DNA of 64,000 nt from Solidesulfovibrio magneticus RS-1. GTDB taxonomy: Bacteria > Desulfobacterota > Desulfovibrionia > Desulfovibrionales > Desulfovibrionaceae. Under the pieces are notes generated by a model that ran no database searches, had not been told where the DNA came from, and worked only from the letters and a program-made list of their open reading frames with translations. The DNA is taken from the NCBI RefSeq assembly GCF_000010665.1, contig NC_012796.1, positions 3,191,501 through 3,255,500 of the forward strand, given 5' to 3'. The stretch's first letter is position 1; every line of letters begins with the position of its first letter. Shown here in pieces: positions 1 through 64,000 of the stretch. Both the position numbers and the translations under genes were made by a program.

Positions 1-2
1 CC

Positions 3-215
3 ATCGGCGCCCTGGGCGCGGTGGCCCTTGGCAAAGGCAAATTCTCGATCCGTCCGGCCATGGCCGACCTGCTGTCCCACGGCATGGACCTCAAGGAAAA
101 GACCGCCACGGTTCTGGAGCGGGCCAAGGAAAACCTCGACGACCTCATGGCCGAAGCCAAACACGCCAAGGAATCCCGGGAGGGCAAATCCGTGGCCGAA
201 GGCGAAACGGCCTAA
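3..215 (+). CDS. Small hypothetical protein upstream of P-type ATPase (5' end outside window)
   Basis: The reading frame is open from the first bases of the window, so the true start lies to the left. The visible 70 residues begin with a short Gly/Ala-rich stretch that could be the end of a membrane segment. A basic patch and a charged, helix-prone Lys/Glu/Ala tail follow (ATVLERAKENLDDLMAEAKH), ending at TAA 213-215. It lies 30 bp before a heavy-metal P-type ATPase and is probably cotranscribed with it. Small proteins with one N-terminal membrane segment and a charged helical tail often sit beside this ATPase type (family knowledge, weakly held). No enzymatic motif is visible and the function is unknown. 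Confidence 0.55.
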   Translation: MGALGAVALGKGKFSIRPAMADLLSHGMDLKEKTATVLERAKENLDDLMAEAKHAKESREGKSVAEGETA

Positions 216-245
216 AGACCCCCTTGCCGGGTGGAGTTTCAACGC

Positions 246-2462
246 ATGACGCACTGCGCCATTGTCCACGATATACCGGGTCGGATGCGGCTGCGGTTCG
301 CCTGCGCCGAAGCCTTTTCGGCGCAGGCTCCGGCCCTGGCCGCCGCCGCCGTATCTTTGTCCGGCGTGGCCGAGGTGATCCCCTCGCCTCGGACCCTCGG
401 CCTGCTGGTTCTTTACAGCGGAGACCCGGTGCGGCTGGCCCTTTTGGCCATGACCAAAAACGGCGACTCGGCCAAATCGGCCATGCTCACCCCCGCGCCC
501 CGACGCCGGGGCAAGGCGGTCCGGGCCGTACGGCTCGGCAAGGTCGCCCTGGCCAAGGCCGGCGACAAACTCGCCAAGGCCGTCAACCTCCCGGCCGAGG
601 CCGGGGACAATCCCCCCTCGCCCTTGCAGGCCATGGCCCGCGAGGCCGGGATGTTCCTGCTACGCGCCGCGTTGCCGCCGGCCTTTCGGCCGCTGTTTCT
701 TATCAAGCGCGTCTGGCCCTTCATCAAGCGCGGCCTGGGGGCGCTTGTGCGCGGCAAGCTCAACGTCGAGGTCCTCGACGCCCTGGCCATCGGCGTGTCC
801 ATTGCCCGCAAGGACTACCGGGCCGCCACCGGCATCGCCCTGCTGCTGGGGCTTGGCGAGGTGCTCGAAAGCTACACCCGCAAGCGCTCCCGTGAGAGCC
901 TGGCCGAAACCCTGGCCGCCTCCTTCGACGCCGTCTGGGTGCGCCGCCAGGACGGCCCGGTGCGCGTGGCCGCCTCGGAAGTCGTGCCCGGCGATCTGGC
1001 CATCGTCACCATGGGCAACGCCATTCCCGTGGACGGCGTGGTGGCCGAGGGCGAGGCCATGGTGAACCAGGCCTCCATGACCGGCGAACCCCTGCCCGCC
1101 CACAAGCGCGTGGGGCATACGGTCTTTGCCGGCACGGTGGTCGAGGAAGGCGAGATCGTCGTACGGGTGGAAAAATCCGGCGGCGAGACCCGCATCCAAA
1201 AAATGGTGGAAGTCATCGAGGAATCGGAGAACTACAAGGCCAAGGCCCAGGATCTGGCCGAACGCTTCGCCGACGCCGTGGTGCCCTGGACCCTGCTCGG
1301 CGCGGCCGTGGTCTTCGCGATCACCCGCAACCCGCGCCTGGCCTCGGCCGTGCTGCTGGTGGACTTCTCCTGCGCCATAAAGCTCTCGGCCCCCCTGGCC
1401 GTGCTGGCCGCCATGCGCGAGGCCGCTGCCGGCGGCGTGCTGGTCAAGGGCGGCAAGTTCCTGGAAGGCGTGTCCTCGGCCGACGCCTTTGTCTTCGACA
1501 AGACCGGCACGCTGACCCAGGCCCGCCCCCGGGTGGCCGCCGTGGAACCCTTAAACGGCTACACCCGCCACGATGTCCTCAAGCTCGCCGCCTGCCTGGA
1601 GGAGCACTTCCCCCACCCGGTGGCCCGGGCCGTGGTGCGCCAGGCCGAGAAGGAAGGCATCGTCCACCAGGAGTTCCACGCCGAGGTGGACTACATCCTG
1701 GCCCACGGCCTGTCCTCCATGGTCGGCACGGACCGGGTGCGCCTGGGCAGCCGCCACTTCATCGGCGAGGACGAAGGCATCGACATCGCCGCCGCCGACG
1801 CGGCCATCGAAGCCCGGGGCCTGGCCGGCCTGTCCACCCTTTATCTGGCCATCGGCGACGAAGTGGCCGGCGTGCTGGCCATCGAGGACCCGCTCGTTCC
1901 CGAAGCCCCGCGCGTGCTGCGCGAACTGACCGACCGGGGGGTTACGCGTCTGGTCATACTCACCGGCGACGCCGCCGCCCCGGCCGCCATCGCGGCCCGG
2001 GAGCTGGGCATCACCGACTACCATGCCCAGGTGCTGCCCGAGGACAAGACCCGCATCGTGCGGGAGCTGCGCGAGGCCGGCCACGTGGTGGCCATGGTCG
2101 GCGACGGCATCAACGATTCGCCGGCCCTGTCTGCCGCCAATGTCGGCATCGCCCCGCGCCACGGTGCGGACATCGCCCAGGCCGCGGCCGACATCCTGCT
2201 GGCCGAGGGCAGCCTGCAAAGCGTGGTGGCCCTGCGCGACATCGCCACCGGCCTCATGGGCCGGCTGCATGCCAACTTCCGAGCCATCTGCCTTATCAAT
2301 TCCGTGATCCTGGGCCTGGGGCTTTTCGGCCGCGTCACCCCGGGCGTCTCGGCCCTGGCCCACAATCTGGCCACCGTGGGCATCGCCCTGGCCAGCCTGC
2401 GGCCCTATCTCCCCAAACACCTGCCAAGCGGAGGCGTCAGCCATGATAGCCAGCTGCATTGA
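246..2462 (+). CDS. Heavy-metal P1B-type ATPase with atypical SCA metal motif
   Basis: 738-residue membrane ATPase expected to move a soft or transition metal ion across the inner membrane. It has the actuator loop TGEP, the phosphorylation motif DKTGTLT (Asp418), an HP dipeptide in the nucleotide-binding domain (EEHFPHPVA) and the hinge MVGDGINDSPAL. The transmembrane metal site usually reads CPC or SPC. Here it is DFSCAIKLSAP, with a single Cys at 376 and no proline before or after it, so the substrate cannot be read by analogy with zinc or copper pumps. The first ~80 residues (HCAIVHDIPGRMRLRF) look like a degenerate HMA domain lacking CxxC. ATG 246 is chosen because GGAG lies about 9 bp upstream; an in-frame GTG at 231 is less likely. 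It overlaps the next gene by 20 bp. Confidence 0.93.
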   Translation: MTHCAIVHDIPGRMRLRFACAEAFSAQAPALAAAAVSLSGVAEVIPSPRTLGLLVLYSGDPVRLALLAMTKNGDSAKSAMLTPAPRRRGKAVRAVRLGKVALAKAGDKLAKAVNLPAEAGDNPPSPLQAMAREAGMFLLRAALPPAFRPLFLIKRVWPFIKRGLGALVRGKLNVEVLDALAIGVSIARKDYRAATGIALLLGLGEVLESYTRKRSRESLAETLAASFDAVWVRRQDGPVRVAASEVVPGDLAIVTMGNAIPVDGVVAEGEAMVNQASMTGEPLPAHKRVGHTVFAGTVVEEGEIVVRVEKSGGETRIQKMVEVIEESENYKAKAQDLAERFADAVVPWTLLGAAVVFAITRNPRLASAVLLVDFSCAIKLSAPLAVLAAMREAAAGGVLVKGGKFLEGVSSADAFVFDKTGTLTQARPRVAAVEPLNGYTRHDVLKLAACLEEHFPHPVARAVVRQAEKEGIVHQEFHAEVDYILAHGLSSMVGTDRVRLGSRHFIGEDEGIDIAAADAAIEARGLAGLSTLYLAIGDEVAGVLAIEDPLVPEAPRVLRELTDRGVTRLVILTGDAAAPAAIAARELGITDYHAQVLPEDKTRIVRELREAGHVVAMVGDGINDSPALSAANVGIAPRHGADIAQAAADILLAEGSLQSVVALRDIATGLMGRLHANFRAICLINSVILGLGLFGRVTPGVSALAHNLATVGIALASLRPYLPKHLPSGGVSHDSQLH

Positions 2463-2883
2463 AGGCCGCATCCGGTTCCGGCATCCGGCCCTGTCCGATC
2501 CGGAACTGCTTGAAATCGTCACCAGCCAACTCGCCGCCATGCCCGGCATCACCGAGATAGAGGCCAATCCCCGCACTGGCAGCGTGCTCGTCAGCCATGA
2601 CGCGTCCGTGGCCACCAGCGACCTCGTGGCCATGGCCGAGGCCCTGGCCGCCACCCACGCCGAAGCCTTGGCCTCGGCCGCGCCGGCCAAACCGGCCAAA
2701 AAACGCATGACTCCGGCCCAGCTCAAGCGCCGCACCCAGAAGATCGGCTTGGCCACCTGCATGGCCGGAGCCGTGGCCACGGGCCTGGCCGACACCAAGG
2801 CCGCCCACCTGACCTTCGGTTTCGCCCTGGCCGGCTTCGCCGCCTGGCACCTCACCATGCACCGGCGGCGGTTTCTGGCCTGA
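2443..2883 (+). CDS. HMA-like domain membrane protein (HMA_2 type)
   Basis: 146-residue protein overlapping the end of the P-type ATPase gene, so translation is probably coupled. The N-terminal ~75 residues (IEGRIRFRHPALSDPEL, then MPGITEIEANPRTGSVLV) follow the beta-alpha-beta pattern of heavy-metal-associated domains but lack the metal-binding CxxC. A basic Ala/Lys/Pro linker leads to two short hydrophobic segments (residues ~105-138) that probably enter the membrane. Cys-less HMA_2 proteins are typically encoded beside ATPases of the SCA type, where they may act as regulatory subunits; that role is inferred from context. Confidence 0.8.
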   Translation: MIASCIEGRIRFRHPALSDPELLEIVTSQLAAMPGITEIEANPRTGSVLVSHDASVATSDLVAMAEALAATHAEALASAAPAKPAKKRMTPAQLKRRTQKIGLATCMAGAVATGLADTKAAHLTFGFALAGFAAWHLTMHRRRFLA

Positions 2884-2902
2884 GCCCCGGCCGTCCTGCC
2901 CT

Positions 2903-3595
2903 ATGACCATGTTCAAAAGCCCGCTGCACGAATCGCGCGGCCTGTTGGACGTCGTCGTGCCCCACACGGTGTGCGGCGACGTCCTTTTAGCCCTGGTCCA
3001 TCAACTGGCCGAATCCCTGGGCCGGGCCATCGACGCCAAGGACTCCCACACCATGGCCCACTCCGAGGAGGTGGCCGAGGTGTCGAAATTCCTGGCCGCC
3101 GCCATGGGCCTGTCCCGGGAGAGCGTCGCCTGCGTCCACGTGGCCGGCCATCTCCACGACATCGGCAAAATCGGCGTGCCCGACGCCGTCCTGGGCAAGC
3201 CCGGCCGCCTGGAACCCGACGAATGGCAGCGTATGCAGGCCCATCCGGCCATCGGCGCGGACATCCTCGACCCGCTGGATTGCCTGGCCCGCACCGGCAT
3301 CGTGGAAATGGTGCGCGCCCATCATGAACGCTTCGACGGCTCGGGCTATCCCGCCGGTCTCAAAGGCCGGGAGATTCCCCTTGGCGCACGCATAATAAGC
3401 GTCGCCGACAGCCTGTCGGCCATGCTCCAGACCCGGCCCTACCGGCCGGCCATGGGCTTTGCCGAGGCCCACCGGGAGATCGCGCGCTGCGCCGGCAGCC
3501 AGTTCGACCCCGATGTGGTGGACGCCTTCCTGGCCGTGGCCGATGAGGTGCGTCAGCTTCTGGGTTCCTGCCGGGGCGGCGTCTTGGTGCCCTGA
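2903..3595 (+). CDS. HD-GYP domain phosphohydrolase
   Basis: 230-residue, apparently cytosolic protein consisting almost entirely of an HD-GYP domain, the family that hydrolyses cyclic di-GMP. The HD pair is at 85-86 in HLHDIGKIGVPD, an upstream His lies in DSHTMAHSEEV, and the GYP signature is in HHERFDGSGYPAGL (140-152). No receiver or sensor domain is attached, so the input signal is unknown. It starts 19 bp after the HMA-like gene with no strong ribosome site. ATG 2903 and ATG 2909 are both possible. It may be the last gene of the metal-ATPase unit, or independent. Confidence 0.88.
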   Translation: MTMFKSPLHESRGLLDVVVPHTVCGDVLLALVHQLAESLGRAIDAKDSHTMAHSEEVAEVSKFLAAAMGLSRESVACVHVAGHLHDIGKIGVPDAVLGKPGRLEPDEWQRMQAHPAIGADILDPLDCLARTGIVEMVRAHHERFDGSGYPAGLKGREIPLGARIISVADSLSAMLQTRPYRPAMGFAEAHREIARCAGSQFDPDVVDAFLAVADEVRQLLGSCRGGVLVP

Positions 3596-3670
3596 AGACG
3601 CGGCCAAGGCAAAGCGATACGGGGACGGCCGACTGGCCCCCGCTCCTGGGCGGCGGCAGACATTTCGGGA

Positions 3671-3689
3671 CATAATGATAACGACTTTT
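3671..3689 (+). promoter_or_regulatory. Fur-box-like AT-rich site upstream of porin gene
   Basis: In a GC-rich 176-bp gap this stretch reads CATAATGATAACGACTTTT. Ten bases in a row match the left half of the classical Fur box GATAATGATAATCATTATC, but the right half fits poorly (about 13 of 19 overall). It lies about 83 bp before the porin start. It could equally be the AT-rich core of a promoter, so this is a weak call. Confidence 0.25.
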
Positions 3690-3771
3690 CAAATCATTTA
3701 ACTGATCTTGCTTCCAGGCCACCGTCATCGGAAGCCCTTCAACCACGCGGAAACGGGAAGGAGTGTCGCTC

Positions 3772-5199
3772 ATGCGAAAAACGGTCGCGTTGCTGGCCCT
3801 GGCCATTGTGGCCGCCACGGCGGTCCCGGCCTGGTCGGCCACGGAAGTCAAAATGGCCGGGGATGCCCGGGTGTACGGCGTCTTTTTCGCCAATCGCAAT
3901 TTCACCGGCTGGGACGAGACCGGAACCCAGACCGAGGACCGGCTCACCATCTGGCAGCGCCTGCGTCTGCGGGCCGATTTCGCGGCCAATGAGAATCTCA
4001 AATTCCGCTTCGGGATGCGCGTGGATGACGAGGCCTGGGGCCATGACTACCTCACCGCCGCCAATCCGCAAGTGGCCATCCAGCCCTACCTGGCCTACCT
4101 CCAGTTCAAATGGCCGGGCACGGACATCGAGGTGACGGCCGGCTACCAGCCCTTTTCCGTGCCCCAGACCGAGGTCTTCTACGACAGCATCGTGCTGGCC
4201 GCCGACGACGGCGACCAGTCCAGCGCCGCGCTGTTCGTAAAAATCCCGGTCATCGACGACGTGTTGACCATCGAAGCCGCCTACGGCCGGCTACTGGACG
4301 CCTACCGCACCTACCAGCCCACCACCACCCAGGTGGGCGACGCCTTCGACGTCTACCGCCTGGCCCTGCCCTTCACCGTGGACGGCTTCGAGGCCACGCC
4401 CTGGGGCCTGGTCGGCGTGTACGGCAAGGAGGCCGATCCCGAAGGCTACTTCGACGCCGGCCTGCGCTCGGCCGGCAGCTACCTCGATCCCGCCGGCTAC
4501 AAGGACAACCAGAATCCCATGTGGTGGGGCGGCCTAGCCCTTTCCGTCACCGCCCTGGACCCGGTGAAGCTCTATTTCGACGGCATCTACGGCAACGCCG
4601 CCGGTTCGGATCGGTCGCGAAACCGCCGCGAAGGCTATTTCCTCGACGCCGGCCTGACCTACACGGGCCTCGACTGGGCCACCCCGGGCCTTTTCGGCTG
4701 GCTGGCCAGCGGCGAGGACGGGAGCCTGGCCAACGGCAGCGAACGCCTGCCCGTCATCGCCCCCAAATGGGGACCGGGCACCTCGTTCCTGTTTGACTGC
4801 GACCAGGAGTTCGCCAACAACTCCATGGGCATCAATCCGCTGGGTTCCTGGGGCCTGGCCTTGGCCGTGCGTGACATCTCGTTTATCGATGCCCTCAAAA
4901 GCCGGCTGACCGCCGCCGTCATGGCCGGCCGCAACAGCCCGGCCGGGCTGCGCAAGGCCGTCTGGGCCACCGGCGGCCCCGGCGAGTATGTGACCATGGG
5001 CCGCGACCTGGCCCAGGGCGAATGGGTGTTTGGCCTCAACTTCGACCACAGCTACGAGCTGACCGAAGCCTTGACGCTGACCCTGCAAACCGGCTTCGCC
5101 TCGCCCCAGGGGCTTAAGACCAGCATCTGGGGCCACCGCATGACCAACCAGGCCACCGACGCCTGGATGGCTTCCCTGGGGTTCCTGTACACCTTCTAG
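3772..5199 (+). CDS. Outer membrane homotrimeric porin
   Basis: 475-residue exported protein with a clear signal peptide (MRKTVALLALAIVAATAVPAWSA, cleavage about residue 23). The body alternates aromatic and charged residues like a beta-barrel (RLRLRADFAANENLKFRFGMRVDDEAWG) and ends in Phe (GFLYTF), the usual C-terminal signal for outer membrane insertion. Length and N-terminal layout match the family annotated as outer membrane homotrimeric porin in Desulfovibrio, which lets small solutes through the outer membrane. ATG 3772 is chosen because AAGGAG sits 8 bp upstream; an in-frame GTG at 3763 overlaps that site. The gene is flanked by a long upstream gap and two hairpins downstream, so it is probably a single-gene unit. 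Confidence 0.88.
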   Translation: MRKTVALLALAIVAATAVPAWSATEVKMAGDARVYGVFFANRNFTGWDETGTQTEDRLTIWQRLRLRADFAANENLKFRFGMRVDDEAWGHDYLTAANPQVAIQPYLAYLQFKWPGTDIEVTAGYQPFSVPQTEVFYDSIVLAADDGDQSSAALFVKIPVIDDVLTIEAAYGRLLDAYRTYQPTTTQVGDAFDVYRLALPFTVDGFEATPWGLVGVYGKEADPEGYFDAGLRSAGSYLDPAGYKDNQNPMWWGGLALSVTALDPVKLYFDGIYGNAAGSDRSRNRREGYFLDAGLTYTGLDWATPGLFGWLASGEDGSLANGSERLPVIAPKWGPGTSFLFDCDQEFANNSMGINPLGSWGLALAVRDISFIDALKSRLTAAVMAGRNSPAGLRKAVWATGGPGEYVTMGRDLAQGEWVFGLNFDHSYELTEALTLTLQTGFASPQGLKTSIWGHRMTNQATDAWMASLGFLYTF

Positions 5200-5240
5200 T
5201 CCTTGGAGCCGGGCCACGGTCGTGGCCCGGCTCCAAGGAC
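5199..5240 (+). terminator. Strong hairpin directly after porin stop
   Basis: Perfect 19-bp inverted repeat (5199-5217 and 5222-5240) with a GGTC loop, beginning at the last base of the porin stop codon. No T tract follows, so it may act as an mRNA 3' stabiliser as well as a terminator. Confidence 0.7.
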
Positions 5241-5256
5241 CGCCGTTTGCTTGCCG

Positions 5257-5299
5257 CGCCCGGCCAGGATGCCGCCATCCTGGCCGGGCGTTGTTGTTG
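5257..5299 (+). terminator. Second hairpin with T-rich tail after porin
   Basis: Perfect 15-bp inverted repeat (5257-5271 and 5276-5290, loop CCGC) followed by TTGTTGTTG. This fits an intrinsic terminator insulating the porin from gspD. It lies only 16 bp after the first hairpin. Confidence 0.7.
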
Positions 5300-5493
5300 C
5301 CAGGCCCCGGTCGCCCGCCGCGACAGGGGCACAAGGCCCGGACGTCTGTCGACGCCTGGACGCCTGAACGCCGCCATGCTAGGAAGACGACGGGAACCGA
5401 CCGTATCCGGCGCATAGCCAAAGGCCGCCCGGTCGGCCTGCCGGCCAGGCCCAGCCTGCCCGCCCCGCAAACAGACCGCCAGCAAGGTGCTCC

Positions 5494-7551
5494 ATGACGC
5501 CGACCCTTCGATTCCGCCTGGCCAGGGGATGCACCCTGGCTGTGTGCCTGCTCGGTTTGCTCCTGCTCCTGCCGGGCAGGATTGCGGCTGCCCCGCCGCA
5601 AGGAACGCCGGCCGCGTCCAAGGCCCAGCCGGCCACGGACGAAACCGTGGAGACCGTGGCCGCCCCGGACGATACGGCCAAAACCATCAGCATCAATTTC
5701 GACGGCGTGGACCTGCGCGCTTTCATCAAGTATATCAGCCAGGTAACCGGCAAGAATTTCGTTATTGACGACGCCGTCAAAGGCAACGTCACCGTCATCT
5801 CCCCCAAGCCCCTGTCTCCGGCCGAAGTCTACAAGGTTTTCGAGTCCGTCCTTGAGGTCAACGGCTACACCGCCCTGCCCACCGAGAACTTCGTCAAGAT
5901 CGTGCCGGCCAAGACCAGCCGGGCCCGGTCCATGCCGGTCATCGACGGCCGCGAGACCGTGACCAACCCGGCCGACGCCGTGGTCACCCAAATCCTGCCC
6001 CTGCAAAACATCCGGGCCGGCGAACTGCGCAAGACCCTGGCCCCCCTGGTCTCCCCGGACGGGATGCTGGCCGATTTTGCCGACACCAACGCGCTGATCG
6101 TCACCGACTACCGGCCCAACATCCAGCGCATCATCGGCATCGTGGACCAGCTCGACCTGTCCTCGGCCAAGGCCACCCTGCACCTGTTTCATTTGAAGCA
6201 CGCCTCGGCCGCCAAGATCTCCCAGAAGCTCGAAAAGCTCCTCAGCCAGAGCGCGGCCAAGGAAGGCGGCGGCCAGACCAAGATCAGCGTGGTCCCCGAG
6301 GAGCGCACCAACGCCGTTATCGTCCTGGCCGAACCCCAGTACGTGGCCCAGGTCAAGGGCCTGCTGGCCAAGCTCGACGTGCCCAATCCCATGGAACAGG
6401 GCAACCTGCACGTCTACAAGCTCCAGCACGCCGATGCCGAGAACTTGAGCAAAGTGCTCAACGAACTGTTCACCAAGGGTTCCACGGCCACGGGCGACGC
6501 GGCCAAGGCCCAAGCCCCGACAGTCTCGGGCGGGTTTAATTTCGTGGCCGACAAGTCCACCAACAGCCTGCTCGTCACCGCCGCCCCCGAGGATTTCGCC
6601 TTCGTCGACCAGGTGGTCAAGAAGCTCGACGCCCCGCGCAAGCAGGTCTACGTCGAGGCGCTCATCATGGAAGTCTCCACCGACAAATCGGTGTCCTTTG
6701 GCGTCAACCTCAACGTGGCCAACAAGCAGTCCGGCCTGGGCGACGGCAAATACGGCGGGCTGCTTTTTGCTTCATCCAACCCGGCCGGCTACGAGTCGCT
6801 GTATAATTCCTCCGGGGCCTTCGTGCCCCCGGCCGGCGGCTCGCTGGGAGGCTTGGCCTTCCCGGTCAAGATCGGCGAGGTCATCTATTCCAACCTGCAA
6901 GCCATGATCAACGCCTCCAAATCCGACAACAGCTTCAACATCATCGCCACGCCACAGCTCATGACCCTGGACAATGAGGAGGCCACCATCACCGTGGCCG
7001 AAAACCGGCCCTATCTGACGAGCCAGGACGTGGGCCAGTCCACCACTGACCGGCCCTACCAGCGCTTCGACTACAAGGACGTCGGCACCACGCTGAAGGT
7101 CACGCCCCAGATCAACGAAGGCGATTCCATCAAGCTCAAGGTCAAGCAGGAAACCAGCCGCATCGACGAGACGGTCACCAAGGAAACCGGCGCGCTCCAG
7201 CCGACCACCCGCAAACGCGTCACCGAAACCACCATCATGTGCCGTAACGGCGAGACCATCGTGCTCTCCGGGCTTATCGGCAAGAGCCGGGCCGAGGGCA
7301 ACAGCAAGGTCCCGGGCCTTGGCGACGTGCCGGTGGTGGGCTGGCTTTTTAAAAACAAGTCCGTGGCCGACGAGCGCACCAACCTTTACGTCTTTATTAC
7401 CCCGCGCATCACCGCGCCCGGGGTGGACAGCGACCGGCTGCTGCACGCCAAAAAAATGGAAATCGAGCGCCAGATCGAATTCAACGAAGAGGAGCTGTCC
7501 AAGCCCATCCGCAAGGCCCCGGTCTTTTTCGCCGCCGGAGCCGGCAAATAG
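5494..7551 (+). CDS. gspD: Type II secretion system secretin GspD
   Basis: 685-residue outer membrane secretin forming the exit channel of the type II secretion system. A signal peptide (residues ~1-32) precedes an N0 domain (ISINFDGVDLRAFIKYISQVTGKNFVIDD), then N1-N3 repeats (e.g. VVTQILPLQNIRAGEL, LHLFHLKHASAAKI, LHVYKLQHADAENL). The C-terminal secretin domain carries the signature VPGLGDVPVVGWLFKNKS near 605-625 and ends at about residue 645. N3 has an Ala/Thr-rich insert after ELFTKGSTATGDAAK. gspE follows after one base. Terminator-like hairpins lie 200 bp upstream, so transcription probably starts in 5300-5490. Confidence 0.96.
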   Translation: MTPTLRFRLARGCTLAVCLLGLLLLLPGRIAAAPPQGTPAASKAQPATDETVETVAAPDDTAKTISINFDGVDLRAFIKYISQVTGKNFVIDDAVKGNVTVISPKPLSPAEVYKVFESVLEVNGYTALPTENFVKIVPAKTSRARSMPVIDGRETVTNPADAVVTQILPLQNIRAGELRKTLAPLVSPDGMLADFADTNALIVTDYRPNIQRIIGIVDQLDLSSAKATLHLFHLKHASAAKISQKLEKLLSQSAAKEGGGQTKISVVPEERTNAVIVLAEPQYVAQVKGLLAKLDVPNPMEQGNLHVYKLQHADAENLSKVLNELFTKGSTATGDAAKAQAPTVSGGFNFVADKSTNSLLVTAAPEDFAFVDQVVKKLDAPRKQVYVEALIMEVSTDKSVSFGVNLNVANKQSGLGDGKYGGLLFASSNPAGYESLYNSSGAFVPPAGGSLGGLAFPVKIGEVIYSNLQAMINASKSDNSFNIIATPQLMTLDNEEATITVAENRPYLTSQDVGQSTTDRPYQRFDYKDVGTTLKVTPQINEGDSIKLKVKQETSRIDETVTKETGALQPTTRKRVTETTIMCRNGETIVLSGLIGKSRAEGNSKVPGLGDVPVVGWLFKNKSVADERTNLYVFITPRITAPGVDSDRLLHAKKMEIERQIEFNEEELSKPIRKAPVFFAAGAGK

Positions 7552-7552
7552 C

Positions 7553-9355
7553 ATGGACAGGCTGCCGGATTTCCGGCGCATGGCCCACCGTCTGGCCGCC
7601 CTGTGCCGGCTGCCCCTGGCCCGGGGCGGCCGCGTCGCGGCGGGCCAAGCGACGCCCGGCCCGCCGCGGCCATCGCTCTTAGAGCCCATGGCCGAAACCC
7701 TGGCCCTGCCCCTGGCCGCCCTGGAAGACGCTTTTACCGAGGCCGCCCGGGCCGGCCAAAATCCCTTCAAGCGCCTGGCCGAACTCCACAAGGTCGACGC
7801 GGGGCTGGCCGCCTCGGCCCTGGCCGCCAGCCTCGGTCTGCCCTATCTCGAAGCCATCGACGTCAGCGACGAGGACGCCGAGCGCATCCGCCGACTGCCT
7901 TTTGGCTATCTCAAGCGCAATCTGGCCGTACCGGTTGCCCTGGACGGCCGGCAGCTTGTGGTCCTGGCCGATCCCTTCGCGCCGGAGCTGGCCGATGACC
8001 TGCGCCGGCTGCTCGGCCAGCCCGATCTCGCCGTGGCCCTGGCCCTGCCCGAGACCATCGTTTCGGCCATCAACCACGCCCACGGCGAAGCCGAGGGCGA
8101 GCGCGACCCCAGGCTCGACAACCTGAGCCTGGACGATTTCATGGGGCCGCCGCCGGAGAACATGTCCACCGAGGACCTCCTGGACGAGACCAGCAACGCC
8201 CCGGTCATCCGGCTGGTCAACCAGCTCCTGGCCCAGGCCGTGCGCGACCTGTGCAGCGACATCCACATCGAGCCCTACCAGAATTCGCTGAAAATCCGCT
8301 TCCGCCTCGACGGCGTGCTCTACGACATCAAGACCCTGGACAAGCGCTGGCATCCGCCCGTCGTGTCCCACGTCAAGATCCGCTCCAAGCTCGACATCGC
8401 CGAGCGCCGCCTGCCCCAGGACGGCAGCTTCGACATCCGCCTGGGCAACCGCAACGTGGACATCCGGGTGTCGGTGTTTCCCACCAAGTTCGGCGAACGG
8501 CTCGTGCTGCGGCTGCTGGAAAAAAACAGCCGCATCCTGAGCCTTGGCGAACTGGGGCTTTCCCCCGGCCATTTCGAGGAACTAAGCGCCCTGGCCAGGC
8601 TCCCCCACGGCATCATCCTGGTCACCGGCCCCACCGGCTCGGGCAAGTCCACCACCCTCTACGCGCTCATAAACCACATCAATTCCACGGACAAAAACAT
8701 CCTCACCATCGAGGACCCGGTGGAATACCAGATCGAGGGCGTGGGGCAGATGCAGGTCAACGCCAAGATCGACCTGACCTTTGCCGGCGGCCTGCGCTCG
8801 ATTCTGCGCCAGGACCCGGACGTCATCCTGGTCGGCGAAATCCGCGACACCGAAACGGCGCAAATCGCCTGCCAGGCGGCGCTCACCGGCCACCTCGTCT
8901 TTTCGACCCTGCACACCAACGACGCCGCCTCGGCCGTCACCCGCATGGTGGACATGGGCATCGAACCCTACATGGTCTGCTCGGTGGTGCGGGCGCTCAT
9001 CGCCCAGCGCCTGGTGCGGGTCCTGTGCCCACACTGCAAGGAAGCCTTCGTGCCCACCGAGGAAGACCTGCTGCCCTTTGGCCCCGGCGCGGCCGCCCTG
9101 GCCGGCCGGAGCTTTTGCCGGGCCGTGGGCTGCCCTCAGTGCATGGGCACAGGCTACCGAGGCCGCACCTCCATCCACGAACTCCTGGTCATCGACGAAG
9201 CCATGGCCGAACTGATCCTGCACAATCCCGAAGCCGGCCGCATCCGCGCCGCGGCCATGGCCGCCGGCATGGCCACCCTGCGCCAGGACGGCATGGACAA
9301 AATCCTGCGGCATATCACGACCATGGAAGAGGTCATACGGGCCACGGTGGTCTGA
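7553..9355 (+). CDS. gspE: Type II secretion ATPase GspE
   Basis: 600-residue cytoplasmic ATPase that powers pseudopilus assembly. An N-terminal N1E/GSPII_E-type domain (~50-190) precedes the RecA-like motor with Walker A GPTGSGKST (359-367), the Asp box (TIEDPVEYQIEGVGQMQVN), Walker B (ILVGEIRDTETAQ) and His box (TGHLVFSTLHTNDA). The tetracysteine zinc motif of GspE is intact (LCPHCKEAF and GCPQCMGTGY). ATG 7553 lies one base after the gspD stop, so the pair is surely one transcript. Unusually, the next genes are not gspF/gspC but a TetR-efflux module; the rest of the system resumes at 17195. Confidence 0.96.
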   Translation: MDRLPDFRRMAHRLAALCRLPLARGGRVAAGQATPGPPRPSLLEPMAETLALPLAALEDAFTEAARAGQNPFKRLAELHKVDAGLAASALAASLGLPYLEAIDVSDEDAERIRRLPFGYLKRNLAVPVALDGRQLVVLADPFAPELADDLRRLLGQPDLAVALALPETIVSAINHAHGEAEGERDPRLDNLSLDDFMGPPPENMSTEDLLDETSNAPVIRLVNQLLAQAVRDLCSDIHIEPYQNSLKIRFRLDGVLYDIKTLDKRWHPPVVSHVKIRSKLDIAERRLPQDGSFDIRLGNRNVDIRVSVFPTKFGERLVLRLLEKNSRILSLGELGLSPGHFEELSALARLPHGIILVTGPTGSGKSTTLYALINHINSTDKNILTIEDPVEYQIEGVGQMQVNAKIDLTFAGGLRSILRQDPDVILVGEIRDTETAQIACQAALTGHLVFSTLHTNDAASAVTRMVDMGIEPYMVCSVVRALIAQRLVRVLCPHCKEAFVPTEEDLLPFGPGAAALAGRSFCRAVGCPQCMGTGYRGRTSIHELLVIDEAMAELILHNPEAGRIRAAAMAAGMATLRQDGMDKILRHITTMEEVIRATVV

Positions 9356-9367
9356 GGCCGCAGTCTC

Positions 9368-9394
9368 TTGACAGGGATTTGGCGTCGATATATG
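9368..9394 (+). promoter_or_regulatory. Candidate upstream promoter of the TetR gene
   Basis: A consensus -35 TTGACA (9368-9373) is followed by TATATG at 9389-9394, with a short 15-bp spacer. The octamer CTTGACAG recurs 53 bp downstream at 9421. This upstream copy could give a leadered tetR transcript. Confidence 0.4.
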
Positions 9395-9421
9395 TCCGCC
9401 CATCCCGTCGCGGGATTGGTC

Positions 9422-9449
9422 TTGACAGCTTGTGAACCGGTGTTAACTT
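9422..9449 (+). promoter_or_regulatory. tetR promoter overlapping a palindromic operator
   Basis: TTGACA (9422-9427), a 16-bp spacer and TAACTT (9444-9449) form a promoter whose expected start point falls at or next to the tetR ATG (9456), implying a leaderless or nearly leaderless mRNA. The spacer and -10 are covered by the palindrome GTGAAC-CGGT-GTTAAC (9432-9447), so a protein bound there would block RNA polymerase. This is typical TetR autoregulation geometry. Confidence 0.55.
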
Positions 9450-9455
9450 CCCCCC

Positions 9456-10049
9456 ATGGCTGAACGTCTGGAATCCCCCCTGCGCCGCGAACAGATCGCC
9501 GAAGCCGCCCTGGACATTGTCGTGCGCCAGGGCATCGGCGCCGTGACCGTGCGCCGCGTGGCCGAAGCCGTGGGCATCTCGGCCGCCGCCCTCTATCGTC
9601 ACTACAAAAGCAAGGTCGACATCCTGGCCGCCGTCATGCACGAGCACCAGGAATTCTTCATGGCCACGGTGCGCACGGCCAAGGCCGAGTCGACGAGTCC
9701 GCTGGACGCGATCCGCCGGCTGTACCACTCTTCCATGGTCATGGTCAGCCGCTATTGCGCCTTGCCCGTCGTCTTTTTGTCCGATGTATTGTGGTTCGAG
9801 GAACCGGAGTTGCGCGCCCTCAAACTGCAACATCACAAAATGCTGCGGGACATCGTCGTGGAATTGATTATCGCTGGCCAGCAGGCCGGCGAAATCCGCA
9901 CTGATCTGCGCCCGGAAGAAATCGTGATCCATTTCCTCGGGCTTATCGCCATGCCGGCGCTTATCCAGGCACGCACGCCGGAAGATCTGGACATGCCCCG
10001 CCAGATCACGGCCAACTGGGAGTTGTTCGCCCATGCCGTTGCTCCATGA
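9456..10049 (+). CDS. TetR-family transcriptional regulator
   Basis: 197-residue repressor with an N-terminal TetR helix-turn-helix (residues ~10-57: IAEAALDIVVRQGIGAVTVRRVAEAVGISAAALYRHYKSK) and a C-terminal all-helical ligand domain ending LIAMPALIQARTPEDL. It lies upstream of and codirectional with an esterase and an RND efflux pair. The same palindrome occurs before its own start and again at 10067-10082, so it most likely represses itself and the efflux genes until a drug-like ligand binds. No Shine-Dalgarno is visible: the start is preceded by six C residues, in line with the leaderless promoter geometry. The gene interrupts the type II secretion cluster. Confidence 0.92.
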   Translation: MAERLESPLRREQIAEAALDIVVRQGIGAVTVRRVAEAVGISAAALYRHYKSKVDILAAVMHEHQEFFMATVRTAKAESTSPLDAIRRLYHSSMVMVSRYCALPVVFLSDVLWFEEPELRALKLQHHKMLRDIVVELIIAGQQAGEIRTDLRPEEIVIHFLGLIAMPALIQARTPEDLDMPRQITANWELFAHAVAP

Positions 10050-10066
10050 TTTTTTTTGCCCCAAAA

Positions 10067-10082
10067 GTGAACACGCGTTAAC
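10067..10082 (+). promoter_or_regulatory. Second copy of candidate TetR operator
   Basis: GTGAAC-ACGC-GTTAAC matches the tetR promoter palindrome (9432-9447) at both 6-bp half sites; only the 4-bp centre differs. It is 10 bp before the esterase ATG (10093) and 17 bp after the tetR stop, which places the esterase-efflux genes under the same regulator. Confidence 0.6.
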
Positions 10083-10092
10083 GCCCCACACC

Positions 10093-11046
10093 ATGCCGCT
10101 CCATCGTCTGACCCTGGGTCTTGCAGGTCTGGTCGCCCTGGCCGTGTTGGCCGGGCGGGCCGTCTCCGATGCGCCCGCGCCCACTCCGGCCCGGCGCACC
10201 CTGGCCGCCGTCCAGGACCACTATGCCGGACGGTTGCCCAATTCGCCGGAAACCGGGGAGCTGGCCGTCTACGCCGGCGCACCCGGCGAGCCGCCCCTGG
10301 ACTGCGCCGCTCTGGCCAAGGACCGGACCATGGTCGCCCTGGTCTTTGGCCAGTCCAACGCCTCCAACACCGTGGACCCGGGCTACGAGTCCGTCCAGCC
10401 AGTCTACGCCTTTGCCGACGGCGTATGCACCAAGGCCCGCGACGCCCTGCCCGGGGCCACTGGAACCAAGGGCAGCTCCTGGCCGCGCCTGGGCGACAAG
10501 CTCATTGCCGGCGGCTTTTACGACGCCGTCATTTTCGCCAACATCGCCCGGGGCGGCTCCTCCATTCTCGAATGGGGACCGGGCGGCCGCCACAACGCCG
10601 TGCTCCTGGCCTCCCTGGATTCCCTGGCCAAGGCCGGGCTGGCGCCCACCCATGTGCTTTTCCACCAGGGCGAGGCCGACTGCGCCCTGGGCGTGGCCGG
10701 GCCAGACTACGCCGACATGCTCGCCGCCGTCATCGACCAGATTCGAAGCAAGGTCGGGCCGGCCCCCGACGTCGTCGTGGCCCGAACCTCCCAGTATTTC
10801 GACCTGGTCTGCGGCGACGCGGCCAATCCGGCCTGCTTCAAGACCTGTCCGGCCTTGATCCAGGCGCAAACCGCCGCGGCCGACCCGCAGCGCCATGTCC
10901 TGTCCGGCCCGGACACCGACCGCCTCGTGCCCTACTCCGACCGCAACGACGGCTACCATTTCACGGCCCAGGCCGCCGACCGCTTCGCCGAGGCCTGGCT
11001 GCCTCTGCTCGCCCGAAGCGAGGCCGCCACAAGCCGCCTGCAATGA
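10093..11046 (+). CDS. Secreted SGNH/SASA-type esterase
   Basis: 317-residue exported protein with a hydrophobic N-terminal signal (LTLGLAGLVALAVLAGRAVSDA). It carries the blocks of the sialate O-acetylesterase/SASA branch of SGNH hydrolases: the nucleophile block LVFGQSNASN, the glycine/oxyanion block (NIARGGSSILEWG), HQGEAD, and the C-terminal catalytic pair in DGYHFT. Such enzymes remove acetyl or similar groups from carbohydrates. It sits between tetR and the efflux adaptor and is preceded by the second operator copy, so it may be coregulated with efflux, an unusual partner. The start is ATG 10093, because the open frame upstream overlaps the operator and the end of tetR. No good ribosome site is visible. 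Confidence 0.82.
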   Translation: MPLHRLTLGLAGLVALAVLAGRAVSDAPAPTPARRTLAAVQDHYAGRLPNSPETGELAVYAGAPGEPPLDCAALAKDRTMVALVFGQSNASNTVDPGYESVQPVYAFADGVCTKARDALPGATGTKGSSWPRLGDKLIAGGFYDAVIFANIARGGSSILEWGPGGRHNAVLLASLDSLAKAGLAPTHVLFHQGEADCALGVAGPDYADMLAAVIDQIRSKVGPAPDVVVARTSQYFDLVCGDAANPACFKTCPALIQAQTAAADPQRHVLSGPDTDRLVPYSDRNDGYHFTAQAADRFAEAWLPLLARSEAATSRLQ

Positions 11047-11116
11047 ACCCGCAACCCTTTTCGCCCGCAACCGGCCGTCGCCATGCGCGCGACAGCCGCC
11101 TGTCCCGGAGGGAATC

Positions 11117-12397
11117 ATGACTGTCTCCATTTTCGCCAAGGCCGCGCGCGTCACCTTCGCCATGTGCCTGCCTTTTGCCCTGGCCGCCGCCCTGTCCGGC
11201 TGCGCCACCGAAAGCTCGGGCCAGGAAAACGCCGCCGCGCCGCCGCCGCCGGAAATCGTGGCCTACGCCGTCAAGCAGGCCGACATTCCCCTGGAAATGG
11301 CCTTCATGGGCCAGACCGCCGGCTCCCGCGAGGTCGAGGTCCGGGCCAGAGTGGGCGGCATTTTGCTGCGCCGCGACTATGAGGAAGGCTCACGCGTGCG
11401 CCAGGGCCAACTCATGTTCGAGATCGACCCGGCCCCCTACCAGGCCGCCCTGGAACAGGCCAAGGGCGCCCTGGCCCAGGCCGAGGCCAGCCTGGCCCAG
11501 GCCAAGCGCGACGCCGAACGCATGGACAAGCTTTTCAAGGGCGACGTGGTGGCCCGCAAGGACTTCGACGATTCCAAGACCGCTGTGGAAACCGGCACCG
11601 CCGCCGTGGATGCGGCCAAGGGCAAGGTCCGCGAAGCTTCGCTCAATCTCGAATGGACCAAGGTCACGGCCCCCATTTCCGGCATGACCAGCAAGGAGAC
11701 CCGTTCCGAAGGCAGCCTCGTCACCACCGGTTCCGACGGCAGCCTGCTCACCACCATGTCCCGGGTCGATCCCATCTATGTGAACTTCTCCATGTCCGGC
11801 CAGGAGATGATGAAGATTCGCAAGCTGCGGGCCGAGGGCAAGGTGGTCGTGGACGGCGGCGATTTCACTGTGGGCCTGACCCTGCCCGACGGGTCGTCGT
11901 ATCCCCTCAAGGGCCGCATCAATTTCACCGACACCCAGGTCGACGCCACAACCGGCGTGGTCAAGGTCAGGGCCGAATTCCAGAACCCTGACGGGTCGGT
12001 GCTGCCCGGCCAGTTCGTGCGGGTGCGCCTTGAGGGCGCGCGCTTCAAGGACGTGCTGGCCGTGCCCCAGGGCGCTGTGCTCAACACCCAGATGGGGGCC
12101 ATGGTCTGGACGCTGGATGACAAGAACCAGGTCGCCCCGCGCCCGGTGGTCCTCGGCGAGGCCGTGGGCAACGACTACCTGGTTGAGCAGGGCCTTGGGG
12201 CCGGCGAGCGCATCATCGCCGAAGGCGTGATCAAGGTGCGCCCGGGCCTGACCGTGCGCGTGCGCGGTGAAGAACCCAAGCAGGCCCAGCCGGCCGCCAC
12301 GGCCCAGACCGCTCCGCAACAGGCTCCCAAGGACGCCCCGGCCGCCGCCCAGAACGGCGAGGCCGCCAAGGCCGAGGTCAAGGAGAACCGTTCATGA
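11117..12397 (+). CDS. RND efflux periplasmic adaptor lipoprotein (AcrA/MexA type)
   Basis: 426-residue membrane fusion protein linking an inner membrane RND pump to an outer membrane channel. The signal ends in a lipobox (AALSGC, Cys about residue 29), so it should be lipid-anchored. Lipoyl/barrel-sandwich halves ([20 protein letters not shown] and [15 protein letters not shown]) flank a helical hairpin ([20 protein letters not shown]), followed by a beta-barrel ([21 protein letters not shown]) and a membrane-proximal domain. The C-terminal ~45 residues are a Gln/Ala/Pro/Lys-rich tail. ATG 11117 follows GGAGGG. The stop overlaps the pump start by 4 bp. Confidence 0.95.
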
Positions 12398-15300
12398 TTT
12401 CACGCTTTTTCCTGGGCCGCCCGGTCTTTTCCATCGTCATCTCGCTGGTCATCGTGCTGGCGGGTCTGGCGGCCATCAGAAGCCTGCCCATCGCCCAGTA
12501 CCCGGATATCGTGCCGCCAGAGGTCAACGTCACGGCCGTCTACCCCGGGGCCAGCCCCGAGGTCATCGCCGCCACCGTGGCCGCGCCCCTGGAGCAGCAG
12601 ATAAACGGCGTTGACAACATGCTCTATATGCGCTCGACGAGCTCCGGCGACGGCACGCTGTCCATCACCGTCACCTTCGCCGTCGGCACCAACCCCGACC
12701 AGAACACCATCAACGTCAACAACCGCGTCCAGGCGGCCCAGACCACCCTGCCCGAGGAAGTCCGCCGCCAGGGCGTGACCGTCACCAAAAAATCCTCCAA
12801 CATCCTCCAGATCATCGGCTTCGATTCCCCGTCCGGCCGCTACGATGCGGTGTTCATCAGCAACTACGTGCTGGTCAACATCCTTGACGAGCTAAAGCGC
12901 CTGCCCGGCGTCGGCGACGCCTCCATCTTCGGGGCCAAGGACTATTCCATGCGCGTCTGGCTGCGGCCGGACAAGCTGGCCCAGCTCAAGCTCACGCCGA
13001 CCGACGTGGCCAATGCGATCAGCGAACAGAACGCCCAGTTCGCGGCCGGCCGCATCGGGGCCGAGCCCACCAAGCCCGAAAGCCCGGTGGCGCTCAACTA
13101 CATGGTCACCACCAAGGGCCGGCTCATCACCCCCGAGGAATTCGGCGACATCATCCTGCGCGCCCAGCCCGACGGGTCGCTGCTGCGTCTGAAGGACGTG
13201 GCCCGGGTCGAGCTCGGGGCCAAGGACTACAGCTCGATTTCCAAACGCAACGGCAGCCCCACGGTCAACGCCGCCATCTTCCTCGCTCCCGGAGCCAACG
13301 CCCTGGACACGGCCGAGCGCGTCACCGCCAAGCTCAAGGAACTCTCGGCCCGCTTCCCCGACGGCATCATCTATTCCGTGCCGCTGGACACCACCACCTT
13401 TGTGCGCGTCTCCATCGAGGAAGTCATCCACACCCTGGTCGAGGCCATGATCCTGGTCTTTATCGTGGTCTTTGTCTTCCTGCAAAACTTCCGGGCCACG
13501 CTCATTCCCTGCCTGGCCGTGCCGGTCTCCATCATCGGCACCTTCGCCGGGATGCAGGCCCTGGGCTTCACCATCAACACCCTGACCCTGTTCGGCATGG
13601 TCCTGGCCATCGGCATCGTCGTCGATGACGCCATCGTGGTGCTCGAAAACGTCGAGCGCATCATGACCAAGGAGAAGCTGCCGCCCAGGGAAGCCACGGC
13701 CAAGGCCATGGAAGAGGTGACTGGGCCGGTGGTGGCCATCGTGCTGGTGCTGTGCGCCGTGTTCGTGCCGGTGGCGTTTCTGGGCGGGCTGACCGGCCAG
13801 ATGTACAAGCAGTTCGCCATCACCATCGCGGTTTCCGTGGTCATCTCGGGCCTGGTGGCGCTGACGTTGACCCCGGCCCTGTGCGCTACGCTGTTAAAGC
13901 CCGGCCACCAGGAACCCAACCGGTTCTTCCGGGGCTTTAATCGCCTTTTTGACGCCGTGACCGCCGGTTACGGCGCGGGCGTGGCCTTTCTCCTGCGCCG
14001 CAGCGCCTTTGCCATGCTGCTTTTCGCCGGGCTGTGCCTGGGCACGGGCTGGCTGTTCAAGCAAGTGCCCGGCGGACTCGTCCCGGACGAGGACCAAGGC
14101 TACGTCATCGCTGTCAACATCCTGCCCGACGGCACGTCGCTGCGCGCGACCGAACAGATCAGCGACGCCATGGACGCGATGAACATGCAGGACCCCTCGG
14201 TCAAGGACGTCATCGCCATCACCGGCCTTGATCTCTTAAGCTTCACCTACCGCTCCAACTACGGCACCATGTTCATGCCGCTTAAGCCCTGGAAGGAACG
14301 TCCCGGCGAGGAACTCTCCTCCTTCTCCATGGTCAAGCGCATCTTTGGCCGGGGCATGGCCCTGCCCAAAAGCTTCACCCTGGCCTTCAACCCGCCGGCC
14401 ATCTCCGGCATGTCCAACACCGGCGGCTTTGAAGCCTACCTGCAAAGCCGAGGCGAAGGCGACGTCAAGGCCCTGGCCGCCATGACCGAAGCCCTGGTGG
14501 CCGAAGCCTCGAAAAACCCGGTGCTGGGCCGGGTGGCCACCACCTTCGGAGCCAACGTGCCCCAGCTGCGCATCGACCTCGACCGAGAAAAGGCCAAGGC
14601 CCTGGGCGTGGCCATAAGCGACGTCTATGCCGCCATGCAGGCCACGTTCGGCGCGTATTACGTCAACGACTTCAACAAGTTCGGCCGGACATTCAAAGTC
14701 CAGATCCAGTCCGAGGCCGATTTCCGCGACCGGCCCGAGGATCTGCGCGACGTGTTCGTGCGCTCCAGCAAAGGCGAGATGATCCCGCTGACCGCCATCG
14801 CCTCCATCGAAAAGTCCACCGGCCCCGAGGTCATGGAGCGCTTCAACGTCTTCCCGGCCGCCAAGATCATGGGCCAGCCCGCCCCGGGACACACCTCGGG
14901 CGAGGCCCTGGCCGCCATGGAGCAGGCCGCGGCCAAGGTGCTGCCACCGGAATACACCCTGGCCTGGACCGGATCGGCCTACCAGGAAAAGGCCGCCCAG
15001 GGCTCCTCGGCCCTGGTCTTCGCCATGGGCATCGTCATGGTCATCCTGATCCTGGCCGCCCAGTACGAACGCTGGACCCTGCCCTTTGCCGTGGTCATGG
15101 CCGTGCCGTTTGCCTTGTTCGGGGCCATCGCCGCCGTCTACGGCCGGGACCTGAGCAATGACATCTACTTCCAGATCGCCCTGGTGACGCTCATTGGCCT
15201 GGCCGCGAAAAACGCCATCCTCATCGTGGAATTCGCGGTGCTGGAGGTCAAGGCCGGCAAGACCCTGGCCGAGGCGGCGCTCTCGGCCGCCAAGCTGCGC

Positions 15301-15543
15301 TTTCGGCCCATCATCATGACCTCGCTGGCCTTTATCCTCGGCTGCCTGCCCCTGGCCATCTCCACAGGCGCGGGCGCCAACAGCCGCCACGCCATCGGCA
15401 CCGGCGTCATCGGCGGCATGCTCGGGGCCACCATCATCGCGCCGTTTTTCATCCCGGTCTTTTTCAAGCTCATCATGGGTCTTGGGGCCTGGGTGCAACA
15501 AGTCACCGGGAAACATGTTGCCAAGGAGCAAAAAGCAGACTAA
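12394..15543 (+). CDS. RND multidrug efflux transporter (AcrB/HAE1 type)
   Basis: 1049-residue proton-driven inner membrane pump of the hydrophobe/amphiphile efflux class. The N-terminus [25 protein letters not shown] is the usual first helix, [23 protein letters not shown] starts the porter domain, and the TM4 relay [15 protein letters not shown] carries the paired Asp. A second half repeats the fold and ends with GAWVQQVTG and a basic tail. Length matches AcrB (1049). It overlaps the adaptor gene by 4 bp, so expression is coupled. No TolC-like channel gene lies in the window, so the outer membrane partner must come from elsewhere. Confidence 0.97.
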
Positions 15544-15546
15544 TGC

Positions 15547-15563
15547 TTTTATAAGCTATAAAA
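15547..15563 (+). promoter_or_regulatory. AT-rich palindrome before the MarR gene
   Basis: TTTTATA-AGC-TATAAAA is a perfect inverted repeat with 7-bp arms in otherwise GC-rich DNA, four bases after the RND pump stop and 49 bp before the marR start. MarR proteins bind palindromes of this size, so it may be an operator; its TATA core may also serve as a -10 element. Confidence 0.5.
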
Positions 15564-15611
15564 ACCATGCGCGCGGGAAGTCGCGACGCGCGTCGGAAAA
15601 GGAGCACCCCC

Positions 15612-16061
15612 ATGGAATCCTCTCCGTCTGTCGCTGTCCCCGAGCAGGCTTCGGAATCCCTCCCCATTGCCCTGAACGACGTAGCCCGGGCCTGGCGGTC
15701 CCGATTGGACGAACGCCTTCGCCCTCTTGGCCTCTCGAGCGCCATGTGGGCCGTCATCCGCCGCCTGGCCACCGGCCAGGCGGCGTTGACCCAACGCGAG
15801 CTGGCCGAGGCCGTGGGCATCGAAGGCCCGACACTGGTGCGCCTGCTGGACCGGCTGGAACAGCACGGCATCGCCCGGCGCGTGTCCGACCCCCGGGACC
15901 GTCGCATCAAGCGGGTGGAACTGGCCGAACAGGCCCGGCAGAACTGGGACGCCTCCCTGAAGGCCGGACTGGAGCTCAGCAGCGAACTGACGCGTGGCAT
16001 TCCCCCCAAGGACCTCGAAACCACGCGCACGGTCCTGCGCACCATGCTCGAACGCCTCTAA
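15612..16061 (+). CDS. MarR-family transcriptional regulator
   Basis: 149-residue winged-helix regulator. The DNA-binding part is clear: recognition helix ALTQRELAEAVGIEGPTLVRLLDRLEQHGIARR, then the wing VSDPRDRRIKRVEL. ATG 15612 is chosen because AAAAGGAG lies 7 bp upstream. It follows the RND pump by 68 bp, and that gap holds an AT-rich palindrome. A second regulator at the far end of the efflux module suggests control by two signals, or autoregulation of marR alone. The ligand is unknown. Confidence 0.9.
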   Translation: MESSPSVAVPEQASESLPIALNDVARAWRSRLDERLRPLGLSSAMWAVIRRLATGQAALTQRELAEAVGIEGPTLVRLLDRLEQHGIARRVSDPRDRRIKRVELAEQARQNWDASLKAGLELSSELTRGIPPKDLETTRTVLRTMLERL

Positions 16062-16203
16062 AGGCGGCCCAACATCCGCCTTGTCCATCCCGAAGGTTTG
16101 GGGCATACTGGCTGCGAGAACGACGACGTTTTCCAGCTGGTTGCCCCAACCCTTACCGATGCCGGTCGCGCGCAAGCTCCCGTTCCGGACGCCCCGCCAG
16201 CCT

Positions 16204-17169
16204 ATGCCCATCTCTGCCGCGCCGTCATGCTTACGTCTCGTGCCGCGCCTTGCCTCCGGCTGGCTGCTGGCCGGGCTTTTGCTCGTGTCCCTGGCCGCTG
16301 GCTGCGCCCAGAAGCGACCGCCAACCCCGGTGCGGCTAGCTCCGGAAACCACGGCCGAATCGCCTGAAAGCGTCATCATGCGCGCCACCCCGGCCATCGC
16401 CGCCGGCCAGGCCACGCCCACCGTCTACCAGGAGCGCGGCGAGGCCTACTACCGTATGGGGCAGTTCGAACTGGCCCAGAAGGATTTCGAACAGGCCCAG
16501 AGCGCCGGCGGCGGCGCCCAGACCGCCTACGATCTCGGCGCGGCCGCCTACATGAATCAGGACTACCAAAAGGCCATCAACTACTTCTCCGACGCCATCG
16601 CCAAGGACGCCACCATGGCCAAGGCCTACAACAATCGCGGCGTGGCGGCCTTTGCCCTGGGCCAGTACGACAAGGCCGGGGCCGATTTCTCCGCCGCCGC
16701 CGGACTGGGCGGCCAAAGCGCCGCGGCCTCGCTTTTTAACCGCGCCCTGGCCTATCAGGCCCAGAACGAATTTGACCGAGCCCTGGCCGACTACGACCGG
16801 GTCATCGGCCTGGACCCGTCCCAGACCGCCGCCCGCAACAACAAGGCCGACATCTACATCACCCTGCGCCGCTACGACGAAGCCGCCGTGGAACTCGACA
16901 CGGCCATCCGCCGCAACTCCGGCGACCCCGACCTGTATTACAACCGCGCCCTGGTCCGGGAGAAACTCGGCAACTATCCCCAGGCCATGGAAGACTACGA
17001 CCGGGCCGCCAAACTGCGTTCCAACTTCGGCCAAGCCTACCGCAACCGGGGCGTGCTGCGCCTTCGCTTGCAAATGACCCGCGAGGGCTGCGCCGACCTC
17101 TCCCTGGCCTGCCAGTTCGGCTACTGCGGCCACCTGGAAAAGGCCAAGAACTTCGGCCTGTGCCAGTAG
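16204..17169 (+). CDS. TPR-repeat lipoprotein
   Basis: 321-residue lipoprotein. The signal ends LLLVSLAAGC (Cys about residue 30), so it should be anchored in a cell-envelope membrane. About seven tetratricopeptide repeats follow (e.g. VYQERGEAYYRMGQFELAQKDFEQA, AYNNRGVAAFALGQYDKAGADF, LYYNRALVREKLGNYPQAMEDYDRA), and the C-terminus is cysteine-rich (GCADLSLACQFGYCG). TPR lipoproteins commonly act as assembly scaffolds or pilotins. It lies 25 bp before gspC, so a role in type II secretion, such as secretin targeting, is plausible but inferred. An in-frame ATG at 16159 would add 15 basic residues; ATG 16204 gives a cleaner signal. Confidence 0.8.
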   Translation: MPISAAPSCLRLVPRLASGWLLAGLLLVSLAAGCAQKRPPTPVRLAPETTAESPESVIMRATPAIAAGQATPTVYQERGEAYYRMGQFELAQKDFEQAQSAGGGAQTAYDLGAAAYMNQDYQKAINYFSDAIAKDATMAKAYNNRGVAAFALGQYDKAGADFSAAAGLGGQSAAASLFNRALAYQAQNEFDRALADYDRVIGLDPSQTAARNNKADIYITLRRYDEAAVELDTAIRRNSGDPDLYYNRALVREKLGNYPQAMEDYDRAAKLRSNFGQAYRNRGVLRLRLQMTREGCADLSLACQFGYCGHLEKAKNFGLCQ

Positions 17170-17194
17170 CGGCCGAAAGCGACGGGCGGGCCTC

Positions 17195-17662
17195 GTGACC
17201 GAATACGGCATCAGACGGCTGGCCATGGGCGTAAGCGCGCTTTGTCTGGCCGGGGCGGCCCTTGTCGTCGTCGCCGCCTGGCGCTTCGACGTAGCACCCC
17301 CTGCGCCGCCGGCTCCGGCCGCCAGCCCCAAGGCCCCGCCCCCGCGCCAGGCCACCGCCGCGCCGGAACTGACCCGCGCCATCCTGGCCAACGACGTCTT
17401 CGGCTTGACGCCTCTGCCCGACCAACAGCCCAAGGCCAAACAACCGCTCAAACCGGCCGAAATCGACATGGAACTGGCCGGCACGGTCATTGCCGCCGAC
17501 GGCCGCCATGCCGCCGCCTTTTTGCGTGACAAGGGCAACAAATCCCAGAAGGCCTACGCCGTGGGGGCCACGGTCAAGGATGCCCGCATCAAATCCATCG
17601 GCAAGAATTTCGTCATCCTCGAACGGCAGGGCCGCGAGGAGATTTTGACCATGAAGCCTTAA
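17195..17662 (+). CDS. gspC: Short type II secretion protein GspC
   Basis: 155-residue bitopic inner membrane protein starting at GTG 17195. One N-terminal membrane helix (AMGVSALCLAGAALVVVAAWRF) leads to a Pro/Ala-rich linker and a homology region (TRAILANDVFGLTPLP, then IDMELAGTVIAADGRHAAAFL, ending VILERQGREEILTMKP). This is the domain that contacts secretin N0. Classical GspC (~270-300 residues) ends in a PDZ or coiled-coil domain used in substrate recognition; here the protein stops right after the homology region. It heads the downstream secretion operon C-F-G-H-I-J-K-L-M. Confidence 0.85.
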   Translation: MTEYGIRRLAMGVSALCLAGAALVVVAAWRFDVAPPAPPAPAASPKAPPPRQATAAPELTRAILANDVFGLTPLPDQQPKAKQPLKPAEIDMELAGTVIAADGRHAAAFLRDKGNKSQKAYAVGATVKDARIKSIGKNFVILERQGREEILTMKP

Positions 17663-17682
17663 GCCCGGCCCTTTCGCCGGCA

Positions 17683-17711
17683 GCGCGCCGGCAAAATCCC
17701 GGCCGGCGCGC
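17683..17711 (+). other. Hairpin between gspC and gspF
   Basis: Perfect 10-bp inverted repeat (17683-17692 and 17702-17711) with a 9-base loop and no T tract, in the 65-bp gspC-gspF gap. It probably sets relative expression or RNA stability within the operon rather than ending transcription. Confidence 0.45.
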
Positions 17712-17727
17712 GATCATAAGGCCCGCC

Positions 17728-18957
17728 ATGCCCGTCTACGAATACGCCGCCGTCGATGCCAAGGGCCGCGTCAAACAAGGCATCGTCACCGCCGAAAGCC
17801 AGCAAGCCGCGAGAATCGCGCTACGGGCCAAGCGACTTTTCGTCACTTCCCTGGCCGAGGCCACCTCGGGCGCAACGGCCCGGGGTCGCGGCGAGACAGC
17901 CTCCCTGCCGTTTTTCGCCCGCCGCATGGGCCGGGGCGAACTGCTCGCCGCCACACAGGTGCTGGCCACGCTGCTGGAAGCCGGACTCCCCCTGGACAAG
18001 GCCCTGGCCGCCCTCATCGAGCAGATGCGCGCCGGCCGGGGCAAATGGGTCTTTTCCCACATCCTGGAACGCATCCGCGAAGGCCAGGACTTTTCCACCG
18101 CCCTGGCCGCCTATCCGGCCGTGTTCCCGCCCACCTACGTCAGCATGGTGCGTTCGGCCGAGGCCACGGGCATGTTGCCCATCGTGCTTGGCAACCTGGC
18201 CGAATACCTCGACCGCCAGACCCAGCTGGCCCGCACCCTGCAAGCCGCCCTGGCCTACCCGGCCTTCATGTTCGTCTTCGGCCTGGCCGTCATGGCCCTG
18301 CTTTTGGCCTACGTCATCCCCGAGGTCACCCGCATCTTCGTGGACCTGCGCCGCGCCCTGCCCCTGCCCACCGTCATCCTCATCGCGGCCAGCGACTTCG
18401 TGCGGGCCTGGTGGCCTTTCCTCCTCGGCGGGCTGGTCGGGCTGGTCCTGGCCGTTCACCGCACGCTGCGCACCAGGCGCGGCCGGGCCCTGGCCGACCG
18501 CCTGACCCTCGCCCTGCCCGTGGTCGGCCCCATCGCCCGCAATGCGGCCACGGCCCGCCTGGCCCGAACCCTGGGCACCTGTCTCGACCAGGGCGTGACC
18601 ATGCTTTCCGCCCTGCGCATCGCCGGATCGGTGTCGGGCAACATGGTGTTCGAACAGGCCATGGAGCGCATCCGCGACGAGGCCAGCCAGGGCGGGGGGC
18701 TCACCGACCCTATGCGCGAGGCCGACATCTTCCCGCCCATCGCCCTCCAGCTCGTCTCGGCCGGCGAGCAAAGCGGACGACTGGGCGAACTGCTCGTCGG
18801 CCTGGCCCGGATGCTTGAAAACGACGTCAACGCCCGCATCAATAGCGCCAGCTCGCTTTTTGAACCCGTCATGATCCTGTTGCTCGGCGGCATGGTCGGC
18901 CTTATGGTGCTGGCGGTGCTGCTGCCCATCTTCGAAATGAGCAGCCTGATCGGCTGA
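17728..18957 (+). CDS. gspF: Type II secretion inner membrane platform protein GspF
   Basis: 409-residue polytopic platform protein that couples GspE to the pseudopilus. The N-terminus [23 protein letters not shown] is the standard GspF opening. Two cytoplasmic T2SSF four-helix domains (~70-195 and ~270-395, e.g. [21 protein letters not shown] and [20 protein letters not shown]) alternate with three membrane helices (~220-240, ~245-265, ~380-402). Length is normal for the family. It is followed by the major pseudopilin after 16 bp. Confidence 0.96.
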
Positions 18958-18973
18958 CAACCAAGGAGTCCCC

Positions 18974-19447
18974 ATGCGCGCCGCCCTCTTCGCCGCCCGC
19001 CGGTCCCGTCGCCCCCATCGCCTTGATGCGGCCGGATTCACCCTTATTGAACTCATGGTGGTCATCGTCATCCTCGGCGTCCTGGCCGGGCTTGTCCTGC
19101 CGCGCATCGTGGACCAGCCCGACAAGGCCCGGGTGGTCAAGGCCAAGACGCAGATCGAGGCCCTGTCCATGGCGCTCAAACAGTACAAACTCGACAACGG
19201 CTTTTATCCCAGCACCGAGCAGGGCTTGAGAGCGCTTCGGGAGAAGCCGTCCATCGGCCGGGTGCCCCAGAACTATCCGCCCAAGGGCTACCTCGACTCC
19301 CTGCCCAAGGATCCCTGGGGCCGCGACTACGTCTACCTGTGCCCGGGCGAGCATGGCGACTTCGACCTCATTTCCCTGGGGGCCGACAGCCAGGAAGGCG
19401 GCGAAGGCGTGGACGCCGACGTCAAGAGCTGGGAGCTTGGCGGCTGA
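18974..19447 (+). CDS. gspG: Major pseudopilin GspG
   Basis: 157-residue main subunit of the secretion pseudopilus. The prepilin peptidase site is AAG^[13 protein letters not shown] (cleavage after Gly21, Glu at +5), followed by the hydrophobic helix. The globular domain has the GspG core ([30 protein letters not shown]) and the Asp-rich calcium-site ending ([22 protein letters not shown]). The 21-residue leader is longer and more basic than usual. AAGGAG precedes ATG 18974. The prepilin peptidase (GspO) is not in this window. Confidence 0.97.
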
Positions 19448-19458
19448 CGGCCCATCCC

Positions 19459-20136
19459 GTGGCCCCGCGCCGCGCCGCCGGCTTCACCCTGGTGGAGCTG
19501 ACCATCGTGCTGGTCGTCATGGGCATTGCCGCCGGCCTGGCCATCCCCCAACTGGCCGGCCTGTTTTCCCGCGAAAGCGAGAAATCCCTGGCCCGCCAAC
19601 TGGCCGGCCTGCTGACCCGGGCCAGGACCGAGGCCATCGTCACCGGCCGACCCTTTGTCGTGACCCTGGACTGGGCCAGGGGCGAAGCCCGACTGAAACC
19701 GCTGCCCGAGTCCGGTTCGCCGGTGCCGGCCGGGCGTGACGGCCGCAAAAACGCCGAGCGCTCCAAGGCCGCCGTGGCCAAGGACGCGCCCGGGAACCTG
19801 CCGGACCCGTCCGGCGCGTCCCGGCCGCCCGTCGTCGTCCCGCCGACCAAAATCGCCGACAAGGCCCGGCCGGGCCTGCTCCTTACGCCCCAGGGCCGGT
19901 TCAGACAGCCCGAATCCCTGGAGCTGGTCGTGACCCCGCAGGGCCTGTGCCAGCCGGTCTTTGCCCGCTTGGCCGCCGCCGGAGGCAGCGAGGCGGCGGT
20001 GGTGGTCGATCCCGTGGGCTGCCGCGTGAGCCTGCTGACCGCCGACCTGGAAGCGGCCCAGGCCCGGTTCGAAAAATCTCTGGGGCTGCTCGATCCGCCC
20101 TGGTCCGGGGTGGTTCGGCCGGCGGACGCACCATGA
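19459..20136 (+). CDS. gspH: Minor pseudopilin GspH, extended
   Basis: 225 residues from GTG 19459, chosen because it gives a seven-residue leader before the cleavage site AAG^FTLVELTIVLVVMG (after Gly8, Glu at +5), 11 bp after the gspG stop. The family is usually ~150-190 residues. Here a Pro/Lys/Ala-rich insert (~residues 88-135, e.g. ERSKAAVAKDAPGNLPDPSG) splits the globular domain. It overlaps gspI by ATGA. As a minor pseudopilin it would sit near the pseudopilus tip. Confidence 0.85.
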   Translation: MAPRRAAGFTLVELTIVLVVMGIAAGLAIPQLAGLFSRESEKSLARQLAGLLTRARTEAIVTGRPFVVTLDWARGEARLKPLPESGSPVPAGRDGRKNAERSKAAVAKDAPGNLPDPSGASRPPVVVPPTKIADKARPGLLLTPQGRFRQPESLELVVTPQGLCQPVFARLAAAGGSEAAVVVDPVGCRVSLLTADLEAAQARFEKSLGLLDPPWSGVVRPADAP

Positions 20137-20519
20137 GCAACCGCCCGGAGCGTTCGCGCCCGTCGCCGCAATCCGGCCAGGCCCTGCTCGAAACCCTGAT
20201 CGCCGTGGCCATCATGGCCATTGCCCTGGTGTCGCTGTTGGCCGGTCTGGCCCGGCTCCAGGACAAACGTCTGGACGCCGCCCGGGCCAGGCGGGCCGCC
20301 TTCCTGGCCCAAGGTAAAATGCTGGATATCCTGGCCGCCGGCCCGGCCAACCTCAACAACGCCTCGGGCACGTTCCCCGCTCCCGACACGGACTACGCCT
20401 TTAGCGTGGAGATCGGTGGCACCCGGGGCGAGCGGCTGCGCCTTGTGTCGGTCACCGTGCGCGCCACCGGCTCCGAGCGCCTGCAAGTCCGGCTGGCCCG
20501 GCTGGAGCCCGGGCCATGA
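20133..20519 (+). CDS. gspI: Minor pseudopilin GspI
   Basis: 128 residues; ATG 20133 overlaps the gspH stop (ATGA). The leader ends SG^QALLETLIAVAIMAIALVSLL, with cleavage after Gly15 and Glu at +5. Residue +1 is Gln instead of the common Phe or Met. The short globular part (FSVEIGGTRGERLRLVSVTVRATG) matches GspI size and fold. GspI normally nucleates the I-J-K tip complex, consistent with gspJ and gspK following directly. Confidence 0.87.
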   Translation: MSNRPERSRPSPQSGQALLETLIAVAIMAIALVSLLAGLARLQDKRLDAARARRAAFLAQGKMLDILAAGPANLNNASGTFPAPDTDYAFSVEIGGTRGERLRLVSVTVRATGSERLQVRLARLEPGP

Positions 20520-21235
20520 GCGCCTCGCGCCGGCACGAATCCGGCTTCACCCTGGTCGAGGTGCTCCTGGCCCTGCTCATCGGGGCCCTGGTCATGCTGG
20601 GTTCCTATTCCGTCACCTCCCAGGTCATCGGCCTGTCCGACGACGTCAGGTCCAACCTGGCCGCCGAGGACGCCCTCGATATCCTGCGTATCGCCTTGGA
20701 CAACGATCTGGGATCGATCATCTGGGTCGAATCCACCATACGGAGGGCTGCCGAAAGCATGGCCTTTTCCGGCGGCCGCCAGGAAACGGCCCTCTCGGGG
20801 CTGGACGAGGAAGTCATCCTCTCCCTGGCCAGCGCCGCCGTCCTGGCCCCGGACGCGCCGTTTCCCTCCCACGCCTTCAACCGGGTCACCTATCTCTTGC
20901 GCAAGCCGCCAGGGAAAGACGGGGAAAAAACGGACACGCGCCAGCTCGTGCGTCGGGAACTGCCCGCCGCCACCCTGGCTTGGCGGGACCCCGCCCGACC
21001 CAGCGCCCACGAAACCGTGCTCTTGGAGACCGTCTCCGCTTGCGCCATCCAGTTTTTCGACCAGAGCGCCGCGTTGACGACCTGGGACAGCCAGGCACGC
21101 GTACAAGCCCGCCAATCTCCGTTGCCGACCCAGGTCCGGTTGCAGGGAGAGGCCGTCCTTGGCGGCAAGACGCGCCGTTTCGAGGTCCGCTCGGCCTTGC
21201 CGTTCCGCAACCTTGCCGTGGGGGAAGGGCGATGA
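20516..21235 (+). CDS. gspJ: Minor pseudopilin GspJ
   Basis: 239 residues beginning with an ATGA overlap on gspI. The cleavage motif is ESG^FTLVEVLLALLIGALVMLG (after Gly10, Glu at +5). The globular region (~40-235) carries the larger beta-rich domain of GspJ and ends QVRLQGEAVLGGKTRRFEVRS, typical of the family. It overlaps gspK by ATGA. GspJ is part of the tip trimer with GspI and GspK. Confidence 0.9.
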   Translation: MSASRRHESGFTLVEVLLALLIGALVMLGSYSVTSQVIGLSDDVRSNLAAEDALDILRIALDNDLGSIIWVESTIRRAAESMAFSGGRQETALSGLDEEVILSLASAAVLAPDAPFPSHAFNRVTYLLRKPPGKDGEKTDTRQLVRRELPAATLAWRDPARPSAHETVLLETVSACAIQFFDQSAALTTWDSQARVQARQSPLPTQVRLQGEAVLGGKTRRFEVRSALPFRNLAVGEGR

Positions 21236-22236
21236 GGGCCGACCATTCCCGAGGCGCGGTGCTGCTCTTCGTCCTGGCCCTGGTGGCGCTTTTGGCTTCC
21301 CTGGCCGTGACCACCATCCGCACGGCCCAGGTCGAGGTTTTCGCGGCCTATGGCGGCATCTACGCCAAACAGGCCCGGGCCACGGCCGAATCCGGGCTGC
21401 TGGCCGCCGCCGCCGTGTTGCTGCCGGCCCGGCCCGCTGACTCCGACAACCTGACCCAGGATTGGGCATTTTTCCCTGATCTAGCCAACTATCCCGGGGC
21501 AAGCTTCCTGGACGGCCACATAAGCGGCCGCATCGAGGACGAAAGCGGCAAGTTTCCGGTCAACGCCATGCACCCCGGCCTTTCCAACCATGCCGCCTAT
21601 CAGGCCGTCTTCCTGCGCCTATTGACCGGAGAGGCGCTGGCCCTGCCCGAAGACCGGGCCAAGGCCTTGCTGGCCGCCCTGGTCGACTGGCTCGACGCCG
21701 ACGACCAGCCAGGGGCAGGCGGCGCGGAAGACGCCGCCTACGCCGCCGCCCAGTTTCCTTACCATGTCCGCAACAACTCCCTGGACACCCTGGGCGAACT
21801 GTTACTGATCCAAGGCTTTTCCCGCGACCTGCTGCACGGCCGGGGCGACCGGGCGGGACTCATGTCCCTGCTCACCGTCTGGGGCAGCGGCCTTATAAAC
21901 GTCAACACCGCCCCGCTCCCCGTGCTGGCCGCCCTGCCCTCCGGCCTAAACGCCGCCCAGGCTGCCGCCCTGGCTCGCAGCCTGGACGCCTATCGCCGCG
22001 ATCCGGTGCGCCAAAGCGAGCTGGCCAGCCTCGAATGGCTGGCCAAGGCCGCCGGCTCGCACAACGGCCAATGGCCGACCACGCTACTCGCCACGCGCAG
22101 CCTCTACTACGCCGTCACCCTTGAAGGCCGTTCGGGTGCGGCCACCGCCCGGCTTTTCGCCGTGCTCAAACGTGACCAACCCCGCCAGTCAGGCAAGCCC
22201 CCTTCCTGCACGGTGCTGTACCGGGAGTTGCGCTAA
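21232..22236 (+). CDS. gspK: Minor pseudopilin GspK
   Basis: 334 residues, ATGA overlap with gspJ. The leader SRG^AVLLFVLALVALLASLAV lacks Glu at +5 (Phe instead), which is the hallmark of GspK. An SAM-like helical insert domain (~100-235: EDESGKFPVNAMHPG, then LLAALVDWLDADDQPGAGGAED) carries the acidic DWLDADD segment typical of the family, and the GLINVNTAPLPVLAALP motif follows. It caps the pseudopilus. gspL follows after 26 bp. Confidence 0.93.
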   Translation: MRADHSRGAVLLFVLALVALLASLAVTTIRTAQVEVFAAYGGIYAKQARATAESGLLAAAAVLLPARPADSDNLTQDWAFFPDLANYPGASFLDGHISGRIEDESGKFPVNAMHPGLSNHAAYQAVFLRLLTGEALALPEDRAKALLAALVDWLDADDQPGAGGAEDAAYAAAQFPYHVRNNSLDTLGELLLIQGFSRDLLHGRGDRAGLMSLLTVWGSGLINVNTAPLPVLAALPSGLNAAQAAALARSLDAYRRDPVRQSELASLEWLAKAAGSHNGQWPTTLLATRSLYYAVTLEGRSGAATARLFAVLKRDQPRQSGKPPSCTVLYRELR

Positions 22237-22262
22237 GACAGGCTCCATGCCACAAGGCCGGG

Positions 22263-23720
22263 ATGCGGGAATCCCTTCTGGTCGTGGCGAGGCGGCCGCG
22301 CTCCCTCGCGGTCCTTTGCGTCGAGACCGGCCCGGGCCTGCCCACGCCAACCGGCGCGGCGACCTTTCCCCTGCCCCCCGACGCCTCGGCGGAGGATGTG
22401 GCCGAAACCGCCGCCCGGCTGGTTCAGGAGCACGGTCTTGTCGCACGGCGCGTGGCCCTGGGTCTGGACGCCGCCAAAGCGACCCTGCGCCGCCTGCCTT
22501 TCCCCTTTACCGCCCCGGGCAAGATCGATCTGGTCCTTGGCCCGGAATTCGAGCCCTTTCTGACCGCGCCGCCGGCCGAGACCGCCCTGGCCTGGGCCGC
22601 CACCGCCCTGGCCGCGCCTCCCGAGACCGTGGTCCTGGCCGCAGCTCTGTCGCGTGAGGCCCTGGTCGCCCAGACGGCCGCCCTGGCCGCCCTGGGCTTG
22701 CCCCCGCAAGCCGCCTGCCTCGATCTGGCCGGCCTTGACGCCTTGCTCCAGGCGCTGACGCCGGGCAGCCAGGCCGTTCTGTGCGTCCATGTCGCGGACG
22801 GCCGAGCCGATTTCGTCTGCCGCCTGGACGACGCGCCCCTGGCCTGGCGCAGCCTGCCCCTGCCCGAGGCGGCCGACGCCGCGCAACAGGCGACGTTTCT
22901 CGCCCGCGAGGCTGTCCTCACCCTGTCGGCCCTGGCCAGCCAGCCACCGGTCGGCCTGAACCTGATCCTTGGCGGCAAGGTCGACCGGCCCCAGGCGGCC
23001 GCCGCTCTGGAAGCCGCCCTGGGCGTGCCGGCAACGTCCCTGTCCGCCCTGCCCGGCTGGCCGCGCCTGCCCACGGGCGAGGCGTTGCCCGAAGCCTTGG
23101 CCCTGGCTTACGGTCTGGCCGTGCTGGCGGCCAAGGACCCGAAAACGGCCAATTTCCTGCGCGGCGAGCTGGCCCCGGCCGCCTCGCGCGCCACCCTGCG
23201 CCGCGCCCTGCTCCTGGCCGGCGGCAGCGCCCTGGTCTTGGCCGTTTGCGCCATTGGGGCGTATTTCTCCATGCTTTGGCGGCTCGACGCCTCCCTCACC
23301 CGAACCCGGGCCGAAACCGAGGCCGTCATCGCCGCCGCCGCCCCGGACCTGGCCCCGAGCTTAACCCTCCCGCAAAAACTCTCCGCCCTGCGCGGCCGGC
23401 TGGCCGAACACGCGGCCACCCGGCGCGACCAGGGAACCGGCCCGGTCGGGGGTGTTCTAGAGATACTGGCCGCCATCCATCAGGGCCTTGGCCCGGATGG
23501 CGCGGCCAAGGCCCGACGCGTGGCCCTGGACGAGAGCCGGGCCACCATCGACGCCGTGGCCGACGACTACACCACCGTGGACGCCGTCAAACGCCGGCTG
23601 GCCGCCATGGCGGTCTTTTCCGGCGTGGAAATCCGGGGAGCCAAGAACAACCCGGAGAAAAAACAGGTGGAATTCCAGCTCGACCTCAAACTGGCCGCAG
23701 CCGGCCAAGGCGCGCCGTGA
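22263..23720 (+). CDS. gspL: Type II secretion protein GspL
   Basis: 485-residue bitopic protein. The cytoplasmic actin-like domain (residues ~1-300, ending LAYGLAVLAAKDPKTANFLRG) would bind GspE. One membrane helix (~318-340, LLLAGGSALVLAVCAIGAYFSMLW) leads to a periplasmic coil and ferredoxin-like domain (ATIDAVADDYTTVDAVKRRLAAMAVFSGVEI). The layout is that of GspL/PilM-PilN composites. The stop overlaps the gspM GTG start (GTGA). Confidence 0.9.
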   Translation: MRESLLVVARRPRSLAVLCVETGPGLPTPTGAATFPLPPDASAEDVAETAARLVQEHGLVARRVALGLDAAKATLRRLPFPFTAPGKIDLVLGPEFEPFLTAPPAETALAWAATALAAPPETVVLAAALSREALVAQTAALAALGLPPQAACLDLAGLDALLQALTPGSQAVLCVHVADGRADFVCRLDDAPLAWRSLPLPEAADAAQQATFLAREAVLTLSALASQPPVGLNLILGGKVDRPQAAAALEAALGVPATSLSALPGWPRLPTGEALPEALALAYGLAVLAAKDPKTANFLRGELAPAASRATLRRALLLAGGSALVLAVCAIGAYFSMLWRLDASLTRTRAETEAVIAAAAPDLAPSLTLPQKLSALRGRLAEHAATRRDQGTGPVGGVLEILAAIHQGLGPDGAAKARRVALDESRATIDAVADDYTTVDAVKRRLAAMAVFSGVEIRGAKNNPEKKQVEFQLDLKLAAAGQGAP

Positions 23721-24226
23721 AACGCGAGCTGCCCCACCCCCTGCTCCTGGCCGCCGGCGGACTGGCTGTCCTTGTCGGCCTGTACCTGTGGGTCGTCGTT
23801 CCCGTCACGGACGGTCTAGACGCCCGCAAACGCCGGCTGGCCGAGGCCGGGCGCGGTCTGGAGGAAGCCAAGCGGCTGGCCGGACAGCTCGCCGCCCTGG
23901 GCCAGGCCCCGGCCGCAGCCTCCGTGCCGGACGGCTTCTCGCTGTTTTCCCTGGTGGAAGGCGTGGCCAGCCGGGAAGGGGCCAAGGGCAACGTGGAATT
24001 CATGCGCCCGGCCAATCGCGACCTCGGCGGCGGCCGCCGGGAAGCGGCCGTGGATCTACGCCTGGCCGGCCTTGGCATGGACAAACTCCTGGCCTTCCTG
24101 CAACAGGTCGAAGACCCGGCGCGCGGCATCCGCATCCGCCAGCTCATCCTCACCCCGTCGTCCAAGGGCGGCATCGACGCCGACCTGTCCGTGGCCATGC
24201 CCCAGTCAGCCGACAAAGGGCGGTAA
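23717..24226 (+). CDS. gspM: Type II secretion protein GspM
   Basis: 169 residues from GTG 23717, overlapping the gspL stop by 4 bp. A single N-terminal membrane helix (PLLLAAGGLAVLVGLYLWVVVPV) is followed by a coiled segment (DARKRRLAEAGRGLEEAKRLAGQL) and a small ferredoxin-like periplasmic domain ending RQLILTPSSKGGIDADLSVAM. Position and topology fit GspM, which stabilises GspL. It is the last secretion gene. A dispersed palindromic repeat starts 22 bp after its stop and may terminate the operon. Confidence 0.88.
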   Translation: MKRELPHPLLLAAGGLAVLVGLYLWVVVPVTDGLDARKRRLAEAGRGLEEAKRLAGQLAALGQAPAAASVPDGFSLFSLVEGVASREGAKGNVEFMRPANRDLGGGRREAAVDLRLAGLGMDKLLAFLQQVEDPARGIRIRQLILTPSSKGGIDADLSVAMPQSADKGR

Positions 24227-24247
24227 ACGACAAAGAAAAGAGAAGAT

Positions 24248-24286
24248 GCCTCCGACGGCCGGGGGCCTGAGGCCCCCGGACCCCCC
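24248..24286 (+). repeat. GC-rich palindromic repeat, copy 1
   Basis: 39-bp element opening GCCTCCGACGGCC, with core GGGGGCCTGAGGCCCCC and ending GGACCCCCC. It recurs with at most one mismatch at 27183-27221 (inverted) and 55791-55829. The core can form a long hairpin. It follows gspM and lies beyond the 3' end of the minus-strand TPR gene, so it may act as a bidirectional terminator. Confidence 0.85.
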
Positions 24287-24469
24287 GCATGGGAAAAGAT
24301 GTAGAGGGGGTTCGGCGTGGGCCGGCAGGCTGGTTGGTTGTGGACCGTCAGCGCGGGAGACTCAGCCCGACCGGACTCGTCGCGGGCACGACAAGAGGCT
24401 GCGTTGCTCGACGGCGCGGGAAAACGCGTCCTTGCCAAGGCTCCGGGAGCCGGGAAGCGCGACGAGGCG

Positions 24470-25969
24470 TCAGCGGACGCCGCTGTCCAGGGTCGTGGTC
24501 GTTGTAGTGGTCGTGGTGGTCGTCGAAGAGAGTGAGGACGTGGTCGAGGGCGTATACCAGGAACTGGAGCTGTTGGTGGCCGTGGCGGCCGTGGTCACGA
24601 GCGCCTGCAGCGAGGCCGCCTCGTTCAGGTCATCCTGGGCCTTTTGGGTGTAGGCCGCGCTGTTCGCCGGCTCGGCAGCGGCCAGGGCCGTCCAGGCGGC
24701 GGCCCGGTGCTTGAGGGCGGCCACATAATAAGGCTGGATGGCCAAGGCCTTGTCGTAGTTGGCGATGGCGTCCCTGTAGAGGCCGGCGTCGTAGCGCAAC
24801 CGGCCGATGGCGTCGTAGGCCCGGGCGTAGGCTGCGTCCAGGGACAACGCCGTGTTGTACTCTTCCATGGCCCGTTCGGGGTCGCCAATGGAGGCATAGT
24901 AGGTGCCCCGGTCCACATAGACGCTCGGTTCGCCCGGGCCGTAGGCCACGGCCAGATTCAGCTCGGACAGGGCGGCCGACCCCGCGCCAAGGCCGATGTA
25001 GGCCAGCCCCAGGCCGCCTGTGGCCTTGGCGTTGTCCTCGTCCACGGCCAGGGCGGCCTTGTAGGCCAGCTGGGCCGAGGCATAGCTGCCCTGGGCCAGA
25101 TAAGCGTCGCCGAGCAGAATGTAGCCGGTGACAAGCTTATCCTTGTTATTGAGATAAATGCCGCCGCAATAGGACGAATACATGGCCATTTGGACCAGGG
25201 TTTCGTTGTATTCGTTAAGCGTCTCGTTTTTTTCCTTGTCCTTGTCCGTCAAATCCTCGGACACGGGCAGTTTCTGACTGCCGGCGGAAGAAGCGAACTG
25301 GTTGGCGCTGGCCGAGGAGGTCGTCGTTCCCGAAGTGGACGACGTGGTGGTCGAGCCGGACGTGTCCGTGGTCGTGCTGGTCGAGACCGGGCCGGAGCCG
25401 GTGGCCGTGCCGGCCGTGCTCGTGCCGGAACTCGTGGTCGAGCCGGAGGCGGTCGTGCCGGAAGTGGTCGAACCAAGGCCGGACAGACCGCCAAGGGAAC
25501 TCATGCCGTACAGGGACGTCCCGCTTAAGAGGCTGCCCGAGCCAAGGCCGTAGAGGGAAGAACCGGGATAGCCGTACGCGGAGCCGTAAGCTGTGGCGAC
25601 GTCGAGAATGGGGCTTTCGCCCGGCAAGAACTGGTCGCAGGTGTCGGAAGCGCGAAGCAGGGCCAAGCCCTGGCTGGCGTCGGACACGGCCTGGGACGGC
25701 ACGTCCAAGACCAGATCGACCCGCGCCCGGGCCAGATAGGCCTCGCCATTGTCGGGATAAGCCGCGATGGATTCGGTCAGATAGGCCAGGGCCGAAGGAT
25801 AATTGTTGTCCGTCATGGCGGCGGCGGCGTTGGCGTAGGCGGCGTCATTGCCTGACGCCAGCCCGCCGAGAGAGGACAGGGAAGACGTGGCCGCAACGGC
25901 CGGTCGGGCGACCAGAAGGGCCAGACCCAGGGCCATGGCCGCCGCAGCGCGTTTTCGTCCCTTGCCCAT
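24470..25969 (-). CDS. Secreted TPR protein with Ser/Thr/Gly-rich tracts
   Basis: 499-residue protein with a signal peptide (RAAAAMALGLALLVARPAVAA). An N-terminal TPR-like unit (AYANAAAAMTDNNYPSALAYLTESI) is followed by a low-complexity region (~130-235) rich in Ser, Thr and Gly (e.g. SGTTASGSTTSSGTSTAG). A TPR array comes next (~280-440: GYILLGDAYLAQGSYASAQLAYKAAL, VYVDRGTYYASIGDPERAMEEY, AYDAIGRLRYDAGLYRDAI). The C-terminus is an uninterrupted Thr run (~11) after Ser/Thr repeats. It probably resides in the periplasm or outside the cell. The Thr tracts could be linkers or glycosylation sites. It faces gspM tail to tail; whether it is a secretion substrate is unknown. Confidence 0.8.
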   Translation of the reverse strand: MGKGRKRAAAAMALGLALLVARPAVAATSSLSSLGGLASGNDAAYANAAAAMTDNNYPSALAYLTESIAAYPDNGEAYLARARVDLVLDVPSQAVSDASQGLALLRASDTCDQFLPGESPILDVATAYGSAYGYPGSSLYGLGSGSLLSGTSLYGMSSLGGLSGLGSTTSGTTASGSTTSSGTSTAGTATGSGPVSTSTTTDTSGSTTTSSTSGTTTSSASANQFASSAGSQKLPVSEDLTDKDKEKNETLNEYNETLVQMAMYSSYCGGIYLNNKDKLVTGYILLGDAYLAQGSYASAQLAYKAALAVDEDNAKATGGLGLAYIGLGAGSAALSELNLAVAYGPGEPSVYVDRGTYYASIGDPERAMEEYNTALSLDAAYARAYDAIGRLRYDAGLYRDAIANYDKALAIQPYYVAALKHRAAAWTALAAAEPANSAAYTQKAQDDLNEAASLQALVTTAATATNSSSSWYTPSTTSSLSSTTTTTTTTTTTLDSGVR

Positions 25970-26067
25970 GCGTCTCTCCTTTGGCCTGCGACAGCCGCGT
26001 AACGGGCCGGCATCTTCCCCAGCATCTAATGGCGCGCGCCAGCGACGTCAAGGCAGGCTCGGGGACG

Positions 26068-27162
26068 TCAGGCCCGTCTGGCCGCCTCGGCCCAGGCAAT
26101 CTCCCGGATGATGGACTGCGTGACGCCCCCGGCCGTCAGTTGGGGCGGCAGCACGCTCCAGGTGTAAGTCTCCACTTCCAGCGGCGTGTCCGGGGGAAAC
26201 AGCGGCAAGGCCTGGCGCAAAAAGGCCTGGGTTGTGGCGCACTGCGGCAAGGACTCGATGAAAATGGGCATGTGGAAATGCACGCGCCAGGATTCGACGC
26301 CCGAAAGGCGCGCGGCCAGGGCCTTTGGCAGATCGTCGAACCGGACCAGCTCACCGCCCTGCAGTCGGGCCACGGCCTGGTGCAGATAGACCGGCTCCAC
26401 GAAACAGGCAAGCTGCGTCAGATCGCCGCCGTCGAGGTGCAGGGCCGAGGACACCTGCACCTGCCCCACCTCGATGCCGCGTGCGGCGAGCAAGGCCAGG
26501 GACTCGGCCGGGTCCTCGTATTGCAGGGCCTGATGGCAGCAGTCATAGCACACGCACAGATGGGCCATGTGCCTGGGCGGCGCGTCCACGGCCTCGAAAA
26601 AGGCGGCCATCTCGGCGGTGGTCTCGATGCGGCAGCCGGGTTCGGCCTCCACGGCCAAGCGGATACGCCGGCCGGTTTCTTCATGGAGCGCGGCCAGGGC
26701 GGCCAGGACGCCGCGCAGAGAAGCGTAGACCGCCGGCAGGTCGGCGTCGGGAAAGCCCTGGCGAAAGCCCAGGGGCACGGTGGAGATGGCGCCGGTCGCG
26801 CCCTCGGGCAGCCAGCCGGCCAGGAGCCGGGCCAGGCGCAGGGCATAGGCGGCGCGCTCGGGATCGCGCCAGTCGGGCCGGTAGACGGCCTCCTTGACCG
26901 GCACGTCGTGGAAGCGGCCGTAGGGAAAGCCGTTGATGGTGCGAACGGCCAGGTTACGGGCGGCCAGTTCCCCGGCAAAGGCCCGGGCCGCCTCGGCGTC
27001 GCACTCCAGGCTGGCCCGGCCCGACAGCCGCAGCCCCACGGGAAAGGGCCGGTCCGGGCAGACGGCGGCGGCCACCGCCGGGGCGTGGTCCCACAAGCCT
27101 TGGCAAATCTCGCCAAAGCTCTCGCCGGGATGGATGTTCGTGCAGTAGGTGACAGGTTCCAT
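26068..27162 (-). CDS. eboE: EboE-like TIM-barrel protein
   Basis: 364 residues starting at ATG 27162, after AGAGGGG. The opening TYCTNIHPGESF, the block TINGFPYGRFHDVPVKEAVY, the PDWRDPERAAY segment and GAISTVPLGFRQ are recognisable features of EboE, a xylose-isomerase-like TIM barrel of the ebo clusters. Candidate metal ligands are the Glu in LAVEAEPGCRIE and the Cys/His-rich CVCYDCCHQAL. Ebo genes take part in moving or making a prenylated or cyclitol-type metabolite; the chemistry is unresolved. It lies downstream of an eboD-type gene with a repeat element between. Other ebo genes (A, B, C, F) are not nearby. Confidence 0.8.
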   Translation of the reverse strand: MEPVTYCTNIHPGESFGEICQGLWDHAPAVAAAVCPDRPFPVGLRLSGRASLECDAEAARAFAGELAARNLAVRTINGFPYGRFHDVPVKEAVYRPDWRDPERAAYALRLARLLAGWLPEGATGAISTVPLGFRQGFPDADLPAVYASLRGVLAALAALHEETGRRIRLAVEAEPGCRIETTAEMAAFFEAVDAPPRHMAHLCVCYDCCHQALQYEDPAESLALLAARGIEVGQVQVSSALHLDGGDLTQLACFVEPVYLHQAVARLQGGELVRFDDLPKALAARLSGVESWRVHFHMPIFIESLPQCATTQAFLRQALPLFPPDTPLEVETYTWSVLPPQLTAGGVTQSIIREIAWAEAARRA

Positions 27163-27182
27163 GGTCCCCTCTCTCCCCAATT

Positions 27183-27221
27183 GGGGGGTCCGGGGGCCTC
27201 AGGCCCCCGGCCGCCGGAGGC
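27183..27221 (-). repeat. GC-rich palindromic repeat, copy 2 (inverted)
   Basis: Reverse-complement copy of the 39-bp element at 24248 and 55791 (GCCTCCGGCGGCC ... GGACCCCCC on the minus strand). It sits between the eboD-like stop (27226) and the eboE-like start (27162), so it separates or attenuates the two genes. Confidence 0.85.
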
Positions 27222-27225
27222 TTCT

Positions 27226-28365
27226 TTATTGCCTTCCCGCCAGTTCGGCGCGGGCGGCTTCGAGTTGGGGCGCATCGACGGCGTGAACTTCGATGCGTTG
27301 ACCAAGGCCGGTCAGCATGGATAGGTGGAGCCGGCCGCCGAGGTGTTCGCGGAAGGCTTCGATGGCTGCGGCCATGTCGAGGTCGGCCAGGGCCGGATGC
27401 CACACGGCCAGGCCCAGGGCGTCGAGCAGGGACAGCGCCTGCTCGGCTTCGGCCCGGGAGAGCAGGCCGGTGCGGCAGGAATAGAGGGTATCCAGGGCAA
27501 TGCCCACGGCCACGGCCTCGCCGTGGCGCAGCTCGCCCCGGGTGGCCTCTTCCAGGGCATGGGCCGACCAGTGGCCGAAATCCAGCGGCCGGGCCGAACC
27601 GAGTTCGAAGGGGTCGCCGCCGCCGGCGATATGCTGCAAATGGGCCTCGGCACAGCGCACGTTGGCTTCGAACAGCGCCTCGTCGTCGCCGGCGGCGAGC
27701 CTGGGGGCCAGCTCGACCAGACGGGCGAAAAAGAGCGGATCGCGCACCAAGGCGACCTTGACCGCCTCGGCCAGTCCGGCCAGCACGTCGCGCCGGGGCA
27801 GCGTGGCCAACAGGGCATGGTCGTTGACCACCGCGTACGGCGGGGCGAAAGCGCCGATGTAGTTCTTGCGGCCGAAATAATTGATGCCGTTTTTGACGCC
27901 CACGCCGGCGTCGTTCTGGGCCAGGACGGTTGTGGGCATGCGGATGAGCCGCACGCCCCGGTGGGCGGTAGCCGCGCCGAAGCCGGCGGCGTCGAGAAAG
28001 GCCCCGCCGCCGATGGCCAGCACAAAGGACTGGCGGCACAGTTTGCCCCGGAAGGTCAGCTCCCACACGGCCTGGACCACGGCCAAATCGGCCTTGGCCA
28101 CCTCGCCCCCGGGCAGGACAAGCGGCGCTTCGACCAGGGCCATGACGTCGCCGTGGGCGGCGGCATAGGCAGTGACGCGGCCGGGCAGGCCGGGGTCGGC
28201 GGCGACCAGGCCGGCGTCGCAGACCACGCCGACTTTGCGCGGCCCTGCTCCGGCCCGGGCCAGGATGTCGGCCAGGACGGCATTGGCGGGGTCAAAGGCC
28301 TTACGGGTGAAGACCACGGGAAAATCGAACGTGGGCGCGATATGCTGGGCAATGGCGACGGTCAT
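27226..28365 (-). CDS. eboD: 3-dehydroquinate synthase-like sugar phosphate cyclase (EboD type)
   Basis: 379-residue member of the sugar phosphate cyclase superfamily. It has the NAD-binding/glycine block (VLAIGGGAFLDAAGFGAATAHRGV), the substrate loop (MPTTVLAQNDAGVGVKNGINYFG) and the metal ligands (Glu in AGLAEAVKVAL, His in FGHWSAHALEE and RHGEAVAVG). True AroB has PTTLLAQVDSSVGGKTGVN; the NDAGVGVKNGINYFG variant and the neighbouring eboE gene point to EboD rather than the shikimate enzyme. It would use NAD and a divalent metal to cyclise a sugar phosphate; the substrate is unknown. Confidence 0.82.
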   Translation of the reverse strand: MTVAIAQHIAPTFDFPVVFTRKAFDPANAVLADILARAGAGPRKVGVVCDAGLVAADPGLPGRVTAYAAAHGDVMALVEAPLVLPGGEVAKADLAVVQAVWELTFRGKLCRQSFVLAIGGGAFLDAAGFGAATAHRGVRLIRMPTTVLAQNDAGVGVKNGINYFGRKNYIGAFAPPYAVVNDHALLATLPRRDVLAGLAEAVKVALVRDPLFFARLVELAPRLAAGDDEALFEANVRCAEAHLQHIAGGGDPFELGSARPLDFGHWSAHALEEATRGELRHGEAVAVGIALDTLYSCRTGLLSRAEAEQALSLLDALGLAVWHPALADLDMAAAIEAFREHLGGRLHLSMLTGLGQRIEVHAVDAPQLEAARAELAGRQ

Positions 28366-28435
28366 GGAGCCTCATGGGTGACGTGCGGCGGCGCGAATGT
28401 CGCGGCGACGAAAAGCGCCTCTGGCGTTTCCCGGC

Positions 28436-28495
28436 CAACAGTCTAAAACCAATAATTTTTCATAAAAAATACCAGGGCATTTTTCAAGGGACGCG
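28436..28495 (-). repeat. AT-rich hairpin repeat, copy 1
   Basis: About 60 bp shared with 39334-39392: both begin CAACAG, continue CTAAAA-CA-TAATTTTTC, contain an AAAAAT/ATTTTT stem and end GGGACGCG. Here it lies 55 bp after the minus-strand trmL stop, in the same orientation relative to that gene as copy 2 relative to its neighbour. It probably ends or stabilises the transcript. Confidence 0.7.
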
Positions 28496-28550
28496 ACGCG
28501 TGGCGGCGCGGGCCGACGCGGGTTGCAAACGTCCGGCCCTTATACCCGTA

Positions 28551-29045
28551 TTATTCGCTTTTTTCCAGGGGGGCGGCCACGGCGTCCAGAACGCCGACCC
28601 GCGAGAGCGCCTCGTAGAGCACCACCGAGGCGGCGTTGGCCACGTTGAGGCTGCGCACCTGGCCCCAGATGGGGATGGTGACCAGCCGGTGGGCGGCGGC
28701 CAGGACTTCTTCGGACAGGCCGCTGGATTCCGTGCCGAACAGCAGGATGTCGTCGGCCTCGAAGGGAAAACGGTGATGGGGTACTGCGGCGTGACCCCGG
28801 TTGCCGGCGGTGGCGGCCACCAGCCGCCGGCCGGCCCGGGCGGCGGCGAAGGAGGGGAAGTCCTCCCAGACCGTCAGGTTCACGTGGGGCCAGTAGTCGA
28901 GGCCGGCCCGCTTGAGGTAGCGGTCGGCCAGGGAGAAGCCCAGGGGCTTGATAAAATGCAGCGGCGTCTTGGCGGCGGCGCACAGCCGGGCCACGCTGCC
29001 AGCGTTCTGGGGAATTTCCGGGGCGACCAGGACCAGTTCGATCAC
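28551..29045 (-). CDS. trmL: tRNA (cytidine/uridine-34-2'-O)-methyltransferase TrmL
   Basis: 164-residue SpoU/SPOUT-family enzyme, the usual size of TrmL, which 2'-O-methylates the wobble base of certain leucine tRNAs. Motifs: IPQNAGSVARLCAA (N-terminal), LLFGTESSGLSEE (motif 2) and RSLNVANAASVVLYEA (motif 3, the knotted SAM site). It starts at GTG 29045, overlapping the stop of the upstream thioesterase gene by 4 bp, so the two are translationally coupled. A repeat hairpin follows downstream. Confidence 0.92.
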   Translation of the reverse strand: MIELVLVAPEIPQNAGSVARLCAAAKTPLHFIKPLGFSLADRYLKRAGLDYWPHVNLTVWEDFPSFAAARAGRRLVAATAGNRGHAAVPHHRFPFEADDILLFGTESSGLSEEVLAAAHRLVTIPIWGQVRSLNVANAASVVLYEALSRVGVLDAVAAPLEKSE

Positions 29046-29446
29046 GCCGTCTCCCGGGTGTAGGGGACGTCCTTGCGGTAGACCGTGCCCTGGAAGCTGG
29101 CGATGACATCGTCCATGTCGTTGCTGATGGTCACGGCGTAGGTGGCCATTTTATTGCCAAGGGAGATTTCGGTGGCCTCGGCGTAGAGGGTGGAACCCAG
29201 GCCGGCCTTGACGTAGGCAATGGAGGCGGCCACGGCCAGGCTCAGTTTGCCGTGGGCATTGGAGGCCACGGCAAAGGCCAGGTCGGCCAGGCTGAAGATC
29301 GCCCCGCCGTGGGCCACGCCGGCCCCGTTGCGATGGTCGTCGGTGAGGTCCATGGCCGTCTTGGCGTAGCCGGGCCGGGCCTCGACGATGCGGATGCCAA
29401 GCATCTGGGCGAACCGGTCGCGGTCGAGAAACCACTGCATGTCCAT
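29042..29446 (-). CDS. PaaI-type hotdog thioesterase
   Basis: 134 residues, single hotdog fold. The catalytic/substrate loop reads NGAGVAHGGAIFSLADLAFAVASN, and KAGLGSTLYAEATEISLGNKMATYAV covers the second strand pair. Members hydrolyse acyl- or aryl-CoA thioesters as tetramers. The start at MDMQWFLDRD is preceded by AAAGGAG; an open frame extends 41 codons further but would overlap the divergent gene at 29568. Translationally coupled to trmL (4-bp overlap). The specific CoA substrate cannot be read from the sequence. Confidence 0.85.
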   Translation of the reverse strand: MDMQWFLDRDRFAQMLGIRIVEARPGYAKTAMDLTDDHRNGAGVAHGGAIFSLADLAFAVASNAHGKLSLAVAASIAYVKAGLGSTLYAEATEISLGNKMATYAVTISNDMDDVIASFQGTVYRKDVPYTRETA

Positions 29447-29567
29447 GGGAAACGCTCCTTTGCCCGCCTTGGCAGGCGGGGTCTGGGGATGGAACGCCGG
29501 GGCGGCGGATTTGTCAAGCCGGGCGTTTGGGGCTATACGGGGCCAGCCCTTTGAGGGGGAATCCGCC

Positions 29568-29945
29568 ATGCTGCGTCACGTTATACACGGGCCGGGCCAG
29601 AGACCGCGAAACCGGCCTTGGGCCATGGTTTTGGCCGCGCTGTTGGCCGCGCTGTGCCTGACGGCGATGCTCGGCGTGCCGGCCCTGGCCGCGCCGCCGG
29701 GCCCGGCCGACCTGTCGCGCACCATCGAGACGGCCCGGGTGGCCATAGCCGGGCATGAGAAGACCATCGTGTCCTATGACGCGGAGATGCGGTCGCTGAC
29801 CGGCAACGATCCGGCCTCGGCCCGGCGGCGCGAGGAAATCCGTATCATCAAGCAGCATTACGTTCGGGAAATCGAGAGCCTCAAGGCGAAGATCGTCGAT
29901 GACTACAAAAAAATCCAGGAATTCAAGGCACGTGGCATTCAATAG
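29568..29945 (+). CDS. Small exported protein of unknown function
   Basis: 125 residues. A long signal peptide (basic start, then AMVLAALLAALCLTAMLGVPALAA, cleavage about residue 42) is followed by a charged, wholly helical mature part of ~83 residues (DLSRTIETARVAIAGHEKTIVSYDAEM, then IKQHYVREIESLKAKIVDDYKKIQEF) that looks like a coiled coil. No family was recognised. It is divergent from the thioesterase gene and followed by a hairpin shared with tRNA-Val. Confidence 0.65.
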   Translation: MLRHVIHGPGQRPRNRPWAMVLAALLAALCLTAMLGVPALAAPPGPADLSRTIETARVAIAGHEKTIVSYDAEMRSLTGNDPASARRREEIRIIKQHYVREIESLKAKIVDDYKKIQEFKARGIQ

Positions 29946-29970
29946 TGACATGCCGGCGGGCCAAAACAAA

Positions 29971-29994
29971 AACGCCTCGCTTTCGCGAGGCGTT
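29971..29994 (-). terminator. Terminator of tRNA-Val, also 3' of small exported protein gene
   Basis: Perfect 10-bp stem (29971-29980 and 29985-29994) with loop TTTC. On the minus strand it is followed by a T-rich run (GTTTTTGTTTTGG), the right form for ending the tRNA transcript. On the plus strand it lies 25 bp after the small exported protein gene, so it may work both ways. Confidence 0.8.
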
Positions 29995-30007
29995 TCGGAT
30001 GGTTCGG

Positions 30008-30083
<76 letters not shown>

Positions 30084-30090
30084 GTCAAAG

Positions 30091-30119
30091 AATGTACGTG
30101 GGACCCCCTCCCCTGGCAA
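30091..30119 (-). promoter_or_regulatory. Promoter of tRNA-Val
   Basis: On the minus strand TTGCCA (30119-30114), a 17-bp spacer and TACATT (30096-30091) lie just before the tRNA 5' end at 30083. Spacing and distance fit a housekeeping sigma-70 promoter. Confidence 0.7.
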
Positions 30120-30205
30120 GCATTATTTTGCAAAAAGCCAAAAAAAACGACGGCCACCCAGCGGATAAAGCAACAACACACTGAAAACAAAGGACAAACC
30201 AAGAC

Positions 30206-31228
30206 ATGCGACTGCTCGTGACCGGAGGCTGCGGCTTCATCGGCTCCAACTTCATCCGCGACATGCTCACCCGCCACGAAGGGATCTCCATCGTCAACCT
30301 CGACCTGCTCACCTACGCCGGCAACCGGCAGAGTCTGGCCGACGTCGAGGCCGCTTTCGGCGGCTCGCGCTACCACTTCGTGCGCGGCGACATCGCCAAC
30401 AGCGAGCTGGCCCTGTATCTCCTAGAGGAGCACAAAATCGAGGCCGTGGTCAATTTCGCGGCCGAGTCCCATGTGGACCGCTCCATCACCGACGCCACGC
30501 CCTTCGTGCAAACCAACGTGCTCGGGGCCCAAAGCCTCCTCGACGCCGCCAGGCATTACGGCGTGCGTCGCTTCGTCCACGTCTCCACCGACGAGGTCTA
30601 CGGCACGCTCGGGCCGGACGGGAAGTTCTCCGAAGCAACGCCCTTGGCTCCCAACAGCCCCTACTCGGCCAGCAAGGCCGGGGCCGACATGCTCATGCGG
30701 GCCGCTTACGAGACCTTTGGCATGGACGTGGTGGTCACCCGCTGCTCCAACAACTACGGCCCCTACCAGTTCCCGGAAAAGCTCATTCCGCTGATGTATT
30801 CCAAGGCCATGGCCGACGAAGCCCTGCCGGTCTACGGCGACGGGCTCAACGTGCGCGACTGGATCTACGTCATCGACCACTGCCGGGGCGTGGAACTGGC
30901 CCTCATGAAAGGCCGGCCGGGCGAGGTCTACAACTTCGGCGGCGACGCGGAAAAGCCCAACATCGAGGTGGTGCGCACCATCCTGGCCGCCCTGGGCAAA
31001 CCCGAAAGCCTCATCCGCTACGTCACCGACCGGCCCGGCCACGACCGCCGCTACGCCATGGACTTCACCAAAGCCGCCCGGGAGCTGGGCTTCGCCCCAG
31101 CCTGGGACTTCACCCGGGGCATCGCCGAGACCATGGCCTGGTACCGCGCCAACGGCGACTGGCTGGACAGCGTCAACAGCGGCGCCTACCGCCAGTTCAT
31201 GGCCTCTTGGTATGGAGAACGGGCATGA
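30206..31228 (+). CDS. rfbB: dTDP-glucose 4,6-dehydratase
   Basis: 340-residue extended short-chain dehydrogenase that converts dTDP-glucose to dTDP-4-keto-6-deoxyglucose, the second step of dTDP-rhamnose synthesis. Evidence: NAD site TGGCGFIGSNFIRDM, the DLLTYAGN loop, AAESHVDRSI, the STDEVYG segment, catalytic YSASKAGADM, CSNNYGPYQFPEKLIPL and RPGHDRRYAMD. Length is normal (~340-355). It is directly upstream of rfbD with an ATGA overlap. The rfbA and rfbC partners are absent from the window. Confidence 0.96.
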   Translation: MRLLVTGGCGFIGSNFIRDMLTRHEGISIVNLDLLTYAGNRQSLADVEAAFGGSRYHFVRGDIANSELALYLLEEHKIEAVVNFAAESHVDRSITDATPFVQTNVLGAQSLLDAARHYGVRRFVHVSTDEVYGTLGPDGKFSEATPLAPNSPYSASKAGADMLMRAAYETFGMDVVVTRCSNNYGPYQFPEKLIPLMYSKAMADEALPVYGDGLNVRDWIYVIDHCRGVELALMKGRPGEVYNFGGDAEKPNIEVVRTILAALGKPESLIRYVTDRPGHDRRYAMDFTKAARELGFAPAWDFTRGIAETMAWYRANGDWLDSVNSGAYRQFMASWYGERA

Positions 31229-32106
31229 GCGGAGAAGCCAAAGCCCCCCGCGCCATCGTGCTGGGCGGCCTGACCGGACTGGTCGGCCGCCCGCTATCGG
31301 CGGCCATGGAGGAAGCGGGATTCGCCGTGCTGCCGACCACGCGCACGGTCCTCGACCCCTTTGACATGGAGGCCGTGGCCCGGGAGATCGAACATTTCGA
31401 GGCGACCCATGTGGTCAACACCGTGGCCTACACCGCCGTGGACGCGGCCGAGGACGACGCCGACGAGGCCTACCGCGTAAACCGCGACCTGCCCGGCCGG
31501 TTGGCCCGGGTCTGCCGCAAGGCCGGCGCGAGACTGGTGCATCTGAGCACGGATTTCGTTTTCGACGGTGCCAAGGGCGCGCCCTACGCCGAGGACGACG
31601 CGCCCAACCCGGAGTCGGTCTACGGGGCGAGCAAGCTGGCCGGCGAGCGGGCCATCCTGGATTCGGGGCTGGACGCGTTCCAGATCCTGCGCACGGCCTG
31701 GCTCTACGGCCCGGGCAAGAAGAACTTCGTGGCCACCATCCTCGGGCTGGCCAAGACCCGGGAGGAACTCAAGGTGGTGGCCGACCAGATCGGTTCGCCC
31801 ACCTACACCCTTGATCTGGCCGGCTGGATCGCCGATCTGGCCCGCACCGAGGCCGCCGGCATCTTCCACGCCGTAGGCTCGGGCCAGGCCAGCTGGTGCG
31901 ATCTGGCCGCCGAGGCCGTGGCCGCTTCGGGCCTGCCCTGCCGCGTCCTGTCCATCCCTTCCGACGCCTACCCGCAAAAGGCCAAGCGCCCGCCCTACTC
32001 GGTCCTGGACAACGCCAAACTGGCCGCGGCCATCGGCCGCGGCCCCCGGGCCTGGACCATCACGGTGCGGGAATACGTCTACGAACTGATGCAGGCGTCG
32101 GCCTGA
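31225..32106 (+). CDS. rfbD: dTDP-4-dehydrorhamnose reductase
   Basis: 293 residues starting at ATG 31225 inside the rfbB stop (ATGA). It makes dTDP-L-rhamnose with NAD(P)H. The Rossmann start is slightly unusual (VLGGLTGLVGRPLSAAM in place of GxxGQLG), but VVNTVAYTAVDAAEDD, LVHLSTDFVFDGAKG, catalytic SVYGASKLAGERA and RTAWLYGPGKKNFV are all in place. It feeds rhamnose to surface polysaccharide. The last 28 bp overlap, tail to tail, the minus-strand kinase gene. Confidence 0.94.
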   Translation: MSGEAKAPRAIVLGGLTGLVGRPLSAAMEEAGFAVLPTTRTVLDPFDMEAVAREIEHFEATHVVNTVAYTAVDAAEDDADEAYRVNRDLPGRLARVCRKAGARLVHLSTDFVFDGAKGAPYAEDDAPNPESVYGASKLAGERAILDSGLDAFQILRTAWLYGPGKKNFVATILGLAKTREELKVVADQIGSPTYTLDLAGWIADLARTEAAGIFHAVGSGQASWCDLAAEAVAASGLPCRVLSIPSDAYPQKAKRPPYSVLDNAKLAAAIGRGPRAWTITVREYVYELMQASA

Positions 32107-33575
32107 TCGGAAAATGCCATCGGCATGGGCAGGGTGAAGCAGAAGGCCGCGCCCTGCCCGGGCTCGGACTCCACCCAGATGCGTCCGCCATGGGCGGCCA
32201 CGATGCCTTCGGCAATGGCCAGCCCCAGGCCCAGGCTTTTTTCTCCGGCCGTGGGCCGGGCCGAGAGGCGCTCGAAGGGCTTGAACAGCCGGTGGCGTTC
32301 CTCGGCCAAAATGCCCGGCCCCTGGTCGGCCACCCGCACCACCACCTCTTCCCCGGCCTGCCGCAGGGTCAGGCGCACGAGACTGCCGGGCGGGGAAAAC
32401 TTCACGGCGTTGGACAGCAGGTTGTCCAGCACCCGGGCGATAAGGTCGGGGTCGAGATTCATGGGCGGCAGATGCGGGGCGCGGGTTTCCACCCGGATGG
32501 ACTTGCCGGCGGCGGTGGCTTCGGCCAGCCTGGCCCGCTCCAGGATCAGGGCGTCGAGATGGGCCATGACCAGGGCCGGTTCGAGCCGGCCGGTTTCCAG
32601 ACGGGTGAGGTCTTGCATATTGGAAGCCAGGGAACACAGCCGCCGGCCGGCCTGGCTGATGACCGCCGCCATTTCGCGCACTTCCCCGCCGATCTCGCCG
32701 CACACCCCGTCGAGAATGAGATTGGCCGCGCCGACGATGCCGCCGGCCGGGCTTTTGAGATCGTGGGCCAGCATGGACAAAAACATGCGGCGAAGCCGTT
32801 CCAGGCGCTTGATTTCGAGCATCCGTTCCACGGCTTCCACGCCGTGAAGCACCCGACAATAGAGCTCCTCGCGCTCAAATGGCTTGTGCAGATAGTCGTC
32901 GCCGCCGTTTTTGAGAAACTCCGCCGAGATGGAACGCGGGGCCTTGCCCGAGATGCCGATCAGGCAGATCTCGCGCAGCCGAAACCGCCTTCTTATGGTG
33001 CGGGTCAGCTCCACGCCGTTTTGCACCGGCATGTCGTAATCGATGATGACCGCCGCGATGTCCGGCCGGTGTTCGAGGATGGTCAGGGCCTTGGCCGCCG
33101 AGGCGGCCATGTGGACCCGGAACTGGTAGCGACGCAGCAGCCGACGCAAAAAAAGGCGCATGAAGGCCGAGTCTTCCACAATGAGGATGCGGGCGGCGCG
33201 GTTTTTGAGCAGCCGGTCCACATACCGGGCCACCGCAGCCGGGTCTTCGGCCTCGGCCACCACGAAATCGATGGCGTCGAGTTCCTGGGAGAGATTGCGA
33301 AATTCCGGCCGGTAACACTCGGCCACGGCCAGCCAGGGCACACCGCTTGCCGCCGAGGCGACGGCCAGACGGCGCACGGCCTCCTCGGGCAGGGCCAGAT
33401 CGACCACACACAGCAAGAACGCTCCGTCGCCGTCGCCCCGGCAAAGCGCGTCCGCCGCCGCGCCGGGATCATGAATTTGGACGGCCCCCAGCCCCGACAG
33501 GGAACCGCAATGGCGCACCACGGCCGCAGCCAGACAGGGATTGTCGGAGACAAGGAGAATCTTCGGGTCGGACAT
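32079..33575 (-). CDS. Receiver-receiver-histidine kinase
   Basis: 498-residue soluble kinase without membrane helices. Domain order: an N-terminal receiver-like domain (~5-122, possible acceptor Asp59 in VVDLALP), a canonical receiver (~128-245, Asp179 in IIDYDMPVQNG, Lys in YLHKPFE), HisKA (~262-325, His271 in MLAHDLKSPAGGIV) and HATPase_c (~370-488, N box DNLLSNAVKFS, G boxes ADQGPGI and GLGLAIAEGIV). With receivers before the kinase core it is probably driven by another kinase rather than by a direct signal. It overlaps the 3' end of rfbD by 28 bp. Confidence 0.9.
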   Translation of the reverse strand: MSDPKILLVSDNPCLAAAVVRHCGSLSGLGAVQIHDPGAAADALCRGDGDGAFLLCVVDLALPEEAVRRLAVASAASGVPWLAVAECYRPEFRNLSQELDAIDFVVAEAEDPAAVARYVDRLLKNRAARILIVEDSAFMRLFLRRLLRRYQFRVHMAASAAKALTILEHRPDIAAVIIDYDMPVQNGVELTRTIRRRFRLREICLIGISGKAPRSISAEFLKNGGDDYLHKPFEREELYCRVLHGVEAVERMLEIKRLERLRRMFLSMLAHDLKSPAGGIVGAANLILDGVCGEIGGEVREMAAVISQAGRRLCSLASNMQDLTRLETGRLEPALVMAHLDALILERARLAEATAAGKSIRVETRAPHLPPMNLDPDLIARVLDNLLSNAVKFSPPGSLVRLTLRQAGEEVVVRVADQGPGILAEERHRLFKPFERLSARPTAGEKSLGLGLAIAEGIVAAHGGRIWVESEPGQGAAFCFTLPMPMAFSDQADACISS

Positions 33576-33921
33576 GGCGGGTTACGTCTCTCCCTTCGAA
33601 TATGGAAGTTTTTTTAACAGATGCCCGCAGCCAGGGCAATGCCGCAGTGCGTCCTTTCCCCAGCGGGCCCTGCCCGTTGGCGCCTGTCGCGAGCCGTCGA
33701 CAATGGGGTTGACAATCGATAAGGGTAAATCTAAGTATTTCAATGCAGAAATTGCCGCGCAAAACAGTTCAAACGATAAATAGGCTCAAGTTGGCGTCTG
33801 ACCAATGCCAAAAAGAACCTTATCCGCGAATGTTACTATCGTGAAACAGGAGCTGCTAAACGACGAAACAACACGACAGGCCACCCAAGAGCAAAGACAA
33901 GGCATACTACGGAGATAAAAC
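33576..33921. other. Intergenic region turning AT-rich
   Basis: 346 bp without a gene. The left ~130 bp are GC-rich leader of the minus-strand kinase. From about 33710 the DNA becomes strikingly AT-rich and stays so through the next gene, marking the left edge of an apparently imported segment. A candidate promoter lies at 33709-33737. No direct-repeat or integrase trace was seen at the edge. Confidence 0.6.
33709..33737 (+). promoter_or_regulatory. Candidate promoter of the AT-rich methyltransferase gene
   Basis: Consensus TTGACA (33709-33714), a 17-bp spacer and TAAGTA (33732-33737), about 185 bp before the gene start. The -10 is imperfect, and the long leader leaves room for another promoter. 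Confidence 0.4.
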
Positions 33922-34635
33922 GTGATTTGCAATATATGTGGAAACAACGAATTTCAGGATTTCAATACGCGCAAGAACATTGCTTGCACCAAGTGCCGCT
34001 CCCTCGAACGCACTCGCTTAATGTGGCTCTATATTGAGGAAGAAAATATTGATCCTACCTTCAAAATTTTGCACATGGCCCCAGAATTAGGCCTCTACGC
34101 AAGAATACGCTCTCTGGTCGAAAAAAATAATTATACTGTAGCCGACTTTGAACCAAAGCGTTACTCATTTGCAAAAAAATGCAAATATATTGACCTATGC
34201 GATCTCGACAGCTGGACATCCAATGAATACGATCTAATAATACACAATCATGTCCTAGAGCATGCCAGATGCAACATTGCTTATATACTCTACCATCTAC
34301 ACAGAATGCTAAAACCTTCCGGGCTGCACATATTCAGCATCCCTTTTCTACATGGCGAGTATGATGAAAGTTTAGCCGACATAGGCAACAACGAGAGAAA
34401 ACGAAGATTTGGGCAGTCTGATCACCTTCGAAGATTTGGAATCAATGATATACATAAACACATCGGATCAATAGTTGACATTCCAAAAGAATACGATGCG
34501 GCAAAGCATTTTGGCGAAGATATTCTTATTAAATACAATATCCCCAGGTCTCAATGGAGAGGGTTCTCAGGGTCAACAATCTTAAAATTAAACAAGAACA
34601 GTTACAAACTGGCAAATTTAGATCGTTCCCGTTAA
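33922..34635 (+). CDS. SAM-dependent methyltransferase with N-terminal zinc ribbon (AT-rich, probably imported)
   Basis: 237 residues from GTG 33922, preceded by GGAG. An N-terminal zinc ribbon (CNICGNNEFQDF, then IACTKCRSLERTR) leads to a class I methyltransferase fold. The glycine-rich site is unusual (ILHMAPELGLYARI), but DLCDLDSW, the motif IIHNHVLEHA and RMLKPSGLHIFSIPF match methyltransferase type-11 proteins. Base composition (about 40% G+C by eye) and AT-ending codons differ sharply from every neighbour, pointing to recent transfer. It lies in a polysaccharide context (rfbBD, glycosyltransferase), so a sugar-modifying role is possible; the substrate is unknown. Confidence 0.75.
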   Translation: MICNICGNNEFQDFNTRKNIACTKCRSLERTRLMWLYIEEENIDPTFKILHMAPELGLYARIRSLVEKNNYTVADFEPKRYSFAKKCKYIDLCDLDSWTSNEYDLIIHNHVLEHARCNIAYILYHLHRMLKPSGLHIFSIPFLHGEYDESLADIGNNERKRRFGQSDHLRRFGINDIHKHIGSIVDIPKEYDAAKHFGEDILIKYNIPRSQWRGFSGSTILKLNKNSYKLANLDRSR

Positions 34636-34713
34636 TCCACTTTGCGAGAGGCTGTCGTCGCTACGCCCCTGCCGGCCCCTTGTCCGCCGGCGGCGGCCCG
34701 GCTAGGATGATTC

Positions 34714-35727
34714 ATGGTTTCCGTTGTCTTGCCCGCACGAAACGCCGCCGCCGTCCTGCCCGCCGCCCTGGAGAGCCTGTCCGCCCAGACCTTGGCCGAC
34801 TTTGAAGTCCTCATCATCGACGACGGTTCCGACGACGGCGGCGCCACCAGGAACGTCGCCACGGCCATGGCCGACCGCGACCGCCGTTTTCGGCTCCTCT
34901 CCCGGCCCCACGAGGGCATTGCCGCCGCCCTGAACGCCGGCTTGGCCACCGCCCGGGGACGCTACGTGGCCCGCCTGGACGCCGATGACGTCTGCCTGCC
35001 CGAGCGCCTGGAACTCCAGGCCCGCCACCTCGACGCCCATCCGGACATCGGACTGGTCTCCTGCCGGGCGGCGTACGGCGGCGATGGCGAGGCCTGCCGG
35101 GGCTATCTGGCCCATATCGAATGGTGCAACACGGTGACAACCCCCGAAGCCATCCGCCAGGCCATCTTCCGGGAATCCCCCCTGCCCCACCCCACGGTGA
35201 TGTTTCGCCGGGAGCTGCCGGCCCTTTACGGCGGCTACCGCCAGGGCGATTTCCCCGAGGACTACGAACTGTGGCTGCGCTGGCTGGAAGCCGGCGTGGC
35301 CATGGACAAGCTGCCCCAGACGCTTGTGGTCTGGAACGATCCGCCGGGCCGGCTCTCGCGCACCGATCCGCGCTACGCCCCAGAGGCCTTTTTCCGCATC
35401 AAGGCCGGCTACCTGGCCCGACGCCTGGCCAGGGTAAACTCTTTCCATCCCCATATCGTGGTGGCCGGAGCCGGACGCGTCACCCGCCGCCGGGCCGAAC
35501 TGTTGTGCGATCACGGCATTGTCATCGACGCCTGGCTCGATATCGATCCGCGCAAGATCGGACTGATGCTTGGCGGCCGGCCGGTGCTCCATTACAACGA
35601 ATCCCCGGGACCGCAGTCGTGTTTCATCGTCCCCTATGTCGCCAGCCGAGGAGCTACTGATGTAATTTTGGACAGACTCGGCGCGGTCGGCTTTATTCCA
35701 GGCCGCCACTGCCTGCCAGCCGCTTAA
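34714..35727 (+). CDS. Family 2 glycosyltransferase with C-terminal extra domain
   Basis: 337 residues. A GT-A glycosyltransferase of family 2 (~1-225): VSVVLPARNAAAVLPAALESL, EVLIIDDGSDDGG, the metal-binding LDADDVCLPERL and the acceptor-side ED in FPEDYELWLRW. Family members transfer a sugar from a nucleotide sugar to a glycan or lipid. Residues ~240-337 (HPHIVVAGAGRVTRRRAELL, then WLDIDPRKIGLMLGGRPVLHY) form a separate Rossmann-like unit of the kind seen in sugar acyltransferases and epimerases, an uncommon fusion. Composition is back to genome average here. Likely acts in surface polysaccharide assembly. Confidence 0.85.
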   Translation: MVSVVLPARNAAAVLPAALESLSAQTLADFEVLIIDDGSDDGGATRNVATAMADRDRRFRLLSRPHEGIAAALNAGLATARGRYVARLDADDVCLPERLELQARHLDAHPDIGLVSCRAAYGGDGEACRGYLAHIEWCNTVTTPEAIRQAIFRESPLPHPTVMFRRELPALYGGYRQGDFPEDYELWLRWLEAGVAMDKLPQTLVVWNDPPGRLSRTDPRYAPEAFFRIKAGYLARRLARVNSFHPHIVVAGAGRVTRRRAELLCDHGIVIDAWLDIDPRKIGLMLGGRPVLHYNESPGPQSCFIVPYVASRGATDVILDRLGAVGFIPGRHCLPAA

Positions 35728-35829
35728 TTTCGCCCCATCTCTTGCCTTGTTGCCGGAAGTCCTTTACGGAAGCCACTGGCGGATTTTGCCTTGAGGCAAC
35801 TCGATGCACCATTCCACGGAGTATCCGGT

Positions 35830-38800
35830 ATGGCTTGGCGACGGCTGGAAAGCCTGCGCACGCGATTGCTGTGGCTTGTGGCGTTGACCCTGGCCCCGGT
35901 CCTGGCGCTGCACGTCGCTTCGGCCGTGGAAAAACAGCGTTCCGCCCGGGTCGCCGTGGACCAGGGCCTGCACAGCATCGCCGATCTGGCCGCCGGCAAC
36001 GCCCGAAGCCTGCTGGAGAACTACGCCAACATCCTGCGCGGCGTCACCTGGCTTGCCGTCATCAAATCCGGCGATCCCGCCCAGGCCGGCCGTCTGCTGA
36101 CCGACGCCCTGGCCGTCTTTCCCGCCTTCCAGGACATGGCTCTCGTGCGCCCCGACGGCACGGTGACAGCAGCCTCTGCTCTGCCAGGCGGGGCGACGCG
36201 CAGTCTCGGCGACCGGCCCTGGCTGCGCCAAGCTTTGGACGCCCCCTTGTCCACGATCATGGCCTTCGGGCCGGACACCCTCGACGGCAAGCCCGGCCTG
36301 GTGCTGGCCCAGGCCGTGCGGGGACCGGACGACGGCGTGGTCGGCGTGTGCGCCATCACCCTGGCCCCGGACTGGTTCGCCGCCATCTTCAAGGACATTC
36401 GGATGCCCGAGGCCGCCCGGGCCTGTTTGTTCACCGAGACCGGGACGCTGCTGACCACTTGGCCGCCACGCCCCCAGGCCGCCGGCAAGACCTTGGCCGG
36501 CGCGGACGACGTCCTGCCGCATCTTGACCAGGCGGCGAGCCTGGTCTGGACCGGCCAGGGGCCGGACGACGAGATGCAGCGCGCCGTGTTCGCGCCGGTG
36601 GCCGCCCCTGGCGGGCAACGCCTGTTTATCCGCTTAAGCCAGCCCCAGGCCATCCATGAGGCCCTGCTCATCGGGGCCTGGCAAAGCGACATGCTGCTTT
36701 TCGGCCTGGCCGTGGCCCTGGCCCTGGCCGCCGCCTGGTGGTTCAACCGGGTGTTTCTCTTGCGCCCCATGGGCCAGTTCGTGGCCATGGCCACCGACAT
36801 GGCCGCCGGCAACCTCGACCGCCGCTCGGGGCTGGCCGAAAGCAAGGGCGAGATGGGCGAGCTGGGCCGGGCCCTGGACGCCATGGCCGACAAGCTCAAG
36901 GAACGCATCCGCTTTACCCAGGAGCTCATCGACGCCATCCCCGTGCCGGTCTTCTACAAGGATCTCGAAAGCCGTTATCTGGGCTGCAACGCCGCCTACG
37001 AACGCGCCATCCGGCCCCTGGCCCGCATCCGCAGGCGCACCGTCCATGACCTGGAACTTCCGGCCCAGGCGGCCCTTTGCGCCAAGACCGACCGCGCCGT
37101 GCTCTCGGGCGAAGCCGAAACCGTTGAATACGAAACGTCGCTTCTTTTTCGCGACCAGACCGTCCACGACGTGGTGGTCTTCAAAAGCCGGTTCCACGAT
37201 GTCGCCGGGCGTACGGCCGGCGTCATCGGCGTGCTGCTCGACATCACCGGCCGCAAGTGTTCCGAGGCCGAACTTCTCGCTTCCCGCACACGCTACAAGC
37301 TGCTCCTGGACAGCATGGGCGATGGCTTTGTCGTGCTGTCCAGCGACTACCGGCTGGTGGAATCCAACCCGGCTTTTCAGGAGATGACCGGCTACGGCCC
37401 GGATGAACTGGAAAAAATGACCTATCGCGACATCACTCCCGAGGCTTGGCACAAGCCCGAGGAACGCCTCCTGGCCGAAGTGGACGCCAAGGGGTCTGCC
37501 GAGGTTTTCGAAAAAGAATATCGCCGCAAGGACGGCTCGATCCTGCCCGTGGCCGTGCGCCCGCACCGGCATCCCGAAAGCCCGGGCGAGGATCGCCGCT
37601 ATTTCGCGGTGGTGCGCGACATCGCCGACGTCAAGGCCATCGAGGCCGACCTGCGTCAGGCCAAGGAGGCGGCCGAAACCGCCAACCGGGCCAAAAGCGA
37701 TTTCCTGGCGAAGATGAGCCACGAGATCCGCACCCCCCTGCACGCCGTCATTGGCATGACCGAGCTGACCCTGGGCACCGAGCTTTCGCCCCAGCAGCGC
37801 GACGCCCTGGAAACCGCCCGGGAAGCCGCCGGCAACCTGCTTGGCATCATCAACGACGTGCTGGACCTGTCGCGCATCGAGGCCAAGGGGCTGGAACTGG
37901 TCATCCAGGACTTCGATCTGCGCCGCACCCTGGCCGGCGTGGCCCGCACCCTGCGCCCCCAGGCCGCCCGCAAGGGCCTTTTCCTCACCCTGGCCGTGGC
38001 CCCGAACACCCCCCGCCATGTCCGGGGCGACCAGGGACGGGTGCGGCAGATCCTGCTCAACCTCGTGGGCAACGCCGTCAAGTTCACCCGGGAAGGCGGC
38101 GTCACCGTCACCGTCGCCGCCCCGGACGGCGATCCCGGCCAGTTGGAACTGGCCGTGGCTGACACCGGCATCGGTATCGCCCCGGATCGTCTGGAGCGCA
38201 TCTTCGATATGTTCACCCAGGCCGACCGCACTGTGGCCTTGAACTTCGGGGGCACGGGCCTGGGGCTGGCCATCTGTCGCGAACTCGTCCGCAGCATGGG
38301 CGGCGAGATCGCCGTGGACAGCGTTCCGGGCCAAGGCACGGTCTTTCGGGTCAAGTTGCGTCTCACCCCGGCCCAGGTCGTCCCGATCGAGCCGGCCCGA
38401 CGCCCGGTGGCCGCGCCCCAGGCCGACGCCAGGCCCCTGCGCGTGCTGGTGGCCGAGGACAACCCGATCAACGTCAAGGTGGCGACCACCTTTTTAAACC
38501 GCCGGGGTCACCAAGCCACAGTGGCCGCCAACGGCGCGCGCGCCCTGGAATGCCTTGGCCACGAAACCTTCGATTTGGTGCTCATGGATGTGGAGATGCC
38601 GGAACTCGACGGCATGGAGGCCACCCGCCGCTTGCGGGCCGGCCTGGCCGGCGAGGCCAACCGCCGCGTGCCCGTGGCGGCCATGACCGCCCATGCCCTG
38701 GCCGGCTCCATGGAACGCTGCCTAGCCGCCGGCATGACGGAATTTCTGCCCAAACCCCTGGATTTCACGCTGTTGGCCGAACTCTTGGCCCGGGTGGCGT

Positions 38801-39231
38801 CCGACGGGGCCGGCCCGGCCGTTGCGAAACCGGCCGCCCAGGCCACGCCGGAAACCGCCGCCGTCCTGGAACACGAGGCGGCCCTACGCCGTCTGGGCGG
38901 CGACGAAGCCTTGCTGGCCGAGGTGGAAGAGGATTTCCTGCGCCAGTACCCCCGCAAGCTGCGACTTATCCGGCTGTGCAGCGACGCGGAAAACTGGGAC
39001 GAGGCCGCCCTGGCCGCCCATTCGCTCAAAAACGTGGCCGGAGCCGTCGGCGCGGAATCCGCCCGGCGGCTGGCCGGGCAACTGGAAGACCAGCTTCGCC
39101 GGCGCGACGCCGAGGCGGCCCATGAAACGGGCCTGGCCCTCAAAAAAAACCTGGACGAGGCCGCCGCCGCCATCCGGCGCTCCCGCCCGTCAGAGGACGC
39201 CGGGCCGGCGGACGCCGCCCCCCAGGCGTAG
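35830..39231 (+). CDS. Hybrid sensor histidine kinase with HPt domain
   Basis: 1133-residue inner membrane kinase. Order: TM1 (~12-29), periplasmic dCache-type sensor (~30-280), TM2 (~282-305), HAMP (~308-360), PAS (~365-475), PAS (~485-605), HisKA (His631 in MSHEIRTPLHAVIGM), HATPase_c (NLVGNAVKFT, ADTGIGIAP, GTGLGLAICRELV), receiver (Asp920 in LVLMDVEMPELDG) and HPt (His1064 in AAHSLKNVAGAVGA). The full His-Asp-His relay is therefore in one chain, and a separate output regulator is not adjacent. ATG 35830 follows GGAG by 8 bp; an in-frame TTG upstream is less likely. A strong terminator follows. Confidence 0.93.
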   Translation: MAWRRLESLRTRLLWLVALTLAPVLALHVASAVEKQRSARVAVDQGLHSIADLAAGNARSLLENYANILRGVTWLAVIKSGDPAQAGRLLTDALAVFPAFQDMALVRPDGTVTAASALPGGATRSLGDRPWLRQALDAPLSTIMAFGPDTLDGKPGLVLAQAVRGPDDGVVGVCAITLAPDWFAAIFKDIRMPEAARACLFTETGTLLTTWPPRPQAAGKTLAGADDVLPHLDQAASLVWTGQGPDDEMQRAVFAPVAAPGGQRLFIRLSQPQAIHEALLIGAWQSDMLLFGLAVALALAAAWWFNRVFLLRPMGQFVAMATDMAAGNLDRRSGLAESKGEMGELGRALDAMADKLKERIRFTQELIDAIPVPVFYKDLESRYLGCNAAYERAIRPLARIRRRTVHDLELPAQAALCAKTDRAVLSGEAETVEYETSLLFRDQTVHDVVVFKSRFHDVAGRTAGVIGVLLDITGRKCSEAELLASRTRYKLLLDSMGDGFVVLSSDYRLVESNPAFQEMTGYGPDELEKMTYRDITPEAWHKPEERLLAEVDAKGSAEVFEKEYRRKDGSILPVAVRPHRHPESPGEDRRYFAVVRDIADVKAIEADLRQAKEAAETANRAKSDFLAKMSHEIRTPLHAVIGMTELTLGTELSPQQRDALETAREAAGNLLGIINDVLDLSRIEAKGLELVIQDFDLRRTLAGVARTLRPQAARKGLFLTLAVAPNTPRHVRGDQGRVRQILLNLVGNAVKFTREGGVTVTVAAPDGDPGQLELAVADTGIGIAPDRLERIFDMFTQADRTVALNFGGTGLGLAICRELVRSMGGEIAVDSVPGQGTVFRVKLRLTPAQVVPIEPARRPVAAPQADARPLRVLVAEDNPINVKVATTFLNRRGHQATVAANGARALECLGHETFDLVLMDVEMPELDGMEATRRLRAGLAGEANRRVPVAAMTAHALAGSMERCLAAGMTEFLPKPLDFTLLAELLARVASDGAGPAVAKPAAQATPETAAVLEHEAALRRLGGDEALLAEVEEDFLRQYPRKLRLIRLCSDAENWDEAALAAHSLKNVAGAVGAESARRLAGQLEDQLRRRDAEAAHETGLALKKNLDEAAAAIRRSRPSEDAGPADAAPQA

Positions 39232-39238
39232 CAAAAAC

Positions 39239-39267
39239 GAAAGCCGCGCCAGGCCGGCGCGGCTTTC
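39239..39267 (+). terminator. Rho-independent-type hairpin after hybrid kinase
   Basis: Perfect 12-bp stem (39239-39250 and 39256-39267) with loop AGGCC, 8 bp after the stop of the hybrid kinase. Only a weak T run follows. Confidence 0.75.
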
Positions 39268-39333
39268 GGAAAGAACGGCCCGAGCCGGCGTTTCTTGTCG
39301 CATCCACGAAAAGCCTACAGGACAATTCGCGGA

Positions 39334-39392
39334 CAACAGACTAAAATCAGTAATTTTTCTGAAAAATACTCTCGTATTTTTTCAGGGACGCG
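39334..39392 (-). repeat. AT-rich hairpin repeat, copy 2
   Basis: 59 bp matching 28436-28495 over most of its length. It contains an 11-bp stem (CTGAAAAATAC, loop TCTC, matching right arm with one extra T) and starts 4 bp after the minus-strand acetate-transporter stop. Read on that strand, the hairpin is followed by T-rich sequence, as expected of a terminator. Confidence 0.75.
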
Positions 39393-39395
39393 GCA

Positions 39396-39950
39396 TTAGC
39401 CCACGGGCAAAATCTTGCGGCCGTACTGTTCTTCCAACACTTCGGCCATGGCCAGATAGCAGGCGCTGGCCCCGCACACGATGCCTTCGTAGCCGGCCAG
39501 CCGGCCGATGGCTTCCGATCCCAGCCAGTCCCGCAAGGCCAGCAGGAAAAAGAGCAGCGTCAGCGAACCGAAGATGAAACGCAGGACCAGCGAACCGCGC
39601 AAGGTTCCGAAGAACATGAACAAGGTGAAAAGCCCCCACAAAAACAGATACCAGCCCATGAAGGCATGGGGCGTGGGGTCGGCCAGCCCCATCTTGGGCA
39701 GCATGATAAGCCCGGCCAGGGTCAACCAGAACAGGCCGTAGCTGGCAAAGGCCGTCAGCCCGAAGGTGTTGCCCTTTTTGAATTCCATGATCCCGGCGAT
39801 GACCTGGGCCACGCCGCCGTAGAAGATGCCCATGGCCAGCACCATGGATCCCACGGGAAACCATCCGGCATTGTGGATGTTGAGCAGGATGGTGGTCATG
39901 CCGAAGCCCATGAGTCCCAGGGGCGCGGGATTGGCCAATTTCGTTTCCAT
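39396..39950 (-). CDS. Acetate/succinate transporter family protein (GPR1/FUN34/YaaH)
   Basis: 184 residues, six predicted membrane helices. The family signature NPAPLGLMGFGMTTILLNIHN is at the N-terminus, and FTLFMFFGTLRGSLVLRFIF matches the conserved second half. Members such as SatP take up acetate or succinate with protons, or act as channel-like hexamers. Acetate is a common end product of sulfate reducers. It starts at ATG 39950 after AGGAAGG. Nearby signalling genes are probably unrelated. Confidence 0.9.
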   Translation of the reverse strand: METKLANPAPLGLMGFGMTTILLNIHNAGWFPVGSMVLAMGIFYGGVAQVIAGIMEFKKGNTFGLTAFASYGLFWLTLAGLIMLPKMGLADPTPHAFMGWYLFLWGLFTLFMFFGTLRGSLVLRFIFGSLTLLFFLLALRDWLGSEAIGRLAGYEGIVCGASACYLAMAEVLEEQYGRKILPVG

Positions 39951-40260
39951 TATAGCCTTCCTGTGGCGTCGAGGGTGGAGCCGGGCGACCCCGCCGCGGG
40001 ACGCTTCAGCCGCAAGGCCAATGCAATAGAGACTTTGGGACGGCAGGTAAAGACGTCAGATGAGTCTTGGCCCCACGCCTTGCAGGCGTTATTTCGACGA
40101 TGCCGGCAGACATCCGGTCTTGGCGCCGGCCGCAAAAAGGCCGGAGCAAGGGACAGGCGACCGGGTTTGGCGCGAGGCCGGCGTCAAAGCCAGGGACCAG
40201 CCGGCGGTACCGTTGGCAGCCCCCTTTGCCCGGGACGTCCCACCGGCCAACCGCTGCGGC
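39951..40260. other. Intergenic region between transporter and PAS-GGDEF gene
   Basis: 310 bp without a supported gene. It holds the leader of the transporter gene and the 3' flank of the PAS-GGDEF gene. A small 6-bp hairpin ACGCCT-TGC-AGGCGT (40075-40089) is followed by TATTTCG. No clear promoter was recognised. Confidence 0.5.
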
Positions 40261-41163
40261 TCAGCCCATTTCCACCCGGTCTCGGCCCAGGCCCTTGGCC
40301 GCGTACAGGGCGTTGTCGACCCTGGCCAGGAGAGTTACGGCCGACTCCCCCGCCCGGGCCTCGGCCACGCCGAAGCTGCAGGTCAGACGCCCCACTCCCG
40401 TCAGGTCGAGACCGGCCACGGCCAGACGCAGCTTCTCGGCCAGGACGCAAGCCTCGGCCAGCCCCAGGCCGGAACAGCAGATGAGGAATTCCTCGCCGCC
40501 CCAACGCCCCACGCCCAGCCCAGCGGGCACGGTCTGACGCAGCAGATCGGCCAGGGCGCGCAGCACGTCGTCGCCGCGCAGATGCCCGTACCGGTCGTTG
40601 ACGGCCTTGAAGTGGTCGATGTCGAACATGATGAGACTCAGCTGCCGCCCCTGCCGGCCCAGCTCGCCAAGGCCGGCCAGCAGCAGATGTTCGGTGTGCT
40701 GGCGGTTGGCCAGTCCGGTGAGCATGTCGGTGGTGGACAGGCGGGCCAGTTCGATGTTGGTGAGCGCCAGCCGCGCATGGGCCTCGGCCAACCGGTTCTG
40801 GGTGTCCTTGAGTTCGGAGATGTCGACGCCGATGGCGTAGCGCACCACCCGGCCGTCGGGCCAGGTCATGGCCCGGACCTGCATCTGATACCAGCGGTCG
40901 TCGGACTCGTTGAAGTGCTCAAAGACCCGGGTCTCGCCGCTGGGCAGGCCCTGGGGCGTGAGCAGTTCGCCCAGGCGGCACCAGGGACAGGGCTCGGCCC
41001 GCTCGTAAAGGGCCTCGTGGCACACTTTGCCGGCATGATGGCCGAAATGCTCGTAAAAGGCCCGATTGCTGTAGACGATGCGGTAGCTGGCGGCGTCCAC
41101 CACGTAGATGCCGAAGGGAATGAGATCGAAATGGCTCTCGAAAAGGGCGTTTTCCATCATCAC
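40261..41163 (-). CDS. PAS-GGDEF diguanylate cyclase
   Basis: 300 residues, soluble. A PAS domain (~8-125) carries the cysteine cluster Cys48-x10-Cys59-x2-Cys62 (VCHEALYERAEPCPWC), followed by a coiled linker (KDTQNRLAEAHARLALTNIELARLS) and a GGDEF domain (~140-298) with active motif RWGGEEFLI and the TDMLTGLANRQH opening. It should make cyclic di-GMP. The PAS domain and linker are close paralogues of those in the adjacent kinase gene, with which it overlaps by 4 bp. It is the last gene of a five-gene signalling operon. Confidence 0.9.
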   Translation of the reverse strand: MMMENALFESHFDLIPFGIYVVDAASYRIVYSNRAFYEHFGHHAGKVCHEALYERAEPCPWCRLGELLTPQGLPSGETRVFEHFNESDDRWYQMQVRAMTWPDGRVVRYAIGVDISELKDTQNRLAEAHARLALTNIELARLSTTDMLTGLANRQHTEHLLLAGLGELGRQGRQLSLIMFDIDHFKAVNDRYGHLRGDDVLRALADLLRQTVPAGLGVGRWGGEEFLICCSGLGLAEACVLAEKLRLAVAGLDLTGVGRLTCSFGVAEARAGESAVTLLARVDNALYAAKGLGRDRVEMG

Positions 41164-42314
41164 GAGGCGGCTCCGCTGCGGGGCAGGGTCACAATCACGG
41201 CGGTGCGGCCAGGTACGTCGGCGTCGAGTTCGATGGTCCCGCCATGGGCCTTGGCGGCCAGGGCGGCGGAATAGGCCCCAAGGCCGGTGCCGGAACGTTT
41301 GCCCATGGTGACGTACTTGTCAAACATGTGGTCACGGATGGCGGCGGGCACTTCTCCCTGGTTGCGCACCACCAGGGCCACGTTCTCTTCTCCTACGACA
41401 ACATCCACTTCCACGTCGCCGCCCTCGGGCGAAGCCTCAAGGCCATTGACCACAAGATTTTGGAGCATCGGCCCCAAGAGCAGGTCGTCGCCGGGAACTT
41501 CCACCCGGGCCCCGGCCGGAACCGGGCCCCCGGCCAGGGCGGCATGCAGCTTTCGCCCCCGGGCCATGGGCATGGAAGACAGCCGGGAACAGGTGCGAAC
41601 GGCCAGATCGACCAGATCCACCGGCCGGGGAGACAGCACGAACTCGCCGATTTCCAGCCGGTAGAGCACCAGGGACTGGTTGAGCATGTCGAGCATGGAA
41701 TGGGCAGCCTGCTCCATGAGCGACACGATGTGGGCCGCCTCGGGGGGCAGGTCGTAGTTTTCGAGCAGCACCTGGGGCAGGCCGATGAGCGCGGACAACG
41801 GCGCTTTGAGGTCGTGGCGGGCGATGCGGTCCACGTGTTCGCGCAGGTCCATGTTCTGGCGCAGCATCGTGTTCTGCCCGGCCAGCTCCTTGTTGCGGAT
41901 GGCCAGCTCCGCATGGGCTTCGGCCAGACGGTTCTGGGTCTCCTTGAGTTCGGAGATGTCCACGGCGATGGCGTACTTGACCACCCGGCCGTCGGGCCAG
42001 CCCATGGCCTTTTCCTGGATCTGGGCCCAGCGTTCGTCGCGTTCGTTGTAGAGGTCGTAGACGGCGGTGCGGCCGTTTGGCAGGCCGGCCGCAGTGATCA
42101 GCTCCGGGATGCGGCAATGCAGGCAGGGCGCGTCGTTGTCATAGACCACCTTGTAGCACTTGCCCCCCTCGGCCGGGCCAAGGTTCTCCCGGGAGTGGCG
42201 GTTGAGGAAGACCACCTCGTAGGTGGCCACGTCCACGACGTAGATGCCGAAGGGAATGACGTCGAAATGCGTCTTTAACAGCGCGCTTTCGAGCATGGAG
42301 GCGCTTTGCATCAC
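41160..42314 (-). CDS. PAS histidine kinase with cysteine-cluster PAS domain
   Basis: 384 residues, soluble. The PAS domain (~12-130) has Cys53-x10-Cys64-x2-Cys67 (CYKVVYDNDAPCLHC) in the same layout as the downstream PAS-GGDEF protein. A coiled linker (KETQNRLAEAHAELAIRNKELAG) leads to HisKA (RIARHDLKAPLSALIGLP) and HATPase_c (MLQNLVVNGLEASP, NQGEVPAAIRDHMFDKYVT, GTGLGAYSAALAAKAHGG). It overlaps the receiver gene upstream (42311-42314) and the GGDEF gene downstream by 4 bp each, so all three are coupled. Its partner is probably the small receiver next door. Confidence 0.9.
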   Translation of the reverse strand: MMQSASMLESALLKTHFDVIPFGIYVVDVATYEVVFLNRHSRENLGPAEGGKCYKVVYDNDAPCLHCRIPELITAAGLPNGRTAVYDLYNERDERWAQIQEKAMGWPDGRVVKYAIAVDISELKETQNRLAEAHAELAIRNKELAGQNTMLRQNMDLREHVDRIARHDLKAPLSALIGLPQVLLENYDLPPEAAHIVSLMEQAAHSMLDMLNQSLVLYRLEIGEFVLSPRPVDLVDLAVRTCSRLSSMPMARGRKLHAALAGGPVPAGARVEVPGDDLLLGPMLQNLVVNGLEASPEGGDVEVDVVVGEENVALVVRNQGEVPAAIRDHMFDKYVTMGKRSGTGLGAYSAALAAKAHGGTIELDADVPGRTAVIVTLPRSGAAS

Positions 42315-42685
42315 AAGTATTTCGCCGCCACCGTTTCCAGGGTCTCGGCCAGTTTTTCCTGTTTGACGGGCTTTAAGATATAGCCCTTGGCCCCGGCCTC
42401 TATAGCGTCCATGACCATCTGCTCCTGGCCGTGGGAGGTGACGATGACGATGCAGGCCCCGGGATGCACGGCCAGAATGCGGCGGGTGGCCTCAATGCCG
42501 TCCATATCGGGCATGGTGATGTCCATGGTGGTGACGTCGGGAGCGGCCTCGGCGTAGACGTCCACGGCCTGCTGGCCGGTGGAGGCCATGGCGACGACGT
42601 GATGTCCGAGTTCTTCCAGGAGCTTGGCCATTTTCTTCACGGTGAGGCCGGAGTCGTCCACCACCAGGATTCGCAGGGATCTCAT
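42311..42685 (-). CDS. CheY-like single-domain response regulator
   Basis: 124 residues, receiver only: acidic pair RILVVDDSGLTVKKM, acceptor Asp in VTTMDITMPDMDGIE, the Thr/Ser switch in IVIVTSHGQ and Lys in YILKPVKQEKL. With no output domain it must act by protein contact or as a phosphate shuttle. It is 3 bp downstream of a CheX-like gene and overlaps the PAS kinase. The natural reading is that the CheA-like kinase of this operon, and perhaps the PAS kinase, phosphorylate it and CheX dephosphorylates it. Confidence 0.93.
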   Translation of the reverse strand: MRSLRILVVDDSGLTVKKMAKLLEELGHHVVAMASTGQQAVDVYAEAAPDVTTMDITMPDMDGIEATRRILAVHPGACIVIVTSHGQEQMVMDAIEAGAKGYILKPVKQEKLAETLETVAAKYL

Positions 42686-42688
42686 GCC

Positions 42689-43210
42689 TTACTCCTTCAC
42701 ATATTCAAGGGCGTCGTCAAAGAGTTCGCCCGGACCGATGAGGTGGATGGCCAGGGAACCGGTCGCGGCGGCGAGTTCGGCCGAGGCGAATTTGGCCCCG
42801 CGGTGGCGCATCACGGATTTGGCTTCGGTGAGGATAATGGGCGGCGACAGGGCAATGGCCCGGCCGGTGGCGGCCACGTCGGCCAGGGCGTTGCCCACGA
42901 TGATGTTGATGATGTCGCCGGCGGTTTCCTGGATGGCGTCGTCGCGTTCGTCCTCGGCGATGTCGAGGTCGGCGGTGTAGGCGGCAAAGGCCGCCTCGAT
43001 AAGGGCCGCGTCGAAGCTGTAGGCCAGATAGAGCTTGAGCTGCCCGGTGGCGCTCAAAATGGCGGTCAGATGGCGCAGGTCGAGCTTTTGCACATCGTCG
43101 AAGTGGTACAGGGGTTCCTTGACGGCTATGCCCAGTTCCTCGGCGAAAAACGCCCGGGTGCGCGTGGCCAGGGCGTCGAGGAAGGCTTTGAGATCCAGTT
43201 GTTCGGTCAT
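42689..43210 (-). CDS. CheX-like CheY phosphatase
   Basis: 173 residues. The core helix DAIQETAGDIINIIVGNALADV and the following SPPIILTEAK resemble CheX, a phosphatase that dephosphorylates CheY. CheX/CheC use an ExxN motif on this helix; here the aligned positions read Asp99-x-x-Asn102, with Glu95 one turn earlier, so the active pair may be altered. A longer N-terminal part than CheX (~45 residues: MTEQLDLKAFLDALATRTRAFF) precedes it. It lies between the CheA-like sensor kinase and the CheY-like receiver. Confidence 0.78.
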   Translation of the reverse strand: MTEQLDLKAFLDALATRTRAFFAEELGIAVKEPLYHFDDVQKLDLRHLTAILSATGQLKLYLAYSFDAALIEAAFAAYTADLDIAEDERDDAIQETAGDIINIIVGNALADVAATGRAIALSPPIILTEAKSVMRHRGAKFASAELAAATGSLAIHLIGPGELFDDALEYVKE

Positions 43211-43231
43211 AACGTCTCCCGAAAGTAAAAC

Positions 43232-46200
43232 TTAGGCGTCAAGGAGGGGAACTTCGACGCGAAGGCGCGAACCGCGCCCGGGTTCACTGATCAATACGGC
43301 CGCCCCGCCCAGGTGCTGGGCCTCGGCCCGCACGGCGGCCAGCCCCACGCCGCGCCCGGAGAGTTCTCCGACGCTGCGGCGCGAGGAAAATCCGTCGCGG
43401 AAAAGCAGTTCGATCACGGCGGCGTCGTCCATGGCGGCCAGTTCCTCGGCACCGACCAGGCCGACCTCGAAGGCCCGGGAACGCACGCCTTCCACGTCCA
43501 CGCCCCGGCCGTCGTCGGCCACCTCGATGACCAGCCGGCCGTTTTCGGCCGCGACCCGGCAGTTGATGATCCCGGCTTCGTCCTTGCCTGCCTCGGCCCG
43601 CTCGGCTGGTGTTTCCAGGCCGTGGTCCACGGCGTTGCGAAAGGCGTGGACCAAGGCCTTGGCCAAGGCGTCCAGGCGGTCGGGATCGACGGCCACGGCC
43701 TCGCCTTCCACGGCAAAGGGAGCCAGGAGCTTACCCTGGCCGGCGGCCAGGCGGGCGGCCAGACGCGGGTAGGCGGCCAGCAACTTTTTCACGTCCACAT
43801 GGCGCAAGGTGCGGGCAGCGGCCAACACCGTACGGTCCTGCTCGCCGAGCGGCAGATCGTCCAAGCGCGAAAGCAGCCGGTCGGCCAGTTCGGCCAGGGC
43901 CTCGGCCAGATCCGCGCCCAGGCAGATTTCGCCCCGGCGATCGAAAAACTCCTCGCCCAGGGCGTTTCGCACCACGGCGATGTCCCGGTTAAGCGCCTCG
44001 TCCACCTCGGGATCGGCCAGTGCCTCGGCCACGGTCGAAGCCTGGGGGGCATCCTCTCGGGCCAGACCAGCCAGACGCGTTTCCACGGCATCCAGAGCGG
44101 CCGCGACATGGGCGCATTCCAGCTGCAAAAATAAGCCCTTGAAGGTGTGCACCTGCCGATAAACGGATTCCAGGGCAGCACGGCCGTCGGCGGCGCTGGA
44201 AACGAAGACCTGTCCTGATTCCCGGAATCCGGCGAAGCTGTCAAGGACGGCGAAAAAGTCGCGCTGCTCCCGCACCGCCGCCACTACGCAGGCCAGGCGG
44301 TTGCGCTCCCGGGCCACGGCGTCCTTGAGGCGCGCCTCGTCGGTGACGTCGGTGATGACGAACATAAGCCGCCCCCCGTCCAAGGCGCGGTAGGCCAGGC
44401 GCAGGGCGCGTCCGCCAAGCTGAGCGGACTTTTGCATGAGCGACAGATACAGGTCGCGGCGATAGGCGTCTGCCTCGTCGGCCACCCGCCGGATGTTGAC
44501 GGCCAAGGCCTCCCTGGCGGCCGGGTCATCCGGGAAAAGCAGCTCGACGACGTTTCGACCCTCAATGTCGCCGCCGAAAATCGTCCGGCACTCCTGGCTG
44601 CACCGAGGCCCGACCAAGCCGTTGCGGTCCACCGACAAGAACCCCTGGCCGGCGTTGTCGAGCAGCGCGGCCATGTCCCGGTTGGCGACGTCGAGCGCCT
44701 CGTGGGCCTGGCGGATGGCCCGGTTGAGCCGGGCAAGCTTGCGGTTCCACCAGACGATGACGGCCAGGACGGCGGCGGCGATGGCCAGGGCCTTCCAGAA
44801 CCGGGTGTAGTCAAAGCTTTCCTCGAAGGTGACGGCCACCCACTTCTTGATGATCGCCTCGGTTTCAGCCTTGGTGAGGGTGTTGACGGCCTTTTGGAAC
44901 AGCGAGGCCAATTCCGGTTCGTCGTCGCGGCTGGCCACGGCCAGGTCGAGCTGAGCGTCGAGGCGGCCGGCGATCTTGAGATCGCTGAAGTGGTCCTTGG
45001 CGATGGCCTGGCTGATGGCCGGAACGGTGTCGATGTAGCCGTAGAGCTTGCCGTCGGCCACAAGACGCAGGCCCTCGGTGACGCTTGGCACCTCGACCAG
45101 CCGCATTTCCGGGTACTTGGAACGCAGGATGTCCAGGCTGGAGTAGCCGTTGACCACGCCCAGATCCTTGCCGGACAGTCCGGCCGGATCGTCGATGAAG
45201 GGCGTCTTGGCCAGGGTGGCCACCACCATGGGGAAGCGCAGGTAGGGCGTGGTGAAATGGAGGAAACGCCGCCGCTGCTTGGTGTCGCCGGCGGCCGGCA
45301 GGAAATCGCAGCGATGCTCACGCACGGCGGACAGGCTCTGGCTCCAGGAGCTGGTGGGCACCAGGACCACGGGCACGCCCAGGCGCTCGCTCATAAGGCC
45401 CAGCAGATCGGCGGCGATGCCGACGTGGCGGCCGTTTTCGTCGATGCGCTCGATGGGGGCCCAGTCCGGGTCCACGCAAAAGGACAGGGCTTTTTTGCGG
45501 GCCAGATAGTCTTTTTCCCGATCCGTGAAGGTCAGCCCCGTGTGCGTGTCGGCCGGCTTGCCCATGACCTCGGCCACGGCCTCGCCAGCCTGGGCTCCGG
45601 CCTTGTACAGCGGCAGCCAGCGGGAGAGCAGCGCGGCCTTTTCCGATTCCGTCACCGATTCATGGGCTTTTTGCAGAATGGACGCCAGCAGCGGCCAGTC
45701 GTTGCGCACCAGGGAATATATCTTGAACTGATAGTCCAGCAGTCCGGAAATCTTGACGTTGGCCAGCCCCGACTTGCGGATGGCGTAGGAAGCCACGGCC
45801 ATGTTCTCCACGGCGGCGTCGGCCTTGTGGGTGGCCACCAGCGACAGGGCGGCATAGGGGTCGGCGGTCTCGACGAGCTCCAGGCCCGGGGCCTTTTCGC
45901 GCAGGTACTCCTCGGCCGTGGAGCCCCGGGCCACGGCCACGCGCTTGCCGGCCAGGGTCTCCAGGGACCAGGCCGCGGCGTCGTCCCGGGCGGCCACGGC
46001 CAGGGGGAACTGCCAGTAAGGGCCGGCGAAAAGCGCGTAGGTGGCGCGGTCGGCGGTCTTGCCGGTGCCGTCCACCAGATCGATGCGTTTGTCGCGCAGG
46101 GCATCCAGGACGAGCTGAAAATCCAGCCCGTCGCCCAGGATCTGGAACCGGAAGGCCAGGCCCGTGCGCTGGGCGATAAGGGCATAATAGTCGTGAAAAA

Positions 46201-46426
46201 GGCCCTGCTGCCGGCCGTCGGCCACGATGGACAGCGGCGGCCAGTCCACGTCGCTGACCGTGACCACGGGATGGGCCTCGATGAAGGCTTTTTCCTCGGG
46301 CGTCAGGTCCAGGGCCGCAGCCCAAGCGCCCGCTCCCCCGAAAACAACCAGTGCGGCAAGGACGGCCACAAGCCGCCAGACAAAGGACGCACGCAAAAAA
46401 CGCATCATGCAGACCCCGTTGTTCAT
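43232..46426 (-). CDS. CheA-like sensor kinase with two periplasmic solute-binding domains
   Basis: 1064 residues. A signal/anchor (~8-37) is followed by two bacterial extracellular solute-binding family 3 domains in tandem (~48-272: HPVVTVSDVDWPPLSIVADG; ~305-535: LSFCVDPDWAPIERIDENGRHVG). Then come a membrane helix (~543-560), a PAS-like domain (~578-700), an HPt domain (His760 in YRQVHTFKGLFLQLE) and a CheA-type ATPase at the C-terminus (HAFRNAVDHGLETPAERAEAGK, VADDGRGVD, GRGVGLAAVRAEAQHLGG). No HisKA dimerisation helix and no CheW-like domain are present. It probably phosphorylates its own HPt and then the CheY-like receiver in response to a periplasmic small ligand. Starts at 46426 or at Met codons 46408/46405 are all possible. 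Confidence 0.88.
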   Translation of the reverse strand: MNNGVCMMRFLRASFVWRLVAVLAALVVFGGAGAWAAALDLTPEEKAFIEAHPVVTVSDVDWPPLSIVADGRQQGLFHDYYALIAQRTGLAFRFQILGDGLDFQLVLDALRDKRIDLVDGTGKTADRATYALFAGPYWQFPLAVAARDDAAAWSLETLAGKRVAVARGSTAEEYLREKAPGLELVETADPYAALSLVATHKADAAVENMAVASYAIRKSGLANVKISGLLDYQFKIYSLVRNDWPLLASILQKAHESVTESEKAALLSRWLPLYKAGAQAGEAVAEVMGKPADTHTGLTFTDREKDYLARKKALSFCVDPDWAPIERIDENGRHVGIAADLLGLMSERLGVPVVLVPTSSWSQSLSAVREHRCDFLPAAGDTKQRRRFLHFTTPYLRFPMVVATLAKTPFIDDPAGLSGKDLGVVNGYSSLDILRSKYPEMRLVEVPSVTEGLRLVADGKLYGYIDTVPAISQAIAKDHFSDLKIAGRLDAQLDLAVASRDDEPELASLFQKAVNTLTKAETEAIIKKWVAVTFEESFDYTRFWKALAIAAAVLAVIVWWNRKLARLNRAIRQAHEALDVANRDMAALLDNAGQGFLSVDRNGLVGPRCSQECRTIFGGDIEGRNVVELLFPDDPAAREALAVNIRRVADEADAYRRDLYLSLMQKSAQLGGRALRLAYRALDGGRLMFVITDVTDEARLKDAVARERNRLACVVAAVREQRDFFAVLDSFAGFRESGQVFVSSAADGRAALESVYRQVHTFKGLFLQLECAHVAAALDAVETRLAGLAREDAPQASTVAEALADPEVDEALNRDIAVVRNALGEEFFDRRGEICLGADLAEALAELADRLLSRLDDLPLGEQDRTVLAAARTLRHVDVKKLLAAYPRLAARLAAGQGKLLAPFAVEGEAVAVDPDRLDALAKALVHAFRNAVDHGLETPAERAEAGKDEAGIINCRVAAENGRLVIEVADDGRGVDVEGVRSRAFEVGLVGAEELAAMDDAAVIELLFRDGFSSRRSVGELSGRGVGLAAVRAEAQHLGGAAVLISEPGRGSRLRVEVPLLDA

Positions 46427-46478
46427 CCGGCCCGCAGCATAGCGCAGCCTGCCTCGAAGCCCAACCCCAAAAATCGGG

Positions 46479-47336
46479 CTATTCGCTCCCAGGCGAGACC
46501 TCAAGGGCAATGGCGTGACGCAGGCGCGCGGCGGCCGCGGCGCCCCGGAAGGAACCGGTAACCGGCGCGGCGTCGTCGGGATGGGGGGCGGCGGCCAGGA
46601 CCACGTGACGGTCGGTGACGGCCAGGCCCAGGGAAGGATCGAAGCCGCGCCAGCCGCCGCCGGGCAGATAGGCCTCGGCCCAGGCATGCAGATCGCGCTC
46701 GTCGCTGTCCGGGTCGCCTTCGTGGTAGCCGCTGACGAACCGGGCCGGGATGCCGACATGGCGGCAGGCGGCGATGAAGACCAGGGCCAGATCGCGGCAG
46801 GCCCCTTTCCTCCTGGCCAGGACCGTGTCCGGAGCCATGAGGCCTGGCTCCAGGCGGGCGGAGGTGGCCAGCCGGGCGTGCATCCGACCAAGCAGCTCCA
46901 TGGCGAAGGTCTGGGGCGTGGTCGCGCCGTCGGCCAGGATGCCCTCGGCCAGTTCAGCTGTCCGGGAGGCGGCCCCGGCCACCGGCGCCAGGCAGTCCCC
47001 GGCCAGCCAGGCCTCGCCCGGCGCGAGGGGCACGGGCAGCACGGCCCGGGGCGTTTCGATGAGATAGTCGAAGGGGTTGTCGCGAAGGGTCGCCACCGTC
47101 GTTTCGGTGGTCACGGTCAGATGGTCGGTGAGGCCGGAAAACCAGACCGACAGGGCGGTGTTGCCCCAGGCGTCGGTGACGAACGTCCGGCCGGCCGGTT
47201 CGGGCTTGATGACGGCGGCAAAGGCCAGCAGCCGCTGGGCGGCGTCGCCCCGGGGCACCAGGCGCAGCAGGTGCGGCTCCAGAAAGACCTCGCGCCCGTA
47301 ATCATAACGGGTGCGGTGAACGATGCGGCAGCGCAC
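46479..47336 (-). CDS. Transglutaminase-like cysteine protease of the Anbu cluster
   Basis: 285 residues. An N-terminal beta-rich domain (RIVHRTRYDYGREVFLEPHLLRLVPR, ~1-100) is followed by a transglutaminase-like domain with the full triad: Cys180 (RRKGACRDLALVFIAACR), His217 (DERDLHAWAEAYL) and Asp233 (GWRGFDPSLG). Such enzymes act as peptidases or amidases. It starts 4 bp after the Anbu gene stop and closes a four-gene unit (ATP-grasp, alpha-E, Anbu, this gene) that recurs in many bacteria. Confidence 0.9.
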   Translation of the reverse strand: MRCRIVHRTRYDYGREVFLEPHLLRLVPRGDAAQRLLAFAAVIKPEPAGRTFVTDAWGNTALSVWFSGLTDHLTVTTETTVATLRDNPFDYLIETPRAVLPVPLAPGEAWLAGDCLAPVAGAASRTAELAEGILADGATTPQTFAMELLGRMHARLATSARLEPGLMAPDTVLARRKGACRDLALVFIAACRHVGIPARFVSGYHEGDPDSDERDLHAWAEAYLPGGGWRGFDPSLGLAVTDRHVVLAAAPHPDDAAPVTGSFRGAAAAARLRHAIALEVSPGSE

Positions 47337-47340
47337 GGGG

Positions 47341-48105
47341 TCAGGCCGGTTCGGTCAGGCAGCCGGACTTCCCGCACACCTTTTTGAGCTTGGAAGCCAC
47401 GTTGTCGATCCACTCCGAGGGCAGGTCGTGGACCAGGCCGCGCAGATGCTCCTGCCACCAGGCCGAGATGTCGGCCAGGTCTTCTTTTTCGTAGCGGTGC
47501 TGGACCAGCTCCAGGCCGCTTTTGTGGTAGAGCACCACGTCGATGGGAAAATCCACGTCCGAGGCGCTGATGCGGGTGGAGTCAAAGGCCAGGCAGCCGA
47601 CCTTGAGGGCCATGCGCAGCGGATCGGAGTATTTGAGCGTACGGTCGAGGACGGGCTTGCCGTAGCCGCCTTCGCCGATGATGTGGTAGGGCGTGCCCTG
47701 GCTCACCTCCACCCAGTTGCCCTCGGGGTAGATCAGATAGAGCTTGTGGGTGGAATCGTTGGTCATCTGGCCGCCAAGGAGCACATGGAGATTGAACCCC
47801 AGCCCCGACTCGGCCAGAAAGGCCTTGTCCTCGACGGCGACCTTGCGCAGTTCGGCGGCAAAGGCGTTGACGACCTTGTAGAGCTTGTCGAGGGGCTTGG
47901 CGCAGGTTTCCATGGCCTCTTCGAAATAGGTGAGCGTCTTGTCGCGCACCGAGCGAAGCCCCGAGGTCATGAGGAAAAAGGCCCCCTGCCCGTTCTGATA
48001 GGTGGTGACCTTGTGGGCGCTGGTCAATTCGTTGCCGGAGGTGATGCGGGTGTCGGCGATGCCGACCAAGCCTTCCTCCACGGTGATGCCGAGGCAAAAT
48101 GTCAT
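47341..48105 (-). CDS. Anbu-type proteasome-like peptidase
   Basis: 254 residues. The start MTFCLGITVEEGLVGIADTRITSG is diagnostic: after removal of Met, Thr becomes residue 1, Asp17 follows in GIADTR, and a Lys lies in TSAHKVTTY near position 31-33. This is the N-terminal nucleophile layout of proteasome beta subunits and HslV. Length and the C-terminal helices match Anbu (ancestral beta subunit), which forms an open helical ring without a known unfoldase. The start is placed at Met 48105 because the nucleophile Thr must directly follow it. The gene cluster is typical of Anbu. Confidence 0.92.
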   Translation of the reverse strand: MTFCLGITVEEGLVGIADTRITSGNELTSAHKVTTYQNGQGAFFLMTSGLRSVRDKTLTYFEEAMETCAKPLDKLYKVVNAFAAELRKVAVEDKAFLAESGLGFNLHVLLGGQMTNDSTHKLYLIYPEGNWVEVSQGTPYHIIGEGGYGKPVLDRTLKYSDPLRMALKVGCLAFDSTRISASDVDFPIDVVLYHKSGLELVQHRYEKEDLADISAWWQEHLRGLVHDLPSEWIDNVASKLKKVCGKSGCLTEPA

Positions 48106-48118
48106 GGCCGTCCCTTTG

Positions 48119-49093
48119 TCACTGTTGGCTGGCCCCGTCAATAGCCGGAAACGTGGAGAAGAAGGTGGCGAAAACAGCCTCGTCCACACGGTTCATGCGG
48201 GTTTGCAGGTTGTCGGTGAACTCATGCAAGCCCTTGGCCACAACGTCTTCCACGCTCATATAGGCCAGGTCGCCGCACAGCTGGCCGATGCGTTTTTCGG
48301 CCGGATTGGCGAAATAGCCCATGGGCGTGCCGGTGATGGCGTGCAGGCACTGCTGGGCTCGTATCAGCGACCACAGGACCGACCGGGGAAAGTCGTGGTC
48401 GAGCAGCAAGAATTCCACGATGCGCTCGGGCTGGATGCGCCCATGGCGGCGGCGGTAGGCCTCCAGGGCGCTGATGGCCTTTAACAGCGCCGCCCACTGC
48501 ACGTAGTCGAGGTTGGAGCCGACGTCGGTGGGGTGCGGCAGCAGGATGAAGTATTTGACGTCGAGGATGCGCGAGGTCTTGTCGGCGCGTTCCAGCAGCC
48601 TGCCCAGGCGGAAGAAGTCCCAGGCCTCGTCGTGGCTCATGGCGTCGCCGGCGATGCCGCTTATCGTCAGGTCGCGGCGCTTGACCTCGTCGCAGAAGTG
48701 GTAGGGGTTGTTGAGCACGGCGTCGCAGCCCTTGGCCGCCTCGCGCACGAGATGGTAAAACGTGTTGATCTGCTCCCACATCTCGGTGGGGATGATCTCG
48801 CGGATGGTGCGGGCGTTGTCCCGGGCCCGGCCCAGGCAGCTCACGATGGAGTTGGGGTACTCCGGATCGAAGGCCAGGAAGCGGATGATGGTCTCGCGGT
48901 CCCCGGGCAACTCCCGGGCGGCGAACAGGTCAAAGTCGCCCATGGCCGAGACCAGCGGCATCCACTGCTCGCCGCGCCCGCCCGGGGTGTCCAGGGTGAG
49001 GTGCCAGTTGACGTCGAGGAACCGGGCGATGTTCTCGGCCCGCTCCAAATAGCGGCTCATCCAGTAAATGGCGTCGGCCACGCGGCTTAACAT
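48119..49093 (-). CDS. Alpha-E domain protein of the Anbu cluster
   Basis: 324 residues, all-helical. The opening MLSRVADAIYWMSRYLERAENIARFLDVN is the signature of the alpha-E (formerly DUF403) family, repeated in part as FFRLGRLLERADKTSRILDVKYF. ATG 49093 is preceded by AAGGAG; an open frame extends 10 codons further. These proteins are encoded next to the circularly permuted ATP-grasp enzyme and probably work with it; no activity is established. The gene lies between the ATP-grasp gene (30 bp upstream) and Anbu (13 bp downstream). Confidence 0.92.
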   Translation of the reverse strand: MLSRVADAIYWMSRYLERAENIARFLDVNWHLTLDTPGGRGEQWMPLVSAMGDFDLFAARELPGDRETIIRFLAFDPEYPNSIVSCLGRARDNARTIREIIPTEMWEQINTFYHLVREAAKGCDAVLNNPYHFCDEVKRRDLTISGIAGDAMSHDEAWDFFRLGRLLERADKTSRILDVKYFILLPHPTDVGSNLDYVQWAALLKAISALEAYRRRHGRIQPERIVEFLLLDHDFPRSVLWSLIRAQQCLHAITGTPMGYFANPAEKRIGQLCGDLAYMSVEDVVAKGLHEFTDNLQTRMNRVDEAVFATFFSTFPAIDGASQQ

Positions 49094-49123
49094 GCGGCGC
49101 TCCTTGAAATTATAGCCATACAA

Positions 49124-50587
49124 CTACCCTCTGGCCGCAGCGCCCGGACCCAGCACCCAGGTGTCCTTGCTGCCGCCGCCCTGGGAGGAATTGACCACCA
49201 GCGACCCGCGCCGCAGCGCCACCCGGGTCAGGCCGCCGGGAATCACCCGGATGTCGTCGCCGTAGAGGATGTAGGGTCGCAGATCGACGTGGCGGCCCTC
49301 GAAGTGGTCGTCCACGATGACCGGGGCCCGCGACAGGCTGACTGTGGGCTGGGCGATGTAGTTGCGCGGATCGGCCTCGATCTTGGCGGCAAAGGCCTCG
49401 CGCTCCTCGGGGGTGGCCGCCGGCCCGACCAGCATGCCGTAGCCGCCGGATTCCGCCGCCGCCTTGACCACCATCGTGTCGAGGTTAGCCAGCACGTGCT
49501 TTCTGGCCTTGTCCTCCCAGCACAAGAACGTCTCGACGTTGTCGATGAGCGGCTCCTCGCCCAGGTAGTAGCGGATCATGCGCGGCACGTAGGCATACAC
49601 TACCTTGTCGTCGGCCACGCCCGTGCCCGGGGCGTTGGCCATGGCCACCCGGCCGGCCTTGTAGACCTCCATGATGCCGGGCACGCCCAAAAGCGAATCA
49701 GGACGGAAGACCTGCGGATCGAGGAAATCCTCGCCCACCCGGCGGTAGAGCACGTCCACCCGCTTGAGGCCCTTGGTGGTGCGCATGTGGACGTAGCCAT
49801 CGGCCACGACCAGATCGCGGCCCTCGACCAGCTCGATGCCGGCCTGCTGGGCCAGGAAGGTGTGCTCAAAATAGGCCGAGTTGTAGACGCCGGGAGTGAG
49901 CAGCGCGGCCGTGGGCCGGTTGGCCGCCTGAGGCGCGATGGCGTGGAGCATGTCGAGGAGTAGCGGCGCGTAGTCGTCCACGGGCCGGATGTCAATGGCC
50001 TCGAAGACCTGGGGGAAGGTGCGCTTCAGGATGCGCCGGTTGGCCAGGACGTAGGACACGCCCGACGGACAGCGCAGATTGTCTTCGAGCACCATGAACC
50101 GGCCGGACTCGTCGCGGATGAGGTCCGAGCCGGTAATGTGGCACCACACCCCATGCGGCGGATTAAGCCCCTGGCACTCCTTGAAATAGCCCGAAGACGA
50201 CTCCACCACGACGCGCGGCACCACGCCGTCGGCCATGATGCGCCCTTTGTGGTAGACGTCGTCGATAAACAGGTTCAGCGCCCGGATGCGCTGGATAAGC
50301 CCGCGCTCCAGGGCGTCCCACTCGGCGGCCTCGATGATGCGGGGGATGATGTCGAAGGGAAAGATCTTCTCGGTCCCCTCCTCGTGGCCGTAGACGGTAA
50401 AGGTGATGCCCATGTCGTAAAAGGCCTGCTCGGCGGCGGCCTGCCTGGCCAGGATCTCGCCCGGCGGCAGGGAGGCGATCTTGTCATGGAGCATCCGGCA
50501 GCCGGGGCGGGGCTGGCCGTCGGGGGTGAACATCTCGTCGAAAAAGGGGCCGACGTCGTAGCTGTCGAAGTCCATCTTCGGTGGCAT
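49124..50587 (-). CDS. Circularly permuted ATP-grasp ligase of the Anbu cluster
   Basis: 487 residues. The first part (YDVGPFFDEMFTPDGQPRPGCR, then FDIIPRIIEAAEWDALERGLIQRIRALNLFIDDVYH) and ESSSGYFKECQGLNPPHGVWCHITGSDLIRDESG plus VLEDNLRCPSGVSYVLANRR are hallmarks of the circularly permuted ATP-grasp family. The Lys-containing ATP-binding segment MVVKAAAESGGYGMLVG comes near the C-terminus, as expected for the permutation. ATP-grasp enzymes form amide or peptide-like bonds. Start ATG 50587 follows AAGG. First gene of the four-gene Anbu operon; divergent from the gene at 50758. Confidence 0.93.
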   Translation of the reverse strand: MPPKMDFDSYDVGPFFDEMFTPDGQPRPGCRMLHDKIASLPPGEILARQAAAEQAFYDMGITFTVYGHEEGTEKIFPFDIIPRIIEAAEWDALERGLIQRIRALNLFIDDVYHKGRIMADGVVPRVVVESSSGYFKECQGLNPPHGVWCHITGSDLIRDESGRFMVLEDNLRCPSGVSYVLANRRILKRTFPQVFEAIDIRPVDDYAPLLLDMLHAIAPQAANRPTAALLTPGVYNSAYFEHTFLAQQAGIELVEGRDLVVADGYVHMRTTKGLKRVDVLYRRVGEDFLDPQVFRPDSLLGVPGIMEVYKAGRVAMANAPGTGVADDKVVYAYVPRMIRYYLGEEPLIDNVETFLCWEDKARKHVLANLDTMVVKAAAESGGYGMLVGPAATPEEREAFAAKIEADPRNYIAQPTVSLSRAPVIVDDHFEGRHVDLRPYILYGDDIRVIPGGLTRVALRRGSLVVNSSQGGGSKDTWVLGPGAAARG

Positions 50588-50666
50588 GGGCAAGCCTTGT
50601 CGCCGCTTCGGCGGCCGGGTAACACAGGTGTCGGTCGGGGTCTTTCCGCCTTGGCCCGCCACGGAT

Positions 50667-50697
50667 TTGAGCGTTCCAATTACGGAATTTGTTAATA
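50667..50697 (+). promoter_or_regulatory. AT-rich divergent promoter region
   Basis: The 170-bp gap between the ATP-grasp gene and the divergent gene at 50758 has one AT-rich core. On the plus strand TTGAGC (50667-50672) and TGTTAA/TTAATA (50690-50697) are possible promoter elements. Promoters for both directions are expected here, but spacing is not decisive. Confidence 0.3.
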
Positions 50698-50757
50698 ATA
50701 TTCCATACCGCCTGTCAATCGCCCTTCTGCGTCGCGACAGGCAAGACAGGAAAAAAC

Positions 50758-51693
50758 ATGCCTTCCCACGCCATCGCCCAGCTCGCCCGGGCCATTGCCG
50801 ACATCCTTGAAAGGGGTCTTCCCCAGGACGAAGCCGCCCTGCACTGCATCCGCTCCACCCACGGCCAGCTGTCCCCGGCCGCCATCGCCGCCCTGGCCGC
50901 CGACGAGGACGATCCCCAAGCCGCACCGCTTTTGGAATTGCTCCTCTTCCCGGGCCGGGCCACCGCCCTGGAGCTGGAAGAGGCCATGGCCCAGGCCGCC
51001 CTGGAGCCGACCGAGCTGCCGGCCCTGGCCGAAGCCCTGGCCGGGCTGGGGCCGCGTCCGACCGCCCTGCTCCCGGACGGCGAAGTCGTGCCCCTGCCGG
51101 TGCTGGAGGCCGATCAGGCGGCCCGGCTCGTGGCCCGGCTGGCCCCCCAGCGCAGCCTGCCGGCGGCGGCCCGGCAGGCCGCCCAGGCCGCCTATCCCGG
51201 CCTGGGCCGGCGTCTGGCCGCCGACGCCCGCCAGATCGGGCCGGTCTGGTCCCGGGGGGCCTTGGCCTTTTTCATCAATTGCTTGCAACGCCTGCCGGCC
51301 GTGCGCCCGGACCCGGAAAAGGCCTTGGCGGTAGCGCGATTTGTCCTGCGCTTCCTGGCCGATCTGCCGGAGAGCGCCCTGCCCCTGCCGGCGCTCATGG
51401 CCCGCCAAGCTAAGCTTGTCGCCCAACTGCGCCGGGCCAGGCTGCAAGAAGAGGCCCTGGCCAAGAGCAATTTCGAAACGCTCATTATGGCCGGCAACCG
51501 CCTGCCCTATCTCCATGCCCCGGACATCGCCGAGGAACTGGCCCTGGCCGAAGCGGCCATCCTGGCCGTCACGGGCCGGCCCGCGCCCGAGGCCGGGCCG
51601 AGTTGCCAGGACCTGGGCGCGTTTACGGAAATGGGGGATATTTTCGCCGCCCTGGACGATCAGGCGGCCGGAGAGCCGGAAGAATCGCGGTAA
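50758..51693 (+). CDS. Uncharacterised Ala/Leu-rich protein
   Basis: 311 residues, soluble, very rich in Ala, Leu, Pro and Arg, with no signal or membrane segment. ATG 50758 lies closely after AGGA. The pattern is mostly helical with repeated LPxLAEAL-like stretches (TELPALAEALAGLGPRPTAL, ARLVARLAPQRSLPAAARQA), possibly degenerate helical repeats. No catalytic motif was recognised. It is divergent from the Anbu operon and overlaps the 3' end of the minus-strand kinase gene by 34 bp. Codon usage and composition match real genes here, and the frame is clean. Confidence 0.7.
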   Translation: MPSHAIAQLARAIADILERGLPQDEAALHCIRSTHGQLSPAAIAALAADEDDPQAAPLLELLLFPGRATALELEEAMAQAALEPTELPALAEALAGLGPRPTALLPDGEVVPLPVLEADQAARLVARLAPQRSLPAAARQAAQAAYPGLGRRLAADARQIGPVWSRGALAFFINCLQRLPAVRPDPEKALAVARFVLRFLADLPESALPLPALMARQAKLVAQLRRARLQEEALAKSNFETLIMAGNRLPYLHAPDIAEELALAEAAILAVTGRPAPEAGPSCQDLGAFTEMGDIFAALDDQAAGEPEESR

Positions 51694-53324
51694 AGGGGCA
51701 GGCGCACCCGGATATGGGTGCCGGCCGTCTCGTCGGTCTCCCAGTGCAGCTCGCCGCCGTGCAGCCGGGCGATGGTGCGGGCGATGTAGGCCCCAAGGCC
51801 GGTGCCGCCGGGCTTGCCGCTGGTGGCGTACTTGGCCGCGAAACGCCCACGAATGCCGGCGGGAATGACCCCGTGGTTGTGGACGCCGGCCACGGCCGCC
51901 TCGTCCTCCACGGCCAGGGACAGGGTGACGGCCGTGCCCGGGGGCGCGGCTTCCAGGGCGTTGGTGACAAGATTGGAAAAAGCCGTGGCTAAAAGCCCTT
52001 CCTCGCCGGCGGCCAGGGGGCCGTCGTCGTCCTCCCGGAAGCCCGGCCCAAAGGCCAGTTCGGCCTGCCGCCGCCGGGCCAGGGGAGCGGCCAGGGAGGC
52101 CTGGCGGCGCAACAACGCGGCCAGGGCCACGGGCTGGGGCCGCAGTTCGTAACGTCCCTGTTCGATGCGGCACAGGTCAAGGTTGCGAGACACCATGTCG
52201 CCCAGGCCGGCGGCCGTTTCCCGGATGACGACGGCGATTTCCCGTTGCTTGTCGGTGAGATCCCCTTCGGCCAAATGCCCGGCCAGTCCGGCGATGCCGG
52301 CCAGGGGCGAGCGCAGGTCGTGGCGCAGCATCTGCTCCACCCGGTCCCGGGCCTCCTCGGCCCGCACCCGCTCGGTGACGTCGTGGATGATGGAGAAAAG
52401 GAGCTTGCGCCCCAGATACTCCACCGGCCCGGTATAGACCTCCACCTCGCGCACCTCTCCTCCGGCCAGCCTGTGCCGGAAGCGAAAAAACCGCCGTTCG
52501 GCGTCGCCGGTCAGGGCCATGTCCCGGCGCGTCGCCTCCTCGCCGGCCGCGTTGATGTCCCAGATGGACAGACGCTGCATCTCCTCCAGGGAATAGCCGT
52601 AAAACCGGCAGGCGGCCGGATTGGCGTCCACGATGCGACCGCTGGCCGGATCGATCAGCAGCTTGATGGCGATGTTGGAAAAAAACATGGCCCGATGCCG
52701 GGCTTCGGAGTCGGCCAGGGCAGCGGCCATCTCCTGGCGCGAGAGCAGGATGGCCAGCCCCGTGGCCAGGCGCTCCAGCCGGACCACGGCCGGGGCGTCC
52801 AGCCTGTCCGGCCGGCGGTCATTGATCTGGAGCAGGCCGTGGGTGGTGTCGGCGGCGCGCAGCGGAACAAGGACCACGGTCTCGTAGCCGGCGGCGTTGC
52901 AGCGGTTGCGGGTCCCGGGCGGCAGAGCACCGGCCTGGGCCAGAAGCCTTGTGGTGGAGCCGGTGAAAAAACTGCCAAAAGGCGTGAAACAAGGCAGACG
53001 GGGATCGACGCGGCCTTGAATAACCGCGCCGCACATGCATTCAAACACGGGCCGTGCGGCCGGATCAACGGAGTCTTCCCCGGACTTGGCGCACAGCGAC
53101 GTCTCGGCGGCGACGAAACCGGCGGCAAAACCGTCGGCCACGAAATAGGGATAGTCTTCGCCCTGGCGCAGACGGATGCCCACGGCGTCGCAGCCCGTGA
53201 CACGGCGCACGATTCGCGCCGCCACGTCCAAAAGCGCCTCGCGGTCGGGCACGGCCTCCAACAAGGCCGCCCCGTCGTCCAGCCCGTCCTGGCCCGGCGT
53301 CGCTGCATCCTGAAGACTATCCAT
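51660..53324 (-). CDS. GAF-PAS histidine kinase
   Basis: 554 residues, soluble. A GAF domain (~20-195) contains a set of Cys residues (ETSLCAKSGED, FECMCGAVIQG, LPCFTPFGSFFTGSTT, RNRCNAAGYETVVLVPL) in an arrangement known from kinases of related bacteria. A PAS domain follows (~205-335: ARHRAMFFSNIAIKLLIDPASG), then HisKA (QMLRHDLRSPLAGIAG) and HATPase_c (NLVTNALEAAPPG, GTGLGAYIARTIARLHGG). The conserved Cys could bind a metal or sense redox state. No response regulator is adjacent. The tail overlaps the convergent gene at 50758 by 34 bp. Confidence 0.88.
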   Translation of the reverse strand: MDSLQDAATPGQDGLDDGAALLEAVPDREALLDVAARIVRRVTGCDAVGIRLRQGEDYPYFVADGFAAGFVAAETSLCAKSGEDSVDPAARPVFECMCGAVIQGRVDPRLPCFTPFGSFFTGSTTRLLAQAGALPPGTRNRCNAAGYETVVLVPLRAADTTHGLLQINDRRPDRLDAPAVVRLERLATGLAILLSRQEMAAALADSEARHRAMFFSNIAIKLLIDPASGRIVDANPAACRFYGYSLEEMQRLSIWDINAAGEEATRRDMALTGDAERRFFRFRHRLAGGEVREVEVYTGPVEYLGRKLLFSIIHDVTERVRAEEARDRVEQMLRHDLRSPLAGIAGLAGHLAEGDLTDKQREIAVVIRETAAGLGDMVSRNLDLCRIEQGRYELRPQPVALAALLRRQASLAAPLARRRQAELAFGPGFREDDDGPLAAGEEGLLATAFSNLVTNALEAAPPGTAVTLSLAVEDEAAVAGVHNHGVIPAGIRGRFAAKYATSGKPGGTGLGAYIARTIARLHGGELHWETDETAGTHIRVRLPLYRDSSGSPAA

Positions 53325-53422
53325 GGCCCGACACTAGCACCAGGCCTTGGATAATCACAAGAGCGGCGGAAAGGACAGGACGCAAAAAACGTCCGACCGC
53401 CCGAAACAGACGGCCGGACGCG

Positions 53423-53836
53423 TCAAAAGCAGGCGGTGATCTTGGCCAGCATGGCCGCGAATAGGCCGGCTTCCTCAGGGGACAGGGCGCACAGGATCTC
53501 CTGGGTGAGCTGGGCGTGGAGCTTGTGGTGCTCGGCAAAGAGCCGCCCGCCCTCGGGAGTCAGCCCCACCCGGATGGAACGGCGGTCGGTCTCGTGGGGT
53601 TTGCGGGCCACGAAGCCGCCCCGCTCCAGCCGGTCCACCAGCACGGTGAGCGATCCGGTGGTGATGCCCATCTTGGCGGCCAGCTCCGTCATGCGCAGGT
53701 CGCCGTCGGCCCCGAGAATCTCCAGCGTATGCATCTGGGGCAGCGACAGTCCCGATTCCTTGACCACGCCGTGCTCCCACGAGGAAAACTTCTCGTAGAA
53801 TTCAATGAGCAGGCGGGTGAGTTGTTCGTTTTCCAT
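53423..53836 (-). CDS. MarR-family regulator linked to metal ATPase
   Basis: 137 residues with a winged helix (LRMTELAAKMGITTGSLTVLVDRLERGGFVARK, wing HETDRRSIRVGLT). It begins 4 bp after the stop of a zinc/cadmium-type P-type ATPase gene, so the two are one transcript. It probably senses the transported metal or related stress and represses the operon. Two potential metal ligands are the His residues in AEHHKLHAQL; the C-terminal Cys-Phe is also notable. Confidence 0.88.
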   Translation of the reverse strand: MENEQLTRLLIEFYEKFSSWEHGVVKESGLSLPQMHTLEILGADGDLRMTELAAKMGITTGSLTVLVDRLERGGFVARKPHETDRRSIRVGLTPEGGRLFAEHHKLHAQLTQEILCALSPEEAGLFAAMLAKITACF

Positions 53837-53839
53837 GCC

Positions 53840-55750
53840 TTACTGTTTGGCGGTTGCGGCCGTAACGGCCGGTTCGGCGGTAAACGCCAGGCTGGCCGAG
53901 GACAGGACCACCACGATGGAGCCGATGTTGTGGAAAAGCGCCGCCGCCACCGGCGACAGCAAGCCGTAGCCGCTGCCAAGGATGGCCACGGAGTTGAAAA
54001 AAAGCCCCAGCCCGATGTTGACGGCGATCATTGTGGTCATGCGCCGGCCAAGATAGACCAGAAACGGCAGCCGGCCAAGGTCGTCGTTGGCCAGGGCGAT
54101 GTCGGCGGTCTCCAGGGCCACATCCGAGCCGGCCGCGCCCATGGCCACGCCCACGTTGGCCCTCGCCAGGGCCGGGGCGTCGTTGACGCCGTCGCCGACA
54201 AACAGCACCCGGCGGCCCTTTTTCTGGAAGTCGGCCAGGATGTCGAGCTTGTCTTGGGGTTTGAGCCCGGACCAGACGTCGGACACCCCGATCCGGCCGG
54301 CCAGGGTCGAAACAGCCTTGTCGTGGTCGCCGGACAAAATGCCCACGGTGGCAAGCCCCAGGCCGCGCAGCCCGGCCACGGCGGCGGCCGCCTCGTCCTT
54401 GACGGTATCGGACACGGCGAGCAGGCCCATGACCGCCCCGCCCTTTCGCACCACCAGTCCCGTGGCCCCCCGGGCATACATCGCCTCCAGGCAATCGGCC
54501 AGTCGCGGCGGCAAGGCGGCGGCCCCGCCCATCATCTCCGGGCTGCCCACTTCCACCACCTCGCCGTCCAGTTCCCCCCGAAGCCCCAGCCCCGCCTCGG
54601 CGGTCAGGGAATCGGCCAGACGCGCCTCGACGCCGGCCGCCCTGGCGGCGTCCAGCACGGCCGTAGCCAGCGGATGGTTGCAGTGGCGCTCCAGGCAGGC
54701 GGCGCAGCCCAGGACCTCGGCCTCGCCCACCCCATCAGCCGGGATCACGGCCTCGACCACGGGCCGGCCCAGGGTCAGGGTGCCTGTCTTGTCGAAAAGG
54801 GCCACGTCAGCCCGGGCCACCTCTTCCAGGTACTGGCCGCCCTTTATAAGGATGCCCCGCTTGGCCGCCCGGCCGATGGCCGCCACCGTGGCCGTAGGCG
54901 CGGCCATGAGCAGCGCGCAAGGGCAGCCGGCCACCAGCACGGCCACGGCCCGGTCGGCGTCGCCGCTTATAAGCCAAGCCAAGGCGGCGCAGGCCAGAAC
55001 CAGGGGTGTGAAATATTTCGCGTGGTTGTCGACGACACGCCCGGCCCGGGGCTTGCCGGCCTCGGCCGCGACCACGAGCTTCACCACCTTGCCAAAGGTC
55101 GAGTCCTCGCCAACCTTGGTGGCCCGGGCCGTCACCCGGCCGGTGTAGTTGAGCGTGCCGGCCAGGATCGTGTCGCCGGGGACCCGCTCGCGCGGCAGGG
55201 ATTCGCCGGTCAGGGCCGACTCGTCCACGGCCGTAGTCCCGGCCTCGATGACCGCGTCCACCGCAATACGCTCACCCGGCCGCACCATGACCAGATCGCC
55301 GGCCCGGACCTCGGCCACGGGCACGACCCGCTCGGCTCCGTCCGCGCCGACCACGGTCGCCTCCTCCGGGGCCAGCTGGGCCAAAGCCTCGATGGAGCGC
55401 CTGGCCCCGTCGCTCACCGCCTCTTCCACCAGCGCCCCCAGGGTCATGATAAAGCTCACCACGGCGGCGGTGAGCAGTTCCCCCTGTAAAATGGAGGCGA
55501 CAATGGCGATGCTCACCAGCTCGTCGACGTTGACCCGGCGCTCCAAAACGCCCTTGGCCGCCTCGACCACAATGGGCGCGCCGTTTATGGCCACCGCCAC
55601 CAGGGCAAAAGCCCCGGCCCCAAAACCCCAGCCGTTCTCGCCCAGTATCCAGGCAACCAGGGCCAGCGCCCCGCCGCCCAGGCACACGGCGAAATCCTTG
55701 AAGGAGAAAAGCCCCCGATAGTCGCCTAGGTTCGAAAATCGTCCGATCAT
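53840..55750 (-). CDS. Zinc/cadmium/cobalt-type P1B ATPase
   Basis: 636-residue heavy-metal efflux pump. The metal site is CPC (276-278 in VAGCPCALLMAAPTA), the phosphorylation motif DKTGTLT has Asp320, the HP dipeptide lies in ERHCNHPLA, the actuator loop is TGES, and VGDGVNDAPAL is intact. There is no N-terminal HMA domain: the protein starts at the membrane part (~20 residues in), shorter than ZntA (~730). CPC with downstream features resembling ZntA suggests Zn/Cd/Pb export (family inference). Paired with a MarR regulator 4 bp downstream. Distinct from the SCA-type pump at 246-2462. Confidence 0.92.
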   Translation of the reverse strand: MIGRFSNLGDYRGLFSFKDFAVCLGGGALALVAWILGENGWGFGAGAFALVAVAINGAPIVVEAAKGVLERRVNVDELVSIAIVASILQGELLTAAVVSFIMTLGALVEEAVSDGARRSIEALAQLAPEEATVVGADGAERVVPVAEVRAGDLVMVRPGERIAVDAVIEAGTTAVDESALTGESLPRERVPGDTILAGTLNYTGRVTARATKVGEDSTFGKVVKLVVAAEAGKPRAGRVVDNHAKYFTPLVLACAALAWLISGDADRAVAVLVAGCPCALLMAAPTATVAAIGRAAKRGILIKGGQYLEEVARADVALFDKTGTLTLGRPVVEAVIPADGVGEAEVLGCAACLERHCNHPLATAVLDAARAAGVEARLADSLTAEAGLGLRGELDGEVVEVGSPEMMGGAAALPPRLADCLEAMYARGATGLVVRKGGAVMGLLAVSDTVKDEAAAAVAGLRGLGLATVGILSGDHDKAVSTLAGRIGVSDVWSGLKPQDKLDILADFQKKGRRVLFVGDGVNDAPALARANVGVAMGAAGSDVALETADIALANDDLGRLPFLVYLGRRMTTMIAVNIGLGLFFNSVAILGSGYGLLSPVAAALFHNIGSIVVVLSSASLAFTAEPAVTAATAKQ

Positions 55751-55790
55751 GGGTACACCTCGTTAGTGTGCGAAATAGAATACGAAGAGT

Positions 55791-55829
55791 GCCTCCGGCG
55801 GCCGGGGGCCTGAGGCCCCCGGACCCCCC
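55791..55829 (+). repeat. GC-rich palindromic repeat, copy 3
   Basis: 39-bp copy of the element at 24248-24286 and 27183-27221; it differs from copy 1 at a single base (GGC for GAC near the left end). It lies 41 bp upstream of the P-type ATPase start. Similarity to copy 1 seems to continue weakly for ~60 bp to the right. Confidence 0.85.
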
Positions 55830-56115
55830 AACGGGAAGAAAGGGGGTAAGGGGGGCTTGTCGGGCCGCCGGATTGGTCGGATGCGCCCCGCGACAGAGGA
55901 TCAATAGGAAACACCGATGCGGCGTCTGTTTTCCGGTCCATCCCCCGCAGCCTTGCCATCCGCCCAACCTACGGCCTTGCCCCGTAAGCCCTGGGCTTTG
56001 CCCGGCGGCTTTGAGCCGGACGGCGTGATTCCGGTTCCCAGCAACGCCGTTGCCTTGAAGACGTGATATCTCTATTGCATGAAATTTTGATTGTCAAATA
56101 TCTTGAAAGACAAAA

Positions 56116-56141
56116 AGGCGAGGAAGTCGCCTTCCCCGCCT
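56116..56141 (-). terminator. Terminator of gap
   Basis: 11-bp stem with one mismatch (56116-56126 and 56131-56141, loop TCGC). On the minus strand it is followed by TTTTTGTCTTTC, the form of an intrinsic terminator, about 24 bp after the gap stop. Confidence 0.8.
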
Positions 56142-56164
56142 CACATCAAAACAAGCGTCAGGTA

Positions 56165-57181
56165 TTACAAGCCCTTTTCGGCCATAAAGGCGACCAGGTC
56201 GGACACCCGGCAGGAATAGCCCCATTCGTTGTCGTACCAGGCCAGGATCTTGGCCATGTCGCCGCCCTGGACGAAGGTGTATTCGCCGTCCACGATGGAG
56301 GAACGGGAATCGGCCTTGAAGTCCGAGGACACCAGCGGCAGTTCGGAGAAGCCGAGAATGCCGGCCAGCGGCCCGTCGGCGGCGGTCTTGAGGGCCGCGC
56401 GCAGGTCGTCGGTGGTGGTGGATTTTTCCAGCTGCACCACGAAATCGACCAGGGAGACGGTGGGGGTCGGCACACGCACGGACAGCCCCGAGAATTTGCC
56501 CTTGAGGTCCGGGATGACCAGGGCCACGGCCTGGGCCGCGCCGGTGGAGGTCGGGATCATGTTGCAGGCGGCGGCCCGGGCCCGGCGCAGGTCCTTATGC
56601 GGCAGATCCAGGATGCGCTGGTCGTTGGTGTAGGCGTGGATGGTGGTCATCACGCCCTTGACGATGCCGAAGTGCTCGTGGACCACCTTGGCCACCGGAG
56701 CCAGGCAGTTGGTGGTGCAGGAGGCGTTGGAAATAATGTGGTGGGCGGCCGGGTCGTACTTGTCGTCGTTGACGCCAAGGACGATGGTCAGGTCCTCTTC
56801 CTTGGCCGGCGAGGTGATGATGACCTTTTTTGCGCCGGCGTCGATGTGGGCCTGGCACTTGGGGCCGGTGCGGAAAATACCGGTGGATTCGATGACCACG
56901 TCCACGCCGAGTTCGCCCCAGGGCAGGCCCTTGGGGTCGCGTTCGGCGAAATTGCGAATGTGCCAGTCGCCGACCACCATGACGTCGCCTTCGACCCGGG
57001 CGGCCACGGGCAGCTTGCCGTAGTTGGTGTCGTAGGACAGCAGGTGGGCGTTGGTGGCCACGTCGAACAGGTCGTTGATGGCGACCACGTCCATGGCCTC
57101 GGCGTGGCGTTCCAGAATGGCTTTGAGGACTTGCCGGCCGATGCGGCCGAAGCCGTTGATGGCGATGCGAAGCTTTTGCAT
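56165..57181 (-). CDS. gap: Glyceraldehyde-3-phosphate dehydrogenase, type I
   Basis: 338-residue glycolytic/gluconeogenic enzyme that oxidises and phosphorylates glyceraldehyde 3-phosphate with NAD. NAD fold [16 protein letters not shown], catalytic Cys155 in [12 protein letters not shown], catalytic His in [10 protein letters not shown], and the C-terminal [12 protein letters not shown] signature. Asp residues after the NAD fold (INDLFD) suggest NAD rather than NADP preference. It starts 12 bp after the stop of a GAF-domain gene and ends at a terminator. Confidence 0.97.
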
Positions 57182-57193
57182 ATGCCGTTTCCT

Positions 57194-57754
57194 CTACTCG
57201 TGCATGGTGTATTCGTAGGCGGTCAGCAGTTCGTAATCGGTGCGCAGCGCCTGATGCAGCCGGGCGTTCTCGATGGCCATGGCCGAAAGGTTGGCGATGG
57301 CCGTGGCAAAATTGATCTCGCTTTGGGAGAACTCGCGGATGTTGGAGCAGTACAGGCGCATGACGCCGATATGGCGGCCGTCCACGGTCAGCGGCAAGGC
57401 CATGACCGAGGCGATGCCTTCCTCGCGCGCGGCGTCGGGGTACTGGAACATCGGATCGGAACCGGCGTCCTTGATCTGCACGACCTTGCCGGTCAGGGTT
57501 TCCTGGTCGATGCGGCTTTTGGCCACCTCGATGGTTCCTTTGCGCAGATAGCCCTTGCTCAGGCCATGGGAAGTGCCGGCAAGCAAGGTCTTGCCCTGGC
57601 GGTCCAGCAGCCGGATGGAGCAGGCCTTGGCGGCAAGGGATTTGGTCGCCTGCTCGGCGATGGAGTGGAGGACAGTGGCCGGCTCCAGGCTCGAATTGAT
57701 GCACATGGCCACTTCATAGAGGCTGCGGTAATAGGCGCATTCCTGTTCGCTCAT
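57194..57754 (-). CDS. GAF domain protein cotranscribed with gap
   Basis: 186 residues, essentially one GAF domain (VLHSIAEQATKSLAAKACSIRLLD, GTSHGLSKGYLRKGTIEV, GIASVMALPLTVDGRHIGVMRLYC, FATAIANLSAMAIENARLH). ATG 57754 is preceded by a strong GGGAGGGAG; an open frame runs five codons further. No kinase, cyclase or DNA-binding part is attached, so it is a stand-alone small-ligand or redox sensor. Its stop lies 12 bp before gap, so it may tune that enzyme or simply share the promoter. Confidence 0.85.
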   Translation of the reverse strand: MSEQECAYYRSLYEVAMCINSSLEPATVLHSIAEQATKSLAAKACSIRLLDRQGKTLLAGTSHGLSKGYLRKGTIEVAKSRIDQETLTGKVVQIKDAGSDPMFQYPDAAREEGIASVMALPLTVDGRHIGVMRLYCSNIREFSQSEINFATAIANLSAMAIENARLHQALRTDYELLTAYEYTMHE

Positions 57755-58027
57755 GACTCCCTCCCGCAAGGGGGTGGTTGGGGCGGCGGCGGACGATCCG
57801 CCGGCCGGGTCTCGTCTCCATGCCGGTCCATTGCGAAGGCCGGATGACGACTGTGCGGCAGCATACGGAATTTGAATAAAAAGGAAAAGGTTTTCATTGT
57901 ACCGGTAAGCCTGACCGTAAGCAGCCCGATCCAGCCCGTCTTCCCGGCGTGGTCACGGCAGGCTGGTCAATTCGGTACTGCGCGATGGTAGAGGGCTGTT
58001 CCGGACTGTCCCGGCCGGGTTGCAGGC

Positions 58028-58049
58028 CCGGCCGCCTTCAGGCGGCCGG
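58028..58049 (-). terminator. Hairpin overlapping the stop of the diguanylate cyclase gene
   Basis: Perfect 9-bp GC stem (58028-58036 and 58041-58049, loop TTCA) that contains the TGA stop (58038-58040). No T tract follows, so it may stabilise the mRNA end or work with Rho. Confidence 0.5.
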
Positions 58050-59105
58050 CTGCTCGAACCGGGCGACGTTGTTGCGTCCGCCGGATTTCACCTGATACAT
58101 GGCCGCGTCGGCGGCGGCGATGAGGTCGTCGCCGGACATGCCCGGGACAAAGGCGGCCACGCCAATGGACACGGTAAAACGGATGGGCGCTTCAGCCAGC
58201 TTACCGTCGATGCGGGGGCGAAACTCGTAGTTCTGCACGGCCAGCCGGATGGCGTCGGCATGAAACTGGGCGTCGTCGCCGTCCAGGTCGCACACCAGCA
58301 CCAGCTCGTCGCCGCCGTAGCGGGCGGCGAACCAGCCGTGGCGACCGGCATGGGCGTCGATGATCTTGGCCAGGGTACGCAACACGTCGTCGCCGACCAC
58401 ATGGCCGTAGGCGTCGTTGATGGCGGTCTTGAAGTTGTCCACGTCGATCATCATGGCGGTAAGCGGCGCGCCCTCGGCCTCGGCCCGGGCCACGGCCGCG
58501 CGCAGATGCTCTTCCAGGGAGCGGCGATTGTGCAGGGGGGCCAGCAGCGGGTCGACCTGGATGATCTTTTCGAGCTGCTGGGCCTTGCGTTCCCAGGCCT
58601 GGGCCTCCTCGCGGTAATGGGCGAGCATGTTGCCGACCAGGGTGCGCAGCTTGGGGATCATGACCGAGGGGTCCTCGCCGCCGGCCAGGGTATCGAGGGT
58701 CTCACGGCCAAAGCGGCCCACGAGCTTGCTGCGCTCCTGCTCCGAGGTCAGCGTCTCTTCCAGAAAGGCGGTAATGGACTGGGCCAGGGATTTGGAGGCC
58801 GCCTTTTCGTTTTCAAGCTGGTCCTTGACGGCGGCCATGGGCAGGTGGTCGGTGAGAAACAGTTCCAGGCCGCCAAGCAGGCGTTGGAGATGTTCGGGGG
58901 AAGGATCACGCCGGGCCAGTTCCGAAAAGACGTATTCCTGCAGGCACTTCTTGCGCGAGTCGTCGAAAATCGAAAACTGCCGCAGCAGGTTGCGCACAAA
59001 AAGCAGCACCGCCAGCCAGGACGAATCATTGCCGCAGCCGAGTTTGTGAAGCTCGCCGCACAGTTTGCGGATGTCGCACGGCGCTTCCTGACAGCCCAGG
59101 TGCAT
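58038..59105 (-). CDS. Diguanylate cyclase with Cys-rich N-terminus
   Basis: 355 residues. Met 59105 is chosen since GGAGGAAGG lies 5-8 bp upstream. The first 24 residues carry four Cys (positions 5, 10, 16, 24). A helical, roughly 160-residue sensor part with coiled-coil character follows (ENEKAASKSLAQSITAFLEETL, EEAQAWERKAQQLEKI), then a GGDEF domain (~190-350) with RYGGDELVLV. The usual DxLTGLxNR opening is altered to DPLLAPLHNRRSLEE. No RxxD inhibitory site precedes the GGDEL. It probably makes cyclic di-GMP in response to an unknown, perhaps metal or redox, signal. Confidence 0.85.
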   Translation of the reverse strand: MHLGCQEAPCDIRKLCGELHKLGCGNDSSWLAVLLFVRNLLRQFSIFDDSRKKCLQEYVFSELARRDPSPEHLQRLLGGLELFLTDHLPMAAVKDQLENEKAASKSLAQSITAFLEETLTSEQERSKLVGRFGRETLDTLAGGEDPSVMIPKLRTLVGNMLAHYREEAQAWERKAQQLEKIIQVDPLLAPLHNRRSLEEHLRAAVARAEAEGAPLTAMMIDVDNFKTAINDAYGHVVGDDVLRTLAKIIDAHAGRHGWFAARYGGDELVLVCDLDGDDAQFHADAIRLAVQNYEFRPRIDGKLAEAPIRFTVSIGVAAFVPGMSGDDLIAAADAAMYQVKSGGRNNVARFEQPAA

Positions 59106-59254
59106 CAAACCCTTCCTCCCCAAACGGTCCGCATCGAAACGGTCGGTCTGCCATCAATCCAACGTACTGCATAACCCGCCCGCGCGCACGGAGCAAGAGC
59201 CGACGCGCGCTCCCGCCGCAAATCGGATCATTTTTGTCTTTGCCGACAGACAGA

Positions 59255-59307
59255 GACATTTTGACCCACACCCTTTGTCCCACCGCCAGAGCCGGTGACA
59301 TTTTGAC
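59255..59307 (+). repeat. Direct repeat GACATTTTGAC upstream of dksA-like gene
   Basis: The 11-mer GACATTTTGAC occurs at 59255-59265 and again at 59297-59307, 42 bp apart start to start (about four helical turns). The region lies between the divergent diguanylate cyclase and dksA-like genes. The second copy contains a TTGACG that could be a -35. May be paired regulator sites. Confidence 0.45.
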
Positions 59308-59402
59308 GCAAAGCCCGATACCTCTTTACCTCCGTCCCGGTTTTGATTACTGGAGTCAATTTTCAAGCCGGAGCTGTAAGGCCGGCGGCCGAGGAGGACT
59401 TC

Positions 59403-59765
59403 ATGGATCCCAAGGACGTCGAATTTTTCCGCGAACTTCTAAACGGCATGCTCCAGGACATCCTCAAGAAGGGCGAGGAAACCATCGAGGACATGACCGA
59501 CACCGTCGAGGTGTACGCCGACCCGGCCGACCGGGCCACGGCCGAGTCCGACCGGGCCTTTACCCTGCGCCTGCGCGACCGGGAACGTCGCCTGATCAAG
59601 AAGATCAAGGAAGCCATCGAGCGCATCGACGAAGGCACCTACGGCGAGTGCGTGGAGTGCGGCGAGGACATCAGCGTCGCCCGCATGAAAGCCCGTCCGG
59701 TCACCACCTTGTGCATCAAATGCAAAAGCCGCCAGGAGGCCGACGAAGACCTCCGGGGAGATTAG
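59403..59765 (+). CDS. DksA/TraR family zinc-finger protein
   Basis: 120 residues. An N-terminal coiled coil (FFRELLNGMLQDILKKGEETIED ... RRLIKKIKEAIERID) leads to a canonical four-Cys zinc finger, C-x2-C-x17-C-x2-C (CVECGEDISVARMKARPVTTLCIKCK). Acidic residues near the coiled-coil tip (DMTDTVEVYADPADRAT) correspond to the Asp pair DksA inserts into the RNA polymerase secondary channel. Shorter than E. coli DksA (151). ATG 59403 follows GGAGGA. It probably tunes transcription together with (p)ppGpp. Confidence 0.92.
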   Translation: MDPKDVEFFRELLNGMLQDILKKGEETIEDMTDTVEVYADPADRATAESDRAFTLRLRDRERRLIKKIKEAIERIDEGTYGECVECGEDISVARMKARPVTTLCIKCKSRQEADEDLRGD

Positions 59766-59778
59766 CGCCGCGCCCTTG

Positions 59779-59830
59779 GAAAATACGCCCGTATTTTCAC
59801 CCGGGGCAACGCTCCGGGGTATTTTCCTTT
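59779..59830 (+). terminator. Nested hairpins after the dksA-like gene
   Basis: GAAAATAC (59779-59786), loop GCCC and GTATTTTC (59791-59798) form a perfect 8-bp stem. A second GTATTTTCC at 59819-59827 can pair with the same left arm, enclosing a CCGGGG/CTCCGG hairpin. The distal structure ends in TTTTCCTTT. The two pairings exclude one another, like an attenuator, though termination is the simpler reading. Confidence 0.55.
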
Positions 59831-59996
59831 AAGCTCCGGTCAACGGACAGAAAGGACGCAGCGCCAAAGCCGGCCGGCCAGGCCCCCGATCCGCCAAAGA
59901 CGGCGGCGGTCGTTGTTGCCGGTTCGGCCGCCGGCCCCGCCTGGCGGCAGACAAACCCTGTCCGGGACGTTCCCGGGCCGGGAGGAGACGTCGCCC

Positions 59997-61523
59997 ATGG
60001 AGGCCGTTTTTTTTCGTGTCCTGGTCCGCGAGCTGGCCGCGGCCCTGCCGGGCGCTCGGGTGGAGAAGATTTTCCTGCCCGTCCCCAACGTCTTCACCCT
60101 GTCGCTTTATCTGCCGGTCAGCCGTGTCGTCCCCGGCTGTCCCGGCAAGAAAACCGTCCATCTCCACGCCCGCTACGGCACGGGGCGTTTTTTCCTGTTC
60201 CTCTCCGGCTCCAAAACCGCCCAGCCCGACCGCGCCCCGGGGCAAGCCATGCGGCTGCGCAAGCACCTGCGCGGCCGGCGGGTGCAGCGCCTGGTTCCCG
60301 ACTGGCCAAACCGCCGCCTGACCCTGGTGTTCACCGGCGACGGCCCGGCCCTGGTCCTTGATCCCCGCTCCTTCCCGGTCCTGGCCGAGGCGCCGGCCCC
60401 GGACGCGACGCCGGCCGAACCGGGCTGGCCGGCCATCGAAACCGTCACCAGCGATCCCGACATCTGGCAGGCCCATCCCCAGCTCTCGCCCGGCCTGCGC
60501 CGCCGCCTGGCCGCCCTGCCCCGGGACGGCCGCCAGACGGTCTACGACCGGTTGCAGGCGGACACGGCCGAAGGCTTTTTCCTGGAGCGCAAAGGGGGCG
60601 AGCCCCTGGCGCTTTGGCCCGTGGTCTGGCCCGGCAAACCCCAGGCCGGGGTCGAAACCATTGCCTTTCCCACGGCCCTGGAAGCGGCCGCCGCCTTCGG
60701 CCTGCCCCTGGCCTTCGGCGAGGTCTCGGGCCGTCGCGAGGCTCCCGAGGCCGACGCCGTCGCCGCCCGGGTCCGTCGCCGCCAGCGCGCCCTGGCCAAA
60801 CTGGAGGCCGACGAAGCCCGGATGCGGGCCTTTATCATGCGCAAAGCCGAGGCTGACCGCATCGCGGCGCACCTCCATCTGCTGGACAAGACGGCCAAGA
60901 TTCCTGAACTTTTTTTCACCAATGACGACGGCACGGAAACGGCCCTGACCCTCGACCCGGCCCTGACGATCCTTGGCAACATGCAAAAGCTCTATCATTT
61001 GGCGGCAAAAGGCCAACGGGGCCTGGTCGCCATCGCCGCCCGCCGCCAGGACTTGCAAGGCGATAAAAAAGACTTAAAAGGTCGGGAACACGTCCCGGCG
61101 TCCCAAAGCGCCGTCGGGGCGTCTGGCAGCCTCAAGGGCGTGGCCGCCCATGTCTACCGCACTTCAGACGGCTTTTTGGCCCTACGGGGCAAAAACGCCA
61201 AGGCCAACGACCAGCTCCTTAGACTCGCCAATGCCTATGACCTGTGGTTCCACGTGGCCAACGGCCCGGGAACCCATGTGATTTTGCGACGCGACCACCC
61301 CGGACGCGACGTGCCGCGACGCAGCCTCGAAGAGGCCGCCGGACTGGCCGCCCTGGCCAGCTATGCGGCCGGGGCCGGCACGGCCGACGTCTGGCTGGCC
61401 CGGGTCGGCGACGTGCGCCGGGTCAAGGGCGGCGCGCCGGGCCAGGTGACGGTGACGCGGATGTTGGAGACGCTACGGACGGCCGTGGACCCGGCCCTGG
61501 AAAGTTTGCGGGAAAAGGCGTGA
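59997..61523 (+). CDS. NFACT family protein (RqcH/Rqc2-like)
   Basis: 508 residues. The NFACT-N-type start MEAVFFRVLVRELAAALPGARVEKIFLP and DLWFHVANGPGTHVILR of the C-terminal NFACT-R (DUF814) domain are clear. Helical arms lie between (AALEKLEADEARMRAFIMRKAEADRIAAHL). Bacterial RqcH binds stalled 50S-peptidyl-tRNA complexes and adds Ala tails; fibronectin-binding was the older annotation. Slightly shorter than typical RqcH (~560-570). Start ATG 59997 follows GGAGGAG. About 100 bp before phoH. Confidence 0.87.
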   Translation: MEAVFFRVLVRELAAALPGARVEKIFLPVPNVFTLSLYLPVSRVVPGCPGKKTVHLHARYGTGRFFLFLSGSKTAQPDRAPGQAMRLRKHLRGRRVQRLVPDWPNRRLTLVFTGDGPALVLDPRSFPVLAEAPAPDATPAEPGWPAIETVTSDPDIWQAHPQLSPGLRRRLAALPRDGRQTVYDRLQADTAEGFFLERKGGEPLALWPVVWPGKPQAGVETIAFPTALEAAAAFGLPLAFGEVSGRREAPEADAVAARVRRRQRALAKLEADEARMRAFIMRKAEADRIAAHLHLLDKTAKIPELFFTNDDGTETALTLDPALTILGNMQKLYHLAAKGQRGLVAIAARRQDLQGDKKDLKGREHVPASQSAVGASGSLKGVAAHVYRTSDGFLALRGKNAKANDQLLRLANAYDLWFHVANGPGTHVILRRDHPGRDVPRRSLEEAAGLAALASYAAGAGTADVWLARVGDVRRVKGGAPGQVTVTRMLETLRTAVDPALESLREKA

Positions 61524-61619
61524 ACATGCGGTTTTGCTTGTCCTTGTCGGCGCGTTGTATTAATTGCCTGACCGGAGTGCGCGCGCGGGTTCCCGACCGT
61601 AACCAGGCTTCGTGACGTT

Positions 61620-62568
<949 letters not shown>

Positions 62569-62594
<26 letters not shown>

Positions 62595-64000
62595 GCGGGC
62601 CATCAAGGCCCCTTCGGCCCAATCCCCGGTACAGCAGGCAGGCGGCTTCACGTTGCCCGAATGGGCACCGGGCTTCCTGTTTTTCCTGGCTGTGGTCTTC
62701 ACCTTGTGCTTCGTGGCCCGCCTGGGCCTGGACACTTCGGTGCGTCTTTTTACCGCCGGCGAAATCGCCACCCAGGACGTGGCCGCCGACCAAAGCCTGC
62801 AAATCGAGGACGTCGAGGCCACCACCCGCCGCCGCGACCAGGTTGCCGAGGCCCAGCCCCCGGTCTTCGACGTCAGCCCCCTGCCCTTCGAGGCCCTGGC
62901 CAAAAGCGTCGAGGACATCATCGGCGCGGCCCGGGCCGCCACGGCCGAGGATCTGGAAAAGCTGCGCTGGCAGGTGGCCGAGAACCTCAACACCGACATC
63001 GGCCCGGACATCATTGAGGTCTGGCGGCAGGACGACTTCAAAGCGCTCATGCAAAAAGACGTGCTGCCCTGGCTCAAGCAGAACTACGAGCCCGGCGTGG
63101 TCAGCTCGGTCTCGGTTTTCACGCCCTATAAAAACGGCATCCTCCTGCGCGAACTGCCCTCCAAGATGGAGACCCTTCGCGTCGAGACCCGCGACATCAA
63201 GGACATCAAGCAGATAAAAGACGACCTGGAGCACATGCTCAAGGTCTCCCTCAACAAGCCCTTTCGCCAGCGCAAGGCCGTCTATTCCCTGGTCTATCCG
63301 CTCATCGCCCCCAGCATGACCCTCAACCAGGAAACGACGCAAGCCCGCAAGGCCGAGATCGCCCGGGCCGTGGAGCCGCTGTACTACATCATCAAAAAGG
63401 GCGAGATCATCGTGCGCCAGGGCGAGCGCGTGGGACCCATCCAGCAGCTCAAGCTCCAGTCCCTCTACTCCCACCGCAAAGGCCCCTACAACCTGCTGCG
63501 GGCCACGGGACTTTTCGGCATGTGCCTGATGTTTCTGGCCGTACTCTACGTCTCCCTGGAGCGGGCCGGGATCAAACGCGTGCGCAGCACCGACTGGGTG
63601 TTTCTGGGCGTGGTGCTGCTCATCTTCGGCATGTTGGCCAAGGTGGGCGACATGGTTACCCTGCCGGGTGGTGGCGGGTTGCCGGAGGCGACACGCTCAA
63701 TCTACTTCGCCTACAGCCTGCCCATCGCCGGCGCGGCCGGTATTTTAGCGCTGTTTTTCCCCAAACGCCTGTGCATCTTCACCAGCCTCATCCTGTCGTT
63801 TCTGGCCGCCAACATGGTCTACGGCGGCATCGGCGCCTTTTGCTACTACTTTGTCGGCTCCATGATCTACGTCTACCTCATCAAACGCTCCGAGACCCGC
63901 TCCCAGCTGCTCAAGTCCGTCTTTCCGCTCTTGGCCGCCCTGTGCGTCATGTGGTGCTCGGTCAACCTTATGGACTTAAATGACCCGTCGGTAGCCGGCG
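62569..64000 (+). CDS. 7TM-HD receptor family protein, PgpH-like (3' end outside window)
   Basis: 477 codons visible, continuing past the right edge. An N-terminal membrane helix (WAPGFLFFLAVVFTLCFVARLGL) is followed by a large extracytoplasmic domain (VRLFTAGEIATQDVAADQSLQIEDVEATTRRRDQVAEAQPP is the typical 7TMR-HDED opening). A multi-helix membrane block (from ~330: LFGMCLMFLAVLYVSLERAG, WVFLGVVLLIFGMLAK, YSLPIAGAAGILALFFP and onward) comes next. The cytosolic HD phosphodiesterase that hydrolyses cyclic di-AMP should lie beyond the window. It starts within phoH (26-bp overlap), as is usual for the pair. Confidence 0.93.

Follow-up and report, generated by a model that had tools for sequence, protein, structure and literature searches.

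Does a five-gene cluster of the sulfate-reducing bacterium Solidesulfovibrio magneticus RS-1 encode a chemotaxis-style relay with a receptor of its own, and would such a relay act on cyclic di-GMP or on flagella? We addressed this question in a 64,000-nucleotide stretch of the genome, hereafter the window, whose minus strand carries five open reading frames between 40261 and 46408, in the order receptor-kinase, CheX, CheY, PAS-HisKA kinase and PAS-GGDEF protein. All five genes of the original prediction were recovered on this strand:

43232..46408, minus strand: receptor-kinase gene (open reading frame call)
46426, minus strand: alternative start of the receptor-kinase gene, an ATG six codons upstream
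42689..43210, minus strand: CheX gene, a candidate CheX-type CheY-phosphatase
42311..42685, minus strand: CheY gene, a single-domain CheY-type receiver
41160..42314, minus strand: gene 4, a PAS-HisKA-HATPase histidine kinase, its PAS domain assigned by similarity to that of gene 5
40261..41163, minus strand: gene 5, a PAS-GGDEF diguanylate cyclase

The first two junctions are gaps of 21 bp and 3 bp and the next two are 4-bp overlaps, which matches the overlaps that had been predicted among the last three genes. At 14 orthologous loci, the spacing between aligned coding parts was 24 to 44 nt at junction A-B, 5 to 9 nt at B-C, -1 to 5 nt at C-D and -4 to 56 nt at D-E. Scanning the region returned 0 promoter-like sites, and the 6 terminators found, compared to 5.0 in shuffles, were uninformative. 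Upstream of the cluster, a transglutaminase gene is separated from it by 70 bp. No MCP, CheW, CheR or CheB occurred among the five genes or the five neighbours scanned.

We characterized the receptor-kinase by comparison with Pfam, NCBIfam and the PDB, using alignments of 18 and 13 rows as well as a predicted model (pLDDT 78, pTM 0.33), and obtained the following layout:

within 43232..46408, minus strand: N-terminal part of the receptor-kinase, in the order signal/transmembrane segment, SBP_3 domain 1, SBP_3 domain 2, transmembrane helix
within 43232..46408, minus strand: C-terminal part of the receptor-kinase (cytoplasmic core, about residues 560-1058), in the order PAS-like region, HPt, end of CheA P3, CheA-type ATPase (P4), stop
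44135..44152, minus strand: HPt phosphorylation motif V-H754-T-F-K-G (alignment A5)
43730..43813, minus strand: stretch ahead of the ATPase that aligns to the CheA structures 6s1k and 4xiv and corresponds to the last part of P3, the dimerisation domain of CheA
43340..43648, minus strand: CheA-type ATPase boxes HAFRNAVDHG (N), DDGRG (G1) and SGRGVGL (G2), from alignments and CheA structures

Pfam recognized SBP_bac_3 in two stretches together with HATPase_c, and the transmembrane helix lies at residues about 536-556 by eye and at 534-562 in the model. The first PDB matches of this model in a fold search were the periplasmic domains of BvgS and EvgS, and the BvgS structure 4q0c was also matched by the kinase sequence (E 1e-32). 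At the other end of the protein, the family profile matched CheA structures with E-values down to 2e-54, the best NCBIfam match was the CheA model (1e-49, below that model's whole-protein cut-off), the predicted model matched CheA P4 and P3P4 structures in the fold search, and the residues of the ATPase boxes are mostly invariant in the kinase alignments. At sequence level the alignment covers P3 at its end only, with Pfam H-kinase_dim absent from the window kinase and from 13 family cores, and the model aligned to the P3P4 construct 4xiv over 249 columns at an rmsd of 8.7; no P2 domain was found in the receptor-kinase. The putative HPt domain is well supported by relatives: the window kinase itself falls under the Pfam Hpt cut-off (E 0.49), 8 of the 13 family cores are matched at E 0.01 (best 3e-9), the family profile matches the HPt (P1) structure 1tqg of T. 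maritima CheA at E 5e-6, and H754, T755, K757 and G758 are invariant across 24 selected rows of alignment A5.

The region that precedes the HPt, about residues 588-687, was delimited from the secondary-structure elements that the model shows there. No PAS model matched the window kinase or any of the 13 family cores, and the Pfam PAS matches of the relatives L062, L063 and L100 sit in front of the core and no longer count in favour of a PAS domain within it, so that the region is called PAS-like. One relative (L078) gave a single weak PAS_4 match at E 0.002, below the cut-off, and no PAS structure appeared among the 50 best fold-search matches of the model. The domains originally predicted for this kinase hence stand for the solute-binding pair and the ATPase, and for the HPt through relatives, while the PAS domain is reduced to a PAS-like region. 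Pfam matched neither HisKA nor CheW nor H-kinase_dim on the receptor-kinase at E up to 1, as had been expected for the first two, whereas two CheAs of the same genome, taken as a control, gave Hpt, H-kinase_dim, HATPase_c and CheW. A CheW-like domain (P5) was likewise unmatched in the window kinase (Pfam, NCBIfam) and in the 13 family cores (Pfam), and the ATPase is followed by 1-34 residues in 33 kinase rows compared to 134-304 in 23 CheA rows. An ordinary CheA is ruled out by the missing CheW, and a BvgS-type kinase by the missing HisKA.

The CheX gene product matched PF13690 (E 1.3e-11), and its model (pLDDT 89.7) matched the CheX structures 3h4y/3hm4 (Foldseek E 5e-12, TM about 0.7), with one departure at the active site:

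42905..42928, minus strand: CheX active-site helix ETAGDIIN, aligned to 3hzh, in which D99 replaces the canonical E and N102 is conserved

Of the catalytic E-x-x-N pair, the N is present in all 25 genomes that carry this CheX subfamily, while 21 of them have D as the acid and 4 have E; a fixed replacement of the E, read from 18 rows, was undone by this wider sampling. With D in place of the catalytic E, the subfamily might have become phosphatase-dead, leaving CheX to bind or scaffold CheY. The prevalence of D, which includes all 13 Solidesulfovibrio, favours that idea, but we consider it improbable: the E is kept in four genomes and the N in every one, E95, N102, G106 and N107 are invariant in a 19-row alignment, and D is an acid that may still work. 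A working CheX would find its substrate next door, in a receiver (PF00072, E 8e-30) with phospho-acceptor D55, switch T83 and K105. These three residues, D10 and D11 are invariant in 14 rows, and the best PDB matches of this CheY are chemotaxis CheYs (6er7 and T. maritima 1tmy). CheYs linked to the subfamily are 50-99% identical to that of the window, whereas identity tops out at about 39% for the other receivers matched in the loci that were fetched. In one draft assembly (G266), the CheY reading frame is apparently shifted near its start.

The CheX subfamily is well bounded and allowed us to follow the gene set across genomes. Among 288 genomes of the family, searched at a threshold of 1e-6, 19 matches had E-values no higher than 1.5e-48, followed by one at 9.8e-7, and a 395-genome draw from the phylum, searched at 1e-12, gave 9 matches, all under 1e-50. 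The weak match (G210, 9.8e-7) had none of the five window proteins matched in its neighbourhood and was therefore not counted. The subfamily was found in 1 of 239 genomes in the phylum of G666 (Vogesella) and in 0 of 235 in the phylum of G668, a Myxococcales genome, with no positive control in the latter phylum. Upon applying the full-core kinase profile to the same 239 genomes, we obtained, among the matches listed, long matches in G905 (two) and G1127 (one), the other kinase matches listed starting at profile position 220 at least, at the HPt end or the ATPase.

CheY adjoins CheX in 25 of the 25 surveyed genomes with the subfamily, and a kinase of the receptor-kinase clade lies in the same cluster in 24 of them. 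This linkage extends over six lineages at family level: G905 stands in another phylum, and the other five belong to this one. Sixteen genomes, drawn from two genera, keep the five-gene order, and in two more the genes are rearranged; the co-occurrence in related genomes that the original prediction had named as a check was thus found. As 19 of the 25 genomes belong to one family, these counts are not independent. Could unrelated signalling genes simply have become neighbours by chance? The genome has 150 HATPase_c matches, so signalling genes must often lie close together, but the linkage in 24 genomes and six lineages rules out chance adjacency, and the rearrangements keep the partners together; we regard this explanation as having next to no probability. 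The last two genes are held less firmly: of the 24 genomes that could be judged, 21 have the PAS-GGDEF protein in the cluster (the exceptions are G476, G519 and G905) and 6 have a cluster without the PAS-HisKA kinase, making both of them accessories.

In the kinase tree, 31 of 33 kinase rows formed one clade (support 100/99) with 0 of 23 CheA rows inside it, and the distant kinases L086 and L102 joined a CheA on long branches. Because the tree is unrooted, these two branches are long and all 33 kinases formed one group in 6% of 200 bootstrap trees, we make no claim as to whether CheA was ancestor or offshoot. No CheX match lay in the stretch fetched around L062 and L064-L067, five members of the 31-kinase clade, or around L086 and L102; the kinase type therefore also occurs CheX-less, and the notion that it is always paired with CheX was dropped. 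Where CheX-CheY is kept, the kinase core carries two SBP_3 domains (window), dCache_3 (G206), dCache_2-HAMP (G439), a receiver (G292) or several PAS domains (G905), and in G577 and G519 a core with no known sensor domain lies beside a [NiFe] hydrogenase, again with CheX-CheY kept. This exchange of sensors is seen directly, as are the domain content and the conserved gene set.

Gene 4 and gene 5 share a distinctive PAS domain:

42114..42158, minus strand: three-cysteine motif of the gene 4 PAS, C53, C64 and C67 (PAS alignment)
40978..41022, minus strand: three-cysteine motif of the gene 5 PAS, C48, C59 and C62 (PAS alignment)

All 35 PAS rows, of which gene 4 supplied 16 and gene 5 supplied 19, retain the three cysteines, and the two PAS domains are about 57-58% identical to each other, compared to at most 31% for seven other genome matches of the gene 5 PAS at E 1e-3. 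Gene 5 matched PF00990 (E 3e-33), with PAS_8 and PAS_4 above cut-off, and encodes a GGDEF protein without a receiver; its cyclase active site is GGEEF, as in 19 of 19 rows, and it contains no RxxD inhibitory site. HisKA was matched in gene 4 (E 3e-7), with ARHDLKAPL at residues 165-173; the original prediction had not mentioned this domain.

The reading that we favour, with modest confidence, is that of a receptor-fused chemotaxis core, in which the kinase would signal through its HPt to CheY, CheX would reset the relay, and the PAS kinase and cyclase would form the output. The kinase domains and the recurring gene set support the relay with a built-in receptor, as originally proposed; we infer each phosphotransfer, what CheX does, the nature of the ligand and, most of all, the step from CheY to the cyclase. 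Such a core could do without a receptor array. Its ligands, probably amino-acid-like small solutes, would be bound in the periplasm by one SBP_3 domain or by both, and the signal would travel through the membrane helix and the PAS-like region to the CheA-derived HPt-ATPase unit, which would phosphorylate its own HPt histidine H754. The phosphate would pass to D55 of the dedicated CheY and be stripped from it by the neighbouring CheX, giving a fast and reversible signal in a relay that would run without linked MCP, CheW, CheR or CheB. CheY~P may then act via the neighbouring PAS kinase and the PAS-diguanylate cyclase with their common three-cysteine PAS, whereby cyclic di-GMP, and with it motility or attachment, would follow the ligand. 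The missing receiver of the GGDEF protein speaks against this last step.

The close resemblance of the two PAS domains and their invariant cysteines also speak for another arrangement, in which two kinases converge on one CheY and CheX is their common eraser: the SBP/HPt kinase would read outside solutes, the PAS-HisKA kinase would read an internal cue via its three-cysteine PAS, and the PAS of the cyclase would answer that cue and not CheY. The HisKA domain of gene 4 and the fact that CheY is the sole receiver gene beside it point the same way, but the clusters that lack gene 4 show that the core does not need it, and we think this arrangement unlikely, if not to be dismissed.

A different output was the other point at issue, as the original prediction had cyclic di-GMP possibly serving instead of flagella. 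FliM is encoded in all 25 genomes with the subfamily CheX, including G905 of the other phylum, and in G239, a genome with no kinase of the receptor-kinase clade, CheX-CheY-GGDEF lies directly behind fliF, fliG and the gene of a FliI-type ATPase; the words "instead of flagella" are therefore unsupported, the FliM co-occurrence being suggestive only. Together, the two observations fit flagellar output at least as well as cyclase output. The same relay, reset by CheX, might accordingly be one of array-free chemotaxis, with CheY~P acting on the flagellar motor and the cyclase tuning motility in parallel. This would suit the likeness of the window CheY to chemotaxis CheYs, the three clusters that lack the cyclase, and the cluster of G476, which lies beside a CheA with a CheW-length tail (L081) and other che-like genes (by eye). 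However, most Desulfovibrio relatives are flagellated anyway, none of the five scanned window neighbours is flagellar, and linked adaptation enzymes are missing from the window, which would make the sensing of temporal gradients hard. We hold motor output to be a possibility of some weight, though not the likely one.

The receptor-fused core with PAS kinase and cyclase as output resembles several known systems in part. With the CheA-CheY-CheX phosphorelay of Thermotoga maritima and Borrelia burgdorferi it has in common the HPt, the CheA-type ATPase, a chemotaxis-type CheY and a CheX-fold protein; here, however, the kinase has its own receptor, no CheW domain and no Pfam P3 or P2, the operon holds no MCP, CheW, CheR or CheB gene, and in most members of the CheX subfamily D stands in place of E. 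The Wsp-type chemosensory pathway controls cyclic di-GMP through an MCP, CheW proteins, CheR/CheB and a REC-GGDEF response regulator. A CheA-type kinase and a GGDEF protein in one locus recall Wsp, but MCP, CheW, CheR/CheB and REC-GGDEF are absent among the five genes. Tandem SBP_3 domains before a membrane helix are shared with Venus-flytrap sensor kinases of the BvgS, EvgS and RocS type; BvgS itself carries PAS and a DHp (HisKA-type) domain (available part of PMC5829827), whereas here an HPt and a CheA ATPase are partnered by CheX and CheY. SBP_3-family periplasmic sensors are tied to cyclic di-GMP synthesis in Hk1-Rrp1 of Borrelia burgdorferi, where the hybrid kinase Hk1 carries REC and Hpt, and Rrp1 is a REC-GGDEF protein (available part of PMC4013479), in contrast to the CheA core, separate CheY and CheX, and receiver-less GGDEF protein found here. 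To the original prediction this exact set was not known as a described system, and among titles and abstract starts, with subscription journals little covered, we found no paper describing the five-gene set, nor is it described in the available parts of PMC4013479, PMC10767990, PMC11784639 and PMC8396549.

Signalling in chemotaxis is normally coupled to extensive arrays in which receptors, CheW and CheA are assembled, whereas here the kinase core seems to operate in direct fusion with a receptor and retains a CheY and a CheX-type eraser. We suggest, tentatively and as something short of probable, that these loci form a separate class of chemotaxis-derived units, in which an array-free CheA core with exchangeable sensors (SBP, Cache, PAS, receiver and possibly a sensory hydrogenase), usually with its own CheX and CheY, occurs in six family-level lineages of two phyla. 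If true, this would be a natural minimal relay in the form of a stand-alone receptor kinase, informing motility and cyclic di-GMP of solutes or H2. It would offer a small natural system for asking what the array adds, and a route to asking how CheA came to be, or ceased to be, tied to the array and how so many sensors are wired to a single core, while the CheX subfamily, with D replacing E in most members, would provide a test of what CheX catalysis requires.

We found the receptor-kinase of the five-gene operon to be CheA-like and to lack the CheW feature, and we do not class it as a CheA. The source genome comprises 5.32 Mb on three contigs. The intergenic spacings, in order from the kinase to gene 5, are 21, 3, -4 and -4 bp, and another cluster lies directly upstream on the same strand:

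43232-46408, minus strand: ORF, receptor-kinase
42689-43210, minus strand: ORF, CheX
42311-42685, minus strand: ORF, CheY
41160-42314, minus strand: ORF, gene 4, PAS-HisKA kinase
40261-41163, minus strand: ORF, gene 5, PAS-GGDEF
46479-50926, minus strand: upstream cluster (transglutaminase-like gene, gene without a Pfam match, Alpha-E, circularly permuted ATP-grasp)

Using Pfam, we matched SBP_bac_3 in two stretches of the kinase (E 1e-34) and HATPase_c at 5e-14, and obtained no match to HisKA, CheW or H-kinase_dim at E-values up to 1. In two CheAs of the source genome, Hpt, H-kinase_dim, HATPase_c and CheW were all matched; across its 5.3 Mb this genome holds 150 HATPase_c matches, a very large kinase repertoire. 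The ATPase is followed by 1-34 residues in 33 kinase sequences, compared to 134-304 in 23 CheAs. Upon tree building, the 33 kinases did not form one group once two distant long-branch members (at loci L086 and L102) were included. Both by sequence and by fold, the nearest PDB entry to the SBP half was BvgS, and those to the ATPase half were CheAs. A profile built from 13 kinase relatives aligned with CheA structures along the ATPase and the terminal part of P3, with E-values as low as 2e-54, and gave a separate match to the T. maritima CheA HPt (1tqg, 5e-6). Pfam did not match the full P3 dimerisation domain, a point against our reading. Among 24 selected kinases, H754, T755, K757 and G758 of the HPt were invariant, as were N585 and G589-S592 ahead of it and most ATPase-box residues (H921, R924, N925, H929, G930; G967, G969; G1018-L1023). 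In the structural model (mean pLDDT 78, pTM 0.33, which makes domain packing unreliable), residues 534-562 form a helix, those from about 588 to 687 a region of mixed strands and helices, and H754 lies within a helix bundle. The mixed region is called PAS-like from this model, the sole Pfam support for PAS in the core being a weak PAS_4 match at locus L078.

The CheX of the window passed PF13690 (1e-11), and its model (pLDDT 89.7) found CheX structures as best matches, 3h4y and 3hm4 first (Foldseek E 5e-12, TM ~0.7). In a HMMER alignment with Borrelia CheX, D99 lies opposite the catalytic E and N102 opposite the N; in this helix the N was present in all 25 genomes carrying the CheX subfamily, and the acid was D in 21 and E in four (G439, G476, G519, G577). 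CheY resembled chemotaxis CheYs most closely, for example 6er7 and the one from T. maritima, and its D10, D11, D55, T83 and K105 were kept in 14 sequences. From these domain families we infer an order of relay steps in which ligand at the SBP domains would control how the CheA-type ATPase phosphorylates the kinase's own H754, phosphate would pass from H754 to CheY D55, and CheX would reset the relay by stripping it from CheY. Gene 4 may feed that CheY as a further input. Against this relay, Hpt stayed below the cut-off in the window kinase (E 0.49; 8 of 13 family cores matched, best 3e-9), PAS models matched none of the 13 cores, some kinases of the clade have no CheX match in the stretch fetched, and one CheX-CheY pair, in G239, lacks the kinase.

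When 288 genomes of the family were searched with the kinase (P0001), 13 of the 14 genomes from the same genus yielded a full-length relative, in one case split across two contigs; the remaining genome is 69% complete. Full-length relatives also came from three genomes of the genus g17 and from one g35 genome. Kinases 95-96% identical to that of the window came from two Solidesulfovibrio magneticus MAGs. With the CheX alignment, these 288 genomes gave 20 matches at E ≤1e-6 (19 at ≤1.5e-48), and 395 genomes drawn from the phylum gave nine, five of which lay outside the family; there were none in 235 genomes of the phylum of a Myxococcales genome and one in 239 of that of Vogesella. With a weak match in G210 left out, the subfamily totals 25 distinct genomes, 19 from one family and 13 from one genus, so that counts are not independent. 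CheY adjoins CheX in all 25, and a clade kinase shares the cluster in 24; of the 24 clusters that could be judged, 21 contain PAS-GGDEF and 18 contain gene 4 (G577 was not judgeable, and weak generic kinase matches at L080 and L081, 23-26% identical, were not scored as gene 4). The five genes keep their order in 16 genomes, 13 of Solidesulfovibrio and three of g17, counting draft genome G266, whose kinase lies at contig ends and whose CheY (L058:7484-7870) shows an apparent frame change near its start, either an assembly error or real. They are rearranged in G213 and G206. In G292 and G439 the cluster lacks gene 4 and runs kinase-CheX-CheY-PAS-GGDEF; in G476, G519 and G577 it is kinase-CheX-CheY, the G577 contig ending after CheY; in G905, of another phylum, the order is CheX-CheY-kinase. 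In G239 (L082:7442-14067), CheX-CheY-PAS-GGDEF without a clade kinase closes a fliF-fliG-FliI-type ATPase cluster, and a direct kinase search of that genome gave CheA-type matches at the ATPase end only.

The sensor of the kinase is exchanged between CheX-CheY clusters. Pfam matched dCache_2-HAMP in G439 (L079), dCache_3 with PAS in G206 (L063), a receiver in G292 (L077) and several PAS in G905 (L100); in G577 and G519 it matched no sensor domain of known type. In the latter two (L078:3243-6095 and L080:12126-14633), genes for the small and the large subunit of a [NiFe] hydrogenase lie directly upstream of kinase-CheX-CheY, possibly an H2-sensing version of the system. Two g17 genomes carry a second family kinase in tandem (L054:13919-17839, with three SBP_bac_3 domains, and L055:8287-12195). 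The fetched stretches gave no CheX match at L062 (HAMP-PAS), L064-L067 and the distant L086 and L102; the L064-L067 kinases have the same HPt-ATPase core and a different CheY (33-39% identical) upstream. All four genes of the upstream cluster, among them the one without a Pfam match, which we take to resemble a proteasome-type protease, were matched beside the kinase in 12 further Solidesulfovibrio loci searched (L042-L052, L057), and none in the g17, G213 or G206 loci. As the kinase starts 70 bp from the nearest of them, co-transcription is possible.

Genes 4 and 5 share an N-terminal PAS domain (about 57-58% identical; none of the seven further genome matches at E 1e-3 exceeds 31% identity). 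Its three cysteines are invariant in all 35 aligned domains (16 of gene 4, 19 of gene 5), suggesting a redox, metal or cofactor role. All 19 gene 5 sequences keep GGEEF, and RxxD stands five residues ahead of it in all eight from outside Solidesulfovibrio and in none of the 11 Solidesulfovibrio sequences examined, a set outside which L043 and L044 fall.

40486-40527, minus strand: gene 5 segment without RxxD before GGEEF (alignment of 19 sequences)

If RxxD is, as we assume, the product-inhibition site, Solidesulfovibrio has probably lost that site from its cyclase. CheY might act via cyclic di-GMP, as suggested by the cyclase, which looks active and is found in 21 of 24 clusters. Relatives can do without genes 4 and 5, a point against our reading. 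Output via the flagellum is favoured by FliM in 25 of 25 genomes and by G239, where CheX lies 164 bp behind the FliI-type ATPase gene (Pfam ATP-synt_ab, T3SS_ATPase_C), with FliG and FliF. The two outputs are not mutually exclusive.

All component parts are already known. For their combination, in which a CheA core lacking CheW is joined to exchangeable sensors and comes with a CheX-CheY pair of its own, the literature searched gave no description. The nearest analogues are CheA-CheY-CheX chemotaxis, kinases of the BvgS type and Hk1-Rrp1 of Borrelia.
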